Assembly (NCBI GenBank): GCA_947503625.1
Contig: CANNEK010000003.1
Coordinates: 372,001-436,000 of the forward strand
Direction: 5' to 3'
DNA from: an uncultured Kordiimonas sp.
GTDB lineage: Bacteria; Pseudomonadota; Alphaproteobacteria; Sphingomonadales; Kordiimonadaceae
DNA length: 64,000 nt
The notes beneath the pieces were generated by a model, which saw only the letters and a list, made by a program, of their open reading frames with translations, was not told the DNA's origin and ran no database searches. Shown here piece by piece: positions 1 to 64,000 of the stretch (position 1 is its first letter; each line of letters begins with the position of its first letter). A program made the position numbers and the translations under genes.

Positions 1-98
1 TTTTTGACAGCTGCTTCTGTCAAATCAAGACGTGCACCACCTGCCGACTCTTCGCCGTCGGGTCTGCTGTCTTCTTCCTGAGTCGCTTTAGTTGCCAT
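1..98 (-). CDS. rpoD: RNA polymerase sigma factor RpoD (N-terminal fragment)
   Basis: Only the first 32 codons lie in the window; the gene runs off the left edge. The start is the ATG at 98, with a GGAG Shine-Dalgarno about 9 nt upstream. The peptide is acidic (MATKATQEEDSRPDGEESAG) and then reads RLDLTEAAVK, which matches the N-terminal region 1.1 of alphaproteobacterial housekeeping sigma-70. Its position directly downstream of dnaG on the same strand is the usual dnaG-rpoD arrangement and is strong support. The identity rests on a short stretch plus synteny. Confidence 0.85.
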   Translation of the reverse strand, partial: MATKATQEEDSRPDGEESAGGARLDLTEAAVK

Positions 99-141
99 GT
101 AAATTCCACTCCAGATCTGCGCGAATCGCAGTCATAGCACA

Positions 142-2031
142 TTAAATAAAAGAAAACCTGCCTGATTCGAGACGATATCCGTCTTTATCGGCCTCTTTTT
201 CTTCCAAAGCACGAAATGCAGCCTGTGCCGCCACAAAACGCGCGTGATTATCATCCGTCATATCTGCGGCATAGTCCGCTTCAGCCTGCTCATAGGCGGC
301 TTTTGCTGCTGTAATATGCTGGTACCGGGAGAGCAAATGCTCGAATCCGGTCAATGCATCAGACAAAGCAGCTTCAGGCCACGCAAACCAATCGCTTTTC
401 AGCGATCCGTCAGCAGAGATTTTCCCAACCGTTTTCTGGTGATCCGTGCCCTCTAAATGGGTATGCACCGTCTCCCGGTCAAGGGTATCTCCAAAAGCGG
501 CTTTTTCTATAAGGGCATTGCGCAGTCCGTCAAGCCCCGGAACACTTAAATCAAGTCCTGCGACTTCTTCTTCGTATCGCACCAGTATCTCGGGGTGGTT
601 TACCAAAGTCAGAATAATCAGTTGCTGGATCGTATCGGTAACACCACTTCCGCCAATACTGCGCCCCAATCTGGTTTTCGAAAGCAAGCCCGTTGCAGGA
701 GCCAGCCGTTTTTTGCCGCCTCTTGAAAAAGAGCCAGCTTTCTGCCGCCCCGAAGTACGGTTGCCACGAAACTGCTGAAACAAGCGGTCACGAAACTCCC
801 GCTGGTACAGGTTTCTGACATTCTCATCCTGAATTTCCGACAGGCGCCCGAAAATCTTTTTCTCCAGACCAGCCCTGCGCTCCGGCGTGTCGGCGGCAAC
901 GCCCGCCGTTAAATTGTTCCACAGGACAGAAACCAGGGGATCGGCTTTATCAATCAGCGCATCAATCGCGCCTTTGCCTTCGCGCTGAACCAGGCTGTCC
1001 GGATCGTCCCCCTCGGGCATCATCATAAAGCGAAGGGACTTTCCGGGCCTGAGCATCGGTAGCGACCGCTCGACAGCCCGCCCCGCCGCCCGCTGGCCAG
1101 CATTGTCGCCGTCGAACGAAAGTATTGGCTCGTCTGCCATTTGCCACAAATGAGCGATTTGTTCTTCCGTAAGCGCTGTACCCAGCGGCGCAACAGCATA
1201 ATCAATACCGAACTGCGCCAGCGCAATCACGTCCATATATCCTTCAACCACCAGCACCTGACCGGCGTCATAGCTGGCGGCGCGCGCGTTCGCCCAGTTA
1301 TAAAGGGTTGCACCTTTATGAAACAGGCCGGTTTCAGGGCTGTTCAAATATTTGGCTTTGGCGTCCTTGTTTAAGGCCCGCCCGCCAAATGCGATAACCC
1401 TGCCTTGCCGATCTGTAATCGGGAACATCAGCCTGTCCCTGAAACGGTCATAGCTGGCGCCGCCATCCTCCGGCTTTATCAGCATGCCGGTTTCAATCAG
1501 CTGATCTTCACCAATGTCACGCGCGGTCATCGCATCTTTGAGCGCTGTCCGACTGTTAGGCGCGTAACCAAGGCCAAACCTTGCAAGTGTTTCGTCGGTC
1601 AGGCCCCTTCCCCTGATATAGTCAAGCGCGCCTTTGCCAACCTGCGCACGTAGCTGCGTCTGGTACCAACTGGCGACAGCATCCATCACCTCTGCCAGGC
1701 TCGCACGCTCTTTCTGTTTCTCGATTTCCTCGCGGCTCGGCTTTGGCACTTCCATCCCGACTTCGCCGGCCAGTGTTTCCACAGCTTCGGGGAACGTCAT
1801 GCCCTGCGTCTTCATAACGAAATCGAGAACGCTGCCGTGTTCACCGCAACCAAAACAGTGATAAAAACCTTTCTGGTCATTCACGGTAAAGGATGGTGTT
1901 TTTTCGTTATGGAACGGGCAAAGGCCGGTGCTTTCACGGCCACGGCGCACAAGCTTCACCGAACGCCCCACCACATCAGATAGGGTAAAACGATGCTTCA
2001 GTTCATCCAGAAATTGAGGACTGAGGGCCAT
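142..2031 (-). CDS. dnaG: DNA primase DnaG
   Basis: Makes RNA primers for lagging-strand replication. The N-terminal CHC2 zinc-binding site is intact (C38, H41, C59, C62 in CPFH...CFGC). The central TOPRIM domain shows EGYMD with E263 and the metal-binding DGDNAG with D307 and D309. The weakly conserved C-terminal part corresponds to the DnaB-helicase-interacting region. The start is set at MALSPQFLDEL, the usual beginning of the family (629 aa); the frame is open for 16 more codons with other ATGs, and no convincing Shine-Dalgarno precedes any of them. It lies 43 nt upstream of rpoD on the same strand, so co-transcription is likely. Length is normal for the family. Confidence 0.97.
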   Translation of the reverse strand: MALSPQFLDELKHRFTLSDVVGRSVKLVRRGRESTGLCPFHNEKTPSFTVNDQKGFYHCFGCGEHGSVLDFVMKTQGMTFPEAVETLAGEVGMEVPKPSREEIEKQKERASLAEVMDAVASWYQTQLRAQVGKGALDYIRGRGLTDETLARFGLGYAPNSRTALKDAMTARDIGEDQLIETGMLIKPEDGGASYDRFRDRLMFPITDRQGRVIAFGGRALNKDAKAKYLNSPETGLFHKGATLYNWANARAASYDAGQVLVVEGYMDVIALAQFGIDYAVAPLGTALTEEQIAHLWQMADEPILSFDGDNAGQRAAGRAVERSLPMLRPGKSLRFMMMPEGDDPDSLVQREGKGAIDALIDKADPLVSVLWNNLTAGVAADTPERRAGLEKKIFGRLSEIQDENVRNLYQREFRDRLFQQFRGNRTSGRQKAGSFSRGGKKRLAPATGLLSKTRLGRSIGGSGVTDTIQQLIILTLVNHPEILVRYEEEVAGLDLSVPGLDGLRNALIEKAAFGDTLDRETVHTHLEGTDHQKTVGKISADGSLKSDWFAWPEAALSDALTGFEHLLSRYQHITAAKAAYEQAEADYAADMTDDNHARFVAAQAAFRALEEKEADKDGYRLESGRFSFI

Positions 2032-2155
2032 TACCAACACCATCGGCGGACGCAAACTGATGCTCGGCCCGCCTAACAAAATTTGTTATAGGATATCCTG
2101 TTATATTTAATGCAAAGTTGTGAAAATGGCAACCAGCTGATGCAGTCATGATTTT

Positions 2156-3055
2156 TCAGGAATCCCACATGGTTTCCATCCAGGCATCCATCTCCTCCGC
2201 CTGCTCCTGCATCCAGTCAAAAAACATGATCACTTTCTCCGGTGGTTCTTCAAGCGCAGCTTCAAGATAATAATGATAACCGGTAGGTAGCGGCTTGCCG
2301 GGAACATTCATGAGCCGACCGGATTTCAGCGCATCGGCCGCAATCAAGGGCGGTGCCAACGCTATACCCCCGCCAGCGGAAGCTGCCTGCACCAAAAGAC
2401 CTGAATGGCTGTAGTCGGTTTCAATATCAACATTCGACAGTGGAATGGCGTTCAACTCGAACCATTCGTTCCACAGGTGGGCGTGTTCGTGTGCAAGCAG
2501 GCGGAAGTTAATGACCTCGTCGCCCTGAATGGTGCGGCCTGGTGACAACTCCGGCGCATAGACAGGCGCAAAGGTTTCCGGCCCCAGAACCCGGGCCCCC
2601 TCAGGCGGGGTACCGACCCTGATTGCCAGGTCCAGACCTTTGACCCGCAAATCGAACCGCTGGTCATCGGCATTGATCCGTACATCAATTTCCGGGTGAC
2701 GCAGGCTGAATTTCGATAGCCTCGGTATCAACCAGTGAATAGCAAACGATTGATAAGTGGTGAGCCGAAGCACATTGGGCTCGTCCTTCTGTCGCAGGCT
2801 GGTAATGGTTGCTTCGATATCCTTAAAGGCAGACTGAAGCGTTTCAGCAAACACGCGACCTTCGGGCGTAAGTGTAATTTCACGCGGCCGGCGAATAAAA
2901 AGCTGCAAGCCCACCTCCTGCTCCAGGATTTTTACCTGCTGGCTTACCGCAGATTGGGTACGGCCCAGCTCTTTCGCTGCCAATGTCAGGCTACCGTGGC
3001 GCGCCGCAGCATCAAAAGCCAACAACCCTGATAAAGATCGAAGCCGAAACATCAT
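2156..3055 (-). CDS. LysR-family transcriptional regulator, GcvA-like
   Basis: A 299-aa LysR protein. Residues about 5-65 form the winged helix-turn-helix (GLLAFDAAARHGSLTLAA, TQSAVSQQVKILE), and residues about 90-290 the periplasmic-binding-protein-like co-inducer domain. The N-terminus resembles the GcvA/AmpR branch. AAGGAAA precedes two consecutive ATGs (3055 and 3052), so either may be used. It sits between dnaG and yqeY, two genes usually close together, which suggests insertion into the housekeeping cluster. It is divergent from a small charged-protein gene at 3155, its most likely target. The ligand cannot be predicted. Confidence 0.9.
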   Translation of the reverse strand: MMFRLRSLSGLLAFDAAARHGSLTLAAKELGRTQSAVSQQVKILEQEVGLQLFIRRPREITLTPEGRVFAETLQSAFKDIEATITSLRQKDEPNVLRLTTYQSFAIHWLIPRLSKFSLRHPEIDVRINADDQRFDLRVKGLDLAIRVGTPPEGARVLGPETFAPVYAPELSPGRTIQGDEVINFRLLAHEHAHLWNEWFELNAIPLSNVDIETDYSHSGLLVQAASAGGGIALAPPLIAADALKSGRLMNVPGKPLPTGYHYYLEAALEEPPEKVIMFFDWMQEQAEEMDAWMETMWDS

Positions 3056-3079
3056 TTTTCCTTAATTTTTCTAAGTCAT

Positions 3080-3097
3080 ATTCTTAGCATTACGAAT
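3080..3097. promoter_or_regulatory. Candidate LysR operator (interrupted palindrome)
   Basis: The 18-mer ATTCTTAGCATTACGAAT is an inverted repeat with one mismatched pair. It lies midway between the divergent LysR gene (start 3055) and the small-protein gene (start 3155). It contains a T-N11-A core as expected for LysR sites. Assignment to this LysR protein is inferred from position. Confidence 0.4.
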
Positions 3098-3154
3098 TTG
3101 TATTTCCACCATAATCAATAGATATCAGTACTCATTCAGCCATGAGGACATAAT

Positions 3155-3373
3155 ATGACTAAGAAAAATTTACTGTTCACAACAGAAGATGACAAGCGCA
3201 GTTTTCTTGAAAAGCTGACAGTGGCCTATGCCCCGATTGACGATCTGGTGATGAGATCGGCCAGAGACATAAAGGCCGCTGAAGACAAACGCGCCCCTGA
3301 AGGGCAAAAGGAACAGGCCAACGAAGAGAAAGCGCACAACATATTCGCTGTGCGCCATCTGGGTAGCGTGTAA
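3155..3373 (+). CDS. Small charged hypothetical protein (72 aa)
   Basis: Not a family I recognise. The start has an AGGAC Shine-Dalgarno 6 nt upstream, which argues that it is a real gene. The product is soluble, very rich in Lys, Glu and Asp, and has no signal peptide or membrane segment. Its middle (residues about 30-60) is nearly all charged and likely alpha-helical, ending in AHNIFAVRHLGSV. It is divergent from the LysR gene with about 100 nt between them, including a candidate operator, so it is probably the regulated partner. No function is claimed. Confidence 0.65.
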   Translation: MTKKNLLFTTEDDKRSFLEKLTVAYAPIDDLVMRSARDIKAAEDKRAPEGQKEQANEEKAHNIFAVRHLGSV

Positions 3374-3388
3374 TTCGTTAGAAAACTG

Positions 3389-3844
3389 TTAGCTCAACAT
3401 GCCGCGAATCGTCGTGCTGGCTTTGGCAAAATCCATCTGGCCAGCATACTTTTCTTTCAGCGAGCCCATGCAGCGCCCAATATCCTTGAGGCCTTCGGCA
3501 CCCAGTTCAGACACAACCGCCTCGGCAGCCGCAACGATCTCATCTTCGCTCATCTGCTTGGGCAGAAACTCCTCGATGATCCCGATCTCTTCTTTCTCGC
3601 GCTCAGCCAGCTCACAGCGACCACCTTCTTCATACGCCTTGATGCTGTCTTTGCGTTGCTTGACCATCTTCGACAAGATATCGGTGATGAGTGCATCATC
3701 ATCCTTATCGGCAGCATCCTTGCCGCGCATCTCTATGTCTTTTTCTTTGATGGCCGCCAGTATCAGGCGCACTGTCGAGAGTTTGCGAGTGGCTTTCGCA
3801 CGCATCGCATCTTTCATCGACTTCGTCAGTTCTTCCCTAAGCAT
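3389..3844 (-). CDS. yqeY: GatB/YqeY domain protein
   Basis: A 151-aa stand-alone YqeY protein, related to the tail domain of the GatB subunit of the tRNA-dependent amidotransferase. The full family pattern is visible: N-terminal LREELTKSMKDAMRAK with STVRLILAAIKEKDIE, then IIEEFLPKQMSEDEI and a C-terminal GSLKEKYAGQMDFAKAS. It is cytosolic; its exact role is unsettled although a tRNA-related one is suspected. In many Alphaproteobacteria yqeY lies between carA and dnaG, as here except for the inserted LysR/small-protein pair. It is divergent from carA across a 288-bp intergenic region. Confidence 0.93.
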   Translation of the reverse strand: MLREELTKSMKDAMRAKATRKLSTVRLILAAIKEKDIEMRGKDAADKDDDALITDILSKMVKQRKDSIKAYEEGGRCELAEREKEEIGIIEEFLPKQMSEDEIVAAAEAVVSELGAEGLKDIGRCMGSLKEKYAGQMDFAKASTTIRGMLS

Positions 3845-3876
3845 GTCTTCAACCCTGCTACAACGAGTCGGAAACC

Positions 3877-3889
3877 CCTATACTATAGG
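3877..3889. promoter_or_regulatory. 13-bp palindrome with -10-like hexamers, yqeY/carA intergenic region
   Basis: CCTATACTATAGG is a perfect 13-bp palindrome 33 nt upstream of yqeY. Read on + it holds TATACT and on - TATAGT, both close to a -10 hexamer, so it may serve divergent promoters. Matching -35 hexamers are weak. This is a position-based proposal. Confidence 0.3.
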
Positions 3890-4132
3890 CAGACGGGGTT
3901 TAGCGCAAACGAGAAATTTCGTTTTAACTTGTTGTTTTCATTGAATATTTTATTTTCCAGTTTTTCTTGACCCCCCAAGGCCTTTTGACTATTGTCCGGT
4001 CAATTTGGCCACCGCCAAGCTGGTTTCGCGGCCCGGCAGGGATAGCGGTATTTTTCCTTTAAGGCAAGGGAATGCAATGGTCACAGCGTCGCAATCCGAC
4101 GCACAACACCGACCGCGTCTGGGAATGCGCTG

Positions 4133-5314
4133 ATGACCGACTCTAAAACGCCCCTCATTCCACCCGGTGACGATATCACCGCAGTCTTGGTTTTGGATGA
4201 TGGAACGGTGTTTTGGGGGCATGGTTTTGGCCGCGAAGGCGAAACAGTTGGTGAAGTGTGTTTCAACACATCCATGACCGGCTATCAGGAAATCCTGACG
4301 GACCCTTCCTACGCGGGCCAGATCATCACATTTACCTTCCCTCATATTGGTAACGTCGGCACCAACCCCGAGGACATCGAAACACGTGTTTCGGCTGCCC
4401 GTGGGCTGGTTATCCGTGACGATGTCACCGAACCTGCGAACTTTCGCGCAGACAGTCACTTGAATGATTGGGCTGACGGTCGGGGCCTCATCGGCATTTC
4501 CGGCATTGATACCCGCAAGCTGACCAGAATGATCCGGGAAAGCGGCGCACCAAACGGGGTGATAGCCTACAATAAAGCCGGGCAGTTTAACGTTCCCGCA
4601 CTGCTGAAACAGGCACAGGACTGGCCCGGACTTGAAGGCATGGACCTCGCCAAGGAGGTCAGCCGTACAGACACCGAAACCTGGAACAGCACTCGCTGGA
4701 ACATTAAAGACGGCTTTGGCGAAGTCAAAAAAGCCAGCGCTCATGTGGTCGCGGTTGACTACGGCGCCAAAAACAACATTCTGCGCTGCCTTGCGGAAAC
4801 AGGTGCGCGCGTGACGATTGTTCCCGCCACCGCAAGCTTCGACGATATCATGGCGCACAACCCGGACGGCATTTTCCTCTCTAACGGGCCGGGTGATCCG
4901 GCTGCAACCGGCGAATATGCCTTGCCGGTCATTGAGAAGCTTATTGAAACCGGTCTGCCGATTTTTGGCATTTGTCTCGGCCACCAGCTTCTTGCGCTCG
5001 CATTTGGTGGCAAAACCTACAAGATGCATCAGGGCCACCGTGGGGCCAACCACCCTGTTCAGGACCTGCGTACAGGCAAGGTGGAAATCACCAGCATGAA
5101 CCATGGCTTCAGCGTGGATGGCGACAGCCTGCCAGGTGATGTGAAGATCAGCCATGTCTCCCTGTTCGATAAAACTGTGTGCGGCATCGAGCATACAGAA
5201 AAGCCGATCTTCAGTGTGCAACAACACCCCGAGGCTTCGCCCGGCCCGCAAGACAGTTTTTACCTGTTCGACCAGTTCATGGGCATGATCGAAAAAAGAA
5301 AATCAGCAGCCTGA
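4133..5314 (+). CDS. carA: Carbamoyl-phosphate synthase small subunit
   Basis: Glutamine amidotransferase subunit (393 aa) that supplies ammonia to CarB for carbamoyl phosphate, feeding pyrimidine and arginine synthesis. The N-terminal CPSase small-chain domain (residues about 15-150) includes FNTSMTGYQEILTDPSYAGQ. The C-terminal class I amidotransferase domain has the nucleophile C281 in GICLGHQ and the catalytic His/Glu in QQHPEASPGPQD near the end. Start and length are normal. It is separated from carB by an outer-membrane protein gene only 39 nt downstream, an unusual arrangement. Confidence 0.97.
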   Translation: MTDSKTPLIPPGDDITAVLVLDDGTVFWGHGFGREGETVGEVCFNTSMTGYQEILTDPSYAGQIITFTFPHIGNVGTNPEDIETRVSAARGLVIRDDVTEPANFRADSHLNDWADGRGLIGISGIDTRKLTRMIRESGAPNGVIAYNKAGQFNVPALLKQAQDWPGLEGMDLAKEVSRTDTETWNSTRWNIKDGFGEVKKASAHVVAVDYGAKNNILRCLAETGARVTIVPATASFDDIMAHNPDGIFLSNGPGDPAATGEYALPVIEKLIETGLPIFGICLGHQLLALAFGGKTYKMHQGHRGANHPVQDLRTGKVEITSMNHGFSVDGDSLPGDVKISHVSLFDKTVCGIEHTEKPIFSVQQHPEASPGPQDSFYLFDQFMGMIEKRKSAA

Positions 5315-5353
5315 CAATCAAAACATAAAACAGGCACATATAAGGAGACGGCA

Positions 5354-6028
5354 GTGAGGAAAATTTCGAAAAGCATTTCAATAATGGCAACGGCGTTTTC
5401 CCTGCTGTTTCTGGCGCACGGTGCCAGCGCGCAAGACGGCTTCTATGTTTCTGCCTTCACCGGCCTTGCTATTCAGAATGACCAGAATAACACCGGAAAC
5501 GGCGACAGGCTTGATGTCTCGCTCGACAACGGTTTTGTTATTGGCGGCGCGCTTGGTTACAAACTGCCCGTTAGCGGCTTCCGGGTAGAGCTTGAAGTCG
5601 CATACCGCGAGAACGATATTTCCGCCGGAACGCTTCTGAGCAACCCGACGGTCGCTTTTACCGGAGACAATTCATCTCTCGGCGCCTTTGCAAACGTGCT
5701 TTATGATTTCGACAGTATCCTTGGTATCGCAACACCCTACATTGGAGCTGGTATTGGAATTGGCGGCGTCGAATCAGATGTGGTGCGCCAGGCTGCCGTG
5801 AATGACATCCGTTTTGGGGGGCCGACCCGTACTGAATTTCTGTATCAGGGTATCGCTGGCGTGAGCGTTCCCTTGAACAACACCTTCGATCTTTTTGCAG
5901 AAGGCCGGTACTATGTGGCACCCGGCGTTGATTTCGACCTGATCGACACCGTTTTGAATACCACCAGTACATTCAACAGTTCCTATGAAGTGATCCAGCT
6001 GCAGGCAGGCCTGCGGTACAAATTTTAG
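5354..6028 (+). CDS. Outer-membrane beta-barrel protein (Omp25/OmpW-like)
   Basis: A 224-aa exported protein with a clear signal peptide (FSLLFLAHGASA, cleavage near residue 26) and a mature part of alternating hydrophobic and polar strands rich in Gly and aromatic residues. It ends in LQAGLRYKF, a terminal Phe as expected for BAM-dependent insertion, which suggests a small eight-stranded barrel. The start is GTG with an AAGGAG Shine-Dalgarno. It lies between carA and carB on the same strand with gaps of 39 and 45 nt, so it is probably co-transcribed although functionally unrelated. Its role beyond the outer membrane cannot be said. Confidence 0.85.
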   Translation: MRKISKSISIMATAFSLLFLAHGASAQDGFYVSAFTGLAIQNDQNNTGNGDRLDVSLDNGFVIGGALGYKLPVSGFRVELEVAYRENDISAGTLLSNPTVAFTGDNSSLGAFANVLYDFDSILGIATPYIGAGIGIGGVESDVVRQAAVNDIRFGGPTRTEFLYQGIAGVSVPLNNTFDLFAEGRYYVAPGVDFDLIDTVLNTTSTFNSSYEVIQLQAGLRYKF

Positions 6029-6073
6029 TCGACCCGACATAGACGCCGACCAGACAACGAGAGCAATACACAC

Positions 6074-9000
6074 ATGCCCAAAAGAACAGACATCGAAAGC
6101 ATCCTGATTATCGGCGCCGGGCCGATCATCATTGGCCAAGCCTGCGAATTCGATTACTCCGGCACACAGGCCTGCAAGGCACTGCGGGAAGAAGGCTATC
6201 GTGTCATTCTGGTAAACTCGAACCCAGCCACCATCATGACCGACCCCGAGCTCGCTGACGCGACCTACATCGAGCCGATCACCCCAGAAGTGGTTGAGAA
6301 GATTATCGCGAAGGAGCGCCCCGACGCGATCTTGCCCACCATGGGGGGCCAAACAGGCCTGAACACGGCGCTTTCTCTCGGGAAAATGGGTGTTCTGGAA
6401 AAATACAATGTGCAGATGATCGGCGCAGACCGTGAAGCGATCGACAAGGCCGAAGACCGCATGCTGTTCAAGGATGCGATGACCAAGATTGGCCTGGAAA
6501 GCAGCCACAGTGAAATCGCGCATACATTGGATGAAGCCCTTGGGGCGATGGAACGTATCGGCTTGCCGATGATCATCAGACCAAGCTTCACCATGGGAGG
6601 CACGGGCGGCGGCATCGCATACAATAAAGAAGAATATATCGATATCGTCACCAGAGGACTGGATGCGTCACCCACAACAGAGGTGCTGGTCGAAGAGAGC
6701 ATTGTCGGCTGGAAAGAATATGAGATGGAAGTTGTGCGCGACAAGGCGGACAACTGTATCATCGTTTGTGCGATCGAAAACGTCGACCCCATGGGTGTGC
6801 ACACCGGCGACAGTATCACCGTTGCCCCTGCCCTGACGCTGACCGACAAGGAATACCAGATTATGCGCAACGCCAGCATTGCTGTGCTGCGCGAAATCGG
6901 TGTCGAAACCGGTGGATCGAACGTGCAGTTTGCCGTGAACCCGAAAGACGGCAGGTTGATAGTGATCGAAATGAACCCGAGGGTATCGCGCTCAAGCGCA
7001 CTCGCATCAAAGGCCACCGGCTTCCCGATAGCCAAGATCGCCGCCAAGCTTGCGGTTGGCTACACACTTGATGAACTTGATAACGACATCACCGGTGTAA
7101 CACCTGCGTCGTTCGAACCAACAATTGATTATGTCGTGACAAAAATTCCGCGTTTCACTTTCGAGAAATTCGAAGGCACAGACGCGCTCCTGTCATCAGC
7201 AATGAAATCGGTCGGTGAAGTGATGGCAATTGGCCGTAACTTTGCTGAAAGTATGCAAAAAGCCCTACGCTCAATGGAAACAGGCCTGACCGGCCTGAAC
7301 GAAATCGCCATTGAAGGATATGAAGCAGGCAGCGGCGACTTCACCCCGATATTGAAAGACCTTGGCTTCCAGCGGCCGGACCGTCTGTTGCGGATCGCAC
7401 AGGCTTTCCGGGAAGGCGTGCCTTTTGAAGATATCAAGCGCGTCACCGGCTTCGAGCCATGGTTCCTGCATCAGGTCGAGGCCGTGATTGTTGCAGAAAA
7501 AGGTGTGCAGGAACACGGGCTTCCCGACGGCGAGATCGCCATGAGGAAACTCAAGATGCTTGGATTTTCTGACCAGCGACTGGCGGAGCTTTCAGGCGGT
7601 TCGGAGGCCGATGTTCGTGCGACCCGGCATGAACTCGGTGTTCGCCCAAGCTTCAAGCGCATCGACACCTGCGCCGCAGAGTTCGAGGCCAAAACCCCTT
7701 ACATGTACTCTTCCTATGAGACGTTTGCAGCCGGCGAAACCGCGGAATGCGAAGCAAACCCGACCGATAGGGAAAAGATTGTCATTCTGGGGGGCGGCCC
7801 CAACCGGATTGGACAGGGGATTGAATTCGATTATTGCTGTTGTCATGCGTGTTTCTCACTCTCCGATGCGGGCTATGAAACCATCATGGTCAACTGCAAC
7901 CCGGAAACGGTCTCAACTGACTATGACACCTCGGACAGACTGTATTTTGAGCCCCTGACTGCGGAAAATGTGATCGAGATTATTCGGAAAGAGCAGGAAA
8001 ATGGTACGGTTAAAGGTGTGATCGTGCAGTTTGGTGGCCAAACCCCGCTTAAGCTGGCGCATGCCCTTGAAGCGGAAAATATCCCGATCCTGGGCACCAG
8101 CCCGGATGCCATTGATCTGGCTGAAGACCGTGAACGCTTTCAGGAACTTGTCGAGAAACTCGGTCTCAAACAGCCAAATAATGGCCTTGCCCGCAGCCAT
8201 GAAGAAGCCGTGGCTGTGGCTGAACGCGTTGGCTACCCGGTTTTGATCCGTCCTTCTTATGTTCTGGGTGGCCGCGCGATGGAGATCGTACATGATCAGG
8301 CAGGTCTTGACCGCTACATCGCCGAGGCGGTTCAGGTTTCCGGTGACAGTCCAGTGTTGATCGACAGTTTCCTTAAAGATGCCATTGAGGTGGATGTCGA
8401 TGCCCTTTCCGACGGCGAGACAATCCATATCGCCGGTATCATGGAGCATATCGAAGAAGCGGGTGTACATTCTGGTGACAGTGCCTGCTCCATCCCGCCG
8501 TACAGCTTGCCGGTCGGCATCGTGAACGAGGTCAAGCGTCAGGCCGTTCTGCTAGCAAAAGCACTGAAAGTGGTTGGTTTGATGAATGTCCAGTTTGCGG
8601 TGAAAGACGGCGAAGTCTACCTGATCGAGGTGAACCCGCGCGCCAGCCGCACGGTCCCGTTTGTCGCCAAAGCCATTGGCAGCCCGATTGCCGCGATTGC
8701 GGCACAGGCCATGGCCGGTGCAAAGCTGACAGACTTTGAACTGAAGGACCCGATCACCGAGCATGTCGCGGTTAAAGAGGTGGTGATCCCATGGGCGCGA
8801 TTCCCCGGCGTGGATATTCTTCTTGGCCCTGAAATGAAGTCAACTGGCGAAGTAATGGGTATTGATAGCAGCTTCCCTATCGCCTTCTACAAGTCACAAC
8901 TGGCCGCAGGCGTGCCCCTTCCGGAAAGCGGAAAGGTATTTCTGTCGGTAAAAGACGCAGACAAGTACGCGCTGGTGCCGTTGGCGCGTGATTTGCTCGG

Positions 9001-9337
9001 GATGGGCTACAGTGTTGTTGCGACAAGTGGTACTGCAAGTTACCTCCGGGATCAGGGTCTGAACGTTGAAAGCGTGTTCAAAGTAAACGAGGGCCAGCGG
9101 CCTCATGTGATCGACATCATGAAAAACGGAGATGTTTGCCTGATGTTCAACACGACAGAAGGCAAGCAGGCTATCATGGACAGTTACGAACTGAGAAACA
9201 CCGCCCTGACGATGAAGCTACCTTATTACACCACAATGGCAGCATCCAAAGCCACTGTTCAGGCGCTGAAAGCACTCAAAGCGGGTGATATGAAGGTGAA
9301 AAAATTGCAGGACTATACGCCTGAAACGGCGGCTTAA
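6074..9337 (+). CDS. carB: Carbamoyl-phosphate synthase large subunit
   Basis: At 1087 aa it has the full length of the family. Two homologous ATP-grasp halves are visible: the first starts [22 protein letters not shown] with [13 protein letters not shown], the second at about residue 570 with [22 protein letters not shown] and [15 protein letters not shown]. The C-terminal MGS-like allosteric domain covers roughly residues 940-1087. It uses ammonia from CarA, bicarbonate and 2 ATP. A strong hairpin with a T-tract lies about 75 nt downstream, so transcription likely ends before greA. Confidence 0.98.
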
Positions 9338-9411
9338 CTGACGTTGGCAAGGTTTAACGCAATGCCGGGCTTGATTCTTTAACCATTGTTCGCTACATAA
9401 TGACCAAGGAT

Positions 9412-9445
9412 GCGCCGGCCCGTTTGGGTCGGCGCTCCTGTTTTT
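9412..9445 (+). terminator. Rho-independent terminator after carB
   Basis: A 10-bp stem (GCGCCGGCCC / GGGTCGGCGC, one G-U pair) with a GTTT loop, followed by TCCTGTTTTT. It lies between carB and greA, both on +. Confidence 0.8.
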
Positions 9446-9508
9446 ATGAGAGGTGGCGACTTCCGGTGCAAAACCTCCGTTTGTATAAATTATCCTTGGA
9501 CGGGACCC

Positions 9509-9982
9509 ATGAACGATAAAGTGCCCATGCTTGAGGAAGGCTACCGCCGCCTCGAAGCCGAATTGAAGAATTTGAAGTCCGTCGAGCGCCCGTCAGTGGT
9601 GCAGGCGATTGAAGAAGCGCGTGCTCACGGCGACCTGTCGGAAAACGCAGAATACCATGCCGCCAAAGAAAAACAGGGGCATATTGAAGGCCGGATTATG
9701 GAGCTTGAGGGCAAGGTATCGCGCGCTCAGGTAATTGATCCGACAACGCTTGTCAGTGACAAGGTCGTCTTTGGTGCCACAGTCACCATGCTCGATGAAA
9801 ATGACGACGAGGTTGTGTACCAGATTGTTGGCGCCGATGAAGGCGACATCAAGATCGGCCGCATTTCCTACCAGTCACCGATCGCACGTGCCCTTATCGG
9901 CCGCAAAGTCGAAGATGAAGTTGAGGTCAAGGCTCCAGGCGGTGACCGCTACTACGAAATCACAAAAATCGAATTCAAATAG
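9509..9982 (+). CDS. greA: Transcription elongation factor GreA
   Basis: 157-aa GreA, which stimulates transcript cleavage by backtracked RNA polymerase. The N-terminal coiled coil reads [20 protein letters not shown] with [10 protein letters not shown], carrying the acidic tip residues. The C-terminal FKBP-like domain ends in [20 protein letters not shown]. The start is placed at MNDKVPM, the conserved beginning of the family; the frame stays open 33 codons upstream, but that stretch overlaps the carB terminator. It stands alone between two hairpins. Confidence 0.96.
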
Positions 9983-10008
9983 TCTGTGTTTAGAGACTGT
10001 TTTGCAAA

Positions 10009-10033
10009 AAGGCCTGCCGCATTGGCGGGCCTT
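10009..10033 (+). terminator. Hairpin terminator after greA
   Basis: AAGGCCTGCC / GGCGGGCCTT forms a 10-bp stem with one T-G pair and a GCATT loop, 27 nt after the greA stop. The trailing T-run is short (CTT is inside the stem), so efficiency is uncertain. Confidence 0.6.
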
Positions 10034-10059
10034 CATGCTTGGCGCGACAAGCTAGTGCA

Positions 10060-11169
10060 CTAGCGTTTTTGAAGGTCATCAATATTGAGTTGATGAGTTC
10101 TCAAGGAATTTCCAGCTTCGTCTCTTATGTGAAACTCCACCTTGCGCTGTTGCCAGTCAATATCGACTGTACCGAAATTCGCCTGCATCACCGAGGTCGA
10201 GATCTTTCTCGGTTCACTCTCATCGCGATACTTAATGGCGGTGTCACCGGTAATGGGTAAATTCATTGATGACGACATAAACTCAACGAGGGGATAAGGA
10301 ACATTTTCGGTTTCCCTGTAGAAACCTGCAAAATGCCTGTCTCCTGAAATCAGGATGACACCGTTTGCAGCTGTATCATCAATCAGGTCATATAGTTTTT
10401 GTCGCTCCAAAGGCAGTGTTCGCCAGCCTTCCATGTCATGGTTGTCCGCAACGATAGCGACTGATGAGACAACAAGCCGAACATCTGCTTCTTTCCGCAA
10501 CTCAGCTGCGAGCCACGACCATTGCTCAGCGCCCAGCATCGTTTTGTCGACAGCGCTGCTTGGTTCAAATTTACCAAACCGTTTGCGATCGCTGGATGGC
10601 TTGAGATCAGACCGAAAAAAACGTGTATCCAGCATAATAACCTGAACCCGCTGCCGGTCCGGTCCGATTATCCCGGAATAATAAACACCGTCACGTGACC
10701 GACGTGGATCGGATTTTGATTGTGCCCATACATGTTCATGAAGCTCTTCCGCTTCCTGCCGCGCAATCCAGGATGCGCCCGCGTCGTTCATGCCATAGTC
10801 GTGGTCATCCCAGGTAACCATGACAGGCACGGTGGAACGCAGCTCTGCAAAGCCCCGCACATCACCAAGCAGCTGGTAGGCCTCTTTCAAAAATGGCAAA
10901 TCTGTATTTTCTGTTTCTTCAGATGAATACACATTGTCACCAGTGAAAAGAAAAAGATCAGGCTTGCTTGCTTTCACACCATTCCAGATGTCGTGGTCCA
11001 ATTGCGGCGCAAAACAGGACCCAAGTGCTATCCGGCTCACAAGGCTGCCGGTGTTAATATCCACACTCGAAATGGGTGAAGGCATCGGTGTTTCAGCAAA
11101 AACGCCCTGGCTTGTGCCGGCACTTGTTAATCCGGCAACAACTGATATAGCGAAAAGACCTTGTCTCAT
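10060..11169 (-). CDS. PhoD-like exported metallophosphatase
   Basis: A 369-aa alkaline phosphatase D-like phosphoesterase, probably acting in the periplasm on phosphodi- or monoesters. After an N-terminal signal peptide (LFAISVVAGLTSAGTSQGVFA) the metal-binding blocks of the PhoD core appear in order: RIALGSCF, FTGDNVY, VTWDDHDYGMND, VIMLDTRFFR, VVSSVAIVADNHD, and LISGDRHFAGFY. It lacks the long N-terminal fibronectin-like domain of classical PhoD. The start at 11169 has a GGGGA Shine-Dalgarno. It lies 45 nt downstream of an Lrp-family regulator on the same strand, so the two may be co-transcribed. Confidence 0.85.
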   Translation of the reverse strand: MRQGLFAISVVAGLTSAGTSQGVFAETPMPSPISSVDINTGSLVSRIALGSCFAPQLDHDIWNGVKASKPDLFLFTGDNVYSSEETENTDLPFLKEAYQLLGDVRGFAELRSTVPVMVTWDDHDYGMNDAGASWIARQEAEELHEHVWAQSKSDPRRSRDGVYYSGIIGPDRQRVQVIMLDTRFFRSDLKPSSDRKRFGKFEPSSAVDKTMLGAEQWSWLAAELRKEADVRLVVSSVAIVADNHDMEGWRTLPLERQKLYDLIDDTAANGVILISGDRHFAGFYRETENVPYPLVEFMSSSMNLPITGDTAIKYRDESEPRKISTSVMQANFGTVDIDWQQRKVEFHIRDEAGNSLRTHQLNIDDLQKR

Positions 11170-11214
11170 GATTTCCCCACTGTGAAACACATTGTGTTCT
11201 CAGCATGTGGGTAT

Positions 11215-11694
11215 CTATTTTACTTCTGGCAAGGGTACGCCCGGCTGATGCTTGCTGGTACGAATGGTCAAAGACGTTTTTACGCTTGCAACATTTTCAG
11301 CAGGCGTAAGTTCACCAGTGAGGAACTGCTGAAAACTGCCAAGGTCTTCAGCAACGATCTTCAAAATAAAGTCTATCTCGCCGTTCAGCATAAAACATTC
11401 GCGAACCAGCGGCCATTCCTGCACCTTTTCTTCAAAAGCGCGAAGGTCTGATTCCGCCTGGCTGTGAAGGCCCACCATCGCAAACACAGTAAGGCCATAT
11501 CCCAAGGATTCCTGCTCGAGGTCGGCATGATAACCTTTGATATAGCCTTCCTGTTCGAGGGCGCGAACCCGCCTGAGGCAAGGCGGCGCGGTTATTCCCA
11601 CACGATCGGCCAGATCAACATTTGTGATACGCCCTTGTGATTGGAGGCAAGAAAGAATTTTTCGGTCAACAGCGTCGAGTTTTACGCGCACCAT
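11215..11694 (-). CDS. Lrp/AsnC-family transcriptional regulator
   Basis: A 159-aa Lrp-type regulator. Residues about 6-60 are the AsnC helix-turn-helix (LDAVDRKILSCLQSQGRIT, LADRVGITAPPCLRRVRALE). Residues about 70-150 form the RAM ligand-binding and oligomerisation domain (ECFMLNGEIDFILKIVAEDL). Such proteins form octamers and sense amino acids. AGGAG lies 8 nt before the start. The next gene on the strand is the PhoD-like phosphatase. The specific target is unknown. Confidence 0.93.
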   Translation of the reverse strand: MVRVKLDAVDRKILSCLQSQGRITNVDLADRVGITAPPCLRRVRALEQEGYIKGYHADLEQESLGYGLTVFAMVGLHSQAESDLRAFEEKVQEWPLVRECFMLNGEIDFILKIVAEDLGSFQQFLTGELTPAENVASVKTSLTIRTSKHQPGVPLPEVK

Positions 11695-12020
11695 AATGGT
11701 CTCCTGAACAGGCGCATTTTTCGTGCGCGGCAGCGATTGGATCGCATACTAACCAAGCTCGTTTCGGAAATAAAGTTCCAAATGTAAACAATTTTATTTC
11801 ACATCAGCCTTCAAGTGTTTTCAGAAATTCCTGCTGCTCAAAAGTAAATTAGATAAAATTTTAATCATTTCTAGCATCCCGATTCGATTTGAGTAGTATA
11901 TGGAACCAAGCGATTCGGGTGCATTACATCGCTTCAAAAAAAACGGAATAATGTGGCAGGGACGGCCGCCGGTTTCTTTGATAAAAAAACAAGGGAATCG
12001 CAAAAATACAGGGCTAGGCT
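11695..12020. other. AT-rich divergent intergenic region
   Basis: 326 bp between the divergent Lrp gene and the DUF2336 gene. It is AT-rich around 11770-11880 and likely holds both promoters. An imperfect inverted repeat (CCCGATTCG near 11879, CGATTCGGG near 11911) is present. No coding region is convincing. Confidence 0.4.
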
Positions 12021-13778
12021 GTGGGAAACGCATCGGCATTCGAAATGGATGCCTTGGATACCAGGATACGGGAGCTGGTGGCGTACGCGCGTGAGCGCGA
12101 CGGCGAAGACCGCACGCTTTTATTCCGGAATCTGGTTGATCTTTTTCTGACCGGAAAAGCCCCGCTTAAAGAACCAACACGCACACAGCTACTTGATGTA
12201 ATTGAAGCACTTGTTCCTCATGTGGAACCTGACGGCAGAAGAACAGTGGCTGAACTGGTTGCCAATATGTCGGACCCCCCGCTTGATTTGGCCTGCCGAC
12301 TTGCCAAGGACCGACCACATCTTGTTGGTGACCTCCTGAAGTCAACAGCATTTGATGAGAGCGACATTATTGAACTGATAGAATGCACAGGGCGCGACCA
12401 CCATCATGTGATTGCTTCCAGAAACGACCTGTCAGCCAACGTTTGGATCGCGCTCGCCCGGGCGGCGCCCGCAGCACCGCCTTTTGACAATCAGTCAACG
12501 CTTGCCTTGTGGCGAGACGATCTGGGCGTAATGCGGGACCTGGAAGAAAACCCGACTGTCATGCCTTTCCGGAAAAATGCCTCCATGCCCGATATCCCGG
12601 GAACGATACCAGACAACAACCTGTCAGCTGAAGGGATCGGTTGGGCACAGGACGAAAAAGCAGCTGAAACCAAAGATCCTTCCAAGGACCAGAGACACGC
12701 AGCTCAACTGCGAATACTGCGCACTGACAAGGATCTGATCGCGGACAGGCTGGTGAAAAACTCCGAACCCATGCAGACACTGCCGGAAAACAAAGAAGAG
12801 TCCCGTTCGGCACATATCTCCACAGCACCAGCAAGCCCGCCCAAGCCACCTGAAGTCATGGAGCTGATTCAGAATACCGACAACGTCGTGGCACCGGCTC
12901 CACACAAGGATAATTGGGTGTGGCGGAGTGATCGGGATGGTCTGGTCACAGAGGTATCACCTGAGGCCTACAGCCTTTATAGCGCAGACTTCAAACTAAT
13001 CGGCGGGACAATCCTCGACATGCTGGGACTGAATACCAAACTGGGGCATCCGGTATCGAGGGCATTCCAAAGAAGAAGTGCAATCCATGATGCCCCGCTC
13101 ACTTTGACATCCAAAGACAATAAGAACCGTTTCTGGACACTGGAGGCAAAGCCATTGTTCAGTTCAAACGGTGGCGTTTTTGAGGGCTACTGGGGACGAA
13201 TGACCCCGGTGAATTCCAATGACATATCATCAGCCGTCGACCATGATGCGGAACCACCTAACTCATCGACTGAACCGTCCGACGTTTTCTTTGAGGGCGA
13301 CGCCGCTCACTCCTTACCCGCGGCAGGACTTGACACCATCACGGATGAAACCATTGATCGCACAATTGTCCCGGCTCCAATTCCCGAGCGGCCGGCCAAA
13401 GTCGAACCCGCAGTGCCTTCAGGCAAGTCCTTAGGCAATGAAGTTGCGGATATTGCCGCAACCATGATCAAGGACCTAGTAAGCGAGTCAGTTGCGAAGG
13501 CTTTGGGTGAACTTGGCCCTGCTCTCAACAACAAAGCTGCTGAAACAGTGCCTGCAAAGGAAGTTGAAGAGGGCTTGCCCAGACAACCGATACCAACCAA
13601 GAATGAAGATGTAGCAGCGACGCTGCATATTCTTGAGCAGGCTTTGAGCACAATGGTTATTAGCGGGCAAACGGCTAACAACAGCACTTTGCGGTTACAA
13701 ACGGAAATCGCAACAGCCTGCCTGAAAACGCTGAAAGAACAAATGGGCGCAGCAGGCGATAATTCAGACAAAAGTTAG
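12021..13778 (+). CDS. DUF2336 domain protein with a PAS-like domain
   Basis: 585 aa, cytosolic, no membrane segment. Residues about 8-150 match the alpha-helical DUF2336 module of Alphaproteobacteria (LLFRNLVDLFLTGKAPL, RTVAELVANMSDPPLDLACR). After a polar linker, residues about 295-395 look like a PAS fold (WVWRSDRDGLVTEVSPEA, then GGTILDMLGLN and FWTLEAKPLFSSNGGVFEGY). The tail (about 440-585) is low-complexity with short helices. No kinase, cyclase or DNA-binding domain follows, so it may be an adaptor or sensor. The start is uncertain: GTG at 12021 or ATG at 12045, neither with a good Shine-Dalgarno. Confidence 0.72.
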   Translation: MGNASAFEMDALDTRIRELVAYARERDGEDRTLLFRNLVDLFLTGKAPLKEPTRTQLLDVIEALVPHVEPDGRRTVAELVANMSDPPLDLACRLAKDRPHLVGDLLKSTAFDESDIIELIECTGRDHHHVIASRNDLSANVWIALARAAPAAPPFDNQSTLALWRDDLGVMRDLEENPTVMPFRKNASMPDIPGTIPDNNLSAEGIGWAQDEKAAETKDPSKDQRHAAQLRILRTDKDLIADRLVKNSEPMQTLPENKEESRSAHISTAPASPPKPPEVMELIQNTDNVVAPAPHKDNWVWRSDRDGLVTEVSPEAYSLYSADFKLIGGTILDMLGLNTKLGHPVSRAFQRRSAIHDAPLTLTSKDNKNRFWTLEAKPLFSSNGGVFEGYWGRMTPVNSNDISSAVDHDAEPPNSSTEPSDVFFEGDAAHSLPAAGLDTITDETIDRTIVPAPIPERPAKVEPAVPSGKSLGNEVADIAATMIKDLVSESVAKALGELGPALNNKAAETVPAKEVEEGLPRQPIPTKNEDVAATLHILEQALSTMVISGQTANNSTLRLQTEIATACLKTLKEQMGAAGDNSDKS

Positions 13779-13828
13779 CAGCATCTGGATTTACTGGTCT
13801 TTCCGGAACTATTCTTGCAAGGTTTTCG

Positions 13829-13867
13829 CTCAGTGACCGATGCGTTCATCGGGTCGCTGAGTGTTTG
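13829..13867 (+). terminator. Hairpin between the DUF2336 gene and the TraB-like gene
   Basis: CTCAGTGACCGATG pairs with CATCGGGTCGCTGAG (one bulge, one wobble) around a CGTT loop, followed by TGTTTG. It ends only 22 nt before the next start codon. Confidence 0.55.
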
Positions 13868-13889
13868 TTACTTTCTATAAGGAATTTAC

Positions 13890-14810
13890 ATGCAGTTTGT
13901 TCAACAGCGCGCACGCCTTTTTTTACCGTTTTCATACTGTTTTCTGGCGCTGGCGTTCATTTTTTCACCATCCGCCACAAAAGCGTTGGAGCAAAACGCT
14001 GACGGACCCGCTCTCTGGAAAATCAGTGATCAGGACAGCGAGATCTTCTTGTTCGGCACTGTTCATATTCTGAACCCGCAACTGAAGTGGCGCTCAGGAA
14101 AAGTGAATGGAGCTTTTTCTGCTTCAAACACTGTGGTGTTCGAGGCACCTGCGGATACATCAAACCCGCAGAAGATGCAGGCAATGATTGCCCAATACGG
14201 CATTAATCCACCAGGCCGGCGACTTTCCGGTTTGCTAAGCCCGGCCGGCAACCAGAACCTCAGGGCGGTTCTGGCGCAATTTGGCATGCAAGGGTCGGAA
14301 AGTAATTTTGAACCTCTGCGCCCATGGCTGGCGGGCATCACGCTTGCCGGTCTGCAAATTCAGGCAACAGGTGGTGATCCGAATGCGGGTGTTGAACGAA
14401 TCCTCAGTGCAGAAGCCGTGCGCGCGGGGAAAAATATTCAGTATTTCGAAACCGACGAACAGCAAATGCAATTCCTGAGTGGCCTGTCCGCAGAAGCAGA
14501 ACTGTATTTCCTCGAGGACGGATTACGGCAAATCAGGGAAAACCCTGACCAGATCAATGAACTGGTGACATATTGGCTGGCGGGAGACATGAAGGCGCTC
14601 GATGAGCTCATGGTCTCGGCCCTGGCAGGACAACAAGAAGTATACAGAGTTCTACTTGCAGACAGAAACAAGGGCTGGGCCGAACAGATTGAAGAACTGC
14701 TGGCAGGTAGCGGCAGCATTTTCATTGCTGTTGGCGCTGGCCACTTGGCTGGAGGCGATAGTGTTCAGGAATTTCTTGCCAGAAAAGGAATTGCGGCGAT
14801 CCGGCAATAG
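13890..14810 (+). CDS. TraB/GumN-family protein
   Basis: 306 aa with an N-terminal signal peptide or membrane anchor (LPFSYCFLALAFIFSPSATKA). The TraB-domain signatures are present: LFGTVHIL near residue 57 and GAGHLAGGDSVQEFLARKG near residue 283, the two conserved His-containing motifs proposed to form a metallohydrolase-like site. The exact substrate of bacterial members is not established, and the GumN name comes from xanthan clusters that are absent here. The start has an AAGGA Shine-Dalgarno. A long bidirectional terminator follows. Confidence 0.85.
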   Translation: MQFVQQRARLFLPFSYCFLALAFIFSPSATKALEQNADGPALWKISDQDSEIFLFGTVHILNPQLKWRSGKVNGAFSASNTVVFEAPADTSNPQKMQAMIAQYGINPPGRRLSGLLSPAGNQNLRAVLAQFGMQGSESNFEPLRPWLAGITLAGLQIQATGGDPNAGVERILSAEAVRAGKNIQYFETDEQQMQFLSGLSAEAELYFLEDGLRQIRENPDQINELVTYWLAGDMKALDELMVSALAGQQEVYRVLLADRNKGWAEQIEELLAGSGSIFIAVGAGHLAGGDSVQEFLARKGIAAIRQ

Positions 14811-14831
14811 TGGCGCGAGGAGCCACAACAT

Positions 14832-14869
14832 AAACAAAAAGGGCACCGGAAGCGGTGCCCTTTTTGTTT
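14832..14869. terminator. Bidirectional terminator
   Basis: A perfect 16-bp stem (AAACAAAAAGGGCACC / GGTGCCCTTTTTGTTT) with a GGAAGC loop between two convergent genes. It has A- and T-runs on both sides, so it can stop transcription from either direction. Confidence 0.92.
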
Positions 14870-14885
14870 TTCTAGTAGCGCTGTC

Positions 14886-16148
14886 CTAGCGGCTACCACC
14901 GCCAACAGCTGCAGCTTTTTGCGCAAGAGCAGCGTTAGGGCGAGCCCAGGTCTGGTTGCTGCAACGACCACGTGCACAGCTGGTGATTTTCAGGCCACCA
15001 TCTTCCAGAAGAACCATCTTGCCTTTGGACGCCTTACCACCTGAAAGCTTGGCAACTTTGCCCGCTTCCCAGCGCTTCATGCCTTGCACATTGGCATTTT
15101 TAAAGTTCTTCAACAGTTGCATGCCAATCTGGTCGCCAACGTTTTCACCATCCTGAAAAACGACGGTGCCGCAGATCCGGCTGGATTTTTCGTTGCAGCT
15201 GTCAAGCTTGACAACGGTTTTGCCGTCGTTAGCGAGCCAGAGGCCCTTTACTTCGTCATTTTGCGCAGTGGCAGGGTTGGCAATTAACGTCGCAGCCATC
15301 AGGCCCACAACTGCGGCCACTGTTGCAGCAGTTGCACGTGCTCCAAGTGACTTGCGTGCCGCTGCAGGGTTGCCTGTTGCTTTTGACAGGTAGTCAGAAT
15401 GCTCTGTGCCCATCATGCGGTCCCACCATGTGAAGTAGAGACCAAAGTTTGAGTTGCCATTTGAGTGATGCATGTCGTGATGTGTAACCATTGTTATCTG
15501 TCCTAAAATTGGGTGCGTGGCCCACCAGCGCGGGAAAAGCTCGTAGCCAGAGTGCCCGATCGCATTCCTGATAATCATATGAGTAAGAAACAGGAAAATA
15601 GCGAGGCCATGCATGGGGAGAAAAAGCAAAAACAGCGGCACAAAAGCAGCATGTACAGCGGCTTCGATCATATTGAAGCTGTAAGCTGTCCACGGGGTTG
15701 GGTTGATTGACTTATGGTGTTCGGAGTGCCCGCGCCGAAATATCTGCGGAAGATGCAAAAGTCTGTGTGTCCAGTAAAAATATGCATCTTGTGCCAGGAT
15801 CATCAGCGCCAGCGAGCCAAGAAAGTAGGCTGTGCCATAGCCACCTTCGTCACCATAAATGGTCATCACGTCGCCGCGAATTCCAAGATCAATCAGAAAC
15901 CCAGAAGCAGAAAATACTGCAGCTGCAAGCATTGAGCTTTTGAACTCGCGAGATATCTGCCGGAACCCGGGGGTTTTTGTTCTGATTTTGCGGTTTTTTA
16001 GAGTACGAGAAAGTATCACATTTACAATTAGATAAACGCTGCCTGCGCCGACGATATATCGCCCGAAATCAAAGGTGAACCACCCAGGATATCGGGGCAA
16101 CATTTCGCCGGCCCATGCAGCAAGTTGATCTAACACTGTGACATCCAT
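14886..16148 (-). CDS. Sterol desaturase/fatty-acid hydroxylase fused to a DUF2147 domain
   Basis: 420 aa with two parts. Residues 1 to about 265 form a membrane fatty-acid hydroxylase-type di-iron oxygenase with several membrane helices and His clusters HRLLH, HSEHH and HHDMHH. Residues about 270-296 form a hydrophobic segment ending ANPATAQ, which looks exactly like an export signal peptide. Residues 297-420 match DUF2147, normally a separate small periplasmic protein (GLWLANDGKTVVKLDSC, RICGTVVFQDGENVG). No in-frame ATG lies at the junction, so this is a true fusion as read. The start at 16148 has a GAGGA Shine-Dalgarno. It lies downstream of three AraC-type genes on the same strand. Confidence 0.85.
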   Translation of the reverse strand: MDVTVLDQLAAWAGEMLPRYPGWFTFDFGRYIVGAGSVYLIVNVILSRTLKNRKIRTKTPGFRQISREFKSSMLAAAVFSASGFLIDLGIRGDVMTIYGDEGGYGTAYFLGSLALMILAQDAYFYWTHRLLHLPQIFRRGHSEHHKSINPTPWTAYSFNMIEAAVHAAFVPLFLLFLPMHGLAIFLFLTHMIIRNAIGHSGYELFPRWWATHPILGQITMVTHHDMHHSNGNSNFGLYFTWWDRMMGTEHSDYLSKATGNPAAARKSLGARATAATVAAVVGLMAATLIANPATAQNDEVKGLWLANDGKTVVKLDSCNEKSSRICGTVVFQDGENVGDQIGMQLLKNFKNANVQGMKRWEAGKVAKLSGGKASKGKMVLLEDGGLKITSCARGRCSNQTWARPNAALAQKAAAVGGGSR

Positions 16149-16330
16149 GTGTCTGTCCTCGCGTTCGTCCGCACCACATTGTGTGATGCTTGTTCTTATG
16201 AGAGCGGCAGCGCCGTCTGGGAAGGAAGTGCCTAAAAGCGCCACCGCTCACGAACATAAACGCTCGAAATCGGATTTGGTTCTCGCCGATTTCGGAATTA
16301 GCTGTGTTTTCAAGAAATCGGCGAGCCTTT

Positions 16331-17404
16331 TTAACTATCGGCAAGCTGTTTTCGGCGGTATTCGGTTGGGGTCTGTCCGGTCCGCTCCTTGAAGGCACGA
16401 TTGAATGGTCCAAGCGAGCCGTACCCCAGCTCCATGGCGATGGTTAGCACCGGAACGTTACGTTCCTGAACAGAGGACAAGCGCCTCTGGGCAGCGGTGA
16501 TTCTGTAATGATTCAGGAAATCCGCAAAATTTCTGTAACCGAGATGGCGGTTAATCAAACGGCGTAACCTGTGCTCCGGCAAGCCTGCCGATTGCGCAAG
16601 CCCGGTGATCGTCAGACCGGGTTGCAGGTATAGTTCATCGGTCTCAATCAATTTTTCGATTGTCGCAAGATCATGGCGCTCGTTCGGCTCCACCGTCGTA
16701 TTTTTTTGCGGGCGGGCGCTGCCATTTTTACCGCTGACAAACGCAACGCTGCGCAGATTGATCCCAAACCAGGCAAGGGTCGCCGCCAAAAGCCACATAC
16801 CGATGGATTGAAGCAATAGAACCGGCGTGCCAAAAAGCTCTGATTGCGAGAAGAAGGTTTCTGCGGATGCGATGACCAGCGTCGTCAGCGAGACAGCAAC
16901 AATATAAACCAACCGAAACTTGCGGCGCGCTTCCAGCAGATCATCATCACGGCCTTCCCAGGCAACATAGATCATATGCGCGATCAGGCCGAACCGGGCC
17001 AGGGTATAAATGACGTAGGCTGGCAGCTCAAAACCAGACCCTGAGCCGAGAAGCAGATCGAAATGCAATCGGCCCGAAAGGTAAAACCCTATGCCAATCA
17101 GTGCAAAAGCGGGCCAGATTTTCAGCCGATCTCGGAACTGCGACAAGCTGAACAGCCATATCGCGATCTGGCCCGAATGGCAAAATAGTTCGATCAACAC
17201 CATGCCATTGCCAAAAACGGCATTGAGCTTTGGGCTGGTGCATATCAAATAGGCGGCACCGGAAACCGAAGCCCAGGCTCCCAGCCACGCAACCTGCCTG
17301 TTTCTAAAATCGCGCAGAAAAACAACGCCCAGCAACAGAAAGATACTGACTGCAGAATATCTGAAAAAGGAAACAATCACTTCCAGCGACTGCGCATCTG
17401 TCAT
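16331..17404 (-). CDS. Membrane-anchored AraC-family regulator (copy 1)
   Basis: 357 aa. Residues about 10-230 contain roughly seven hydrophobic helices. Residues about 255-355 are an AraC-type double helix-turn-helix (LTITGLAQSAGLPEHRLRRL, VLTIAMELGYGSLGPFNRAF). A cytosolic loop between helices carries WEGRDDDLLEARRKFR, shared with the two neighbouring paralogues. It probably senses a membrane or extracytoplasmic signal and binds DNA while membrane-bound. It is the most downstream of three tandem copies (29 nt after copy 2) and precedes the desaturase-DUF2147 gene by 182 nt. Confidence 0.88.
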   Translation of the reverse strand: MTDAQSLEVIVSFFRYSAVSIFLLLGVVFLRDFRNRQVAWLGAWASVSGAAYLICTSPKLNAVFGNGMVLIELFCHSGQIAIWLFSLSQFRDRLKIWPAFALIGIGFYLSGRLHFDLLLGSGSGFELPAYVIYTLARFGLIAHMIYVAWEGRDDDLLEARRKFRLVYIVAVSLTTLVIASAETFFSQSELFGTPVLLLQSIGMWLLAATLAWFGINLRSVAFVSGKNGSARPQKNTTVEPNERHDLATIEKLIETDELYLQPGLTITGLAQSAGLPEHRLRRLINRHLGYRNFADFLNHYRITAAQRRLSSVQERNVPVLTIAMELGYGSLGPFNRAFKERTGQTPTEYRRKQLADS

Positions 17405-17433
17405 GGCTCGCCAGCTCCCTCAGCTGGTTGTTC

Positions 17434-18582
17434 TTATATTCGGTGAGGTGACGCTTGCATAGTTGAAGGTTGAACGCCACCCAAAAAATCCCGTCGGAAT
17501 TCTGTCGGGGTTTGACCTGTGCGCTCCTTGAACGCCCGGTTGAACGGCCCAAGTGAACCATAGCCGAGTTCCATCGCGATCGTCAGGACCGGCGTGTGTC
17601 GCTCCCGCGCATCTGCAAGCCTGTTCTTGGCCGCCTCTACCCGGTGATGGTTCAGAAAATCCGAGAAATTACGGAACCCCATGTGCTGGTTGATCAACCG
17701 ACGCAGCCGGTGCTCAGGAACCCTGGCAATGTCGGCAAGTTTGGTAATCGTTAACCCCTGCTCCAGCAATGTCGCATTGGCAGCAAGATCATTGAGTCTT
17801 GAAAGATCAAGTTCATCTGTTGGTTCCTGCACTGCAACCAGCAAGGTGGGTTCAGCTTGTTCCAGATCGCCCAACAACCATTCGCTGTCAATCCTGATGA
17901 TATTCCAAAGCATGTAAAAAACGATCGACAGGATCACAGCTGATGACGCAGCATCAATCAATGTCGCTTCGGCAGAAAGCACCGCGCCCCCCGGGCTTAA
18001 CGAATAAACCACAATGGCAACAGCGATCGCGCCGCCAACAACAAAGATCGAGCGAAAACGTCGGCGCGCCTCCAGCAAATCGTCGTCCCTGCCCTGCCAT
18101 GCGGCAAATAACATATGGGCAACCATGCCAAATTTTAACGCGTTTCCAACGAAACTTGTAACCGGATACCAACCACTCGAACTTTCCAGCACCGTATGCA
18201 ACGCCGCTGGCGATAGCGATGGCCACTGGCCAAAAACGGCATAATACTGTGGGAAATTAGACATGCCAGACAGCCAGAAGGCCGCGACGACAATGAAATG
18301 TACCGGCTCAAGTTTGAATTTGTCATCAAAGAGAGAAAGAGAAAACAGCCATAATGCAGCCGGTCCAAATAGGCCGATCATCTCAAGAAAAATCATCCAC
18401 TGGCCAACGGTTTCGGCAATGCCGGGGGCGGCCAGAATAAGGAAAAAAGCGGTCGCCACAGAAAGAAAACAAGCCAGATGAGCCGCAAGAGAGCAGCGCG
18501 CATCGCGCATGGCCAAAGCTGCGATCAGCAGGCAACAAAACACGCCACCAAACCTGAATATATTATCCAGAAGCTCTATCAT
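17434..18582 (-). CDS. Membrane-anchored AraC-family regulator (copy 2)
   Basis: 382 aa with the same architecture as its neighbours: about seven N-terminal membrane helices, the loop motif WQGRDDDLLEARRRFR, and a C-terminal AraC DNA-binding domain (LTITKLADIARVPEHRLRRL, VLTIAMELGYGSLGPFNRAF, RTGQTPTEFRRDFL). The DNA-binding part is nearly identical to that of copy 1 while the membrane part differs, so the copies may read different signals but bind similar sites. It lies 54 nt downstream of copy 3. Confidence 0.88.
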   Translation of the reverse strand: MIELLDNIFRFGGVFCCLLIAALAMRDARCSLAAHLACFLSVATAFFLILAAPGIAETVGQWMIFLEMIGLFGPAALWLFSLSLFDDKFKLEPVHFIVVAAFWLSGMSNFPQYYAVFGQWPSLSPAALHTVLESSSGWYPVTSFVGNALKFGMVAHMLFAAWQGRDDDLLEARRRFRSIFVVGGAIAVAIVVYSLSPGGAVLSAEATLIDAASSAVILSIVFYMLWNIIRIDSEWLLGDLEQAEPTLLVAVQEPTDELDLSRLNDLAANATLLEQGLTITKLADIARVPEHRLRRLINQHMGFRNFSDFLNHHRVEAAKNRLADARERHTPVLTIAMELGYGSLGPFNRAFKERTGQTPTEFRRDFLGGVQPSTMQASPHRI

Positions 18583-18636
18583 CGGTCCCTATTTCCTTAG
18601 TGATCATTGTCTCATACCGCCATTTGTTCTCAAGGG

Positions 18637-19713
18637 CTATTTCGTCGCAGCAGCCATTTGCCTGAGTGACTTCATACGAAATTCCGTTGGCGTTAGACCT
18701 GTACGCGCCTTGAAGGCACGGTTGAACGGCCCCAGAGACCCATACCCAAGGTCCATTGCGATGGTCAGCACGGATGTATTTCGGCGATCAATATCCGAAA
18801 GCCGGGATTGCGCAACTGTAATTCGATGATGGTTTAGAAAATCAGCAAAATTGCGGTAGCCAAGATGAAGGTTTATCAGGTGCCGCAGCCTGTGTTCCGG
18901 CACTTTGATTGTTTGTGCCAGCTTGGCAATCGTCAATCCGGACTCCAGAAAACCCTCGGTTTTGGTGAAGGCATTTATCGTGTCCAGATCGTGCCGGTCA
19001 GTCGGTGAAAGCTCACAATGATGCTGGTCGGTGCCGATGGCATTGGCTGGCTGCGGTTCCAGAAAGAACAAATCAACGCGGTTCGGTGAGGACAATCTCC
19101 AAAGTACAAATATGGATATTGCCCAGAAACCAAATGACTGCAAAGCCATAAGCAAAGGAGAAACCACACCGCCATTGACAAAGGTCTCTATCAAAATGAT
19201 GGCCAAAGATACGACCACAACCGATACAGCAAATATACTTCGGAAGCGGCGCCTTTCCTCGACAAGATCATCATTCCTGCCCTGCCAGATTACAATGGCC
19301 AGATGGATGACTACGCCCAGAATGATAAGCCTGCTAAAGATCGCAAGCTGGCTAACCAGGGTGTCTGCACCCAACGCAAGTGAAGGATAAATCGCCAGCC
19401 CTGTTCCGAATTTTATCGCCAAAACAGCCATATGCGGAACACGAAGCCGAAATCCGTCATCAAACAACGACAGGCAGAACAACCACGTAATAATCGCTGA
19501 CATAGAGGATATCGGCATAACAAGAAGGGGGCCGTCTATTCCCCAAACCTGAAATTGCGCCTTATCACCCAAAAGATAGGCTACCGAAGACAATGCCGAA
19601 AGCGCGCCCAGACGCCCGGCCAGCCGATCAGAAAAGTCACGCCAGATCAAGAAGGCGCCCCAACTCAAAAGAGCAACAGCACCATACCGCAAAATGTCAT
19701 CCAGGGTTTCCAC
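18637..19713 (-). CDS. Membrane-anchored AraC-family regulator (copy 3)
   Basis: 358 aa, first gene of the tandem set. About seven hydrophobic helices, the loop WQGRNDDLVEERRRFR, and a C-terminal AraC domain (LTIAKLAQTIKVPEHRLRHL, VLTIAMDLGYGSLGPFNRAF). The start is set at GTG 19713: it has a GAGGGA Shine-Dalgarno, and the resulting N-terminus (VETLDDILRYGAVALL) aligns with that of copy 2 (MIELLDNIFRFGGVF). An ATG 45 nt upstream lacks a Shine-Dalgarno. It faces the peroxiredoxin gene across about 370 bp. Confidence 0.86.
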   Translation of the reverse strand: METLDDILRYGAVALLSWGAFLIWRDFSDRLAGRLGALSALSSVAYLLGDKAQFQVWGIDGPLLVMPISSMSAIITWLFCLSLFDDGFRLRVPHMAVLAIKFGTGLAIYPSLALGADTLVSQLAIFSRLIILGVVIHLAIVIWQGRNDDLVEERRRFRSIFAVSVVVVSLAIILIETFVNGGVVSPLLMALQSFGFWAISIFVLWRLSSPNRVDLFFLEPQPANAIGTDQHHCELSPTDRHDLDTINAFTKTEGFLESGLTIAKLAQTIKVPEHRLRHLINLHLGYRNFADFLNHHRITVAQSRLSDIDRRNTSVLTIAMDLGYGSLGPFNRAFKARTGLTPTEFRMKSLRQMAAATK

Positions 19714-20083
19714 GCTGTCCCTCGTGGTTGTCGCCCGGGCTGATTGTCGCTCGGGCATTGAATTTCTGACCCTCTATATTGGCAACTTTGTGGCAATTAC
19801 CATCAAAAATTATCGAATAGCCAACAATGCAACCTTGCATGGCACTGCATTGTGCGGTAAACGACTGCGAGGGTTTAATTGATGATTATTAATCGATTTT
19901 CTCGATTTCAGTAATCGAATTCCTCAAGTTGCTTTTGCGCCCGGAAACCATACATTGGCGCCAGAATTCCATCGCCGGGGCTGACTGAATTAAAGTCATA
20001 TGTCTGTCATCGGCAGAGTACACTATAACGGAGAGCGTTCTCAGGAACCGATCCACTCAGTATCAACAACAGGAGCAAATATC
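19714..20083. other. Divergent intergenic region, AraC copy 3 / peroxiredoxin
   Basis: 370 bp without a credible gene. It contains an AT-rich stretch near 19880-19920 with the 11-bp palindrome GATTATTAATC and related half-sites (CGATTTTCTCGATTTCAG). A -10-like TATAAC lies at 20024-20029 with a poor -35, as expected for an activator-dependent promoter in front of the peroxiredoxin. No specific regulator can be assigned. Confidence 0.4.
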
Positions 20084-20689
20084 ATGGCTGTTCTCGCAGG
20101 AAAACCAGCACCCGATTTCACCGCTGCTGCCGTTATGGCAGATGGCAGCATCAATGGTGCCTTCAATCTGAAGGAGTATATTGGTGATGACTACGGGCTG
20201 GTGTTTTTCTACCCGCTCGATTTCACTTTTGTTTGCCCGTCAGAAATTCTGGCATTCCACAACCGCATGAACAAATTCAAAGAGCTTGGCGTGAAGGTTG
20301 TTGCTGTTTCGGTTGATAGCGAGCACACGCACGCCGCATGGCGCAATACGCCAACATCTGAAGGCGGCCTGGGCCCGGTTGACTTCCCGATGGTTGCCGA
20401 CAAAACCAAACAGATCGCCCGCGACTATGACGTGCTCATCGAAGAAGACGGCATTTCCCTGCGCGGTACTTTCCTGATTGGCAAGGATGGCATGGTTTGG
20501 CACCAATATGTAAACTTCCTGCCGCTTGGCCGCAATGTTGACGAATTTGTTCGCCTTGTTGAAGCGCTCCAATTCCACGAAGAGCACGGCGAAGTCTGCC
20601 CTGCCGGCTGGAACAAAGGCGACGACGGCATGAAGGCCGACGCGGCCGGTGTTGCAGACTATCTCAGCAAACACGCTGAAGAGCTTTAG
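20084..20689 (+). CDS. ahpC: Typical 2-Cys peroxiredoxin (AhpC/Prx1 type)
   Basis: A 201-aa thiol peroxidase that reduces H2O2 and organic peroxides. Peroxidatic C51 sits in FTFVCPSE; resolving C172 in EVCPAGW. The C-terminal helix and tail that completes a decameric 2-Cys peroxiredoxin is present. The start at 20084 has an AGGAG Shine-Dalgarno; the frame is open 28 codons upstream without support. No ahpF or ahpD partner lies next to it, so electrons probably come from thioredoxin (trxB is at 33224). A terminator follows 46 nt downstream. The Prx1/Tsa-like form is equally possible as a name. Confidence 0.93.
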   Translation: MAVLAGKPAPDFTAAAVMADGSINGAFNLKEYIGDDYGLVFFYPLDFTFVCPSEILAFHNRMNKFKELGVKVVAVSVDSEHTHAAWRNTPTSEGGLGPVDFPMVADKTKQIARDYDVLIEEDGISLRGTFLIGKDGMVWHQYVNFLPLGRNVDEFVRLVEALQFHEEHGEVCPAGWNKGDDGMKADAAGVADYLSKHAEEL

Positions 20690-20735
20690 GAAACACAGAT
20701 TTCTCCAGATGCCGTAAGGTATCGAAACCCCCACG

Positions 20736-20765
20736 AAAGCCCTGGCATCAGCCGGGGCTTTTTTG
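20736..20765 (+). terminator. Rho-independent terminator after the peroxiredoxin gene
   Basis: AAAGCCCTGGC / GCCGGGGCTTT stem with one T-G pair and an ATCA loop, running into a T-tract. Confidence 0.88.
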
Positions 20766-20853
20766 TTGGCCGCTCAAACTATCCTTGTTCGCGGCGCCTA
20801 GTTGCCCTATCATTATATCAACCTAGTCGATGTTTTCAGCGGAGCAAGGCCTC

Positions 20854-21753
20854 ATGGATCGCCGTCAAATTCTGAAATCCCTTCCCGCAAGTGTCGCCGC
20901 GATGGCGCTCACAGGTCACCCGTCGGCCGCAAGCGTAGTGCCGGGGACAAACGAACATCCTGATCTCATAGAGAGGCGCTTTCTGAACACGCCCGAAGGC
21001 CAGTTTTATTACTGGACGGCAGGCACAGGTCCTGACGTTGTGTTCGTGCACCAGTCGGGCAACAGCAGCCTTGAGTATGAAAGGTTGATACCGTTTCTCG
21101 CAGATCGTTTCCGCATGATTGCAGTGGACCTGCCCGGTCACGGCAACTCCGACAATCCCACTCACGAACCGACAGTGGATGACTATGCCGCAGCGGTTCG
21201 CAGGGTTTTGGATCATCTGGATATCTGCCAGGCGCACATTGTTGCCCATCACGGGGGGTGCCTGACAGCCATGAGCCTGCTGGCATCCGAGCCTGACCGC
21301 TTTGGCAAGGCAATCCTTTCGGGTACAGGCGCGATCAGGTCACCTGCAGAAAACAAGGCGTTTCTGGATGACCTGATATCACGGCAGGAACCCGTTCGGT
21401 CCGACAAGGAATTCATGGGAGACCTTTGGGCACTCTACGTTTCTTTTTTGAGCGACAGCGCGAGCGTCATGGATATGCTTGACCCCTTCATTGCCGGCGT
21501 GGATTCGCGCCAGCGCCCTTACCGCGGCATCGCGGTAAACCTTAAATGGGACCGACGCTCCGCCGCCACTGCACTGAAAGGGCCGGTTCTTCTGGTTCAG
21601 GGCACGCGTGACAGTTTTGTCAGCGGTCAGGAAACCCTGCTTGATGTCATCCCAAATAGCGAACGGCTGGTGATGGAAGGCTGCGGGACCTTCATGTTTT
21701 ACGACCGCGCCGAAGACTGCGCAAAAATGGTCGCAGACTATTTGAGCGATTAG
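20854..21753 (+). CDS. Exported alpha/beta-hydrolase-fold protein with altered catalytic residues
   Basis: 299 aa. The N-terminus MDRRQILKSLPASVAAMALT has a twin-Arg pair and hydrophobic stretch, suggesting Tat export. The fold is clear: VVFVHQSGN (oxyanion region), MIAVDLPGHGNSDNP, and the acid-turn region LLVQGTRDSF. The nucleophile elbow, normally G-x-S-x-G, reads AHHGG, so His replaces Ser. The usual C-terminal GxGH reads GCGT, so the catalytic His is also lost. It may be non-hydrolytic or use another chemistry; related proteins with HH at the elbow exist. The start at 20854 follows GGAGCAAGG. Confidence 0.82.
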   Translation: MDRRQILKSLPASVAAMALTGHPSAASVVPGTNEHPDLIERRFLNTPEGQFYYWTAGTGPDVVFVHQSGNSSLEYERLIPFLADRFRMIAVDLPGHGNSDNPTHEPTVDDYAAAVRRVLDHLDICQAHIVAHHGGCLTAMSLLASEPDRFGKAILSGTGAIRSPAENKAFLDDLISRQEPVRSDKEFMGDLWALYVSFLSDSASVMDMLDPFIAGVDSRQRPYRGIAVNLKWDRRSAATALKGPVLLVQGTRDSFVSGQETLLDVIPNSERLVMEGCGTFMFYDRAEDCAKMVADYLSD

Positions 21754-21778
21754 CACCCACCATAACCTGAGCAAACGG

Positions 21779-22159
21779 TCATTCTATTTCCCGGCGCCAC
21801 GGCGGGAAACGGCGGTTCGGCCCGGCATGGAACAAGCATAATCTGTTGCCTGCGGGGTCGGTGAAGCGCGCTTCGCGCCATTTCCAGCTCTCATCCCGGG
21901 GCGCTGTCTCAAATACAATGCCTGCCTCCATAAGCTCCGCGTAGCGCTGGTCCACATCATCCACTTCAAAATAGAACACGCTGCTACCCGCTGCAGGCGT
22001 GTCAGTATGGTGGATGGACAGTGTTGATGACCCGGAAGGCAACTCAAACCGGGCATAGCGCCCTTCGCTTAGCACGATCAGCTTGAGACCGAGCGCCTGG
22101 TAGAAACTCAGGGAGGCATCGAAGTCGGATGCCCCCAGAGTCACTTGGTTCATGTCCAT
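21779..22159 (-). CDS. VOC-superfamily (glyoxalase/dioxygenase-like) protein
   Basis: 126 aa, the size of a single-pair VOC protein. The two beta-alpha-beta-beta-beta units are visible: ASDFDASLSFYQALGLKLIV with YARFELPSG, then VFYFEVDDVDQRYAELMEAG with REARFTDPAGNRLCLFH. Members include antibiotic or electrophile resistance proteins and glyoxalases; the substrate cannot be read from sequence. The start at 22159 has a GAGGA Shine-Dalgarno. It is preceded by a promoter holding a perfect SoxR box, which points to a role against redox-active compounds. Confidence 0.88.
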   Translation of the reverse strand: MDMNQVTLGASDFDASLSFYQALGLKLIVLSEGRYARFELPSGSSTLSIHHTDTPAAGSSVFYFEVDDVDQRYAELMEAGIVFETAPRDESWKWREARFTDPAGNRLCLFHAGPNRRFPPWRREIE

Positions 22160-22193
22160 TGTTTTATCCTCGCATAATGACCGGGCAAACGGC

Positions 22194-22224
22194 ATCCTGC
22201 ATCCTCAAGTTAACTTGAGGTCAA
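22194..22224 (-). promoter_or_regulatory. SoxR-dependent promoter (SoxR box) for the VOC gene
   Basis: The 18-bp palindrome CCTCAAGTTAACTTGAGG at 22203-22220 is identical to the SoxR-binding site in the Escherichia coli soxS promoter. On the minus strand it lies in the spacer between TTGACC (-35, 22224-22219) and CAGGAT (-10, 22199-22194). The spacer is 19 bp, the over-long spacing typical of MerR-family activation. The predicted transcript starts about 28 nt before the VOC start codon. No soxR gene is in the window. Confidence 0.88.
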
Positions 22225-22251
22225 GCGTAAAATTCTGGTGTGATAATCAGC

Positions 22252-22830
22252 CTAGTTGAGGCGCAGTCCAACTGCGCCTGTGATCAGGCCCCAAAGCTGG
22301 TCTGTCAACACCGCCGCGCTCGGTCGTTCCTTTGCCTGCATCGCATAAAGGAACGCCTGCTGCACCGCACCCATGATCGCAGGACCCGACACATGGGCAT
22401 TTATTTCGGGCGCAATATAGCCCCGGTCGATACCGTTCTGAATGTTGCGCACCGCCAACTCCATAATCTCGGCGTTACCGGTCAGCTCCACCGCAGCAAC
22501 CTGCGGCGTGCCGTTCAGTTTTCCCATTACGATCGACGCGAGCGGATCGCCGTATAGAAAATCGACAATTTCATTGAGGCGTGCCCGTTCCCGTTCAAGC
22601 CAGGGAATATCACCATCAAAGCGTTTGTTCACAATCGCCATATATTGATCGTAAAAATCTGTGATTACGGCTGACAAAAGTCCCGCCTTGGAATTGAAAT
22701 AGTGATAGGCCAGCCCTTCGGACACACCTGCTTTAGTGGCAACATCACTCATTTCGAAATCACCGTCACCTTCGCACAGGCATTTTTTTGCCGCCTCAAG
22801 GATTGCGGGGGATGCATTTTTACGCGCCAT
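22252..22830 (-). CDS. TetR-family repressor (next to PhyH dioxygenase)
   Basis: 192 aa. N-terminal TetR helix-turn-helix at about residues 5-50 (ILEAAKKCLCEGDGDFEMSD, VATKAGVSEGLAYHYFNSKA), followed by an all-helical ligand-binding domain. The start at 22830 has an AGGG Shine-Dalgarno. It is divergent from the PhyH-type dioxygenase gene, and a perfect 23-bp palindrome lies between them, so it most likely represses both itself and the dioxygenase. The VOC gene downstream has its own SoxR-type promoter. Confidence 0.92.
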   Translation of the reverse strand: MARKNASPAILEAAKKCLCEGDGDFEMSDVATKAGVSEGLAYHYFNSKAGLLSAVITDFYDQYMAIVNKRFDGDIPWLERERARLNEIVDFLYGDPLASIVMGKLNGTPQVAAVELTGNAEIMELAVRNIQNGIDRGYIAPEINAHVSGPAIMGAVQQAFLYAMQAKERPSAAVLTDQLWGLITGAVGLRLN

Positions 22831-22881
22831 GTTATGCCCTTTTAAATACCGGATTCTCCTTGCCATATATTTTGGCATCTG

Positions 22882-22904
22882 TAAATTGAGTTGAACTCAA
22901 TTTA
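22882..22904. promoter_or_regulatory. TetR operator, 23-bp perfect palindrome
   Basis: TAAATTGAGTT, a central G, and the exact reverse complement AACTCAATTTA. It lies between the divergent TetR gene (start 22830) and the PhyH gene (start 22925), about 20 nt before the latter. Confidence 0.82.
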
Positions 22905-22924
22905 ATGAATCCATGAGGCATTCG

Positions 22925-23794
22925 ATGTACAGCAGCCCTGTCGAGATTGACGAGACCGCTCTCAAACCGTGGCTAAAAGGCCGCCGCTTTGACGACTGGT
23001 ACGAAGAGTATGAAGACAGGGGTTATGTGATCTTTGAGGGCATCATGCCAACAGAAGATGTGGAGGCCGCCCGCGCCGCACTGGCACCTTATCTCACCAA
23101 AACCGGGCGCAATGACTTCGAGGGCTTCAAATCCAACAGGGTGTATTCCCTGCTTACCAAAGCACCCGAGGTGTTCGCTCCAATGGCCATGCACCCGCTG
23201 GCGCTTGCCTTTTCGGAACGGGAGCTGGGATCAAGCTGTCTGCTGTCTGCCATGCTCGCCATTAACCTGCACCCGGGTGAGACCGTGCAGGACTGGCACA
23301 TAGACGACGACCATATTCAGATTCCGCTGCCGCGGCCCGCATACGGCGTCAGCACTTTCTGGACAATTGATCCGATGACCGAAGAAAATGGCGCCACGGA
23401 AATCATTCCCGGCAGTCACAGGTGGGGCGAGCGCCAAATTCCCGAGATTGATCAGCAGGCAATCCACGACCCAGCGGGTCGGGATGCGGCCATTGACCCG
23501 AAGCCTCGTGCAGACGCTATCAAGGCGACCATGCCTGCGGGCAGCCTGATGGTTGCCAAAGGCACTTTGTGGCACCGTGGCGGTGCCAACCTCTCGGACA
23601 AACCACGCCTGATCGTCACACCGCAATATTGCCCGGGCTGGGCCCGCCCGCTGGAGACCATGCTGTTGACGCTTTCCAAAGAGCAGGCTCGCGCGCTCCC
23701 AAAGCGGGTGCGGGAGCTGGCTGGCTATTCGATCCATGGCATGTTCATGGGCTACACGGACGGCGCCCACCCGGAGAAAACTCTGGCTTCCTGA
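22925..23794 (+). CDS. Phytanoyl-CoA dioxygenase (PhyH) family protein
   Basis: A 289-aa Fe(II)/2-oxoglutarate-dependent dioxygenase of the PhyH family, cytosolic. The iron ligands are visible: HxD in DWHIDDDH, and the distal His in LWHRGGANLSDKPRL, where the following Arg would bind 2-oxoglutarate. A conserved NGATEIIPGSHRWGE loop lies between. The start is set at ATG 22925 with GAGG 8 nt upstream; ATG 22913 lacks a Shine-Dalgarno. The substrate is unknown; a hydrophobic or xenobiotic compound that also binds the adjacent TetR is plausible. It converges on the next TetR gene. Confidence 0.9.
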   Translation: MYSSPVEIDETALKPWLKGRRFDDWYEEYEDRGYVIFEGIMPTEDVEAARAALAPYLTKTGRNDFEGFKSNRVYSLLTKAPEVFAPMAMHPLALAFSERELGSSCLLSAMLAINLHPGETVQDWHIDDDHIQIPLPRPAYGVSTFWTIDPMTEENGATEIIPGSHRWGERQIPEIDQQAIHDPAGRDAAIDPKPRADAIKATMPAGSLMVAKGTLWHRGGANLSDKPRLIVTPQYCPGWARPLETMLLTLSKEQARALPKRVRELAGYSIHGMFMGYTDGAHPEKTLAS

Positions 23795-23803
23795 GCCATC
23801 CTG

Positions 23804-24397
23804 TCAGGGTTGCAGAATCCGACGAACCGCTTCGGCGGTTAAGTCAGCGAGTTTTTTGGGCCTGTTGTCTTTTTCGGGGCCTATGCGCCCCACAAACCCC
23901 TCATAAATTGCCATAACCATGCGCGCGAGGCCGGGGGCCTTTTGCCTGCGGGTGATGGTCCCGGACTTCTGGCCGCGCGCAATTGTTTCTTCCAGCAGGG
24001 ACATCATCAGGGTGTCGGCTTCAACAAACCGGGCGCGCATTGCATCGTTCCGGCCTGCCTCTGCAATCAATTCAGCGTAAAGCTGTGCGTCTGCCGCGCT
24101 GGTTTCCGCAACCATGGCCCGGGCGCCTTCCACAACAGCCGTCAGGGCATTTTTTTCATCGCGCATGTAAGCTGCGAGCTCGTCGATTTCCTCGCGCTCC
24201 CAATCCACCATGCCTTCAATAATCGCATCTTTGCCCGGGAAATAGTTATAGACCGCACCTGCACTCAGGCCTGCTTCGGCGCAAATGGCGCGCATGCTCG
24301 CCTGATGGAAACCATCGCGCACAAAGCATCGCGCGGCGGCCTCCAGTATCTCGAACCGCCGCCGTTTCTCCAGCTTGTCGTCTTTGGTGCGCGGCAT
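23804..24397 (-). CDS. TetR-family regulator of the desaturase gene
   Basis: 197 aa. Helix-turn-helix at about residues 10-60 (FEILEAAARCFVRDGFHQAS, AICAEAGLSAGAVYNYFPGK), then a helical TetR C-terminal domain. The start at 24397 has AGGAGG 9 nt upstream and lies 4 nt after the stop codon of the desaturase gene, so the two form a tight operon. A perfect 14-bp palindrome upstream of the desaturase is its probable operator, giving autoregulation. The effector is unknown, perhaps a lipid. Confidence 0.92.
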   Translation of the reverse strand: MPRTKDDKLEKRRRFEILEAAARCFVRDGFHQASMRAICAEAGLSAGAVYNYFPGKDAIIEGMVDWEREEIDELAAYMRDEKNALTAVVEGARAMVAETSAADAQLYAELIAEAGRNDAMRARFVEADTLMMSLLEETIARGQKSGTITRRQKAPGLARMVMAIYEGFVGRIGPEKDNRPKKLADLTAEAVRRILQP

Positions 24398-24401
24398 GCG
24401 G

Positions 24402-25280
24402 TCAGGCCTCCTGTTCCTGGGTTTGCGCGGCATCGGGCTTCCAGCCAGGATGAGCGAACATATAGTGCCAGCGGTCGCTCCAGCTTTTCGCCCGCCATAC
24501 GTCACGGGCAATGCCCGCATACTCATGGAAGTTAATCACAAACGGGTTGATGCTTTCAATCGGTTCGGTGATGCCAAATTTCACCGGTGCTTTTTCCGCC
24601 TGATAAGTGCCGAACAAATGATCCCAGATCATCAGCACACCGCCGTAGTTCTTGTCCAGATACTCAGGGTTGGAGCCATGGTGCACGCGGTGCGCGGAAG
24701 GAGTGTTAATGATTTTGTCCAGAACACCAAGCTTGCCAACCTTTTGCGTGTGAAGCCATGTCTGGTAGGTGGCATTGGCTGAAAGCGCAACAAACGTGAC
24801 CACCGGGTCAAACCCGACGAGCAACATCGGGATCAGGAAGATCCATTCAACAAGCCCTTCCACCCACGAAAGGCGAAAAGCCGTTGTCAGGTCATACTCT
24901 GGCGATGAATGGTGGGTCACGTGATAGGCCCAGAAAAACCGCACCTCATGCTCGGTCCTGTGCATCCAGTAATAAAGGAAGTCTGCCATCAACAATGCCA
25001 GCACCCATGTCCAGGGCGTCATCTCGATTTCGAAAAGCGCGAAGGGCGCAATGAAATAATAGGCGACCAGCAAAACAATAGCGCCGGTGAAATAGCCGGA
25101 GATTTCATATCCGACTGCGGTCATGACGTTTGCAGCTGTTTCGCTGAAGCGTCGACCGGTTTTAAAAAGCATGTCTGCAATCGCCTCGACGACCGCGAGG
25201 CCGATAAAGCCCAGCGTGATCCATTCAAGGGAGACAAACCAGCCGTCATACTTGTCCAGCAATTCCGTGAGCATATCCAT
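24402..25280 (-). CDS. Sterol desaturase/fatty-acid hydroxylase family protein
   Basis: A 292-aa inner-membrane di-iron oxygenase with about four to five hydrophobic helices. The three His clusters are intact: HRTEHE, HVTHHSS and HRVHHG, plus NYGGVLMIWDHLFGTY, typical of the family. It would hydroxylate or desaturate a lipid; the substrate cannot be read. The start has a GAGGA Shine-Dalgarno. It is the first gene of a two-gene operon with TetR. It differs from the desaturase-DUF2147 fusion at 14886, which carries its own variant His motifs. Confidence 0.92.
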   Translation of the reverse strand: MDMLTELLDKYDGWFVSLEWITLGFIGLAVVEAIADMLFKTGRRFSETAANVMTAVGYEISGYFTGAIVLLVAYYFIAPFALFEIEMTPWTWVLALLMADFLYYWMHRTEHEVRFFWAYHVTHHSSPEYDLTTAFRLSWVEGLVEWIFLIPMLLVGFDPVVTFVALSANATYQTWLHTQKVGKLGVLDKIINTPSAHRVHHGSNPEYLDKNYGGVLMIWDHLFGTYQAEKAPVKFGITEPIESINPFVINFHEYAGIARDVWRAKSWSDRWHYMFAHPGWKPDAAQTQEQEA

Positions 25281-25335
25281 GATCGTTCCTCTTCTATCCT
25301 CGGCTCCCGTTTCCCGGGCTTGAGGCCATATATAG

Positions 25336-25349
25336 AACGAACGTTCGTT
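25336..25349. promoter_or_regulatory. TetR operator upstream of the desaturase-tetR operon
   Basis: AACGAACGTTCGTT is a perfect 14-bp palindrome 56 nt upstream of the desaturase start. Sites of this GAACG/CGTTC form are common for TetR-family proteins that control their own operon. Confidence 0.75.
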
Positions 25350-25442
25350 TTATCAATAGGAAACTTAAAAATGATTGGTTGCCATGGCAACGGGCGGGTT
25401 GGATTTGTTGAAAGACCTCTGGTTCGTGCTTTTGGAGACTGG

Positions 25443-26057
25443 CTAGTGAGAGGCGGCAGATCCCTGCCCCTCGGTTTTGTCCCAGGCGGCGGGCGGCACC
25501 TCAACAGAAGCAGTCAGATCAAAACTGACCATAAAATCCCTGCCGCCATTTTCGTTTTGGCCTGGTCGCATCAGGCGGTAGTTCAGCATGCCGCCCGCAA
25601 CCGAAAGCTGCCACGTGTTTTGTGTCGAGGCATTCAGTCCTTCCCGCTCAAACAGCGCAATGCTCTCGGCGTCCACCGGAAAGTTGATTTCAGCATCCCC
25701 TGGCGCTCCGTCGGGTGCCGCGCTCATACCGCCATACCAGGTAACAGCGTCTTCGCTGCCGTCTTCGTGCCGGTGATCATGCTTTAGCCGCATGCCGCCT
25801 TCTATGCGGGCGATGACCCAGATGCGGGACCGATCGTCATTGAACGCCAACGGCACGCGTAATTCATTATCGCTACAGTCACGCACATGCATCACAAGCT
25901 TTGCGGACCGCCAGGGATCATCCGCCGCGCCGCGCGATACCTGGCCTTCGAACGCTTGCCCGCAATATGCGCTAAGCACTTCAAACACACCATCAGCCTT
26001 GGCCGTCGTCACCCCAAACACCAACACGATAGCAGCAGCAAAAATCGACTTCATCAC
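25443..26057 (-). CDS. Exported hypothetical protein (204 aa)
   Basis: Not a family I can name. An N-terminal signal peptide (SIFAAAIVLVFGVTTAKA, cleavage near residue 21) predicts export to the periplasm or beyond. The mature part has two Cys residues (AYCGQAF and VRDCSDNELRVPL) that could pair, and a His/Asp-rich segment RLKHDHRHEDGSED. The start is GTG 26057 or the overlapping ATG 26054, with GGGAGA upstream. It stands alone between the desaturase operon promoter and a divergent amidohydrolase. Confidence 0.75.
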   Translation of the reverse strand: MMKSIFAAAIVLVFGVTTAKADGVFEVLSAYCGQAFEGQVSRGAADDPWRSAKLVMHVRDCSDNELRVPLAFNDDRSRIWVIARIEGGMRLKHDHRHEDGSEDAVTWYGGMSAAPDGAPGDAEINFPVDAESIALFEREGLNASTQNTWQLSVAGGMLNYRLMRPGQNENGGRDFMVSFDLTASVEVPPAAWDKTEGQGSAASH

Positions 26058-26212
26058 CTGTCTCTCCCAAAAGCACGGCGTTACGGCATGAGCCTACTGC
26101 CCGCCTCCATCTACAACAAGGGAAACCGTCAACAACCCCTGTCAAACCCGTCAAATTTGCCAAACAGGCCCCCGGCGGTTAATGCTCTTTGCGGGGTTAG
26201 GCGGAGGAACAG

Positions 26213-27976
26213 ATGGGAAAATGGACAAAACGACTGGTCTGGACGGCAGCATTGCTGACCATGTCCTTCGGCGGTTTGTGGTTCTGGCTCTCAGCCCCCG
26301 CAACACCGGATTCCATTATGTTTCATGGCGGGCGCATCATCACAATGGACCCGGCCGAACCATACCACGAAGCCATGCTGGTGCGTGGCGGCCGCATCGT
26401 CGCACTTGGCAATCTGGCCGACATGCGCGCTGCAGGCGGCGGTGCGTCGCTTTATAACCTGAAGGGCAACAGCCTGATGCCCGGCTTTATCGAGCCACAC
26501 AGCCACCCGGTTGCAGCTGCGCAGTTTGCCGCCACCATCGACGTCAGTGGCTTCGCACACACGAGCCGCGCCGAAGTGATGCAGGCTCTTGAGGACGGTA
26601 TCGAAGACGCGCCCGGCGCGTGGGCTATCGCTTTCGGCTGGGACCCGGTGATGATCGACGACCTGACGGCGCCGACGCTCGCAGAACTTGATGCCCTGTC
26701 GCCCGAAAAGCCGCTGCTGGTCCTGACACAAATGATGCATGACGCCTACGCCAACTCTGCTGCACTGGCGGCGGCGGGCATTTCAGCGGGCAGCGCCAAC
26801 CCGCCCACAGGCGAATTTGTGCGCGACGCAGACGGCAACCTCACGGGCACGATCCGCGAAGTGGGGGCTATCAATGTCCTGTTTTCCGCAATGCCGCGCC
26901 CGCCTGAAGGCACCAATGACCTTTTGCTTAACTTGTTCATGGGCGCCTATGCCCGCGCGGGATACACCACAGTGGGTGTTTTGGGCCCTGTCGGTAACGA
27001 CGCAGACCCTATTGGTCTCCTGAAGCGCCGCACGGCGGCAAGCCCGTTGGTACAAACCATAATCTACGCCCTGCCCGACCAGCTGTCGGCAACAGACGCC
27101 CCCGAAGCACGGGACGGCAACGCACCGGTTGTCGGGGTGAAATTCTGGATGGACGGCAGCCCCTATGCGGGTGGTGCCGCGGTCAGGGAACCCTACGAGG
27201 TCAACGACCTGACGACAGAGCGACTGCACCTCAAGCCCGGGCATGTAGGCGCCATGATGATACCGGCAGATGACTACCGCGCCATGTTTGTCGATTACCA
27301 CACTCGCGGTTTCCAGATCGCAACCCACGTGCAGGGCGAAAACGCCGTGGACCGTGTGCTGGATATTGCCGAGCAGGTGTTTGAGGATTACCCGCGGGCT
27401 GACAACAAAGCTGGCCACCGCCACCGGCTGGAGCATAATGCCCTCATCACAAAGGCGCAGCTTGAACGCGCGCATGCGCTCGGTTTCACCACCAGTTTTT
27501 TCATCGACCACATCCGGTTTTACGGTGACAAGCTGCCTGCGCTGTTTGGGTCTGAACGCACCGAGCGCTACATGCCCATCGGCACGGCACAAGCAGCCGG
27601 GCATGTGGTCACGGTGCACAGTGACCATCCCGCCACACCCATTGGCCCGTTGCGCTCGCTTGTCACCATGCTGGAGCGTACCCCGGACAAAGGCGACACG
27701 CCTATTGGGGAGGCGGAAAAGCTGTCGCGCATGGATGCGCTCAAGGCCATCACCATCAACGCCGCCTGGCAGCTGGGGCTTGAGGACAGTCGCGGCAGCC
27801 TGCAGGTGGGCAAGCAGGCGGACCTTGTGATGCTGTCAAGCGACCTTACGACCATTCCTGTTGATCAGATTGAGCAAACGCAGGTGCTTGGCACCTGGAT
27901 CAACGGCGCGCCTGTCGACGCGCGCAAGACAACATGGATGAATGTTGGCCTGCTGTGGCAACTTCTCAAAAACTAG
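26213..27976 (+). CDS. Membrane-anchored amidohydrolase (YtcJ-like, Amidohydro_3)
   Basis: 587 aa. One N-terminal hydrophobic helix (residues about 8-27) anchors or exports the protein. The metal-binding HxH appears in MPGFIEPHSHPVAAAQ at about residue 95. Later motifs are GHRHRLEHN, the His-bearing VTVHSDHPATP, and the C-terminal GSLQVGKQADLVMLSSD that closes the composite beta-sandwich. This order fits the YtcJ/LAF3 subgroup of metal-dependent amidohydrolases. The substrate is unknown. The start has an AGGA Shine-Dalgarno. Confidence 0.9.
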   Translation: MGKWTKRLVWTAALLTMSFGGLWFWLSAPATPDSIMFHGGRIITMDPAEPYHEAMLVRGGRIVALGNLADMRAAGGGASLYNLKGNSLMPGFIEPHSHPVAAAQFAATIDVSGFAHTSRAEVMQALEDGIEDAPGAWAIAFGWDPVMIDDLTAPTLAELDALSPEKPLLVLTQMMHDAYANSAALAAAGISAGSANPPTGEFVRDADGNLTGTIREVGAINVLFSAMPRPPEGTNDLLLNLFMGAYARAGYTTVGVLGPVGNDADPIGLLKRRTAASPLVQTIIYALPDQLSATDAPEARDGNAPVVGVKFWMDGSPYAGGAAVREPYEVNDLTTERLHLKPGHVGAMMIPADDYRAMFVDYHTRGFQIATHVQGENAVDRVLDIAEQVFEDYPRADNKAGHRHRLEHNALITKAQLERAHALGFTTSFFIDHIRFYGDKLPALFGSERTERYMPIGTAQAAGHVVTVHSDHPATPIGPLRSLVTMLERTPDKGDTPIGEAEKLSRMDALKAITINAAWQLGLEDSRGSLQVGKQADLVMLSSDLTTIPVDQIEQTQVLGTWINGAPVDARKTTWMNVGLLWQLLKN

Positions 27977-27992
27977 GCGGCTGACTGCCGCC
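27976..27992 (+). terminator. GC-rich hairpin at the end of the amidohydrolase gene
   Basis: GGCGGC / GCCGCC with a TGACT loop, starting at the last base of the stop codon. There is no T-tract, so intrinsic termination is doubtful. The remaining 200 bp before the next gene show nothing convincing. Confidence 0.35.
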
Positions 27993-28205
27993 CTTCAGCC
28001 CAAAATGGTCATGAGTCCTTGGTAGTCAACGCCAACGTGGCAAAAACGCAGTAGCTGCACCCAATCACCAAAATAGGGAGCCATTCTTTGGGCATTGATG
28101 CCAACGTACCAGCAGCAACTGAGAAGACAATAGACTGAGAAGATAGGACCAGCGAAAGCCAATCTCTATGCCGGCATTAGTTCCCATTCGAATGCCTGTG
28201 CACCT

Positions 28206-28838
28206 CTAAAACAGTCTCGCCGCGAACCAGTCGCGGAAGTCTTTGGTGGCTTCGGTCTCGTCAAGGCCAATGAGCCGCGCGAGGTACGGCCCTGCGATGC
28301 CGTCGCCGACTGCCGTTGTTGCCACCAGATAGATGATGAAACGCGCCTGGCGCTCGGCCACTTCGTCCTTGACGACCATGTCGCCCGCTGCGGCCTTGAT
28401 GGCCTGCACGACACCTGCGTGGATTTTGTCAAACAGCGCCATCAGCGTGTCTTCGCCCGCGCGCAGGTCCGCGCCCCTGAGCATGGTCCAGGCGAGCAGG
28501 CGCGCGTTGCCGTCATCGGTGAGCACTTCAAATACCCGGAACAATACGGAATGGTCCTCAGGAAACACGGTTTCGCCCGCATCCATTACGCGCAGGATGT
28601 CGTCGAGCAGCTTCTCGACCATGTTTTCCGCAAGCGCGACCCGCAGGTCCTCGGCACTGCCGAAATGATGCAGGATCGTTGAGTGAGTCACGCCCGCAAT
28701 GGCGGCAATTTCCTTGATCTGCAGGCCTTCGGGGCCCACCGCTTTCAGCCGGGTTTGCGCCGCCTTCAGGATCAGCGCTCGGGCTTCCGCCGGGCTGCGG
28801 CGGATGCGTTTTGGCTTTGTGGCGGCGGTTGCGGTCAT
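28206..28838 (-). CDS. TetR-family regulator of the Coq4 genes
   Basis: 210 aa. N-terminal helix-turn-helix (ALILKAAQTRLKAVGPEGLQ, IKEIAAIAGVTHSTILHHFG) and a helical ligand domain. The first 15 residues are basic (KPKRIRR). It is divergent from the first Coq4-like gene, with about 120 bp between. A 20-bp element in that gap recurs in front of the second Coq4-like gene, so this protein may control both. The GGGG Shine-Dalgarno is unusually far (about 13 nt) from the ATG. Confidence 0.9.
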   Translation of the reverse strand: MTATAATKPKRIRRSPAEARALILKAAQTRLKAVGPEGLQIKEIAAIAGVTHSTILHHFGSAEDLRVALAENMVEKLLDDILRVMDAGETVFPEDHSVLFRVFEVLTDDGNARLLAWTMLRGADLRAGEDTLMALFDKIHAGVVQAIKAAAGDMVVKDEVAERQARFIIYLVATTAVGDGIAGPYLARLIGLDETEATKDFRDWFAARLF

Positions 28839-28887
28839 GAATTCGTGAGCCCCTATTGATATTTTTATCGTTATCGCTTATCTTATC

Positions 28888-28907
28888 GACACTATTGTTT
28901 ATAAATA
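28888..28907. promoter_or_regulatory. Shared element upstream of Coq4-like gene 1
   Basis: GACACTATTGTTTATAAATA, 53 nt before the start of the first Coq4-like gene and about 50 nt before the divergent TetR gene. It matches 16 of 20 positions of an element at 29952-29971. It is a candidate promoter core or TetR operator. Confidence 0.5.
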
Positions 28908-28959
28908 CTGCCAATATTGAATGTACGGCAAAGCGCCGGGTGGGCGCAAGGATAGCGAC

Positions 28960-29703
28960 ATGACAACAGAAAGCTACGTGGCTCAGCCAATGGAATTCCG
29001 CAAGGCCTGGCGTGCGCTTAAAGCCCTGATCGCTGACCCAGAGGACACCCGGCAGGTGTTCACGATCATGCGTGCGCTCACCGGCAAGTCTTTCTACAAG
29101 CAGTATCTGCAGTTCAAGGCCAGCGAGACCGGCCTGCGTATCCTTGAGGAACAACGCGACCTCCTTAATACGCTCGCGGACCGTGACGCCCTGAAAGCCC
29201 TGCCTGAAGGTACGGTTGGTAAAACCTACATCGACTTTATGGAGCGCGAGGGCATCACCGCCGAAGGGCTGGTGGAAGCCAGCGAAGACGCCTACACCGA
29301 CTTTACCGACAAGGACATGGAGCGCTATGCCATGCGCACGCGCGAAATGCATGACCTGTGGCACGTGATCACCGGCTATGGCCGTGACGGGCTGGGAGAA
29401 GTGTGTGTGGTGGCTTTTTCCTACGCTCAGACCAAATCACTCGGCTTTGCCGCCATCGCCCTGATGGGCGCTTATGACTTCAGCCGCAAGTTTCCCGGCA
29501 ACCGAATTTTCCGGGCCGCCTGGCAGGCCTACCGCACGGGCCGCAAAGCCAAATGGTTCCCCGGCCAGGACTGGGAACATCTGCTGACCCTGCCGCTCAA
29601 GGACGTGCGCGCGATGCTCAACATCCCGGAGCCTGATGTGTATCTGGCGCACGACGATGTGATCCGGCAAACCCGGCCAGAGATGCTCGCGGCGGCAGAG
29701 TAA
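28960..29703 (+). CDS. Coq4-family protein (paralogue 1)
   Basis: 247 aa, cytosolic or peripheral membrane. It carries the Coq4 metal-site signature HDxxH-x11-E as H131, D132, H135 and E147 (REMHDLWHVITGYGRDGLGE). It also has TGKSFYKQYLQF and FDFMEREG-like helices as in the family. Coq4 supports ubiquinone synthesis in mitochondria, where it acts in C1 modification of the ring and organises the complex; the bacterial role is less settled. The start is set at ATG 28960 with AAGGA upstream. A paralogue follows 328 bp downstream. Confidence 0.85.
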   Translation: MTTESYVAQPMEFRKAWRALKALIADPEDTRQVFTIMRALTGKSFYKQYLQFKASETGLRILEEQRDLLNTLADRDALKALPEGTVGKTYIDFMEREGITAEGLVEASEDAYTDFTDKDMERYAMRTREMHDLWHVITGYGRDGLGEVCVVAFSYAQTKSLGFAAIALMGAYDFSRKFPGNRIFRAAWQAYRTGRKAKWFPGQDWEHLLTLPLKDVRAMLNIPEPDVYLAHDDVIRQTRPEMLAAAE

Positions 29704-29730
29704 GCAGCCGCTGGTCCCTATTGCATGCGC

Positions 29731-29766
29731 AAAGGCGCTGGAAGGTGCATGGCCGGGCCTTTTTTC
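29731..29766 (+). terminator. Probable terminator after Coq4-like gene 1
   Basis: AAAGGCGCTGG pairs imperfectly with CCGGGCCTTT around an AAGGTGCATGG loop, followed directly by more T residues. The stem has mismatches, so strength is uncertain. The rest of the 328-bp gap (29704-30031) is AT-rich promoter DNA for the second Coq4 gene. Confidence 0.55.
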
Positions 29767-29951
29767 CTTGTCATGAATGAACTCTGGCGTCCGCCACAAT
29801 TCCACGTCGCGCGCAGGTCTTCGATAAGCAGACATTCGATAAGTTGGGTACGCGGCTAGAAATTGGCGCGCGCGGATCACCATCCCCGGCGTTTTTTGAA
29901 AGGGCTTTCTAACTATTGAAAAACCTATTGTATGCGGTCGCTCCTCCTATT

Positions 29952-29971
29952 GACATTTATGTTTATAATTA
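29952..29971. promoter_or_regulatory. Shared element upstream of Coq4-like gene 2
   Basis: GACATTTATGTTTATAATTA, 61 nt before the start of the second Coq4-like gene; 16 of 20 positions match the element at 28888-28907. TTGACA at its left edge also resembles a -35. The shared spacing to the start codon suggests common control of the two genes. Confidence 0.5.
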
Positions 29972-30031
29972 ATATCTCTTTATCAACATTTTTGTTCATT
30001 AAAAGAACTCACCGATAAAGGACACACCCTC

Positions 30032-30868
30032 ATGGTCGCCTCCCCAACCCCCGTGAACAACGCTCCCCGCAACGACTCATCCGTTAAGGAACCGGCTCTG
30101 AATCAAGTGCCTGCAGCTTATGTTGCACCGCGTCTTGACTTCGTTGCTGCCTGGAAAGCCCTGCGCGCCCTGATGAAAGACCGCGAGGACACCGCACAGG
30201 TGTTCAAGATCATGCAGGCACTGACCGGCAAGTCCCTGTGGAACCAGTATCAGCGGTTTGCCAAAACAGAGGTCGGTGCGCGCATCATCCGAGACGAGAT
30301 CAGCCTTCTGAACACCCTGATGAACCGCGAAGCACTGTCGAAGCTGCCTGAGGAATCGCTCGGCCGTGTGTATCTGGACTTCATGATCCGCGAAGGGCTG
30401 ACCGCTGACGGGCTTGTGGACGCCAGCGACGACACGCTCACCCGTTTTGATGATCGCGGCCTGCAGATTTACGCGGGGCGTACACGTGAACTGCATGACC
30501 TGTGGCATGTGGTTACCGGCTATGGCCGTGACGGACTCGGCGAATATTGCGTGGTCGGGTTTTCATACTCACAGACCAAAAGCAAGGGCTTTGCCGCCAT
30601 TTCCATGATGGGCGCGATTGACCTTGCACGCAAGTTCCCGCGCCAGGGTGTGTTCAAGGCTGTTCGCCAGGCTTTTCGTATTGGTCGCAAGGCGGAATGG
30701 CTGCCTGCACAGGACTGGGAAGCATTGCTGAAGGAACCGTTTGAAGACGTGCGTGCCAGGCTGAAATTAGCCGAGCCAACTTACTACAAGGCTGCAGCTC
30801 ACATCAGTGCGCAAACCATGCCCGAGCCGATGCCAAATGCACAGCCCGAGCTTGCCGCAGCAGCCTGA
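30032..30868 (+). CDS. Coq4-family protein (paralogue 2)
   Basis: 278 aa, clearly homologous to the preceding Coq4-like protein over most of its length. The metal-site signature is intact with H155, D156, H159 and E171 (RELHDLWHVVTGYGRDGLGE). It has about 25 extra N-terminal residues (polar, Pro/Asn-rich, no signal peptide) and an Ala/Pro-rich tail. The two copies probably arose by tandem duplication and have diverged considerably. It has its own promoter region with the shared 20-bp element, and a strong hairpin follows. Whether both act in ubiquinone synthesis is unknown. Confidence 0.86.
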   Translation: MVASPTPVNNAPRNDSSVKEPALNQVPAAYVAPRLDFVAAWKALRALMKDREDTAQVFKIMQALTGKSLWNQYQRFAKTEVGARIIRDEISLLNTLMNREALSKLPEESLGRVYLDFMIREGLTADGLVDASDDTLTRFDDRGLQIYAGRTRELHDLWHVVTGYGRDGLGEYCVVGFSYSQTKSKGFAAISMMGAIDLARKFPRQGVFKAVRQAFRIGRKAEWLPAQDWEALLKEPFEDVRARLKLAEPTYYKAAAHISAQTMPEPMPNAQPELAAAA

Positions 30869-30884
30869 CTTTAAGCGCTCAAAT

Positions 30885-30915
30885 AAGAAAAGGGCTTAGA
30901 TACAGCCCTTTTCTT
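30885..30915. terminator. Terminator between Coq4-like gene 2 and the GST gene
   Basis: A perfect 12-bp stem AAGAAAAGGGCT / AGCCCTTTTCTT with a TAGATAC loop between convergent genes. The T-run is within the stem, and the structure works in both directions. Confidence 0.82.
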
Positions 30916-30952
30916 GCCCTCTTTAGTCCTTTTTCCCAATAGCCAGGTCGTT

Positions 30953-31549
30953 TTAGGGTTGTTCCCTGGCAAGCGAACGCTGAAAGGCCGGGCGATCCAG
31001 ACACCGTTCAACATAACCTTCAAGGACAGGGCTTTCCGGCAAAATGCCAAATATCTTCAGGAAGTTTACTGACGCACCAACCACAACATCAGCGGCGGTA
31101 AACTGGTTGCCCATCAGCCAGGGCCCTTTTGAGAGGCCACTTTCAAGAGTTTTGATCATACTGTCAAAATCGCCCCAGCCATGCTGGATGGGGTTTGGCT
31201 CCCAGCCACCAAACTTTTCGGCCATCGCGGGCTCAAGTACTCCGGGTGTGAACATCATCCAGTAAAGGAAGGCCCCTCTGGACAGATCGTCAAGTGCCGG
31301 TGCCAGGTTGCCGCTTGAGTAACGATCCGCCAGATACAGGCATATCGCGGCAGAATCGGAAACCATTGCGTCTCCATCCTTGATCGCAGGAACCTTGCCC
31401 ATCGGGCTTGCGACCTTGAACAAAGGGTTTGCCTTGGACTTCTCATCCCGGATGTCGATTTGCTTGATCTCAAATGGTTCGCCAAGCTCCTCCAGCATCC
31501 AAAGCGCGCGCCCGGCGCGTGTCTGCGGGCACCAAAAAAGTGTAATCAT
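30953..31549 (-). CDS. Glutathione S-transferase family protein
   Basis: 198 aa. The N-terminal thioredoxin-like domain starts ITLFWCPQTRAGRALWMLEE, with the glutathione-binding turn GKVPAIKDGD and SDSAAICLYLADRY. The C-terminal helical domain has the N-capping motif GNQFTAADVVVGASV. The catalytic residue cannot be fixed because both Cys and Ser lie near the active-site loop. It is cytosolic and divergent from an aldo/keto reductase gene, with twin palindromes between them; both may belong to one detoxification circuit. Confidence 0.92.
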   Translation of the reverse strand: MITLFWCPQTRAGRALWMLEELGEPFEIKQIDIRDEKSKANPLFKVASPMGKVPAIKDGDAMVSDSAAICLYLADRYSSGNLAPALDDLSRGAFLYWMMFTPGVLEPAMAEKFGGWEPNPIQHGWGDFDSMIKTLESGLSKGPWLMGNQFTAADVVVGASVNFLKIFGILPESPVLEGYVERCLDRPAFQRSLAREQP

Positions 31550-31659
31550 GAAATTGTCCCCAAGTTTGAAAAATGCAGTTTAACCGCGTGCACAGGTACA
31601 GACAACTTCCCACAATGTGAAAAAGAACTTTCAGCCATTGCGGCATTTCCTATAAGCTT

Positions 31660-31692
31660 GGGCAATTGCTCCAGAAACCAAGGCAATTGCCC
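31660..31692. promoter_or_regulatory. Twin GCAATTGC palindromes upstream of the aldo/keto reductase gene
   Basis: GGGCAATTGC (31660-31669) and its exact reverse complement GCAATTGCCC (31683-31692) are separated by 13 nt. Each contains the 8-bp palindrome GCAATTGC, and their centres are 21 bp apart, two helical turns. They overlap the expected transcription start of the reductase gene (-10-like TATAAG at 31651), as a repressor site would. The regulator is not identified. Confidence 0.55.
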
Positions 31693-31712
31693 CTCTGCTT
31701 AAAGGACTTTCG

Positions 31713-32636
31713 ATGGCCGAGTATTTAACCCTTCCGACCCAGCATTCGCTTTCAGGCACGTCACTTACATTCGGCTCCATCGCGTATGGCTGCTGGCGAT
31801 TTGCCGGCACAAGTGTTGAAGATGCCAGCGCCAAAATAGATGCTGCACTCGAAAGCGGGTTTACCTTGATCGATACTGCCGACATATACGGGACGACCTG
31901 GCCTGATGGGTTTGGAGAAGCCGAGGCGCTACTCGGTGATGTGCTCTTTGCAAATCGGGAACTGCGCAGCCAGATCGTTCTGGCAACCAAAGGCGGCATC
32001 GTACCCGGCCTGCCCTACAATTCGGCAGCAAGTTATCTGATCAAGGCCTGTGAAGACTCGCTTTCCCGGCTCAAAACCGATGTGATAGACTTGTATCAGA
32101 TCCATCGACCTGACTTACTGGCCCCTTTTGAAGAAGTTGCAGAAGCACTGAACAGGCTGCTTCTGACAGGGAAAATTCGGTCTGTCGGTGTGTCGAATTT
32201 CTCTGTTTCCCAAACCAGCGCTCTGCAGCGCTTCATGGACAGACCGCTGGTTTCCCACCAACCCGAATTTTCCTGTTTGGAAACGTCTCCGATGACGGAC
32301 GGCGTTCTTGATCAATGCCAGGAAAACAGAATGGTCGCCTTTGCATGGTCACCGCTGGCAGGCGGACAACTGGTGACAGGCAAGGCTGCTGGCGCAGCTG
32401 TTGAAAAAGCTGACCGGATACTGCCCGTCCTCGACCGCATTGCAGCGGAAAATAGCTGTGACCGCGGTGCGGTGGCGCTTGCATGGCTTCTTGCCCACCC
32501 GGCAAAGGTGGTACCCATTGTTGGCACGCAGACTGAAGAGCGCATTCGCAAAAGCGCTGATGCCCTGAGTGTCAAAATGACCCGGCGCGACTGGTACGAT
32601 ATTCTCGAAGCCAGCCTCGGCGCACCCATGCCATAA
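31713..32636 (+). CDS. Aldo/keto reductase (YdhF-like)
   Basis: A 307-aa NADPH-dependent (alpha/beta)8-barrel oxidoreductase. The catalytic tetrad is visible: Asp and Tyr in LIDTADIYG, Lys in LATKGG, and His in LYQIHRPD. The cofactor-binding C-terminus reads KVVPIVGTQTEERIRKS. The order and length fit the YdhF/AKR subgroup. It would reduce aldehydes or ketones; the substrate is unknown. The start has an AAAGGA Shine-Dalgarno. It is followed 34 nt downstream by an MmcQ/YjbR gene, probably in one transcript. Confidence 0.93.
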   Translation: MAEYLTLPTQHSLSGTSLTFGSIAYGCWRFAGTSVEDASAKIDAALESGFTLIDTADIYGTTWPDGFGEAEALLGDVLFANRELRSQIVLATKGGIVPGLPYNSAASYLIKACEDSLSRLKTDVIDLYQIHRPDLLAPFEEVAEALNRLLLTGKIRSVGVSNFSVSQTSALQRFMDRPLVSHQPEFSCLETSPMTDGVLDQCQENRMVAFAWSPLAGGQLVTGKAAGAAVEKADRILPVLDRIAAENSCDRGAVALAWLLAHPAKVVPIVGTQTEERIRKSADALSVKMTRRDWYDILEASLGAPMP

Positions 32637-32670
32637 CGGTCGTCACTGCCACCAAGCTCAGGAGGAAACA

Positions 32671-33060
32671 ATGAATGATCGTATCATAGACGAAACGAAC
32701 AAAGCGTTTGACACCCTGAAGTCCTGCGGACTGAAGTTACCCGAGGCATGGGAAGACCATCCATGGGGTGAAACCGTTTTGAAGGCACGAAAGAAGATCT
32801 TTGTATTTCTGAATGGCAGTAAGCCGGGTTTTTTTGGGGTTTCGGTGAAATTGCCACAGTCCGCCGAATTTGCCCTCCTTCACCCCTTCGCATCAAAAAC
32901 CGGATATGGCCTTGGCAACAGCGGATGGGTTACCTGCGAATTCGAGGATGGACACGACATACCCATTGATTTGCTGCTGGAATGGATGGAGCAAAGTTAT
33001 CGAACCATTGCCCCTAAAAAGCTTGCAGCCCTTATCACGCCGGGGTGGAACACTGGATAA
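32671..33060 (+). CDS. MmcQ/YjbR-family DNA-binding-like protein
   Basis: A 129-aa small cytosolic protein of the MmcQ/YjbR family (CyaY-like fold). Recognised by LPEAWEDHPWGETVLKARKK, FVFLNGSKPGFFGVSVKLP, and the C-terminal WMEQSYRTIAPKKLAALI. The molecular role of the family is not established. AGGAGG lies just upstream of the ATG, and the short gap to the reductase gene suggests co-transcription. Confidence 0.88.
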   Translation: MNDRIIDETNKAFDTLKSCGLKLPEAWEDHPWGETVLKARKKIFVFLNGSKPGFFGVSVKLPQSAEFALLHPFASKTGYGLGNSGWVTCEFEDGHDIPIDLLLEWMEQSYRTIAPKKLAALITPGWNTG

Positions 33061-33135
33061 TCGCCCCAAAGGTACTGATCGCACCAGTCGATCAATCTAA
33101 TTGAAACTATCCATTGCTGCCGCTCTTATGGAAGC

Positions 33136-33164
33136 TTGGCATTTGTATAAACTCGCATTATGTA
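33136..33164 (+). promoter_or_regulatory. Candidate trxB promoter
   Basis: TTGGCA (-35) and TATGTA (-10) with a 17-bp spacer, about 60 nt before the trxB start. The -10 is a partial match only. Confidence 0.35.
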
Positions 33165-33223
33165 AGGGGCCGTATTTGAAACGCAGGCATTAAAACGTGC
33201 CAAGCCTCAAAGGATTTTAGGTC

Positions 33224-34186
33224 ATGAGTGAAACCAAACATACGAAAATGCTGATAATTGGCTCCGGCCCGGCGGGATATACCGCTGCGATCTATGCCGC
33301 ACGCGCCAATGTCCAGCCCATGATCGTAACCGGCATGCAGGCGGGTGGTCAGCTAACCATCACAACTGATGTGGAAAACTACCCTGGTTTTGCAGACGCC
33401 GTGCAAGGCCCTGAACTGATGGAAGCCATGCGTCAGCAGGCAGAAAACGTCGGGACCGAGATTGTCTACGACCTCATCAATGAAGTTGACCTGAAAGCTG
33501 TTCCCAAGCGGGCAGTTGGCGATAGCGGTACAATATACACCGCTGATACCATCGTGATTGCCACCGGTGCGCAGGCGCGCTGGCTTGGGTTGCCATCTGA
33601 AGAAAAATTCAACGGGTACGGCGTCTCGGCATGCGCAACATGTGATGGGTTTTTCTATCGCGGTAAGGAAGTCATCGTTGTTGGCGGCGGAAACACAGCT
33701 GTCGAGGAAGCGCTGTATCTGTCGAACATCTGCTCGAAAGTAACACTGGTGCACCGCCGCGACGAACTGCGCGCAGAGAAGATTTTGCAGGACCGCCTGT
33801 TTGCATCAAAAAACATCGAAGTCAAATGGGACCACGTGCTTGAGGAAGTAGTCGGCACGGAAGAACCGCTCGGCGTTACAGGCGTTAGGCTCAAGAGCGC
33901 ATTGACAGGCGACATCACCGAAATTGACGTGCACGGTGTTTTCATTGCCATTGGTCACACTCCGTCAACTCAGATCTTTGCCGGCCAGTTGCCCATGGAC
34001 GATGAAGGTTACATCATCAAACAGGCAGACAGCACACAAACAGATATCCCGGGCGTTTACGCTGCAGGCGACGTGACAGACAAGATATACCGCCAGGCCG
34101 TTACAGCCGCAGGCATGGGTTGCATGGCGGCGCTCGAAGCAGAGAAGTACCTTGCTGGCATGGAGCATGCCCAGGCAGCCGAGTAA
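33224..34186 (+). CDS. trxB: Thioredoxin reductase
   Basis: A 320-aa FAD/NADPH-dependent reductase of thioredoxin. FAD-binding [16 protein letters not shown] lies at the N-terminus, redox-active C137 and C140 in ACATCDG, the NADPH site [15 protein letters not shown] near residue 150, and the C-terminal FAD motif [14 protein letters not shown]. Length is typical. A strong terminator follows. A LysR regulator of the LsrB type lies about 1 kb downstream; trxB and lsrB are neighbours in rhizobia, so the pairing is probably conserved here with an inserted two-gene operon. It likely powers the peroxiredoxin at 20084 through thioredoxin. Confidence 0.97.
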
Positions 34187-34206
34187 ACAGTCAAGGAACC
34201 GACCCA

Positions 34207-34229
34207 AAAAGCGGCTTCGGGCCGCTTTT
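34207..34229. terminator. Terminator after trxB
   Basis: AAAAGCGGC / GCCGCTTTT with a TTCGG loop, a perfect 9-bp stem between convergent genes. Confidence 0.88.
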
Positions 34230-34247
34230 ATATCTCAAGTCAGAAAA

Positions 34248-34763
34248 CTAGCGCCCGCCAAGCAGGGTCCGGGCGCGTGCCTGCATTGCCTTGGTCCCTT
34301 CTTCCAGAGCAAACTTCATCGCTTTGTCTGAAGTTGCCCGCCATTTTTTCTGCCTACCTGCAATATCGTCAAGGGCCTGCAACGCGCACGTACGGGCAAT
34401 GCTTGATGTGCCCTGATAAAACACCTGTTCCAATCGCTGCACAAAAGTTTTTTGCTGGGCTGGGGGTAACTCCAAACCCGGCAATATTTTTGCGAGTTGC
34501 TCCAAAACTTCCCACTGGTCGCGCTTGAACGCTTTCAGTAGCTGGCTGGCAAAAGGCTTCAGTAAAGCCGGGTTCTTTTTAAAAACGGTCAGTAACGCAT
34601 GGGCGGCATGCGAAACAATTGTCGCGTTCGCAGAAGACAAGGCGTCCACCAGAACTTTCACGTGAGCCGGGTTTGCCAGAACCGCCCTGGCCACAGCTGT
34701 TGAATTGGCGACCGCTTTGCGTTCACCTTCCGCCAGCAACTCCAGAAGTTGACCAGACTGCAT
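34248..34763 (-). CDS. HEAT-like repeat protein (171 aa)
   Basis: An all-helical soluble protein built of about four HEAT-like repeats, for example HVKVLVDALSSANATIVSHA, LLKAFKRDQWEVLEQLAKIL and SSIARTCALQALDDIAG. No catalytic motif, signal peptide or membrane segment. Such folds usually bind proteins. The start is placed at MQSGQLLELL with a GGGGTAGG Shine-Dalgarno, only 4 nt after the stop of the upstream wHTH gene, so the two are translationally linked and likely act together. Function unknown. Confidence 0.75.
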   Translation of the reverse strand: MQSGQLLELLAEGERKAVANSTAVARAVLANPAHVKVLVDALSSANATIVSHAAHALLTVFKKNPALLKPFASQLLKAFKRDQWEVLEQLAKILPGLELPPAQQKTFVQRLEQVFYQGTSSIARTCALQALDDIAGRQKKWRATSDKAMKFALEEGTKAMQARARTLLGGR

Positions 34764-34767
34764 ACGC

Positions 34768-35064
34768 CTACCCCGCAAATATATTAGCAACCGCCTGTTT
34801 GGCTTCTTCCCCCAGACCGGTGAGCAGGATCTTGTTGTCGCCGCTTGATTGTGGTTGCAAGCTTACCAGCCCTGCCGTCCGCAAGGGGGCCATATGCTGA
34901 AAAGTCTGCCTGTCAGACATGCCTATCGCAATAGAAATTTCTCCGACTGTCGGCTCATGATGGTCAGCAATGACTATAAAAGCGATCACCGCTTCCGCGT
35001 TCAAAGAAGGGTAGTTGTCGCGAAAGATACTGGTTGCCTGTTGAAGAATTTCTCTGTTGCTCAT
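34768..35064 (-). CDS. Small winged-helix (MarR-like) protein
   Basis: 98 aa. A single winged-helix DNA-binding domain is suggested by AVIAFIVIADHHEPTVGEIS, IGMSDRQTFQHMAPLRTAG and LVSLQPQSSGDNKILLTG, the last part being the wing. It lacks the long dimerisation helices of full MarR proteins. It is the first gene of a two-gene operon with the HEAT-repeat protein and is divergent from lsrB. It may autoregulate, with the HEAT protein as partner; that is inference. Confidence 0.72.
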   Translation of the reverse strand: MSNREILQQATSIFRDNYPSLNAEAVIAFIVIADHHEPTVGEISIAIGMSDRQTFQHMAPLRTAGLVSLQPQSSGDNKILLTGLGEEAKQAVANIFAG

Positions 35065-35200
35065 TACTCGTCCCCATAGTTCCGAACAGCTTAGTGTATA
35101 TTTGTAAACATATTGTTGCCATGAAGCTGGTATTGATCGTCATCCGACTTGCAGCAAATAACTTCTAGTGGGATAGTGCTGCCACTTGGGAGAGGGGCCG

Positions 35201-36094
35201 ATGGACTGGGACAGACTTAGAATTTTTCATACCGTTGCAGAAAGCGGGAGCTTTACAAGCGCAGGTGCGCAGCTAAACGTCAGCCAGTCAGCGGTCAGCC
35301 GACAGATACGTGCGCTTGAAGACAGTCTGAATGTATCTCTGTTCACCCGTCATGCCCGAGGTTTGGTGCTGACGCAGGAAGGACAGGAGCTTTTCGAAAC
35401 GGCTCGTGATGTTGTTCAGCGTATTGACGAAACCGAGCGCCGCCTGATGGAATCTCGCGAACGGCCATCAGGGCGGCTGCGCGTTACAACAATGGTGACC
35501 TTCGGTGCCGTTTGGCTCACGCCGCATCTGGAACAATTTGTTCTGGAGTATCCGGAAATTGACCTGAAAGTGATCCTCGACGACGAAGACCTCGACTTGT
35601 CTGCTGGCGCGGCCGATGTGGCGATCAGGTTGCATGAACCCCAGCAGGCTGATCTTATCCAGCGGCCTCTGGCAACTTTTCACAACCATATCTACGCAAG
35701 CCCGGAGTATCTCGCACGCAAAGGAACGCCTGTCACCACTGCAGACCTTGATATGCATGACCTGATCACTTTTGGCGTCAGCGCGGCGCCCGTGATCAAG
35801 GGCCTGAACTGGTTACTCGAAGTCGGCAAAGAAACCCACAAGCGGTCTCCTCGGCTGGAGGTTAACAACCTGTACGGAATTCTACATGCAGTGGAAGCAG
35901 GCATGGGGCTGGCTGTGCTACCCGACTATCTGGTGCACAATCGCCAAAAACTGGTAAGGGTTTTGCCGGATGTCGAAGGATTGCGCTTCAACAGCTATTT
36001 CTGCTATCCGCCCGAACTCAGAGGGTCGCTGCGTGTTGCGCTGTTCAGGGATTTCCTCATCCGCCAGATCAGGGCTGAGAGCAATATCCTTTAG
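35201..36094 (+). CDS. lsrB: LysR-family regulator, LsrB/VtlR type
   Basis: 297 aa. The N-terminus MDWDRLRIFHTVAESGSFTS is nearly the same as that of rhizobial LsrB/VtlR, and it has SQSAVSRQIRALEDSLNVSL as recognition helix and ADVAIRLHEPQQADLIQR in the ligand domain. In Sinorhizobium, Agrobacterium and Brucella these proteins control redox and envelope genes and, for VtlR, small regulatory RNAs. A trxB gene lies upstream, as in rhizobia. The start at 35201 has a GAGAGGGG Shine-Dalgarno. Its stop codon overlaps the stop of the convergent HEAT-cyclophilin gene. Confidence 0.88.
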   Translation: MDWDRLRIFHTVAESGSFTSAGAQLNVSQSAVSRQIRALEDSLNVSLFTRHARGLVLTQEGQELFETARDVVQRIDETERRLMESRERPSGRLRVTTMVTFGAVWLTPHLEQFVLEYPEIDLKVILDDEDLDLSAGAADVAIRLHEPQQADLIQRPLATFHNHIYASPEYLARKGTPVTTADLDMHDLITFGVSAAPVIKGLNWLLEVGKETHKRSPRLEVNNLYGILHAVEAGMGLAVLPDYLVHNRQKLVRVLPDVEGLRFNSYFCYPPELRGSLRVALFRDFLIRQIRAESNIL

Positions 36095-37800
36095 TCGCCG
36101 GAAACCTTTGCCTTGATAATCAGGTCCCCTTCCTGCAGCGAATAGGCAATTTCCAGTCCTTTGCTGACCCTGCCAAAAACCGTATAGCGGCCGTCAAGGT
36201 GGCGATTGTTTTCAAGGTTGATAAAAAACTGGCTGCTGCCGGTATCCGGCCCCGCTGTCGCCACACCAACTGTTCCCGGCTCGTGATGGGCCGCCCCCCA
36301 TTCTTCGCGAATGGTGCCAACATTATACTGGTCCATACTGTTTCGCTGGCCTGCCTGCGCCACAAACCCGGGGATAACCCTATGCCATAACATGCCATCA
36401 AGTGCCCCTGTGCGGGCCAGTTCTATGAAGTTGTGAGCAGCGTATGGGGCACCGCTGATCATTTCGATTTCAATCTCGCCGCGGCTGGTCTCTAACACCA
36501 GCCGTTTGCTTGTTGAGGCAAACGCCACATCGAAACTCGCCGTAGGGCGCACGAGACTAGCCTGACCGGACGAAGGGTCCAGCGCACTCTGGGCTTCTCT
36601 CACCCGTGGGCTTTCTTCTTTTGCGGCGACAAATTTGCGGAGATGCGCCTGTCCGGCGTCTGAACCAGACAACATGGAGATAGACCTGAAGGCCTTATAA
36701 AAACTACCACTCTGCAACCAGCCCGCCGCAGTATCAATTGCCTTGATGTCCTGCAGGCGCACCAACCCTTCCAGCGCAGTGACCGCAAGCCAGGGGTTTT
36801 CGTCGTCAACGAAGTTCCAAAGTCGTTCCCGAATAATGGCATCGGCGTCAGGTCGTGCGGCAAGTGCCGACAGTGCCAGATGCTTGAATTCAACTGAGGC
36901 GTTGATCAATAACGCCATCAAATACATTCGGCTGTCGGTGTCAGACAGACCCGCCATCGCCCGCACAGCGGCGACGGCCACACGTCGTTCGCGCAAATGC
37001 CTGCTGTTGTGTCCCGCCGCGATTGCCATCAGACTTGGCGCACCGGCCTCAAATTGAGACAGTGTTTTGATCAGAGGATATCGTTGTTCGACAGGCACAT
37101 CACCGGCCAACCTGCCAAGAATACGTTTCGTGTCAAACACAGCGTCAAGCCCTTGAAGGCGAGACAAAAGATAAGCTGCATCAAAACCCTGGGGCCCTTG
37201 TTCACCAGAAAGCTCCAACAGCGTATCGAAATCCAGATAAGGTAGGTCTGCAGGTTCGAGAGCGGCATATGTAACGCTCTGCATGAAACCATAAAGCGCA
37301 GCTGCCTTGATCTCGGGAGCGTCGGTTGACGCCAGGACTTCTTTCACCAATGCGCCATGCAGAGCGCGGTTCTCTTCGGTTGAGATGAACGCCAAAGCAC
37401 GAAGAGCCGCAGCTTTGACCGGCTCTGAATCGGTTTTTGCCACGATACCTGCGACCATCTGAAAGGACTGTATGTCCCGACAGTTCGCAAGGCCCTCAAG
37501 GGTGGCCACCAGACCATCATTTTTTTCCGTAGTCAGATAAGGGCGAATCGCATCACATGCCTGTTGCCCCATCAGGCCCCAGAGACGAAGCGCATCATGA
37601 TTACCGGCATCAACCGCAGTTTCAAGGAGTTGGCTGTTCACAGCACGGCGATCAATCGTTTCGCTGACAACGGCGCGGAAATCCGTTTCATCACCATAGG
37701 CGGGCCCGCATACCATCGGCCCAAAAACAAGAAATAAGTATTTTAAAATAATAGGTTGCGTGAATTTTTGCAGCATCAGGTTTCCATAACTGTTGTCCAT
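36091..37800 (-). CDS. HEAT-repeat/cyclophilin-type peptidyl-prolyl isomerase fusion
   Basis: 569 aa. An N-terminal signal peptide or anchor (KYLFLVFGPMVCGPAYGD) predicts periplasmic location. Residues about 40-400 are tandem HEAT-like helical repeats (SEPVKAAALRALAFISTEEN, RRVAVAAVRAMAGLSDTDS). Residues about 415-569 form a cyclophilin: ETSRGEIEIEMI, LWHRVIPGFVAQAGQ, GSSQFFINLENNRHLDGRYT and VFGRVSKGLEIA, keeping the catalytic Arg, Phe and Gln. The repeats may dock protein clients. The start is set at ATG 37800 with an AGGAAA Shine-Dalgarno; ATG 37776 is an alternative. Confidence 0.85.
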   Translation of the reverse strand: MDNSYGNLMLQKFTQPIILKYLFLVFGPMVCGPAYGDETDFRAVVSETIDRRAVNSQLLETAVDAGNHDALRLWGLMGQQACDAIRPYLTTEKNDGLVATLEGLANCRDIQSFQMVAGIVAKTDSEPVKAAALRALAFISTEENRALHGALVKEVLASTDAPEIKAAALYGFMQSVTYAALEPADLPYLDFDTLLELSGEQGPQGFDAAYLLSRLQGLDAVFDTKRILGRLAGDVPVEQRYPLIKTLSQFEAGAPSLMAIAAGHNSRHLRERRVAVAAVRAMAGLSDTDSRMYLMALLINASVEFKHLALSALAARPDADAIIRERLWNFVDDENPWLAVTALEGLVRLQDIKAIDTAAGWLQSGSFYKAFRSISMLSGSDAGQAHLRKFVAAKEESPRVREAQSALDPSSGQASLVRPTASFDVAFASTSKRLVLETSRGEIEIEMISGAPYAAHNFIELARTGALDGMLWHRVIPGFVAQAGQRNSMDQYNVGTIREEWGAAHHEPGTVGVATAGPDTGSSQFFINLENNRHLDGRYTVFGRVSKGLEIAYSLQEGDLIIKAKVSGD

Positions 37801-37989
37801 CAACCACTTTCCTGTGTCATAACAACGGCGTAGTCGATATTTTGAGCCATGCATTTTTCGCATAGCTGGTTTCTAATTTGAACGGGTTCTCTCGCACGCC
37901 CAATCAACCTATATACACGTCATCGCCAACGGGCAATCGCAACAGCGACAACCTGATGGTAAAGAGATTTGACGGTTTTCCGTCATAAT

Positions 37990-38117
37990 GGCCGGCTCTG
38001 GTAACTCTCCCCCCCTCCCCCACTTCACCAGAGTCGGCCAATTAAATCTCCGGGACGTAATCCGGGATTTGAACTCCCCTAGAGTATCTGGCTCCACTTT
38101 TGTGGGGCCTTTTTTTT
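37990..38117 (+). ncRNA. Candidate structured RNA with a C-rich loop (sRNA or leader attenuator)
   Basis: No protein gene covers 37801-38205. Inside it a 13-bp stem (37990-38002 with 38027-38039, one G-U pair) closes a 24-nt loop containing CTCTCCCCCCCTCCCCC. A small GGGA/TCCC hairpin with loop TTTGAAC follows at 38064-38078, then a strong terminator with eight T residues at 38090-38117. The 5' end is not defined; a weak promoter (TTCTCT at 37887, TATATA at 37910) would give a transcript of about 195 nt. Loops of this sort pair with Shine-Dalgarno sequences in alphaproteobacterial sRNAs. It could instead be an attenuator for the DUF885 gene 88 nt downstream. Confidence 0.6.
38090..38117 (+). 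terminator. Strong Rho-independent terminator upstream of the DUF885 gene
   Basis: GGCTCCAC / GTGGGGCC (one T-G pair), TTTT loop, then eight consecutive T residues. There is no + strand protein gene immediately upstream, so it must end a non-coding transcript or a leader. Confidence 0.88.
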
Positions 38118-38205
38118 GTCTGAACCAAGGTTTAGTCCACCTTGACTCTTTCATACTTTCGCGCAACGGTTCGCGCCTCTTCCAAACGCAATTCCGAGAC
38201 CGACA

Positions 38206-40101
38206 ATGACCCGTTTTCATACCAAACCCAATTCCCTGCGCCAACTGATGTTGGCACTTGCGGCCTCAACAGCACTGGTTGCCTGTGAGCCAGCCAGCAA
38301 TACGTCAACCGATAGCGCGACACAGTCAGCCGTAACTGCTCAGGAAATCGAGGCAGAAAGCGCGCGTCTCAACGCGTGGTTTGAGGATCAATTTGAGACC
38401 GAGGTCGGATTTAGCCCCATTCAGCAGACGTTTCTGGGCCGCAAAACAGATTACGACAAAATCGATGACCTGTCTGCTGCTGCACAAGCGGAACAGCTGG
38501 ATTGGAAGCGCAGGAGTGTCGCTAAAATGAAAGCGAACTTCGACTATGGAAAATTGTCGGAAGATGCGAAAATTTCATATGATATCTGGTCCTATCAACT
38601 GGCGGCAGCAGAGGCGGCAGATACATACCGAACAAACGCGTACACTTTCGACCAGATGAGCGCAGTGCATGGTTTCTTCCCACAACTGTTGATCGCATTC
38701 CACAAAGTTGAAACTGCTGCAGACATGGAAGCCTATGTTTCCCGTATTCGCGCAACAGGAACAGCGCTGGAGCAACTCATTGCCCTGTCAAAGGAAAGCG
38801 CTGCGCTTGGTGTTCGCCCACCGAGGTTCGCATATGAAAGCGTAATCGACAGTTCAAAACAGATCATCACCGGTGCGCCTTTCACAGACGGCGAGGACAG
38901 TTCCATCTGGGCTGACGCCCAAGCCAAGGTTAAATCTTTGCTGGATGCAGAAGCCATTGATCAGGCAAAAGCCGATGAACTGACCACCACTGCCCGGGAG
39001 GCATTGGTTTCTGTTTGGCAACCGGCATATCAAGCCCTTATCGCATGGCAGGAAGCAGATATGGCAAACGCTGAGGTTGGCGCCGGTGTCAGCAGCCTGC
39101 CTAACGGCGAAGCATACTATAACGAGCGACTGGCAAACCAAACCACTACGAACCTGACTGCCGATGAAATCCATCAGATCGGCCTTGCTGAGGTGGCGCG
39201 CATCCGGTCGGAGATGGAAGCCATCAAGGACAGTGTCGGATTTGAAGGCGATCTGGTTTCTTTTTTTACAGCCCTCAGGGACAGCAAAGACGATCGCCGC
39301 CATTATTACCCTGATACAGACGAAGGACGCCAAGGCTACATTGATGATGCAACAGCTGCGATTGAGAACATCAAATCGAAGCTGCCCGATTATTTTGGTA
39401 TCCTGCCCAAAGCAGACCTTGAGGTGCGCCGGGTTGAACCTTTCCGGGAACAACCGGGTGCTGCACAGCATTACTTCCCGGGAACACCCGACGGCTCTCG
39501 CCCGGGTATTTACTATGCGCATCTGGCAGACATGACGGCAATGCCCAAAGGCGAGCTTGAGGTGATTGCCTACCACGAAGGCTTGCCGGGGCACCATATG
39601 CAGATAGCCATTCAGCAAGAACTGGAAAGCGTACCAACCTTCCGCACCCAGGCGAACTTCAACGCATACTCCGAGGGCTGGGGGCTCTATTCAGAGGTTC
39701 TCGCCAAGGAAATGGATGGAACCTACACAGACCCCTATTCCGATTTTGGACGCCTTGGCTCCGAAATGTGGCGGGCGATCCGTTTGGTTCTGGATACGGG
39801 CCTGCATTCCAAAGGCTGGACTGAACAGCAGGCTATTGACTATTTCCTTGCAAACTCTGCAATCACCGAAGCGCAGGCCCGCTCCGAAACACGGCGCTAT
39901 ATGGTCCTGCCAGGACAAGCCACAAGCTACAAAATCGGCATGTTGAAAATTCAGGAGCTGCGCCGAAAAGCCGAAAACACCCTTGGAGACAAGTTCGATA
40001 TAAAAGGTTTCCATGATACCGTTCTGGGCGGCGGTGCTGTTCCCTTGAATGTTCTGGAACGTATGATTGATCAATGGATCAACCGCGTACAGGCAGGCTA
40101 G
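38206..40101 (+). CDS. DUF885-family lipoprotein, putative metallopeptidase
   Basis: 631 aa. The signal peptide ends in a lipobox (ALVAC, Cys near residue 27), so the protein is a lipoprotein. Residues about 50-620 match DUF885 proteins, which resemble thermolysin-like or M32-like zinc peptidases: VIAYHEGLPGHHMQIAIQQE contains HEGxPGH, and FNAYSEGWGLYSE supplies the downstream Glu. The C-terminal MVLPGQATSYKIGMLKIQEL is also typical. It probably cleaves peptides outside the cytoplasm. The gene lies behind a strong terminator and candidate RNA. Confidence 0.9.
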   Translation: MTRFHTKPNSLRQLMLALAASTALVACEPASNTSTDSATQSAVTAQEIEAESARLNAWFEDQFETEVGFSPIQQTFLGRKTDYDKIDDLSAAAQAEQLDWKRRSVAKMKANFDYGKLSEDAKISYDIWSYQLAAAEAADTYRTNAYTFDQMSAVHGFFPQLLIAFHKVETAADMEAYVSRIRATGTALEQLIALSKESAALGVRPPRFAYESVIDSSKQIITGAPFTDGEDSSIWADAQAKVKSLLDAEAIDQAKADELTTTAREALVSVWQPAYQALIAWQEADMANAEVGAGVSSLPNGEAYYNERLANQTTTNLTADEIHQIGLAEVARIRSEMEAIKDSVGFEGDLVSFFTALRDSKDDRRHYYPDTDEGRQGYIDDATAAIENIKSKLPDYFGILPKADLEVRRVEPFREQPGAAQHYFPGTPDGSRPGIYYAHLADMTAMPKGELEVIAYHEGLPGHHMQIAIQQELESVPTFRTQANFNAYSEGWGLYSEVLAKEMDGTYTDPYSDFGRLGSEMWRAIRLVLDTGLHSKGWTEQQAIDYFLANSAITEAQARSETRRYMVLPGQATSYKIGMLKIQELRRKAENTLGDKFDIKGFHDTVLGGGAVPLNVLERMIDQWINRVQAG

Positions 40102-40355
40102 CATAAAGGATTTTGGAGACACGGCCTATCCGCACCTGCATATGCAATTGCAATCAACGCCGGATATACTGTCTGCCGAACCGCTGCCCATCATATTCAA
40201 ATGTGCGGAAACAGGTACTGGCACTCTCACCAGACTACAAGCCAATATTGCCTTGGATACAGGCCAGTTTTTCTCTTCCTGCCTTCAATAGCGCCTTGAC
40301 AAATCGGTGCGCGCCATAGGTCATACAATAGTGACCAGAATAAAAGGTATGCGCC

Positions 40356-41420
40356 GTGATTGTAATGACAAGTAGTTTGGCAGCCGCCGCAGGTGGCCTG
40401 TTTGCTGTAACCCGCTTTTATCTTCGCGGGGCTGACCTAGGAAAATGGGATGATAGCATTCCGACCACCTTCGAAACGCCCGAGCCGTCAGCCGAAATGC
40501 AAGCTGTTAACAAGTATCTGAGTCAGGAATTTCGAGCATCCGAAAGTCTTGAAGCCAAGCGCAAGCGGTTTGACGCCGGAGGGCACGCCAGAGACTTTGG
40601 CTGTGAGTTTCGCCGGGATGTCGCTCACTTCAATGGATCTGCCGTACCGGGCGAATGGACACTGGTAGACGGCGCAGACCCGAATAAACGTGTGCTCTAT
40701 CTGCACGGGGGCGCATTCACCGTTGGCAGTGCAGTAAGCCATCGCCCCGTAACCAGCAATATTGCCAGGCGAACAGGGTGCTCCGTGTTTGCCCCCGACT
40801 ACCGCCTGATGCCGGAGAACCCAAGGTCGGCCAGCATTGAAGACACTCGCACGAGCTATCAGTGGATACTGGAGAATGGCCCGAACGGCGCCAACAAAGC
40901 AGACAAGGTCGCTGTTGCAGGCGATTCCGCTGGTGGAAATCTCGCCCTCGCCCTGTCGAACTGGCTGCGTGACATGGGCCACCGTATGCCCGATGTGGTG
41001 ATCGGCATATCGCCTGCCACGGATGGTGCCGCCACAGGGCCAAGCGTCCGTGAAAACTTCGAAACAGACATTATGCTCAAGCCGCTAGTCGCGCCCATGC
41101 TGAAGGTACCTCACGATATTCTATTGTGGGCCATGTGGCGGCGACTGGGCATGCGACCATCCGCAATAGAAATATCGCCCGTGCACGACAGACTACACGA
41201 CCTGCCACCGACACTTATCCACGCGAGCACAGCCGAGATCCTGTATGATGACGCCAAAAGATACACGAACAAGGCACAGGCCGCAGGTTCACCAGTAAAG
41301 ATGCAAAGCTGGTCACACCTGTGTCACGTCTGGCACATATTTGATGATATGCTGCCTGAAGCCCATCAGGCGCTTGATGAAATCGCCGGCTTCATGCGTG
41401 AACACGGCGTCGCCAAATAG
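40356..41420 (+). CDS. Alpha/beta-hydrolase, hormone-sensitive-lipase family
   Basis: 354 aa. HSL-family esterase signatures are intact: the oxyanion motif YLHGGAF at about residue 115, the nucleophile elbow AGDSAGGNLALAL, Asp in the segment HDLPPTLIHASTAEILYDD, and a C-terminal His in WSHLCHVWHIF. The N-terminus has a hydrophobic stretch (LAAAAGGLFAVTRFYL) that may anchor it in the membrane. The start is GTG 40356 with an AAAAGG Shine-Dalgarno; ATG 40365 is possible. It would hydrolyse short or medium acyl esters. Confidence 0.9.
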   Translation: MIVMTSSLAAAAGGLFAVTRFYLRGADLGKWDDSIPTTFETPEPSAEMQAVNKYLSQEFRASESLEAKRKRFDAGGHARDFGCEFRRDVAHFNGSAVPGEWTLVDGADPNKRVLYLHGGAFTVGSAVSHRPVTSNIARRTGCSVFAPDYRLMPENPRSASIEDTRTSYQWILENGPNGANKADKVAVAGDSAGGNLALALSNWLRDMGHRMPDVVIGISPATDGAATGPSVRENFETDIMLKPLVAPMLKVPHDILLWAMWRRLGMRPSAIEISPVHDRLHDLPPTLIHASTAEILYDDAKRYTNKAQAAGSPVKMQSWSHLCHVWHIFDDMLPEAHQALDEIAGFMREHGVAK

Positions 41421-41443
41421 CCGAATAGGCCAACAAGAATTAA

Positions 41444-41466
41444 GGCCCCGCCGGGAAAGCGAGGCC
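41444..41466. terminator. Hairpin between convergent esterase and membrane-protein genes
   Basis: GGCCCCGC / GCGAGGCC with one mismatch and a CGGGAAA loop, 24 nt after the esterase stop. It lacks a T-tract on +, so it is only a possible terminator. Confidence 0.35.
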
Positions 41467-41492
41467 CTATGCCACAAGCGTGGGTTCGCGCT

Positions 41493-42395
41493 TTAGGTGG
41501 CCGGAGCGTCCTTTTTGTAGACGTCATAATCTATAGCTTCCACTCTCACCGTTTTGAAAGTCAAACCCATGGCAATGACGATACAGAGCTGCATGTAAAA
41601 GCTGCTAAGCGCCGGATCAAAAACCTCAAAACTGTATCTGTCCGCCGCGATGGTCATGATATGGAACACGCTTGCTCCAATGCTTGAGAAAACCAGAATT
41701 TTGGTAAGAAGCTCAATCTGCTTCAACTGATCCTTGTAGGCTTGGTGGGGGTCAAGCTTCCTGCCACCGACATAACGAGCAATTACAAAGGCATAGATAA
41801 GATTAATCCCGGTGACACCGGCGAGAGTCGCATATATTTCCCACTTATAGGGGAAAATAACATCGTCGCCGCTCATGTAAAATATCAACCATGCGAAATA
41901 GAGGATGATGGCAGCAACAACATACACAGGGGAGATAAAGTCAAACAAATACCGTGGGCGAAGTTCTGCTTTCCGGGTACGACCATCGAAAGCCACACGC
42001 ATCAAGCGAAATTGCTCGTATTCTTTCAGGCCCGCATAAACCCAGGGGATTATCTGCAGGAAGAAATAGATCATGACAAAAATTTCGTCCCCGCCTTTCT
42101 CGGCGGGGCGATAGCCAGACGCTGCCGCCGCTGCCAGCGCCATAAAACCGACAAGGGCAATCACACTGTTTGCCACTCGATAAAATTTCAGCTTCCGGCC
42201 CCCTTGAGGGCCAGCAAAACCTGAATACCCGGGAGGGTACAAAAGCGGATATTCGGCAGGCGGGAAATTATCCCCGACATAACGGATGCGAGCGATCAGC
42301 TTTGCTGGATAATAGACCGAAATCAAAAGAATCTGACCGACAAATACAGTATAGAAAACCACCAATACTGCAGTCATGGAAAACGCTTCAGGCAT
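41493..42395 (-). CDS. Polytopic membrane protein of the GntR operon (300 aa)
   Basis: Not a family I recognise. It has about seven hydrophobic helices (for example MTAVLVVFYTVFVGQILLIS and SPVYVVAAIILYFAWLIFYM) and a cytosolic loop with GGRKLDPHQAYKDQLKQIE. A Pro/Gly/Tyr-rich segment after the first helix (NFPPAEYPLLYPPGYSGFAG) stands out. The start is ATG 42395 with GGAGGG, overlapping the end of the upstream 43-aa gene by 8 nt. Third gene of an operon gntR - microprotein - this gene. There is no ABC ATPase, unlike classic YtrA operons. Confidence 0.8.
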   Translation of the reverse strand: MPEAFSMTAVLVVFYTVFVGQILLISVYYPAKLIARIRYVGDNFPPAEYPLLYPPGYSGFAGPQGGRKLKFYRVANSVIALVGFMALAAAAASGYRPAEKGGDEIFVMIYFFLQIIPWVYAGLKEYEQFRLMRVAFDGRTRKAELRPRYLFDFISPVYVVAAIILYFAWLIFYMSGDDVIFPYKWEIYATLAGVTGINLIYAFVIARYVGGRKLDPHQAYKDQLKQIELLTKILVFSSIGASVFHIMTIAADRYSFEVFDPALSSFYMQLCIVIAMGLTFKTVRVEAIDYDVYKKDAPAT

Positions 42396-42519
42396 CGTTT
42401 TTTCCCTCCATATCCGTGTCTGGCTGGCGCTTCGGGACAACGCGCATCGCGGCATAGATAAAGTAGAAAACCACAGCAATGGCAGCAGCTATAGCGGTCA
42501 CAAGTATCAGCATGGGCAT
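42388..42519 (-). CDS. Single-pass membrane microprotein (43 aa)
   Basis: MPMLILVTAIAAAIAVVFYF leads into one membrane helix (residues about 3-24), followed by a short charged tail (VVPKRQPDTDMEGKNDA). AGGAG lies 8 nt upstream of the ATG; the start is 1 nt from the gntR stop codon and the end overlaps the next gene by 8 nt. This tight coupling on both sides makes it a convincing gene despite its size. It is likely a small subunit or regulator of the 300-aa membrane protein. Confidence 0.78.
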   Translation of the reverse strand: MPMLILVTAIAAAIAVVFYFIYAAMRVVPKRQPDTDMEGKNDA

Positions 42520-42520
42520 G

Positions 42521-42910
42521 TTATGCTCCTTTATTGGGGGATGCCTGCATCGCATTCGTGAAAGCAATGCGAATTTCACTGTCGGTGGCTCCTTTCTGGC
42601 GGCACATTGCTACCACATCGGAGAGTTTGGTCTGTACCCAGGCATTGAGGTCCACACCCGCGTTCTGGACGGCTCCGGGGTGCACAAATGTGCCCCGGTA
42701 GCCTTTGGTTACAATGATGCTGTCGCGCTCGAGCAAACGATATGCTTTCGCCACGGTCTTATTGTTGAGGTCCAGATCGTTCGCCAGCTGTCGAATAGAC
42801 GGCAATGGATTGCCGGGAGCCACCGCCCCGGCCTGCACCGCCGCTTTAATCTCGCCGACTATCTGCGAAAAAAGCGGAACCTCGCTGTCGATATCAATGG
42901 TTATTTGCAT
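42521..42910 (-). CDS. GntR-family regulator, YtrA subfamily
   Basis: 129 aa, short as in the YtrA branch. The winged helix covers about residues 10-75 (VPLFSQIVGEIKAAVQAGAV, LPSIRQLANDLDLNNKTVAK, AYRLLERDSIIVTKGYRGTF), followed by only about 50 residues of helix for dimerisation. YtrA-type repressors usually control membrane or transport operons. It is the first gene of the operon with two membrane proteins, and a 2 x 21-bp inverted repeat lies immediately upstream of its start, consistent with autorepression. Confidence 0.92.
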   Translation of the reverse strand: MQITIDIDSEVPLFSQIVGEIKAAVQAGAVAPGNPLPSIRQLANDLDLNNKTVAKAYRLLERDSIIVTKGYRGTFVHPGAVQNAGVDLNAWVQTKLSDVVAMCRQKGATDSEIRIAFTNAMQASPNKGA

Positions 42911-42912
42911 AT

Positions 42913-42964
42913 TTTAATGTTCCATATGTACCATTTAGTGTAGTGGTACATATGGAACATTAAA
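42913..42964. promoter_or_regulatory. GntR operator: perfect 21-bp inverted repeat with 10-bp spacer
   Basis: The left arm 42913-42933 begins TTTAATGTTCCATATG and ends GTACCA; the right arm 42944-42964 is its exact reverse complement. The spacer is TTTAGTGTAG. It starts 3 nt before the gntR start codon on the minus strand. Each arm carries a GTACATATGGAAC core, so two dimers could bind. Confidence 0.85.
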
Positions 42965-43032
42965 GAGTCAACAAAAAAGGCCGCGGCCTGATGCCGCTGC
43001 CTCCTGTAGTCATATATTGTGTACGATAGTGC

Positions 43033-43335
43033 CTAGTTAAAGGACACAAGCATCCACGCACCGTCATCAAAATCCGAGTAAGGTGAAGCTGGCGTCTTGC
43101 CATCCCGTTGCAGTTTTCGTTTCCCTTTAACTTCTGATTGCTCAAACCCTGCATGAAACCGTTCGAGCGTTGCTGCTGTTGGCCATTTGGTCACAAGCGT
43201 CCAGCCTGAATTCTGATCCCCAGCATATTCGCTGGTAACGGCCCCGTTGCTCAGATTCCGATCCCGAATTCGCTCGATTGTCGCTTCAGGTGTACCAGCG
43301 GGAAAATGATCAATCGTTGTATAGGTGTCGGTCAT
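43033..43335 (-). CDS. Hypothetical protein (100 aa)
   Basis: Not recognised. Cytosolic, no signal peptide. The sequence TYTTIDHFPAGTPEATIERI, WTLVTKWPTAATLERFHAGF and a final GAWMLVSFN could form a small ferredoxin-like or cystatin-like alpha+beta fold. The start is ATG 43335 with GGAGA upstream. It lies 13 nt downstream of the Asp-rich lipoprotein gene and is probably co-transcribed with it. Confidence 0.65.
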   Translation of the reverse strand: MTDTYTTIDHFPAGTPEATIERIRDRNLSNGAVTSEYAGDQNSGWTLVTKWPTAATLERFHAGFEQSEVKGKRKLQRDGKTPASPYSDFDDGAWMLVSFN

Positions 43336-43348
43336 GTCTTGTCTCCGT

Positions 43349-44923
43349 TTATTCAGATGTTGGAGAGTAGGCATCGAGAATCAGGTGCCATCTGTCTCGA
43401 ATGCCGCGTGATGGATTACTCATTCTGGAAAGAATTACCCTCAGTGCCCGTTTTGCCTGATCGTCATCGCCAAGAACACCGGGCCAGTCATCGCGGTCAC
43501 CTAACATGAGCACGAGTTCCTCCATCATTTCGGGGCCTATCAACACATCATTTTCAATAATCACGTCAGCAGCAGCACCAGCCGGCAGGCTGTCAACTTT
43601 GGAACTCAGCACGTCGATATCATCCTGAACTTCCATCGACACAAAGAGTTCGTCAAAACTGCGGTTCAAAACATCGGGTTTGATATCAACACCGGCTTTT
43701 TTGGCCTGTTTTGCTGCACCGGTCATCAAGTGTGTTTTGCAAAGCTCCCGAGCAAATCCATAAAGCTGGTCGTCCAATAGTTTGGTCAGGCAGAGGTTCT
43801 CAATCTCATCATCCTCATAGACCATCCTGACTATATTCTCGACAGCCGAAACCGCCTCTTTGGAAAGAGGGGACCCAATTGCTGGCTGCTCAACCTCTCT
43901 TCCGGGCTTTTCCTCAGCTTCACTGTTATTGGCAGCCGGGGTTACCGTAGTCGGTTCCCCATCAGCATCGGTCTGTTCAGGCTCTTCAGGGTCAGTTGCT
44001 TGCTGTTCGCCACCTTCTTCAGACTGAGCTTTTACCCAGGCAAGTCGGGCCTTGTCTTTCGCAGAAAGCCTGCGGCCGGAACCGCGTTCTAATTTCATCT
44101 GCGTATCGACCCGTTTTGCTATTGGACTGAGGCCTGCCTGATACACGGCATTCGACGCCTCCGAGCCGTCAGCATCGCCAGCATCATTCGATGAGTCATT
44201 GTCCACATCGCCTGAATCATCATCGGTGTGGTCTGTACTCGTGCCGGAATCACCCGAGCTATCTGCATCAGAGTCATTTGTATCCTGATCATCAGAACTC
44301 TGGTTACCGCTTTTGTCATCAGGAGCAGGGGTGCTGCCCGGTTCAGACCCTCCGCCATTAGGCGCAGGTACATTGACATTGACGTTTCCGCCGCCTTTTG
44401 CAGTAACCTGAATTGGGCTGGGCTGTGTAGCCCCCGTAAGTTGTTCAATTGCCAGAATGGCCGTAAGCAATTTGCCTTGCCGATGAACGGCTGCCCGAAC
44501 ATCGGCCTTCTCAACGGCACCACTCATATGATACTGGCACATGTAGAACATCATGTCCCGGAGTGTTGTTATCGTCTGTGTCCGCAACCCAAATGCAGAA
44601 CCTGCCTCGTTCGTCGCACTGGCAAATGCCGCACCAATGTCTGTTTTGCCGTCACTGACCGATGCGCTGGCACCCAGGCTCGTCGCCAGTACGCTAAAAA
44701 CATCGGGGCTGGGTTCAGAACAGACCATCGTCTTTGTCTCATCCGCAGATCTCTGACTGAAAATCGCCCGCTGCTTCGCGTCAATAAGAGCAACACTGAC
44801 ATCCCCTGCTTCACCACCGTTTACACTATGTGACCGATAGATCGAATGATGATTAGCTCCGCATCCGCCTAGAAAAACGACCACCGCCAACATGGTCATA
44901 TGTCGCGTAATGAACTTGAACAT
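43349..44923 (-). CDS. Lipoprotein with Asp/Ser-rich linker (524 aa)
   Basis: The signal peptide ends in a lipobox (VVVFLGGCG, Cys near residue 21). Residues about 25-175 form a folded domain with VSVALIDAKQRAIFSQ and MVCSEPSPDVFSVLATSLGA, a CxEPSPD motif I have seen in other unnamed lipoproteins. Residues about 180-260 are a highly acidic disordered linker of Asp, Ser and Gly. Residues about 265-524 are helical and Glu/Asp-rich. The start has an AGGAG Shine-Dalgarno. It probably spans or sits at the envelope; function unknown. A 100-aa gene follows. Confidence 0.75.
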   Translation of the reverse strand: MFKFITRHMTMLAVVVFLGGCGANHHSIYRSHSVNGGEAGDVSVALIDAKQRAIFSQRSADETKTMVCSEPSPDVFSVLATSLGASASVSDGKTDIGAAFASATNEAGSAFGLRTQTITTLRDMMFYMCQYHMSGAVEKADVRAAVHRQGKLLTAILAIEQLTGATQPSPIQVTAKGGGNVNVNVPAPNGGGSEPGSTPAPDDKSGNQSSDDQDTNDSDADSSGDSGTSTDHTDDDSGDVDNDSSNDAGDADGSEASNAVYQAGLSPIAKRVDTQMKLERGSGRRLSAKDKARLAWVKAQSEEGGEQQATDPEEPEQTDADGEPTTVTPAANNSEAEEKPGREVEQPAIGSPLSKEAVSAVENIVRMVYEDDEIENLCLTKLLDDQLYGFARELCKTHLMTGAAKQAKKAGVDIKPDVLNRSFDELFVSMEVQDDIDVLSSKVDSLPAGAAADVIIENDVLIGPEMMEELVLMLGDRDDWPGVLGDDDQAKRALRVILSRMSNPSRGIRDRWHLILDAYSPTSE

Positions 44924-45146
44924 CTTTTGCTCCTGCCAATAAGGTCAGCTCCGACCAGTTCAGCCGCCGCCCAGTAAACACGAACAAGGCAATATCAGAT
45001 TTCCTGAAACCTTTGCTGTGACGGTCGTCACATGACGGGGCAAGCGAACACAGGCATTGGATTTAACTTTTCTTGAAAAATGACAGTGTTACTTGACCTG
45101 TTCATGATATTTCACCACTTTGCTTTTGGGCAAAAGGGAGGGTTTT

Positions 45147-46529
45147 ATGACATTGTTCACACGTATCGCCGCATTTCTGGCAGCAATTACAATCGTTGCA
45201 GGCGCAAGCACAGCAGCAGACAAAAAAGCGCTGGTTGGCGGGCGGCTCATTGATGGCTTTGGTCACAGGCCAATTGCCGATAGCGTTATCCTTATTGACG
45301 GAGACACCATTGAAGCGGTCGGCACGCAAGGGTCACTGGACGTGCCGGAAGGCTACGAAATTATCTCTACCGAAGGCATGGATGTACTGCCCGGCCTTTG
45401 GGAAAACCACGCTCATCTTATGCTAAACGGGCATTCGGACTATAGCCATTGGCATCCGGCCTATCGCGACCGCTTTGGCGACGAGATCATGCCTTCAAGC
45501 GCCGTGCAATTGTTGCTGGCGGGCATTACCGCTGCTCGCGACCTTGGCGCACCTCTTGAAGAATCCATTTCACTCAAAACCCGGATCGAGGATGGCACCC
45601 TTCCAGGGCCACGCCTGTTTGTCTCTGGCCCATTTATCCAGCACGAAAGCCCCGAGGGTGCAGAGTTTTATCGCTGGGGCGTTAAAGGTGTGGCAGATGT
45701 TAAAGCCAAGATCAAAAGGCTCGCTGATGCTGGTGTCGACATCATCAAACTCATTGATCAGGATAAAATGACCCTTGAAGAGGCGCAGACGGTTGTTGAT
45801 GAAGCACATGCCCGCGGGCTCAAGGTTGTTGCACACTCTCACCGCCCTGATGAAGTGCGGCGTGGCCTTGAAATCGGCGTCGACAATTTCGAACACACAG
45901 GTTTGACCACGGCACCAGGCTACCCGGAGGATATCCTTGTTGCGTTAAGAGAGCGCACGGCAACCGGCCGAATTGCTGGCGGCCCGTTGTTCTGGACACC
46001 CACAGTCGAAGGCCTCTGGAACTATCCTCTCACGGTGGACAATCAGGAAAAACTGGACAGCCCTTGCTGGCATCGCGGGTTGAAAGACGACACAATCGCA
46101 GACATAAAAGCCTCCATTGAGGAACCCGGTCAGTTTGCCTACTCCGCGCTGGTTCCTCTAAGGCGCCCAACGCTGAAAAACAAGATAAAGCAACTGCGGG
46201 AAGCCGGTGTCGTATTTCTGGTCGGCACCGATAGCGGCATCCCTATGAAGTTCCATTGCCAAAGCACATGGAACGAGATGGCTGCGTGGGTGGATGTATT
46301 TGACATCGAACCGATGGAAACAATTCGTGCCGCCACCTATTGGCCCGCAGTCATGATGGGGGTTTCCGACAAAATGGGAACGGTTTCCGAAGGAAAATAC
46401 GCTGACATCATTGCCGTGAAAGGCGATGTCCTGCGTTATATCAACCTCCTGCAACATGTTGACATGGTGGTGAAGGGCGGCACCGTCTACAAGCAAAACG
46501 GTCAGCCGGTAGAGGCCAACCTTCAGTAA
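45147..46529 (+). CDS. Exported amidohydrolase (imidazolonepropionase-like)
   Basis: 460 aa with a signal peptide (TRIAAFLAAITIVAGASTAA). The metal-dependent hydrolase core has HxH in LPGLWENHAHLMLNGH, then AGITAARDLGAP, KVVAHSHRPDEVRRG, DNFEHTG, and the C-terminal VSEGKYADIIAVKGD that closes the domain. Secreted members include prolidase-like and lactonase-like enzymes; the substrate is open. The start at 45147 has GGGAGGG. It converges on a second amidohydrolase gene at 46568, only about 40 nt away, but the two are not close relatives. Confidence 0.88.
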   Translation: MTLFTRIAAFLAAITIVAGASTAADKKALVGGRLIDGFGHRPIADSVILIDGDTIEAVGTQGSLDVPEGYEIISTEGMDVLPGLWENHAHLMLNGHSDYSHWHPAYRDRFGDEIMPSSAVQLLLAGITAARDLGAPLEESISLKTRIEDGTLPGPRLFVSGPFIQHESPEGAEFYRWGVKGVADVKAKIKRLADAGVDIIKLIDQDKMTLEEAQTVVDEAHARGLKVVAHSHRPDEVRRGLEIGVDNFEHTGLTTAPGYPEDILVALRERTATGRIAGGPLFWTPTVEGLWNYPLTVDNQEKLDSPCWHRGLKDDTIADIKASIEEPGQFAYSALVPLRRPTLKNKIKQLREAGVVFLVGTDSGIPMKFHCQSTWNEMAAWVDVFDIEPMETIRAATYWPAVMMGVSDKMGTVSEGKYADIIAVKGDVLRYINLLQHVDMVVKGGTVYKQNGQPVEANLQ

Positions 46530-46567
46530 TGGCTGCACCGAAACGCCAATATGCCATCAGCCTGACA

Positions 46568-48082
46568 TCAGTTCAGGCTTGATGGTTCGGCCTTAAGGGC
46601 ATCCAGAGCTACACGGTCAAGATATTTGCCGTTTTTAAACACTGCGCGGATGGCCGTGGTGTTTCGAATGTTTTCCAGAGGGTTTGCATCCAGAAGCACC
46701 AGATCGGCTTTCATGCCCGTGCCGATCGTGCCCATGCTGTCCGTTTTACCAAAAAACGCTGCAGGCGCATATGTGGCTGCGCCAAGTGCTTCAAGTGGCG
46801 CAAGGCCTGCGTCCACCAGCATGGCAAGCTCTTCATGAAGGCCGATGCCGGGCGTCAGGTAGCCAATCGGCGCATCGGTACCTGCCATTATCGGCACACC
46901 CTTGGCCAGCAGGCGCGGTAGCATGCTTTCAATCCAGGAAACATAGCGGTCACCTTCTTCATTTGATGCGCGGCCCATCAGGCGTTTGGACCGGGCAAGC
47001 CATGCATCCCGGACAGATGGCGGCATCATCTCAAACGTTTCGCGCCATTTGGCACCTTCATACAAACGGCGGGTAAAGAAGGACGCGACAACCAGCGTAG
47101 GTGTTTGCGAAACCCCGGCATTTGCCATCTCTTCAATCAGATTGTCGCAACTGCCGGCCGTCAGTGATTTTATCACTTCATTGCGTTGACTGTTGTGGAT
47201 GCTGGTACGCAAGCTGCTGCCCGGACCATCCTTGCCCTCCTCCAGCATCGCCTGCCGGTCAGCCTGTAAAACGGCGGGATCGGCGGCGCAGGAAAACTCC
47301 ACGTTCCGCATATGCTGAAAGTCGGCACCACCCGCCTGTATCGCCTCTTCTGCTGTCATTGAAAGCGGAACGTGCGCTGCGACCCTGATGCCATGTGTTT
47401 TTGCGCGGGCCGCAACAGCCACGAAAACATCGGGTTCAAGCATTTCATAAGCCTTAACGAAACTGGCACCGGCAGCAACAAACTCGTCAACATAGGCTTC
47501 TGCTTCCGCAGCTGTTGCCGCACCAACCGACAGGTTCGGAGAAAACGGGCTGCTACCATCATAAACACGGTTTTCACCATCAATCAGCGGGCCTGAGAAA
47601 TAGAAATCAGGCGTGTTTTCAGTCGTTCTGGCGGCCTCTATAGCGGGTGCCAACAAGTCAAGATGGCCGCCGGTGTCTCGTAATGACGTAATACCATGCG
47701 CAAGGGACAGCGGGAAAAACGTGCGATAATCAATCTGCGGATCGTAGGCCAGATGTACATGAGCATCCCAAAGGCCCGGGATCAGGAACTTGCCGGTTCC
47801 ATCAACAATCTGTCCCATTGACGAGGTCGATTGGCCCGCGGCCACAACAGACTGGACCAAACCGCCCGAAATATAAACATCCTGAGCTGATCTCGCGCCG
47901 GAAACTGCGTCAATGACGGTGACATTTTGAATAATGGTGTTTGCAGTGGTCCGCAATTGCCCCTGTGAGCCGGAGCCGCCGCTTTCGGAAAAGAAAACCA
48001 GTGAAAATACCAACAACGTTAACAAGGCCCCAATAACCCGGGCGGAAAATGCCCCTGCACTGTATGTGTCGATACGTAACAT
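46568..48082 (-). CDS. Membrane-anchored amidohydrolase
   Basis: 504 aa. A single N-terminal hydrophobic helix (VIGALLTLLVFSLVFF) exports or anchors it. HxH appears in IPGLWDAHVHLAYD, then HGITSLRDTGG, GIRVAAHVPLSMTAEEAIQA, ADFQHMRN, GVPIMAGTDAPIGY, and a C-terminal IGTGMKADLVLLDANPLENI. This is the imidazolonepropionase-like amidohydrolase group often annotated for Xaa-Pro dipeptidase-like enzymes. The start has GGGGGA upstream. No operon partner. Confidence 0.88.
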   Translation of the reverse strand: MLRIDTYSAGAFSARVIGALLTLLVFSLVFFSESGGSGSQGQLRTTANTIIQNVTVIDAVSGARSAQDVYISGGLVQSVVAAGQSTSSMGQIVDGTGKFLIPGLWDAHVHLAYDPQIDYRTFFPLSLAHGITSLRDTGGHLDLLAPAIEAARTTENTPDFYFSGPLIDGENRVYDGSSPFSPNLSVGAATAAEAEAYVDEFVAAGASFVKAYEMLEPDVFVAVAARAKTHGIRVAAHVPLSMTAEEAIQAGGADFQHMRNVEFSCAADPAVLQADRQAMLEEGKDGPGSSLRTSIHNSQRNEVIKSLTAGSCDNLIEEMANAGVSQTPTLVVASFFTRRLYEGAKWRETFEMMPPSVRDAWLARSKRLMGRASNEEGDRYVSWIESMLPRLLAKGVPIMAGTDAPIGYLTPGIGLHEELAMLVDAGLAPLEALGAATYAPAAFFGKTDSMGTIGTGMKADLVLLDANPLENIRNTTAIRAVFKNGKYLDRVALDALKAEPSSLN

Positions 48083-48342
48083 AAATCCCCCGCCTGCTAG
48101 TGGTTCAGGCGATGATAGATCGCAAGCGCTGGCTTACAAATGATCCCTATCAATGGTGTGTTGTTTCCCGGCTCCTATGTTTTTTTCTCATCACGTTCGA
48201 GCAACCATTGTGACGCCGTGTTCACCACTGTATAGAAGTTTCTATTGACCCGCAGGAACGTAACCTGCGCTGAAACAGATCAAACAACCGCCCCTTGAAC
48301 CCCGGGGCACCTTCCCACGGGAAACAGCAAGGACGAAGTTGC

Positions 48343-49284
48343 ATGGTGTATTTATTGCTGGTGGCGGGCCTTGCCATGTTACTTGCTGGCGGTGAAGGAT
48401 TGGTTCGCGGCTCCGTGGCCTTGTCAGAACGCCTTGGTCTCTCGAAAGCTTTCATTGGGATTGCTGTCATCGGGTTCGGTACCTCAATGCCCGAACTTGT
48501 GGTCTCGGTTCAGGCCGCATGGATCGAAAGGCCCGGAATAGCTGTCGGCAACGTGATCGGCAGCAATATCGCCAACATCCTTTTGATACTTGGTGTAGCG
48601 GCCCTCATTCATCCGCAGGTGACGACATCAAAAATCCTCAAGAGAGATGGCCTTTTCATTGTCTTCGCCAGCATTCTGGTTGTCGCGGTCCTGCATGTCA
48701 GGCCTCTGGATATGGCGACGGGCGTTGCCATGCTGATCCTGTTCGCTGGTTTCCTTGTCCATTGCTACCGGACAGAGCAAGACCTGGGGCCCGACATACC
48801 CGACAACCTGCCTGACATGGAACCGCCAAAACGTCATGCGCTCACACTTGCCGCGATGCTTTCTGTTGCAGGCACAATTGCACTGGCAGTTGGCGCAGAT
48901 TTGTTTGTTGGATCAGCATCCAAAATTGCTACCGATTGGGGCGTCCCTCCTGCAATCATAGGTTTGTCGGTGGTGGCGATTGGCACGAGCCTGCCGGAAC
49001 TGGTGGCCGGCGGCATGGCAGCGTGGCGCGGCCAAACCGAATTGGTCGTCGGCAACATCATCGGCTCCAGCATCTTCAATCTGCTGCTGGTACTGGGTGT
49101 GACATCGATATTGTCTCCGATTTCTCTCGACCAGATCCCTGTTCAGGTAGACTTGTGGGTGATGCTGGGTGCAACAGCGCTATTGATTATGGGGCTTTTC
49201 ACCAAACTCAGGCTGGACCGCTGGGAGGCCGCGCTTTTTCTCAGCCTGTATGGCGCCTATTGCGTTCGTCTGGCGACAACCTAG
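48343..49284 (+). CDS. Calcium/sodium:cation antiporter (CaCA family, YrbG-like)
   Basis: A 313-aa inner-membrane protein with about ten helices. The two inverted alpha-repeats are explicit: GFGTSMPELVVSVQAAW with GNVIGSNIANILLILG, and AIGTSLPELVAGGMAAW with GNIIGSSIFNLLLVLG; the Glu and Asn/Ser of these repeats coordinate the ion. It exchanges Ca2+ (or another cation) for Na+ or H+. The start at 48343 has an AAGGA Shine-Dalgarno. It stands alone. Confidence 0.93.
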   Translation: MVYLLLVAGLAMLLAGGEGLVRGSVALSERLGLSKAFIGIAVIGFGTSMPELVVSVQAAWIERPGIAVGNVIGSNIANILLILGVAALIHPQVTTSKILKRDGLFIVFASILVVAVLHVRPLDMATGVAMLILFAGFLVHCYRTEQDLGPDIPDNLPDMEPPKRHALTLAAMLSVAGTIALAVGADLFVGSASKIATDWGVPPAIIGLSVVAIGTSLPELVAGGMAAWRGQTELVVGNIIGSSIFNLLLVLGVTSILSPISLDQIPVQVDLWVMLGATALLIMGLFTKLRLDRWEAALFLSLYGAYCVRLATT

Positions 49285-49491
49285 ACCAGATCAAACGGAC
49301 GCGCGCAGCCCACAATATATTCAGTCAAGTGATCTCGACTGACTGACGTGACAGAACTCTGTGATATTATCGGCCCACGCCTCTCACCATGCAGATCATC
49401 TGCGCGCTCCCTTCGTGAAACGCCTGTTATTGCTATAATTCATTTGGTAAATTGACTACGCATAACACCCGCTTCAAACAGGGTCACTGCA

Positions 49492-50592
49492 TTGAAACAG
49501 ATAAAACACTGGCAAAACATCCACGCTGCCCTTTGCGCCTGCATGCTCCTGTTCGGCAGCATTGCCGGCTATGCGGATGAAGATAGTTTTGTCCCGACAG
49601 ACACTCTTGAAACCAATCTCGATCGCTTTCTATCGTCGAAAATCAACAACACCGGGCCTGGCATTGCAATGGCGGTGGTGCGCGGCGGTACGGAAATTTA
49701 TCACAAATCATATGGCTTGGCGGTATTGGAAACCAACACCCCCGTTCGCGCCTCAACTCCTTTCTATCTGGCTTCCGTCGGCAAGCAATTCACATCAATG
49801 GCGGTGATGATTTTGGCGGAAAAAGGGTTACTTGACTATCAGGATCCGATCACACGATTTTTTCCGGACGCGCCAGCCAGCTGGAAACCGATCACCATCC
49901 ACCACTTGCTAACGCACCAGTCAGGTTTAGCTGATTTTTTCGGGCCACTAAGAAGCGATATTGACGGGATAACCAACCCGCAGGTCTTTCGGTGGATAGT
50001 GCAAAGAGGCGGACCCGACTTCAAACCCGGCACAAAGGCGGAATATGGCAATACAGGCTATGTACTTCTCGCTCTGCTGGTCGAACAGGTTTCGGGCATG
50101 CCCATCGAGGAGTTTATGCAGGTCAATCTGTTTGCGCCAGCCGGTATGCATCATACTTTCGTGGTGAACGAAGACAATGATCCCTCTGCAGGGCGTGCCC
50201 TTGGTTACAATGCTTCAGGGGTGCTTGACGATTACCGGGCAAGAACAGTGGGCAGTGGTGGTATCTACTCGACGGTCGATGACATGAAGAAATGGAGCGC
50301 TGCCATAGATGACAATCTCTTCGTTAGCAGCGGCACATTCGGGAATGCCTTAGAACCTCATGTTGAGCGCCTCTATGAAGACTATGACTATGGATACGGC
50401 TGGGTCTTGTCAGAAAACAATGGCGACAAAGTCATCAGCCACACTGGTGGAAACCGCAATTTCACAACGCTGCTGGCAAAAGTTCCTGTCAGGGGCCTGA
50501 CCATTGTCATGGTGTCAAATGGAGGGTATAGCTGGCTTCGGTCATTGAGTGACAGAATTATCGCGCACATATATTCCGTGCCCGAAGAATAA
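49492..50592 (+). CDS. Serine hydrolase of the beta-lactamase/DD-peptidase fold
   Basis: 366 aa with a signal peptide (ALCACMLLFGSIAGYA). Active-site motifs of the class C/esterase EstB-like family are intact: SxxK in YLASVGKQFTSMAVMILAEK, YxN in YGNTGYVLLALL, and HTGG near the C-terminus replacing KTG. It may be a DD-carboxypeptidase, esterase or peptidase; these cannot be told apart here. The start is TTG 49492 with AGGGT upstream, the best available. Confidence 0.88.
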   Translation: MKQIKHWQNIHAALCACMLLFGSIAGYADEDSFVPTDTLETNLDRFLSSKINNTGPGIAMAVVRGGTEIYHKSYGLAVLETNTPVRASTPFYLASVGKQFTSMAVMILAEKGLLDYQDPITRFFPDAPASWKPITIHHLLTHQSGLADFFGPLRSDIDGITNPQVFRWIVQRGGPDFKPGTKAEYGNTGYVLLALLVEQVSGMPIEEFMQVNLFAPAGMHHTFVVNEDNDPSAGRALGYNASGVLDDYRARTVGSGGIYSTVDDMKKWSAAIDDNLFVSSGTFGNALEPHVERLYEDYDYGYGWVLSENNGDKVISHTGGNRNFTTLLAKVPVRGLTIVMVSNGGYSWLRSLSDRIIAHIYSVPEE

Positions 50593-50630
50593 TAGACTGG
50601 TGCCAGCTGCAAAACGACACTTCTACTGCT

Positions 50631-51470
50631 TTAATCAGACAGTTCGTTGCCGCGTTTTTTTGCCGCTGCGACAGCCCGCGTCATCAGCTTGATCAAGCCA
50701 TCTTCCGCCATCAAAACATCCAGTGCAGCAGCTGTTGTACCGCCGGGGCTTGTTACTCGAGTGCGTAGTTCGCTGGCCGAGGTTTCCTCGTCCACAGCCA
50801 ACAAGCGGGCAGCGCCAATGATTGTCTGACGGGCCAGTGTCGCGGCCTCTCCGGGGGGCAGGCCCGCCGCTTCCGCGCCCGCCGCCAGTGCCTCGACCAT
50901 ATGAAACACATAAGCCGGGCCGCTGCCGCTGGTAGCGGTTACGGCATCCATCAGGTTTTCGCTCTCCACCCAAACGGTTTTACCCGCGGCCTGCATCACT
51001 GCATCCACAAGTGCCCGGTCCTCGTTGGCCACATTGGCTTCTGCGACCAGTCCGGTAACACCGGCACCAACTGCTGCGGGTGTGTTGGGCATGGCCCGGA
51101 CAAGGCTGACATTTTCACCAAGGCCGCGCTGCATCTGGTCAAGGGTAACGCCGGCAGCAATGGACACCGCGATGGTGTGTTCACCAACGAGGCCACCAAG
51201 GTTTGCCAGCACGCCGTTCATCACCTGAGGCTTCACAGCAAGCATCAGCAGGCGGGCGGGCACGCCCTCTTCCAGGTCGGCAGCCGCAGCTAAAATGGTG
51301 CAACCCAGAAATTCGGGCGCTTCATCAGGGTCGAGCCCGGGGTCTATGATCAAAAGAGCTGCCGGGTCCAGGCCTGCGGTCAACCAGCCACGCACCAGCG
51401 CGCGCCCCATATTGCCGCAACCAACCAGTACAAGCGGCGAAGAAGGCATAAAAGCAGACAAGTCGGTCAT
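50631..51470 (-). CDS. proC: Pyrroline-5-carboxylate reductase
   Basis: 279-aa enzyme for the last step of proline synthesis, reducing pyrroline-5-carboxylate with NAD(P)H. The N-terminal Rossmann motif reads VLVGCGNMGRALVRGWL. Further family motifs are MLAVKPQVM, SIAAGVTLDQM, VRAMPNTPAAVGAG, and the C-terminal helical signature TSGSGPAYVFHMVEALAAGA with VTSPGGTTAAALDVL. It lies 139 nt downstream of a YbjN gene on the same strand, a pairing common in Alphaproteobacteria. Confidence 0.96.
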   Translation of the reverse strand: MTDLSAFMPSSPLVLVGCGNMGRALVRGWLTAGLDPAALLIIDPGLDPDEAPEFLGCTILAAAADLEEGVPARLLMLAVKPQVMNGVLANLGGLVGEHTIAVSIAAGVTLDQMQRGLGENVSLVRAMPNTPAAVGAGVTGLVAEANVANEDRALVDAVMQAAGKTVWVESENLMDAVTATSGSGPAYVFHMVEALAAGAEAAGLPPGEAATLARQTIIGAARLLAVDEETSASELRTRVTSPGGTTAAALDVLMAEDGLIKLMTRAVAAAKKRGNELSD

Positions 51471-51609
51471 TGGTGGGCCTCATCAGTCTGAAAAAAGAGC
51501 TTAAACTGCAATGGGCGGAGCATAGCCCCGCCCAAAGCGCACAGCAACGATGGAAACCTCTGACCGCGTTTCCCCCGAAACAACGTGTCAGACAAAGTGG
51601 CGAGCAAGC

Positions 51610-52122
51610 TTACGCGCTGCCAGCACACTCCAGCATTGCGCTTTCGATGGCCTGTTCAGGCGACTGGCCACCCCACATGACAAACTGGAACACCGGATAA
51701 AAACGTTCGCATTCGCCCAGCGCAGTTTCGATCATCGTAATGATATGGTCTTCGCCGATTGCTCCCAGAAGGGGGTCGTTGGCAAGGCTGGCATGGCGAT
51801 ACAACAGCGCGCCCTCTTCCGCCCAAAACTCAAAATGCCCGATCCACATGCGCTCGTTGATCAGGCCGATACTCTCATAGATGTCGCCGCGTTTTCCCTC
51901 GGGAACCTTAAGGTCAAACATGCAGGCGAACTGAAGTGTTTTGAAGTCTTCGCGCCAAAACACCCGAAACTGCAAATCGGTATACTGGCCGCTGATAAAC
52001 ATGGTGAGTTCATCGTCGCCATGTCGTTCGACAGCCCATTCGTTCGCGCCTGCGAGTTCTTCGGCCATGTCTACTGGATTGATATTCAGAATTTCTGAAT
52101 GTCCGGTACTTAATGTGGTCAT
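51610..52122 (-). CDS. YbjN domain-containing protein
   Basis: 170 aa, cytosolic, YbjN fold (type III secretion chaperone-like). Recognised by ELTMFISGQYTDLQFRVFWR, ACMFDLKVPEGKRGDIYESI, LINERMWIGHFEFWAEEGAL and a helical C-terminus. The function of the family is unsettled; E. coli YbjN affects motility and stress responses. Located just upstream of proC. The leader contains a CCGCCGG/CCGGCGG hairpin at 52145-52166. Confidence 0.9.
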   Translation of the reverse strand: MTTLSTGHSEILNINPVDMAEELAGANEWAVERHGDDELTMFISGQYTDLQFRVFWREDFKTLQFACMFDLKVPEGKRGDIYESIGLINERMWIGHFEFWAEEGALLYRHASLANDPLLGAIGEDHIITMIETALGECERFYPVFQFVMWGGQSPEQAIESAMLECAGSA

Positions 52123-52454
52123 CTCGGTTCCCCTTTGAGATGGCCCGCCGGAGCAAAAACCGGCGGACGATTTACGCCGGTTGTGGTCCTAGTCTGCGTT
52201 TGCCAGATACACGAAATCTGGTTCCCTTCATGTGACTACTCACTAGATGTAGCGTGCCAAAGCCAGGAGTCGCTGGCAAGAAAGAATTATAAATTTGGGG
52301 ATTTTTCTGTGGATAACTTTTTCACGTAAAGAATTAACAGCGCCAATTTTCCCCGGCACCACAATCAGTTAGATTTGTCAGTTGATGCATAGAGTTCGAG
52401 AGAGAGCCAGTGCCAAAAACAGAGGCAAACTCAGGAAAAACAGAACCAAAAGCG
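52123..52454. other. 332-bp intergenic region with one perfect DnaA box
   Basis: Between ubiK and ybjN, both on minus. It holds a GC-rich hairpin (52145-52166) near the ybjN start and an AT-rich stretch around 52285-52335 with TGTGGATAA at 52308-52316, the reverse complement of the consensus DnaA box TTATCCACA. No second box was seen nearby. No gene is apparent. Confidence 0.45.
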
Positions 52455-52697
52455 CTATTTCCGGGATTTAAGTGCTTCAATTTCGGCGCGCAGATCTTCA
52501 TTTTCCATACGCGCTTTCTCGGCCATCTCACGAACGGTTTCGAATTCTTCGCGGCTTACAAGGTCAAGACCTGCAAGTTGTTTGTCGAGCCATGCCTGAA
52601 ACATGCCTTCCATTTCGCCCTTGACCGAATGCGCGGCACCCACAGCACCTGTCGCCAGTTTGGCCATGTCATCCATGAATTTATTACTGGTTTGCAT
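52455..52697 (-). CDS. ubiK: Ubiquinone biosynthesis accessory factor UbiK (BMFP family)
   Basis: 80 aa. An N-terminal amphipathic part (NKFMDDMAKLATGAVGAAHS, KGEMEGMFQAWLDKQLAGLD) and a C-terminal coiled coil (SREEFETVREMAEKARMENE) form the typical BMFP/UbiK trimer. UbiK assists the cytosolic ubiquinone-hydroxylation complex with UbiJ and lipids. The start is set at ATG 52697 with an AAGGAG Shine-Dalgarno. It links with the Coq4-like genes as a second quinone-related locus in the window. Confidence 0.9.
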   Translation of the reverse strand: MQTSNKFMDDMAKLATGAVGAAHSVKGEMEGMFQAWLDKQLAGLDLVSREEFETVREMAEKARMENEDLRAEIEALKSRK

Positions 52698-52888
52698 GTG
52701 CGCACTCCTTCTGTGTTGGTGCCCCTGATATGGGCGAACAGACGCCAAATAGCAAGGGGCGTTGTGCCGCAGGCGGACTGCGCCAGAGCCAGATCATCCA
52801 AGCACCTGCAGGTCTGCTGTATTTAACGATCTGGAAATGATAAACAAATGGACTGTTGGCATTTTCACCTGTTGCGAAAGTTAAGACC

Positions 52889-53398
52889 ATGTCAGTTATT
52901 GAACTCAGAAGATCCCTACTCTCAACACTGCGCATATTTCCGGCCCTTATGCTGCTCATTGTTCTGGCTGCCCAAGCAGCGGCGGGAAAACAAGCGGACC
53001 ACGACAATGGCGCGGCACGCAGCAACCCTGTGACCTATTTTGAAATTCCGGTTATCGATATGGACCGTGCGGTTGGCTTTTATACAAAAGTGTTGGGCTA
53101 CACGCTTGAGCGGCAAAATATTGATGGATATGAAATGGCTTTGTTCCCGGCTCTTGAAGGTGCGGCTGGCGCAAGCGGCGCCCTGGCAAAAGACCAGGAA
53201 GGCGGCGATGTATATGTGCCTGCCAAAACAGGGCCAGTGATCTATTTCGGTGTGACAGACATTGACGTGACGCTGGCGAACGCTGTGGCAAATGGGGGCG
53301 CTGTACTTTATGAAAAAAAATCACTTGGGGCCGCCGGGTTCGTTGCGGAGATTGAAGACAGCGAAGGCAACCGCATCGCCCTGCATTCAAGACGGTAG
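52889..53398 (+). CDS. Exported VOC-superfamily protein
   Basis: 169 aa. The N-terminus (STLRIFPALMLLIVLAAQAAA) is a clear signal peptide or anchor, unusual for VOC proteins. The VOC domain follows: TYFEIPVIDMDRAVGFYTKV, GYEMALFPALEG, GPVIYFGVTDIDVTLANAVA and FVAEIEDSEGNRIALHSR. The likely start is ATG 52889, though it has only a weak Shine-Dalgarno; TTG 52856 is also open. It is convergent with the RTX gene. The substrate is unknown, and a metal-site assignment is not possible. Confidence 0.8.
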   Translation: MSVIELRRSLLSTLRIFPALMLLIVLAAQAAAGKQADHDNGAARSNPVTYFEIPVIDMDRAVGFYTKVLGYTLERQNIDGYEMALFPALEGAAGASGALAKDQEGGDVYVPAKTGPVIYFGVTDIDVTLANAVANGGAVLYEKKSLGAAGFVAEIEDSEGNRIALHSRR

Positions 53399-53446
53399 CA
53401 AGACGTTTCTTCGCACTAAATTTTGCATGGCAGTTCCGGAGTGTGC

Positions 53447-56400
53447 CTAGGCGATAACCTGACCATTGTCGAAGAAACTCTGGAGCTGGGTTTCATCAAT
53501 TCCCTCAAGGACAACCGTGCCATGAGAGCCGATGGTCAGGGTGGCGTTGCCGCCATCAAAGGTTGCTGCATTAAGTAGGTCAGTCAGCACAAGACCAGCA
53601 ATCTCCGAAAAGTCGAGAACATCAGCATCTCCGTTCGCACCAAAATCACTGATCCTGTCCAAGCCAAAGCCTGTGATGAAAGCAAAGGTGTCATCACCAT
53701 CACCGCCGGTCATCGCATCATCACCGCGACCACCATAAATAATATCATTGCCGGCACCCCCATTCACCACATCATTACCCGCGCCGCCAAACAATGTGTC
53801 TGCACCCGCACCGCCATCTAACGTGTCAATGTCTGACGCACCAAAAATCTTGTCATTGCCGGCATCACCGCCGAGCGTATCGGCATTATCAGTTGGGGAA
53901 CCAGAGCCGCCATATATGGTATCGTTCCCGTCACTACCAGAAATCATATCGCCACCGGCTCCGCCGCCCAAGACGTCGTCGCCACCATCGCCGAACAATG
54001 TGTCACGGCCGGAACCCGCATAGAGAACATTTTCGTCACTACCTGTGTTTACAGCGATTTGGCTTTGCGAATTGTATGCCCCGGCAACCAGCAGATCATT
54101 CCCAGCCCCTCCGAACAAGGTATCGCTGCCTGCGGCACCGATACTTCCACTACGCACACCGCTCCCAAAGTCTCCGCCTGTCACTATATCGTCACCCGGC
54201 CCTACCCCGATAACATCATCACCGGCATTGCCTGCAACCGTATCATCTCCGGTATCCCCGGGACCCGCGAAAGACCTGTCGTTGCCAGCACCACTGATGA
54301 TAAAATCACTGCCGGTGTCACCGCGCAGAAAATCCGCGCCCTCGCCTCCATAAAGCAAGTCATCACCAGATCCACCCAAAACAGAGTCGTTGCCAAAACT
54401 GCCCCGCAGTTCGTCATCACCACCTTTTCCTGCAAGAAAATCATCTTCTCCACCGCCCGATAGCGCATTATTGGCTGCGTTACCGCTAAGTGTATTATCA
54501 GCAGTCCAGGACCCATCGACCCCTTCAATATTGATGAGCAGGTCGCTACCGCCATAACCATCTTTGGCAACACCGGTTTCAAGATCCACATCAACACCTG
54601 ACGGCGCCTGGAAGTATGAGACATTATCTCGTCCATCTCCGCCATCAACCGTATCATCTCCCGAACCAGCGATTATATCGTCATGGCCATCCCCCGCCAT
54701 TATTTTGTCATTGCCAGGTCCACCATCTATTATGTCTCTGCTTTCGCCGCCTATCAGCGTATCAGATCCACTGCCCCCGTTAATTTTACTGGGTGCAAAG
54801 CCACCAAATATATAGTCGTTCCCGGCGCCACCATTTAGGGTGTCGCCTCCTGTTCCTCCGTTCAGGGTATCATCTCCACCACCGCCTTCGACGAGGTCTT
54901 TACTACCACCACCGACGAGGCTGTCATCGCCTTCCCCGCCTCTCAAGGTATCCCTCTCGCTGTCGCCTCTTAGAACATCATCGCCGGGACCACCATCCAG
55001 AGTATCATTGCCCACACCACCAATCAGGGTATCGTTGCCCGCTCCACCACTAAGACTGTCACTGCCTGTTCCATCATCATCAATCTTGTCGTCGCCGTCT
55101 GCACCACGCAACGTGTCATCACTCAAGCCACCTCGTATCGTATCGTTGCCGGAGCCACCGCTAACAACGTCGCTGCCCCTGCCCCCGTCTATACTATCGT
55201 TCCCTTCACCCGCAAAAATACGGTCGTCCCTGTCTGTGCCAACTAGCGTTTCATCCTGAGTTAACCCGGGTACATTAACAGCAAACTCCCCAAGAAGCTG
55301 TCCCCTGCTAAAAAGCGTAGTGCGGTCATCGTCCGCATAAATCACGATAGTGCCGCCATCGCTCGATGGTAATGTCGTCTTAAACGTGAACTGAATATTT
55401 GAAACGGTATCCAGATAGCTATTGATGTCTTCAAACGTGCCAACCAGCCTAATACGCCCGGTAGCGGAACCACTGACCGTAACGTCATCCGTCGAAGCTG
55501 CAGTAAAAACTCCGTTCGAACCGTTAACGCTGATCCGGACCTCTACAACACCAGTAGTGTCAGAATCTGAAAAGGTGATCGACGACAAGTCCAGGTCGAC
55601 AGCTACATCAAGGACTGCATCAATGTCGGCAGGAACACCGGTAACCGTTGGCAAGGTATTGTCTTCACCACCAAATTTGAAATCCCGTGCCGACAGATCT
55701 TCGATACTGACACCAAGAAGCATTATTGTGCCGAATTGAGAATAAATGGATACTGAAGATTGCCGATCTGTGGAATAAAAGATGGAGTCGAAATCCACGA
55801 AGCCCAAATTCGTTGCCGACAAATCAATGATGTCTTCACCGGGTCTGAAATCCCTGATTTGTGTTGTGCCGGTAATCTCGGTAAAAGCGAAATTATCCGA
55901 CCCGCCACCGCCGCTGACATGGGCGGGTGCTCTGCCCAGCATAAAAACATTGTCGGCACTGTTGCCCAAAAGAGTGTTGAATATCTTGAAGTTGTCTTCG
56001 TTCAACTGCGAAAACTGAACATCTTGCAGGGTTAGACTACCGCTCTCAAAGGTGAACACAACGTCATCACCAACCTGGCTCGCAAAGGAAAGGGCTTCCT
56101 CACGAAGAGTAATGACCCTGAACAACCCCATAGAAAGTACATCCTCGTCGGGGTTAAAGTCCGTGATTACGTCATTGCCATCTACGATTACAGAATAGTC
56201 AAAATCATCCGCACCAGCGCCACCCGTGATAGTATCGTCATCTTCAGCACCCGACAGGCGATCGACCCCCGGGCCACCATTCAGGACATCATTGCCGAAG
56301 GACCCGAAAAGCAAATCATCACCTGCACCTCCATCAATGACATCATCACCGCGGCCCGAACTTACAAAGTCATCACCTGCACCGGCGAAAATCGTATCGT

Positions 56401-56467
56401 CACCGTCACCTGCGTCGCCCGCGACTGTAATCCTGTCATCCTCCGGGGTTCCATTTATCAAAGGCAT
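53447..56467 (-). CDS. RTX-type calcium-binding repeat protein (1006 aa)
   Basis: A large acidic protein made of many GGxGxDxLx nonapeptides, for example GGAGNDTLIGGVGNDTLDGG, which bind Ca2+ and form parallel beta-rolls. Blocks of repeats lie at residues about 10-80, 405-640 and 665-950. Residues about 265-400 form a cadherin-like domain (ITFSDSDTTGVVEVRISVNG). No N-terminal signal; the C-terminus (GHGTVVLEGIDETQLQSFFD) fits a type I secretion signal. No type I secretion genes are adjacent. No enzymatic domain is seen, so an adhesin or surface-layer role is possible. Confidence 0.92.
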   Translation of the reverse strand: MPLINGTPEDDRITVAGDAGDGDDTIFAGAGDDFVSSGRGDDVIDGGAGDDLLFGSFGNDVLNGGPGVDRLSGAEDDDTITGGAGADDFDYSVIVDGNDVITDFNPDEDVLSMGLFRVITLREEALSFASQVGDDVVFTFESGSLTLQDVQFSQLNEDNFKIFNTLLGNSADNVFMLGRAPAHVSGGGGSDNFAFTEITGTTQIRDFRPGEDIIDLSATNLGFVDFDSIFYSTDRQSSVSIYSQFGTIMLLGVSIEDLSARDFKFGGEDNTLPTVTGVPADIDAVLDVAVDLDLSSITFSDSDTTGVVEVRISVNGSNGVFTAASTDDVTVSGSATGRIRLVGTFEDINSYLDTVSNIQFTFKTTLPSSDGGTIVIYADDDRTTLFSRGQLLGEFAVNVPGLTQDETLVGTDRDDRIFAGEGNDSIDGGRGSDVVSGGSGNDTIRGGLSDDTLRGADGDDKIDDDGTGSDSLSGGAGNDTLIGGVGNDTLDGGPGDDVLRGDSERDTLRGGEGDDSLVGGGSKDLVEGGGGDDTLNGGTGGDTLNGGAGNDYIFGGFAPSKINGGSGSDTLIGGESRDIIDGGPGNDKIMAGDGHDDIIAGSGDDTVDGGDGRDNVSYFQAPSGVDVDLETGVAKDGYGGSDLLINIEGVDGSWTADNTLSGNAANNALSGGGEDDFLAGKGGDDELRGSFGNDSVLGGSGDDLLYGGEGADFLRGDTGSDFIISGAGNDRSFAGPGDTGDDTVAGNAGDDVIGVGPGDDIVTGGDFGSGVRSGSIGAAGSDTLFGGAGNDLLVAGAYNSQSQIAVNTGSDENVLYAGSGRDTLFGDGGDDVLGGGAGGDMISGSDGNDTIYGGSGSPTDNADTLGGDAGNDKIFGASDIDTLDGGAGADTLFGGAGNDVVNGGAGNDIIYGGRGDDAMTGGDGDDTFAFITGFGLDRISDFGANGDADVLDFSEIAGLVLTDLLNAATFDGGNATLTIGSHGTVVLEGIDETQLQSFFDNGQVIA

Positions 56468-56993
56468 TGCATGTTCCCAATCGCATCAAAGGCACAGTTG
56501 TAGGTGGGGAGAGCGTAATTTCATATGTGCCAAGAAAAGATGCACCTGACAATAGACCAAGTAACTCTTATTATAAAAACATACTAAAGGACCAGCAACA
56601 ACGGTCTCAGCGCTCATTTCACCCCCCAAAACATTGAACTGAAAGCGTCGGCGCGCTATGGTAATCGTTATTATTCCGACAGACTTTCTTTCGTGTTTAT
56701 TGCCAATCACTGGCGTCACCGTTTAGTGGCAGCCTACTGCGCAACAGGACAGTCGCCTCAGTAGCCTGAAACCATTCTGCCAAGCGCAAACGCCAAACCG
56801 TTCGGGATCGAACAGCTGTGTTCAATTTCGAACACAAATTATGCCCTTTATTTATCGCGTAATCTTATAACTAACTGTTTTATATGATAAATTATCTCCA
56901 TCTCCGTTGGCACAGAGATTGCTATTTAACTAAAAAAACAAGATACGGGTTCACGACAGGCGCAAAAGCGCCAAACCGCAAAGAGGATTAACG
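56468..56993. other. 526-bp divergent intergenic region, RTX / permease
   Basis: AT-rich, especially 56840-56945, with TATAAC, TATATGATAAATTATC and similar stretches that could be promoters. It holds the phased GTTC/GAAC array at 56800-56833. No convincing gene. Confidence 0.5.
56800..56835. promoter_or_regulatory. Phased GTTC-N6-GAAC tandem operators
   Basis: GTTC at 56800, GAAC at 56810, GTTC at 56820 and GAAC at 56830: four half-sites at exact 10-bp steps, forming two inverted repeats (GTTCG-GGAT-CGAAC and GTGTTC-AATTTC-GAACAC) whose centres are 20 bp apart. The array is about 160 nt upstream of the permease gene. It looks like a cooperative operator pair; the binding protein is unknown. 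Confidence 0.55.
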
Positions 56994-59447
56994 ATGATCA
57001 AGCAGATTGTGAAATCAGGGTTCCGCCAAATTTGGCGGCACCCATTGTTGCCTGTGTTGAATATGCTGGGATTAGCGGGCGGCATTGCCGTAACAACGCT
57101 GATCCTTCTCTATGCTCACATCGAATTGAATTACGACAATTGGGTCACGGACCAAGAGCGCCTGTACCGGATCGAAGGGCAGTTCATCGCCAGCGGAAAC
57201 TACATGAATGGCACCATGAGCCCAGTGGCACCGACGATCCTTGCGGAAGTACCGGAAGCGGAAGCAGTTGTCCGGGTACGGGATCGGTATATTCCGGTCA
57301 AACTCGACGACTTTGTAAACTTTGAAGTTGTCGCAAGCGTCGATGCAGACTTCTTCTCGATTTTTCCGCTCAGGTCCATTGAAGGGCAAGTATTTGCGCC
57401 GTTTGCCAACGAAAACAGCCTGATCCTCTCAGAAGCTATGGCTCAGAAGTACTTTGGTGATGAAAACCCGATAGGCCAGACCCTTACGGTAAATGGCGAC
57501 ACAGAATATTCCGTCAGTGGTATTTTCGAGAACCTGCCGGAGCACACCGACTTTTCTTTCGATTTCGTTCGGCCGTTTCAATCTGGCGTTATTACGCAAG
57601 AAACCTCATGGAACAACGTTAATCTCGACACATTTATTCGACTGAAGGAAGGTGCAAATGTCGCTGATGTAACCGAAAAACTGGCGATATTTGTTGACCA
57701 GAACAGACCTTTCAGTGTGGGCACACCCGGAGAAATGAAGGACATTTTTCGCCTGTTCCTGCAGCCTTTCGGTGATTTGCATCTAGGGTCCAGCGGACGC
57801 ACAGCTGGCAACAGTATCGGCGACTATGCGACCGTATACGGGTTTCTTGCCATCGCTATTCTGATCCTTGCAATCTCGACATTCAATTATGTCAGTCTTG
57901 CCATGGCACGCGCTATCGAGCGCGAAAAAGAGTTTTGTATTCGCAAGGTATCGGGTGCGAACGCACAGCAAATTGTCGGGCATGTGATGACAGAATCACT
58001 GGTGCAAACAATCATTGCTGCAGTCATTGGCCTGTTGATTGCCGACGATATGTTGCCTTTGCTCGGCACGGTCGTCGGAGAGAATTATACTCTTTCCTCA
58101 ATGCTGCAGACAGAAGGCTTCCTGATTTTTGTGCTGGCAACATTCGGCCTCGGCATCATAGCAGGTGCCTACCCCGCAGTGATCACCAGTCGGTTCCGGC
58201 CTGCGGCTTTCCTTTCCGGTGGCCGATCACGCCGTGCAGGCGTCAACAGGTTGCGCGGCATCCTCGTCTTTATCCAGTTCACAGCAGCAATCGCACTTTT
58301 GATCGGCGCGGTTACCATTTCCCGGCAGATGGCGCATATCAATACCCTTGATCTGGGTTACGATCCCACCAACCTTGTAGTGGTGCGCGGGCTGGAACGC
58401 GGCGAAATCGCCCGCGCCGACGCGTTCAAGGCGCAAGTCGAAGCTTTGCGAGGTGTAAAGTCAGCTACCCGCTCGCAGGTGGTGCCAAACGACAACAGTT
58501 ATTCGTTCGAAGGACTGTTTTCAAAGCACCTTCCACGCGATCAGGAAGCGAGCGTTCGGATGATCGCCTCCGACTATGATTTTTTCGAAACATACAGTGC
58601 CCACCTTCTGGCAGGCCGCCCCCTGGACGAGCGATATGCCGCGGATCAGACGAACTTGCGTAACACCGAAGACCTGACCGAGGACACAGGCAATGAAACA
58701 CGCAACGTCGTCCTCAACCAGACTGTCGTTCGCGAGCTTGGCTATAGTCCCGATACGATTTTGAACGAGCCGGTGTACATGTCACTGGCTAGTGGTGGCT
58801 TCATTACACTGACCGTCGTTGGTGTCGTCGATGACATTCGCTTTAGTTCGGCGCGCCGGCCAATAGATGGCAAGATATATTACCAGTGGCCGGCCGCTTT
58901 TCGCTCTCTGTCAGTGCGGCTTGATGCCGGGCAGTCGAGCGAGCAGCAACAAGCTGTACTGGCCGAAATCGAGAGCATCTGGAACAGTATGTATCCAGAC
59001 GTGCCCTACCGCCAACGCTTTGCCGAGGAAACCATTGAAGGCTTGTACGAGGACGAAAACCGGCAACTGACCCTGTTCACAGCCTTTTCCGGCCTCGCGG
59101 TTATTCTTTCGCTGGTCGGGCTGATAGGACTGGTGCTGAACTCGATTAATCACCGCACCAAGGAAATCAGTATTCGCCGGGTTTTGGGCGCATCAATGAA
59201 AGACAATCTGAAGCTTTTCACCTGGCAGTATCTGAAGCCCGTATTGATCGCCAATGTTCCTGCGTGGGCAGCTGCCTACTTTTTCCTCAATGCGTGGCTG
59301 GAGAAGTTCCCGCAACGGATCGAACTTGCACCGGAAATATACCTGTTCGGCGGCGGCACCATACTGGTTGTAACCATCCTGCTGATCAGCGGCATGGTCG
59401 CCAAGGTGGCCAACACACCGCCCGTACATGCGCTCAAGCATGAATAG
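56994..59447 (+). CDS. MacB/FtsX-type ABC transporter permease
   Basis: 817 aa. An N-terminal helix (residues about 20-40, PVLNMLGLAGGIAVTTLILL) is followed by a MacB-like periplasmic domain and a first set of three FtsX helices (about 285-400, ISTFNYVSLAMARAIEREKE). A second helix (about 425-445), a second periplasmic domain and a second FtsX set (about 690-817, INHRTKEISIRRVLGASMKD) follow. Such double permeases act with a LolD-like ATPase in mechanotransmission or peptide/lipid export. No ATPase or membrane-fusion gene is adjacent, so it is an orphan. The start has GAGGA. Confidence 0.9.
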   Translation: MIKQIVKSGFRQIWRHPLLPVLNMLGLAGGIAVTTLILLYAHIELNYDNWVTDQERLYRIEGQFIASGNYMNGTMSPVAPTILAEVPEAEAVVRVRDRYIPVKLDDFVNFEVVASVDADFFSIFPLRSIEGQVFAPFANENSLILSEAMAQKYFGDENPIGQTLTVNGDTEYSVSGIFENLPEHTDFSFDFVRPFQSGVITQETSWNNVNLDTFIRLKEGANVADVTEKLAIFVDQNRPFSVGTPGEMKDIFRLFLQPFGDLHLGSSGRTAGNSIGDYATVYGFLAIAILILAISTFNYVSLAMARAIEREKEFCIRKVSGANAQQIVGHVMTESLVQTIIAAVIGLLIADDMLPLLGTVVGENYTLSSMLQTEGFLIFVLATFGLGIIAGAYPAVITSRFRPAAFLSGGRSRRAGVNRLRGILVFIQFTAAIALLIGAVTISRQMAHINTLDLGYDPTNLVVVRGLERGEIARADAFKAQVEALRGVKSATRSQVVPNDNSYSFEGLFSKHLPRDQEASVRMIASDYDFFETYSAHLLAGRPLDERYAADQTNLRNTEDLTEDTGNETRNVVLNQTVVRELGYSPDTILNEPVYMSLASGGFITLTVVGVVDDIRFSSARRPIDGKIYYQWPAAFRSLSVRLDAGQSSEQQQAVLAEIESIWNSMYPDVPYRQRFAEETIEGLYEDENRQLTLFTAFSGLAVILSLVGLIGLVLNSINHRTKEISIRRVLGASMKDNLKLFTWQYLKPVLIANVPAWAAAYFFLNAWLEKFPQRIELAPEIYLFGGGTILVVTILLISGMVAKVANTPPVHALKHE

Positions 59448-59468
59448 ATAACTGCCGCTCCGGGTTAG

Positions 59469-59502
59469 GCTTGAAAAAGGTGTCCATTCATCTTTTTCAA
59501 GC
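59469..59502. terminator. Hairpin after the permease gene
   Basis: A perfect 11-bp stem GCTTGAAAAAG / CTTTTTCAAGC with a 12-nt loop, 21 nt after the stop codon. The T-run lies within the stem, so it is a possible terminator rather than a certain one. Another inverted repeat, TAGTTG-N8-CAACTA, lies at 59599-59618. Confidence 0.45.
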
Positions 59503-59720
59503 AACCTGGCAGCAACCAGAACCAACCTGGAAAAAGCCCGCATCGTTTAACGACACAAATTCACCGCCCTGTCGTAAATTTAGTAAAAAATTTCGTTTTA
59601 GTTGTATTTATTCAACTATAACTTATCATGAAAAATGACATCTCAACGGCCGCTTTCGTTCGGAAAACCGGACTACCGTCGTCTGGATGCCGTATATTTT
59701 TCAACGATTGGGGAATCACA

Positions 59721-61817
59721 ATGAACGTCATGAAAAAAACGATCCTGCCATTGGTGTTGGCCGTGTCTTTCGCGACGACAAGCCACGCCAAAGACACCGG
59801 CATCTGGTATTCAACCCTTTATGCCAAAGAAATGAAATACACGTGGGCCACGGGTCATGGTAGTGGATCGGCAGCGCAGTTTCTGGCAGATGTTGACAAC
59901 GACGGGGATGCAGATGCAATTGCTATGTTCCCGACCGGCGGTCTGGCGGGAAAATGGTATGTAGCAAAATCAAACGGCGATGGCTTTGGCGGCTGGAGCC
60001 AATGGGCCAGCGGCCACGGCATCGGTTCATCTGCTCAGTTAATGGCTGATGTAACAGGAGATGGCAGAGCAGATGCCGCCGTCTTTTTTGTTTCCGGCAG
60101 CCTTGCCGGTAACTGGTACGTTGCCACTGCCAAGTCGAGCGGTGGCTTCGATACATTCACTCAATGGAAATCCGGCTTTGGTGCCGGCACATCCAAGCAG
60201 ATATTGGGAGACGTGAACGGTGACGGGAAAGCCGATGCCATAGCCTACCTGAATGGCAAATGGGATGTAGCGCTGTCCGGCGGCTCATCGTTTGGCACAG
60301 CATCCACATGGAGAACCGGGCACGGCGTCGGCTCTGCGGACCAGTTGATCGCCGATGCGAACGGAGACGGCAAAAGCGATGCGATCGCGGTTTTCAACAG
60401 TGGTAAATGGTATGTGGCAAAGGCGAACTCTGGCGGAACCGCCTTTAGCGGCTGGTCTAACTGGACCGATCAATCCGGTGCGACATCGCTGGGCGCGAGC
60501 GCGGATAAGTGGATGGCTGAAGACATTGACGATGACGGAAAAGCCGATGCAATTGCCTATATGGGCGACGGCACCTGGAGGATGCTGCTTTCCAACGGCA
60601 CCAATTTTATCAAACCTGCCAGCACCTATTATATCGATGCTTCAAAGTTGAATTGGAAAGTGAACCACGGCCATTCCAACCAGCGCATTCCCTATTCCAC
60701 CACTACATGGGTCGGGGTTGGCGACGTCTATGGCAACGACCATGCAGCACCGGTGGTGTTTCGCAAAAGCGGTGGAATCTGGCAGGCCATTCCGGGTGTT
60801 TATCATGCCAACCAACCAACCACGTCCAAGGACTATTATTTTAAACCCGCGATGGTGAACGGCTGGGAAAATCGAAACTATGGATATGTTCCGGTAGGCG
60901 GCACCTACGACAGCGGTGATGTTTCCGCGATCAATGGACACCTGAGTGCGCTGGACGATGCGGACATTGATTTCATTCTGCTGGATGAAACCAATTCGCT
61001 TTACAATGACAAGAAAGCCATCATCAGGCGCGCACTTACTGTTTGCGAAACTGTTGTCTCCAGCAGCACAGGGGTAAAATTTGCGGTGGCGATTGGCGGC
61101 TGGCGATTTCCTACATCCGACCCGATTTCCGCACGAGTTCACAAGCTGGAGAGCGAGGCCGAGGATGTCTGGAAACTGTTCCTGGATGGCGGGGTCGGCA
61201 CCCATGAAGCACTGGAAAAGTGCAACGGCACGGCAAAATATTTCAATACAACTGATGCCAGTACAAAACCCCTGCTGGCAGTTTACGGAAACGAAGCACA
61301 CCGGGACGCGTGGGAAGCCTATGGCGGCACCAAAACCTACGCGAACAAATTCAATATCAAATGGGTACAGGGCTCTGTGTGCACGACAGGGGCAAACGGA
61401 TGCAACAATGATCTGGGTGGCCGCCCCGCCAGTGACTTTGTAGGCTGGGCTTTCACTGAAGGCGCCATCAAAAATAATGATCTGATGACCTTCATGCCTG
61501 GCTGGGACAATCACGTTGGTTCCACACCCGTTTCCCGAGACAGCGCCAATTTTTACAAAGAAAAGGGTTGGGAGCGCGTAGTTTGCGACGGTACCATGCC
61601 AGACATGATCGTAATTGCCTCTTACAATGAATACGGTGAGGAAACTGCCGTGGCGCCCTCGGATACATCAGCACTTCCCTTGAGCAAGCAATGGAGCTCG
61701 GACGGACGCTACTGGGATATAACCAAACAGTTCAACGCAGCCTATAAAAGCGGTTCGACCGCAATTTGCAGCTTGTTTGTGAATCGGGAACCACATGTGA
61801 GCGGCTTGGCAAACTGA
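59721..61817 (+). CDS. Secreted FG-GAP/VCBS-repeat protein with GH99-like C-terminal domain
   Basis: 698 aa. Signal peptide MKKTILPLVLAVSFATTSHA. Residues about 20-310 contain five FG-GAP/VCBS units with Ca2+-binding loops: DVDNDGDADA, DVTGDGRADA, DVNGDGKADA, DANGDGKSDA and DIDDDGKADA, each with a GKWYVA-like strand. Residues about 320-690 resemble GH99/GH71-like alpha-mannan-acting barrels: DIDFILLDETNS, GVKFAVAIGGWRF and MIVIASYNEYGEETAVAPSD, the last like the conserved catalytic-end motif. The start at 59721 has GGGGA. The C-terminal assignment is by motif only. It probably attacks an extracellular glycan. Confidence 0.75.
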   Translation: MNVMKKTILPLVLAVSFATTSHAKDTGIWYSTLYAKEMKYTWATGHGSGSAAQFLADVDNDGDADAIAMFPTGGLAGKWYVAKSNGDGFGGWSQWASGHGIGSSAQLMADVTGDGRADAAVFFVSGSLAGNWYVATAKSSGGFDTFTQWKSGFGAGTSKQILGDVNGDGKADAIAYLNGKWDVALSGGSSFGTASTWRTGHGVGSADQLIADANGDGKSDAIAVFNSGKWYVAKANSGGTAFSGWSNWTDQSGATSLGASADKWMAEDIDDDGKADAIAYMGDGTWRMLLSNGTNFIKPASTYYIDASKLNWKVNHGHSNQRIPYSTTTWVGVGDVYGNDHAAPVVFRKSGGIWQAIPGVYHANQPTTSKDYYFKPAMVNGWENRNYGYVPVGGTYDSGDVSAINGHLSALDDADIDFILLDETNSLYNDKKAIIRRALTVCETVVSSSTGVKFAVAIGGWRFPTSDPISARVHKLESEAEDVWKLFLDGGVGTHEALEKCNGTAKYFNTTDASTKPLLAVYGNEAHRDAWEAYGGTKTYANKFNIKWVQGSVCTTGANGCNNDLGGRPASDFVGWAFTEGAIKNNDLMTFMPGWDNHVGSTPVSRDSANFYKEKGWERVVCDGTMPDMIVIASYNEYGEETAVAPSDTSALPLSKQWSSDGRYWDITKQFNAAYKSGSTAICSLFVNREPHVSGLAN

Positions 61818-61845
61818 ACCGCAGGCAAGGTGTAACATCCTGAAT

Positions 61846-61868
61846 GGTGTGCTGCGGCACACCGTTTC
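61846..61868 (+). terminator. Hairpin after the FG-GAP/GH99-like gene
   Basis: GGTGTGC / GCACACC with a TGCG loop followed by GTTTCC, 29 nt after the stop. Short T-run. Confidence 0.5.
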
Positions 61869-61912
61869 CATTAATCAACCATCTCTGGCTGGACAGTAGT
61901 CCACGACCCACT

Positions 61913-61940
61913 ATGATGCGGATCAACCGGTCCGCATCAT
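61913..61940. promoter_or_regulatory. Inverted repeat just upstream of lgt
   Basis: ATGATGCGGA and TCCGCATCAT form a perfect 10-bp stem around TCAACCGG, ending 2 nt before the lgt Shine-Dalgarno. It could be an operator or an RNA hairpin in the lgt leader. No T-tract follows. Confidence 0.45.
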
Positions 61941-61953
61941 TGAGGAAACTGTT

Positions 61954-62787
61954 TTGCTGGAACTATTTGCAGCAGGTGTGATTAACCTGCCTCGTTTTGA
62001 TCCTGTCGCCCTTCAGTTGGGCCCTGTTGCCATTCGCTGGTATTCACTGGGTTACATTGCGGGGCTTGGATTTGTATGGTGGTATATTCGCCGTCTGGCC
62101 GCACAGCCACGAGCTGCCATGACAGCCGCCCACATTGATGACTTTGTCACCTGGGCCATGCTTGCCATTATCATTGGCGGGCGTCTCGGTTACGTACTCT
62201 TCTATAATTTTTCAGCTTATCTGGCAGACCCCGTTGCCATCTTCAGGCTTTGGGATGGGGGCATGTCATTCCATGGCGGGCTGATCGGCGTTATCCTCGC
62301 GGTCATCTGGTATGTGAAGAAAAACAAGCTTGATCTCATGCGCGTAGCAGATGTGCTTGCACTGGTCAGCCCGGTTGGTATCGGGCTTGTGCGCATTACC
62401 AACTTCATTAACGGCGAGCTTTGGGGTCGCGCAACAGACGTACCATGGGCCATGGTTTTCCCGAACGACCCGACCGGCCTGCCGCGCCACCCCAGCCAGC
62501 TTTATGAAGCGCTTGGAGAAGGCCTGTTTTTGTTCGTGATTCTGATGTTTCTCTATCACAAGACACGCCTTGCAAAGGAAGCACCGGGTGTAATCGCAGG
62601 CGTGTTTTTTGCTGGCTACGGTCTTGCCCGGTTCCTCGTTGAATTTGTGCGCCAGCCAGATGCCCACATCGGCATCATGGAGATCGGGCTGACACGCGGA
62701 CAATTGCTTACCATCCCGATGTTCCTGTTTGCTGCGTGGCTTGCCAGTCGCGGCATCAAAACCAAACGGGCCAGCGCCAAAGCATGA
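61954..62787 (+). CDS. lgt: Prolipoprotein diacylglyceryl transferase
   Basis: A 277-aa inner-membrane enzyme with about seven helices that moves diacylglycerol from phosphatidylglycerol to the lipobox Cys of prolipoproteins. The Lgt signature is present: RLGYVLFYN with MSFHGGLIG, GRITNFINGELWGRATDVPW (here as VRITNFINGELWGR) and HPSQLYEALGEGL, including the essential His and Arg. The start is TTG 61954 with a GAGGA Shine-Dalgarno. The stop codon overlaps the next start (ATGA), so midA is translationally coupled. The window encodes at least two predicted lipoprotein substrates. Confidence 0.96.
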   Translation: MLELFAAGVINLPRFDPVALQLGPVAIRWYSLGYIAGLGFVWWYIRRLAAQPRAAMTAAHIDDFVTWAMLAIIIGGRLGYVLFYNFSAYLADPVAIFRLWDGGMSFHGGLIGVILAVIWYVKKNKLDLMRVADVLALVSPVGIGLVRITNFINGELWGRATDVPWAMVFPNDPTGLPRHPSQLYEALGEGLFLFVILMFLYHKTRLAKEAPGVIAGVFFAGYGLARFLVEFVRQPDAHIGIMEIGLTRGQLLTIPMFLFAAWLASRGIKTKRASAKA

Positions 62788-63872
62788 CAGACTTGAAATC
62801 CATTCTGGTTAAACAGATTCAGGCCACCAGCCCCATCACACTTGCCGAGTACATGGCGCAGTGCCTGATGCATCCCACGCATGGCTACTATCAGAAAGAA
62901 CGCGTATTCGGCGCGGGCGGTGATTTCACCACGGCCCCAGAGGTTAGCCAGATGTTCGGTGAAATGATGGGGCTTTGGCTTGCTGACCGCTGGATCAAAA
63001 TGGGCCGTCCCAATCAGGTGAACCTGATAGAACTGGGCCCCGGGCGCGGCACTCTTATGGCGGATATTTTACGTGCCACCAATCCGGTTGAGGATTTTCA
63101 GGACGCCCTTGCGGTTCATTTTGTCGAGACAAGCAAACAACTGCGGCAGCAACAAAAAGAACGCGTGCCCCATGCGCAGTGGCACGACACACTGGCAAGT
63201 GTGCCGGACGGCCCTGCCCTGATCATCGCCAATGAGTTTTTTGACGCATTGCCCATTCATCAGTTTGAAAAACAAAACGGCCAATGGTTTGAACGACTTG
63301 TTTCCGCCGGCACCGGAGACGGCGTTGCCAAACTCGGCCTCGCGTTAGGACCTGCGGGGGTACATCTGTCACTGGTGTCCGACGCAGTCAAAAACGGACC
63401 TGACGGCAGCATAGCCGAGGTGTGCCCGGCAGCACTTTCGGTCATCGGAGACACCGCGCACAGACTGTCCGCACATGGTGGCGCGGCCCTGATCATTGAT
63501 TATGGCTACCGGAAGTCGGCTGCTGGCGACACGTTTCAGGCAGTGAAAAGCCATCAATATGTTGATGCCTTTGAAGAGCCCGGCAGAGCAGACCTGACAG
63601 CCCATGTTGATTTCGACCTGCTAAACAGAGCAGCGCGGGAAAAAGGCCTGAAGGCTTTTGGTCCAACGACACAAGGGCTGTTCCTTATGGCGATTGGCCT
63701 CGGTGCTCGGGCCCAGGTGCTGGCTCAGGCATCAGTCGGTGGTGACGAGGAAGCCCACCAGGCCAAGGTCCTGAATGACCTGAAGCGGCTGACCGCGACT
63801 GACCAGATGGGAACGCTTTTCAAGGTACTGGCCTTGCAACCCCACGATCTGGCCCCACCACCCGGTTTCTAA
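62784..63872 (+). CDS. MidA/NDUFAF7-family SAM-dependent methyltransferase
   Basis: 362 aa, DUF185 family. The N-terminal segment ITLAEYMAQCLMHPTHGYYQ and DFTTAPEVSQMFGEMMGLWL are diagnostic; LIELGPGRGTLMADIL is the SAM-binding motif I, and IIANEFFDALPIHQFEK is motif IV. The mitochondrial homologue NDUFAF7 dimethylates an Arg of complex I during assembly; the bacterial target is unproven. The start overlaps the lgt stop by 4 nt. In many Alphaproteobacteria pgeF follows, but here the next gene is on the other strand. Confidence 0.93.
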   Translation: MTDLKSILVKQIQATSPITLAEYMAQCLMHPTHGYYQKERVFGAGGDFTTAPEVSQMFGEMMGLWLADRWIKMGRPNQVNLIELGPGRGTLMADILRATNPVEDFQDALAVHFVETSKQLRQQQKERVPHAQWHDTLASVPDGPALIIANEFFDALPIHQFEKQNGQWFERLVSAGTGDGVAKLGLALGPAGVHLSLVSDAVKNGPDGSIAEVCPAALSVIGDTAHRLSAHGGAALIIDYGYRKSAAGDTFQAVKSHQYVDAFEEPGRADLTAHVDFDLLNRAAREKGLKAFGPTTQGLFLMAIGLGARAQVLAQASVGGDEEAHQAKVLNDLKRLTATDQMGTLFKVLALQPHDLAPPPGF

Positions 63873-63923
63873 GCAGCCCTCAAGCCAAGCCTTCCTGTCT
63901 TGGTTGAATGAATTTCCCAGCCC

Positions 63924-64000
63924 TTAGTAGCGTTTCACAAATTCGAAGTCACGGTCTGGCCGGTAAGGTCCCAGAGCCGGCTCCAACGCAGCCCCCAACA
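63924..64000 (-). CDS. 3' end of an unidentified gene (partial)
   Basis: A minus-strand reading frame ends at 63924 with TAA and continues past the right edge. The visible C-terminus is LGAALEPALGPYRPDRDFEF then VKRY. I do not recognise it. It converges on midA with about 50 nt between. Confidence 0.4.
   Translation of the reverse strand, partial: LGAALEPALGPYRPDRDFEFVKRY

Follow-up and report, generated by a model that had tools for sequence, protein, structure and literature searches.

A conserved candidate small RNA with a C-rich hairpin loop, probably controlled by LsrB, downstream of trxB-lsrB in Kordiimonadaceae

The window, by which we mean the whole 64,000-nucleotide stretch of Kordiimonas DNA analysed here, contains a thioredoxin reductase gene, a LysR-type regulator gene and, 2 kb downstream of the latter, a predicted small RNA (sRNA) gene that is apparently undescribed so far. 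The features of the locus are the following:

33224..34186, + strand: trxB, thioredoxin reductase (TIGR01292, 411.9 bits, cut-off 343.45)
35201..36094, + strand: lsrB/vtlR orthologue, the proposed activator (start at 35201 inferred, the ORF opening at 35186; match to PDB 9hh1)
37845..37872, + strand: putative LsrB/VtlR box with the palindrome AGCCATGC-N7-GCATAGCT at 37845-37867, covering roughly -72 to -50 relative to the predicted start
37910..37915, + strand: predicted -10 element TATATA, with a start predicted near 37922 and a conserved spacing to the box
37922..38117, + strand: predicted sRNA of 196 nt (from promoter position, terminator and family conservation)
37925..37960, + strand: H1, 5' hairpin, variable between species (minimum-energy fold)
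37970..37985, + strand: H2, hairpin TGACGG-TTTT-CCGTCA (97.6% of cells paired, double change in 1/6 pairs, three pairs never varying)
37990..38039, + strand: H3, hairpin with a 24-nt C-rich loop at 38003-38026 (99.5% of cells paired, double change in 8/13 pairs)
38042..38072, + strand: H4, hairpin variable between species (minimum-energy fold)
38070..38089, + strand: C-rich linker GAACTCCCCTAG..., with a UCCC-type stretch read here in the sequence of most copies
38090..38117, + strand: intrinsic terminator, 8-bp stem and T8 (fold and terminator scan)

Hairpin H3 combines a 13-bp stem (37990-38002 with 38027-38039, including one G-U and extended by an extra U-A pair at 37989/38040) with a loop that contains CTCTCCCCCCCTCCCCC. 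The terminator stem (38090-38109) is followed by T8 (38110-38117), and terminator-like sites number 4 in the 601 nt scanned versus 0.5 +/- 0.8 in shuffled sequences. The 128-nt stretch from H3 to the terminator folds at -55.7 kcal/mol versus -34.95 +/- 3.46 for 200 dinucleotide shuffles, none of which was as low (z = -6.0). An earlier sequence-only reading had described this stem, the C-rich loop and the T8 terminator, and all three are present as it stated. That reading placed the element at 37990..38117, of which the 3' end at the terminator stands, while the 5' boundary is probably too short, the predicted start lying about 70 nt further upstream (~37922); two further 5' hairpins (H1 and H2) and the second C-rich stretch GAACTCCCCTAG before the terminator were not reported in it. 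A TTGACG at 37969 was considered as the -35 element of a transcript from about 37990 and rejected: the CATAAT after it follows at a distance of just 10 nt, and the palindrome changes in a coordinated way from species to species, so that it is read as an RNA hairpin and not as a promoter. In the copy of another genome (G011, locus L047) H1 has two further C-runs (ACTCCCCCCGATCTCCCCCCC), suggesting that C-rich loops may have arisen more than once.

Homologues were sought in 98 genomes, the source genome included. Beyond the source genome, five members of the genus hold near-full-length copies, and additional genomes hold copies of the 5' part. Eighteen loci were retrieved, among them the source locus; they were chosen by the pattern TCCCCC..TCCCCC near the match, and hence all 18 show such a loop. 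The alignment used for covariation (A2) holds 14 of these 18 core sequences, since G012, G023 and G025 have long H2 loops and G013 is a near-copy of G017; the G002 stretch was trimmed shorter than the others in alignment A1 and slightly so in A2. On A2, H2 and H3 together are paired in 98.9% of cells and show double-sided changes in 9/19 pairs. The covariation score of this structure was reached by none of 500 shuffles, and sliding the pairing by 1-3 columns reduced the paired cells to 28-53%. RNAalifold on all 18 sequences returned the identical two helices with double changes in 9/18 pairs, and predicted no other helix on that alignment. The sequence-only reading had named the absence of compensatory changes in the 13-bp stem as evidence against itself; such changes were found in 8 of the 13 pairs among the 14 sequences. 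Moreover, while the H3 stem changes between copies, a number of C columns in the loop stay invariant, which points to the loop as the functional surface.

Both a 73-aa ORF on the + strand and a 111-aa ORF on the - strand cover the region in the mechanical ORF list of the window, and the region could accordingly be the gene of a small protein. We give this almost no credence: no reading frame was conserved among the relatives translated, the + frame has stops or lacks an ATG in most of them, the longest open frames switch strand and frame between genomes, and the loops vary in length by single bases. A coding region was therefore rejected. A DUF885 gene begins 88 nt after the terminator, with its ATG at 38206, and the sequence-only reading had offered attenuation of that gene as an alternative, with the RNA as a cis-acting leader. 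DUF885 adjoins the RNA in just 7/18 family loci, the RNA being kept in the other 11, and the position of the RNA tracks lsrB instead; attenuation is therefore left unsupported and very improbable. The other proposal of the same reading, an independent sRNA gene whose product has a CU-rich loop, gains support both from the covariation and from the persistence of the RNA where DUF885 does not adjoin it, and we are highly confident that a conserved stand-alone RNA is encoded here.

A covariance model of the two hairpins (R1) was searched against the family and the order at E <= 0.01 and against the class at E <= 0.001. It matches 26/29 Kordiimonadaceae genomes in 8/9 genera (best matches between 5.2e-17 and 9.7e-6). 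Across the order the matches amount to 38/296 genomes, i.e. the 26 Kordiimonadaceae plus 12 weak matches from a single other family (E 2e-4 to 6e-3), which were not counted; examination of four of the latter showed no box within 260 nt upstream. Across the class, under stricter filters, 1/385 genomes was matched, namely the source genome itself. Among the three Kordiimonadaceae without a match, G010 has its lsrB match cut (residues 2-237) where a 3748-base contig (L162) ends, G004 has lsrB roughly 2 kb from the beginning of its contig, and G022 also lacks an LsrB match at E 1e-60. A further locus (L150), which fits G004 by coordinates only, shows the box, the -10 element, the small hairpin and the beginning of the C-loop, at which point the contig breaks off. 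In two genomes of another family of the order (G134 and G142; loci L105 and L106), a hairpin with a C-rich loop was seen at about locus position 1501, right after what seems to be the end of a gene identified by eye as ahpC (peroxiredoxin); an LsrB box was not found at these two loci.

The regulator gene next to the RNA encodes a LysR protein that matches PDB 9hh1 over residues 1-292 (E = 9e-87, 294 bits). This entry is LsrB of A. tumefaciens (PMC11975290), and the next LysR structure reaches 113 bits, making the Agrobacterium protein by far the nearest among solved LysR structures. The Agrobacterium regulator is reported to respond to redox conditions, and in the work on it C273 was the one cysteine whose single substitution increased peroxide sensitivity (PMC11975290). 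Its counterpart is invariant in 17 family proteins while C144 is not conserved, so that just one of the two cysteines shared by rhizobial LsrB proteins, C273, has a counterpart in Kordiimonadaceae. The neighbourhood is conserved as well. Named relatives (Kordiimonas and Kordiimonadaceae records) have trxB upstream of lsrB in 21/22 loci, the exception (L149) covering only 565 nt upstream, and in 25/26 genomes the sRNA follows lsrB on the same strand at a distance of 0.2 to 4.5 kb; the remaining genome, G024, has the two on separate contigs. For Agrobacterium the reported gene order is trxB, vtlR, abcR1, abcR2, with trxB directly upstream of vtlR (PMC7486931). The interval between trxB and lsrB in the window (34187-35200) is about 1 kb with minus-strand ORFs, and ranges from about 0.1 to 4.5 kb in the named relatives.

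Upstream of the RNA, the putative box includes TGCA-N6-GCAT at 37850-37863 and GCAT-N3-TG-N3-T at 37860-37872, which correspond to -72 to -59 and -62 to -50, respectively, for a start at 37922. The published sites are GCAT-N3-TG-N3-T at -61 to -49 of abcR1 (PMC8844928; the pattern is given also in PMC7486931) and TGCA-N6-GCAT inside -72 to -60 of nfeR1 (PMC10746234). Judged by sequence only, the window box thus fits both LsrB/VtlR patterns and lies at most 1 nt from the published positions, an agreement that is not fully independent because the start at 37922 is itself predicted. ATGC-N7-GCAT is found upstream of 26/26 family copies, 8 of which lie outside both alignments and the model. From its first base to the base before the TATA-like hexamer the distance is 60 nt in 22/26 copies and 59 nt in 4/26 (G002, G023, G021 and G028); the hexamer of G024, TATCTA, is a poor TATA-like match. 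No sigma-70 consensus promoter was detected by a consensus scan of 37700-38300, and the -35 region is GGGTTTTC-like, unlike the CTTGAC published for abcR1. The sequence ATGCNNNNNNNGCATRGCTG has one exact match in the genome, at the sRNA promoter. With up to one mismatch, the extended box pattern gives 21 genome rows, some palindromes being counted on both strands, versus 5 for the reversed control, and the pattern alone is consequently not decisive.

On the other strand, the window has a divergent gene for a cyclophilin-type isomerase with HEAT repeats (36091-37863). Its ORF, as listed, overlaps the box at the start; this gene too could be acted on by the box, or its real start lies further in. 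A one-mismatch box also precedes a gene for an 82-aa protein outside the window (G000:C3:56358-56756; L064/L065, L136), at 60 nt from a TATATA. The product has no Pfam or NCBIfam match. This gene occurs in 7/29 family genomes with an LsrB-type box in 7/7, and the distance from box to TATA-like element is 60 nt in six and 59 nt in one, one element being TACATA. For comparison, VtlR of Agrobacterium is reported to bind the promoters of abcR1, of a small-protein gene and of vrsA (PMC7486931).

The sequence-only reading had also suggested control by a VtlR/LsrB-type regulator, a hunch borne out at the sequence level by the box in 26/26 copies and by the nearness of the window LysR to Agrobacterium LsrB; control of the RNA by LsrB is, we consider, likely. 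LsrB/VtlR would bind the palindromic box at about -72 to -50 and activate the promoter, as the box, its spacing and the synteny suggest. The transcript would then fold into the 5' hairpin, the TGACGG hairpin, the C-loop stem, the variable hairpin, the C-rich linker and the U8 terminator; two of these hairpins (H2 and H3) are backed by covariation and the remaining fold is predicted. The exposed UCCC and CCCUCCCCC stretches may pair, probably with the help of Hfq, to purine-rich Shine-Dalgarno regions and repress the mRNAs, a step modelled on the AbcR, NfeR1 and aR8 sRNAs. An Hfq gene is present (PF17209, 112.1 bits, cut-off 27), and AbcR and NfeR1 are reported to occupy Shine-Dalgarno sites (PMC8844928), as the loop and linker may do here. 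Taken as a whole, the best explanation appears to be an LsrB-activated, probably Hfq-assisted, trans-acting sRNA that blocks Shine-Dalgarno regions (probability about 0.7). Within it, repression by anti-Shine-Dalgarno pairing is, by analogy, somewhat favoured as the main action. The extended complement of the loop before a start codon (GTGGGGGAG-N(2-9)-ATG) was not enriched, with 1 genome site versus 2 for the control, so that pairing would use short seeds.

The lack of enrichment of the target pattern at starts in the source genome would also suit an LsrB-controlled RNA of another kind, in which the C-rich loop would bind G-rich segments at a distance from the ribosome-binding site and chiefly stabilise or activate mRNAs. 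PmaR of Agrobacterium is reported as a spoon-like RNA whose long stem carries a single-stranded, C-rich loop and whose effects are mostly positive (PMC6234868), indicating that a C-rich loop is able to act positively. However, the other C-rich stretch, the linker preceding the terminator, is similar to the anti-Shine-Dalgarno motif reported for aR8 (UUUCCUCCCU, PMC12559287), and AbcR, the positional counterpart, represses; we therefore regard a mainly positive action as unlikely. It is less probable still that the RNA is a sponge or decoy, for instance for G-rich RNAs or for a protein that binds C-rich RNA, and regulates no mRNA directly. The G/A-rich sRNA CrfA of Caulobacter is reported to pair with the CCUCCC motif of the Sis sRNAs (PMC12559287), so that such motifs are able to join sRNA-sRNA pairing, but no partner was identified for the Kordiimonas RNA.

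Returning to the proposed LsrB-activated repressor, its closest functional counterparts seem to be the rhizobial sRNAs. AbcR1/AbcR2 (ar15) share with it a gene downstream of trxB-lsrB/vtlR, an LsrB-type box upstream, a terminator, and C-rich motifs both in a hairpin (CUCCCA in AbcR) and between hairpins (GUUCCC in AbcR), according to the published descriptions (PMC7486931, PMC8844928, PMC5461406). They differ in length, being reported as 114-121 nt in S. meliloti versus about 195 nt with a 24-nt C-rich loop and a 13-bp stem in Kordiimonas. NfeR1 (ar14), reported as 115 nt in S. meliloti, has several anti-Shine-Dalgarno motifs and shares the TGCA-N6-GCAT site and activation by LsrB, the latter being proposed in Kordiimonas (PMC10746234, PMC8844928). 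MmgR/suhB/SisA-D (aR8, RF00519) have a comparable CUCCC stretch, single-stranded and flanked by a weak hairpin and the terminator (PMC12559287), but score below threshold and have no counterpart of the C-loop hairpin. PmaR has the long stem and the C-rich single-stranded loop, and in its published account is described only from Agrobacterium and one Rhizobium strain (PMC6234868).

None of the Rfam families searched claims the RNA. Rfam gave no match at its cut-offs within the window; relaxing the thresholds brings out a likeness of the 3' half to SorY (26 bits, cut-off 111) and to suhB/MmgR (24.4 bits, cut-off 41). On 20 relative loci Rfam returned 6 sub-threshold rows, with suhB listed twice, at 28.5 bits on the other strand and at 24.4 bits for the window's own copy. 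The ar15 model (RF02345) has no match at the locus, its best two in the genome lying elsewhere (14 and 13.8 bits, cut-off 40), and ar14 (RF02344) has four genome matches, all of them away from the locus (the highest at 21.9 bits, cut-off 58.8); neither search had a positive control, as 0/14 control genomes passed the cut-off in each. Fourteen lsrB loci of other Alphaproteobacteria likewise gave no Rfam match. Hairpin loops with runs of C are known from the 6C RNA of Actinobacteria; this is an analogy only, that RNA being actinobacterial and the Kordiimonas RNA having no Rfam match. Because the RNA has the place of AbcR and its kind of box but no Rfam model match, it is best read as an sRNA family of its own that may work in the mode of AbcR and NfeR1. 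With it, a strongly covarying family that has no Rfam match joins the known sRNAs, and a lineage outside the rhizobia seems likewise to run the LsrB/VtlR-sRNA circuit that published work describes in Sinorhizobium, Agrobacterium and Brucella.

Beyond the Kordiimonadaceae, 41 lsrB-like loci with 46-60% identity were surveyed (L164-L205 minus L202; L206-L208 were excluded as weak LysR matches). ATGC-N7-GCAT occurs 860-1200 nt after the lsrB start in 16/41 of them, versus one match in four control windows per locus, some of which were shortened by contig ends; L203 is counted as a miss in the 16/41 though its box is present, its incomplete lsrB shifting the window. A module like ACGTCTCCCAGACGT-GAAGCCTCCCTGTTAGACT precedes the terminator in 13/17 outside loci inspected. 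A set of 11/13 modules (A4) leaves out the near-copies L176 and L198. A sequence-only model of the 3' module of these lsrB-adjacent RNAs (R2) gave weak matches only, the best at the window copy (E = 0.04), and among 43 outside loci R1 matched L164 at E = 0.026, with no further match under 0.5. A resemblance of the outside RNAs to SorX was set aside as sub-threshold (36.4-43.5 bits, cut-off 46.6). Sequence models thus do not firmly join the family RNA to the outside RNAs, and common descent is inferred from position, box and style. It is a tentative idea that trxB-lsrB with an adjacent LsrB-driven C-rich sRNA forms an ancestral redox-to-translation module of Alphaproteobacteria, in which regulator, box and spacing stayed near-fixed while the RNA was remodelled until it was hardly recognisable, into AbcR in rhizobia, a giant C-loop RNA in Kordiimonadaceae and other forms elsewhere. 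ATGC-N7-GCAT at 59-60 nt from the -10 element provides a concrete rule to find the RNA partner of LsrB elsewhere. Locus L164, from a MAG with 60% LsrB identity, has a one-mismatch box, an equally spaced TATA-like element, a C-loop hairpin and the linker AACCTCCCTTTGTGTGGACAC, and on its sequence this RNA is an apparent intermediate form.
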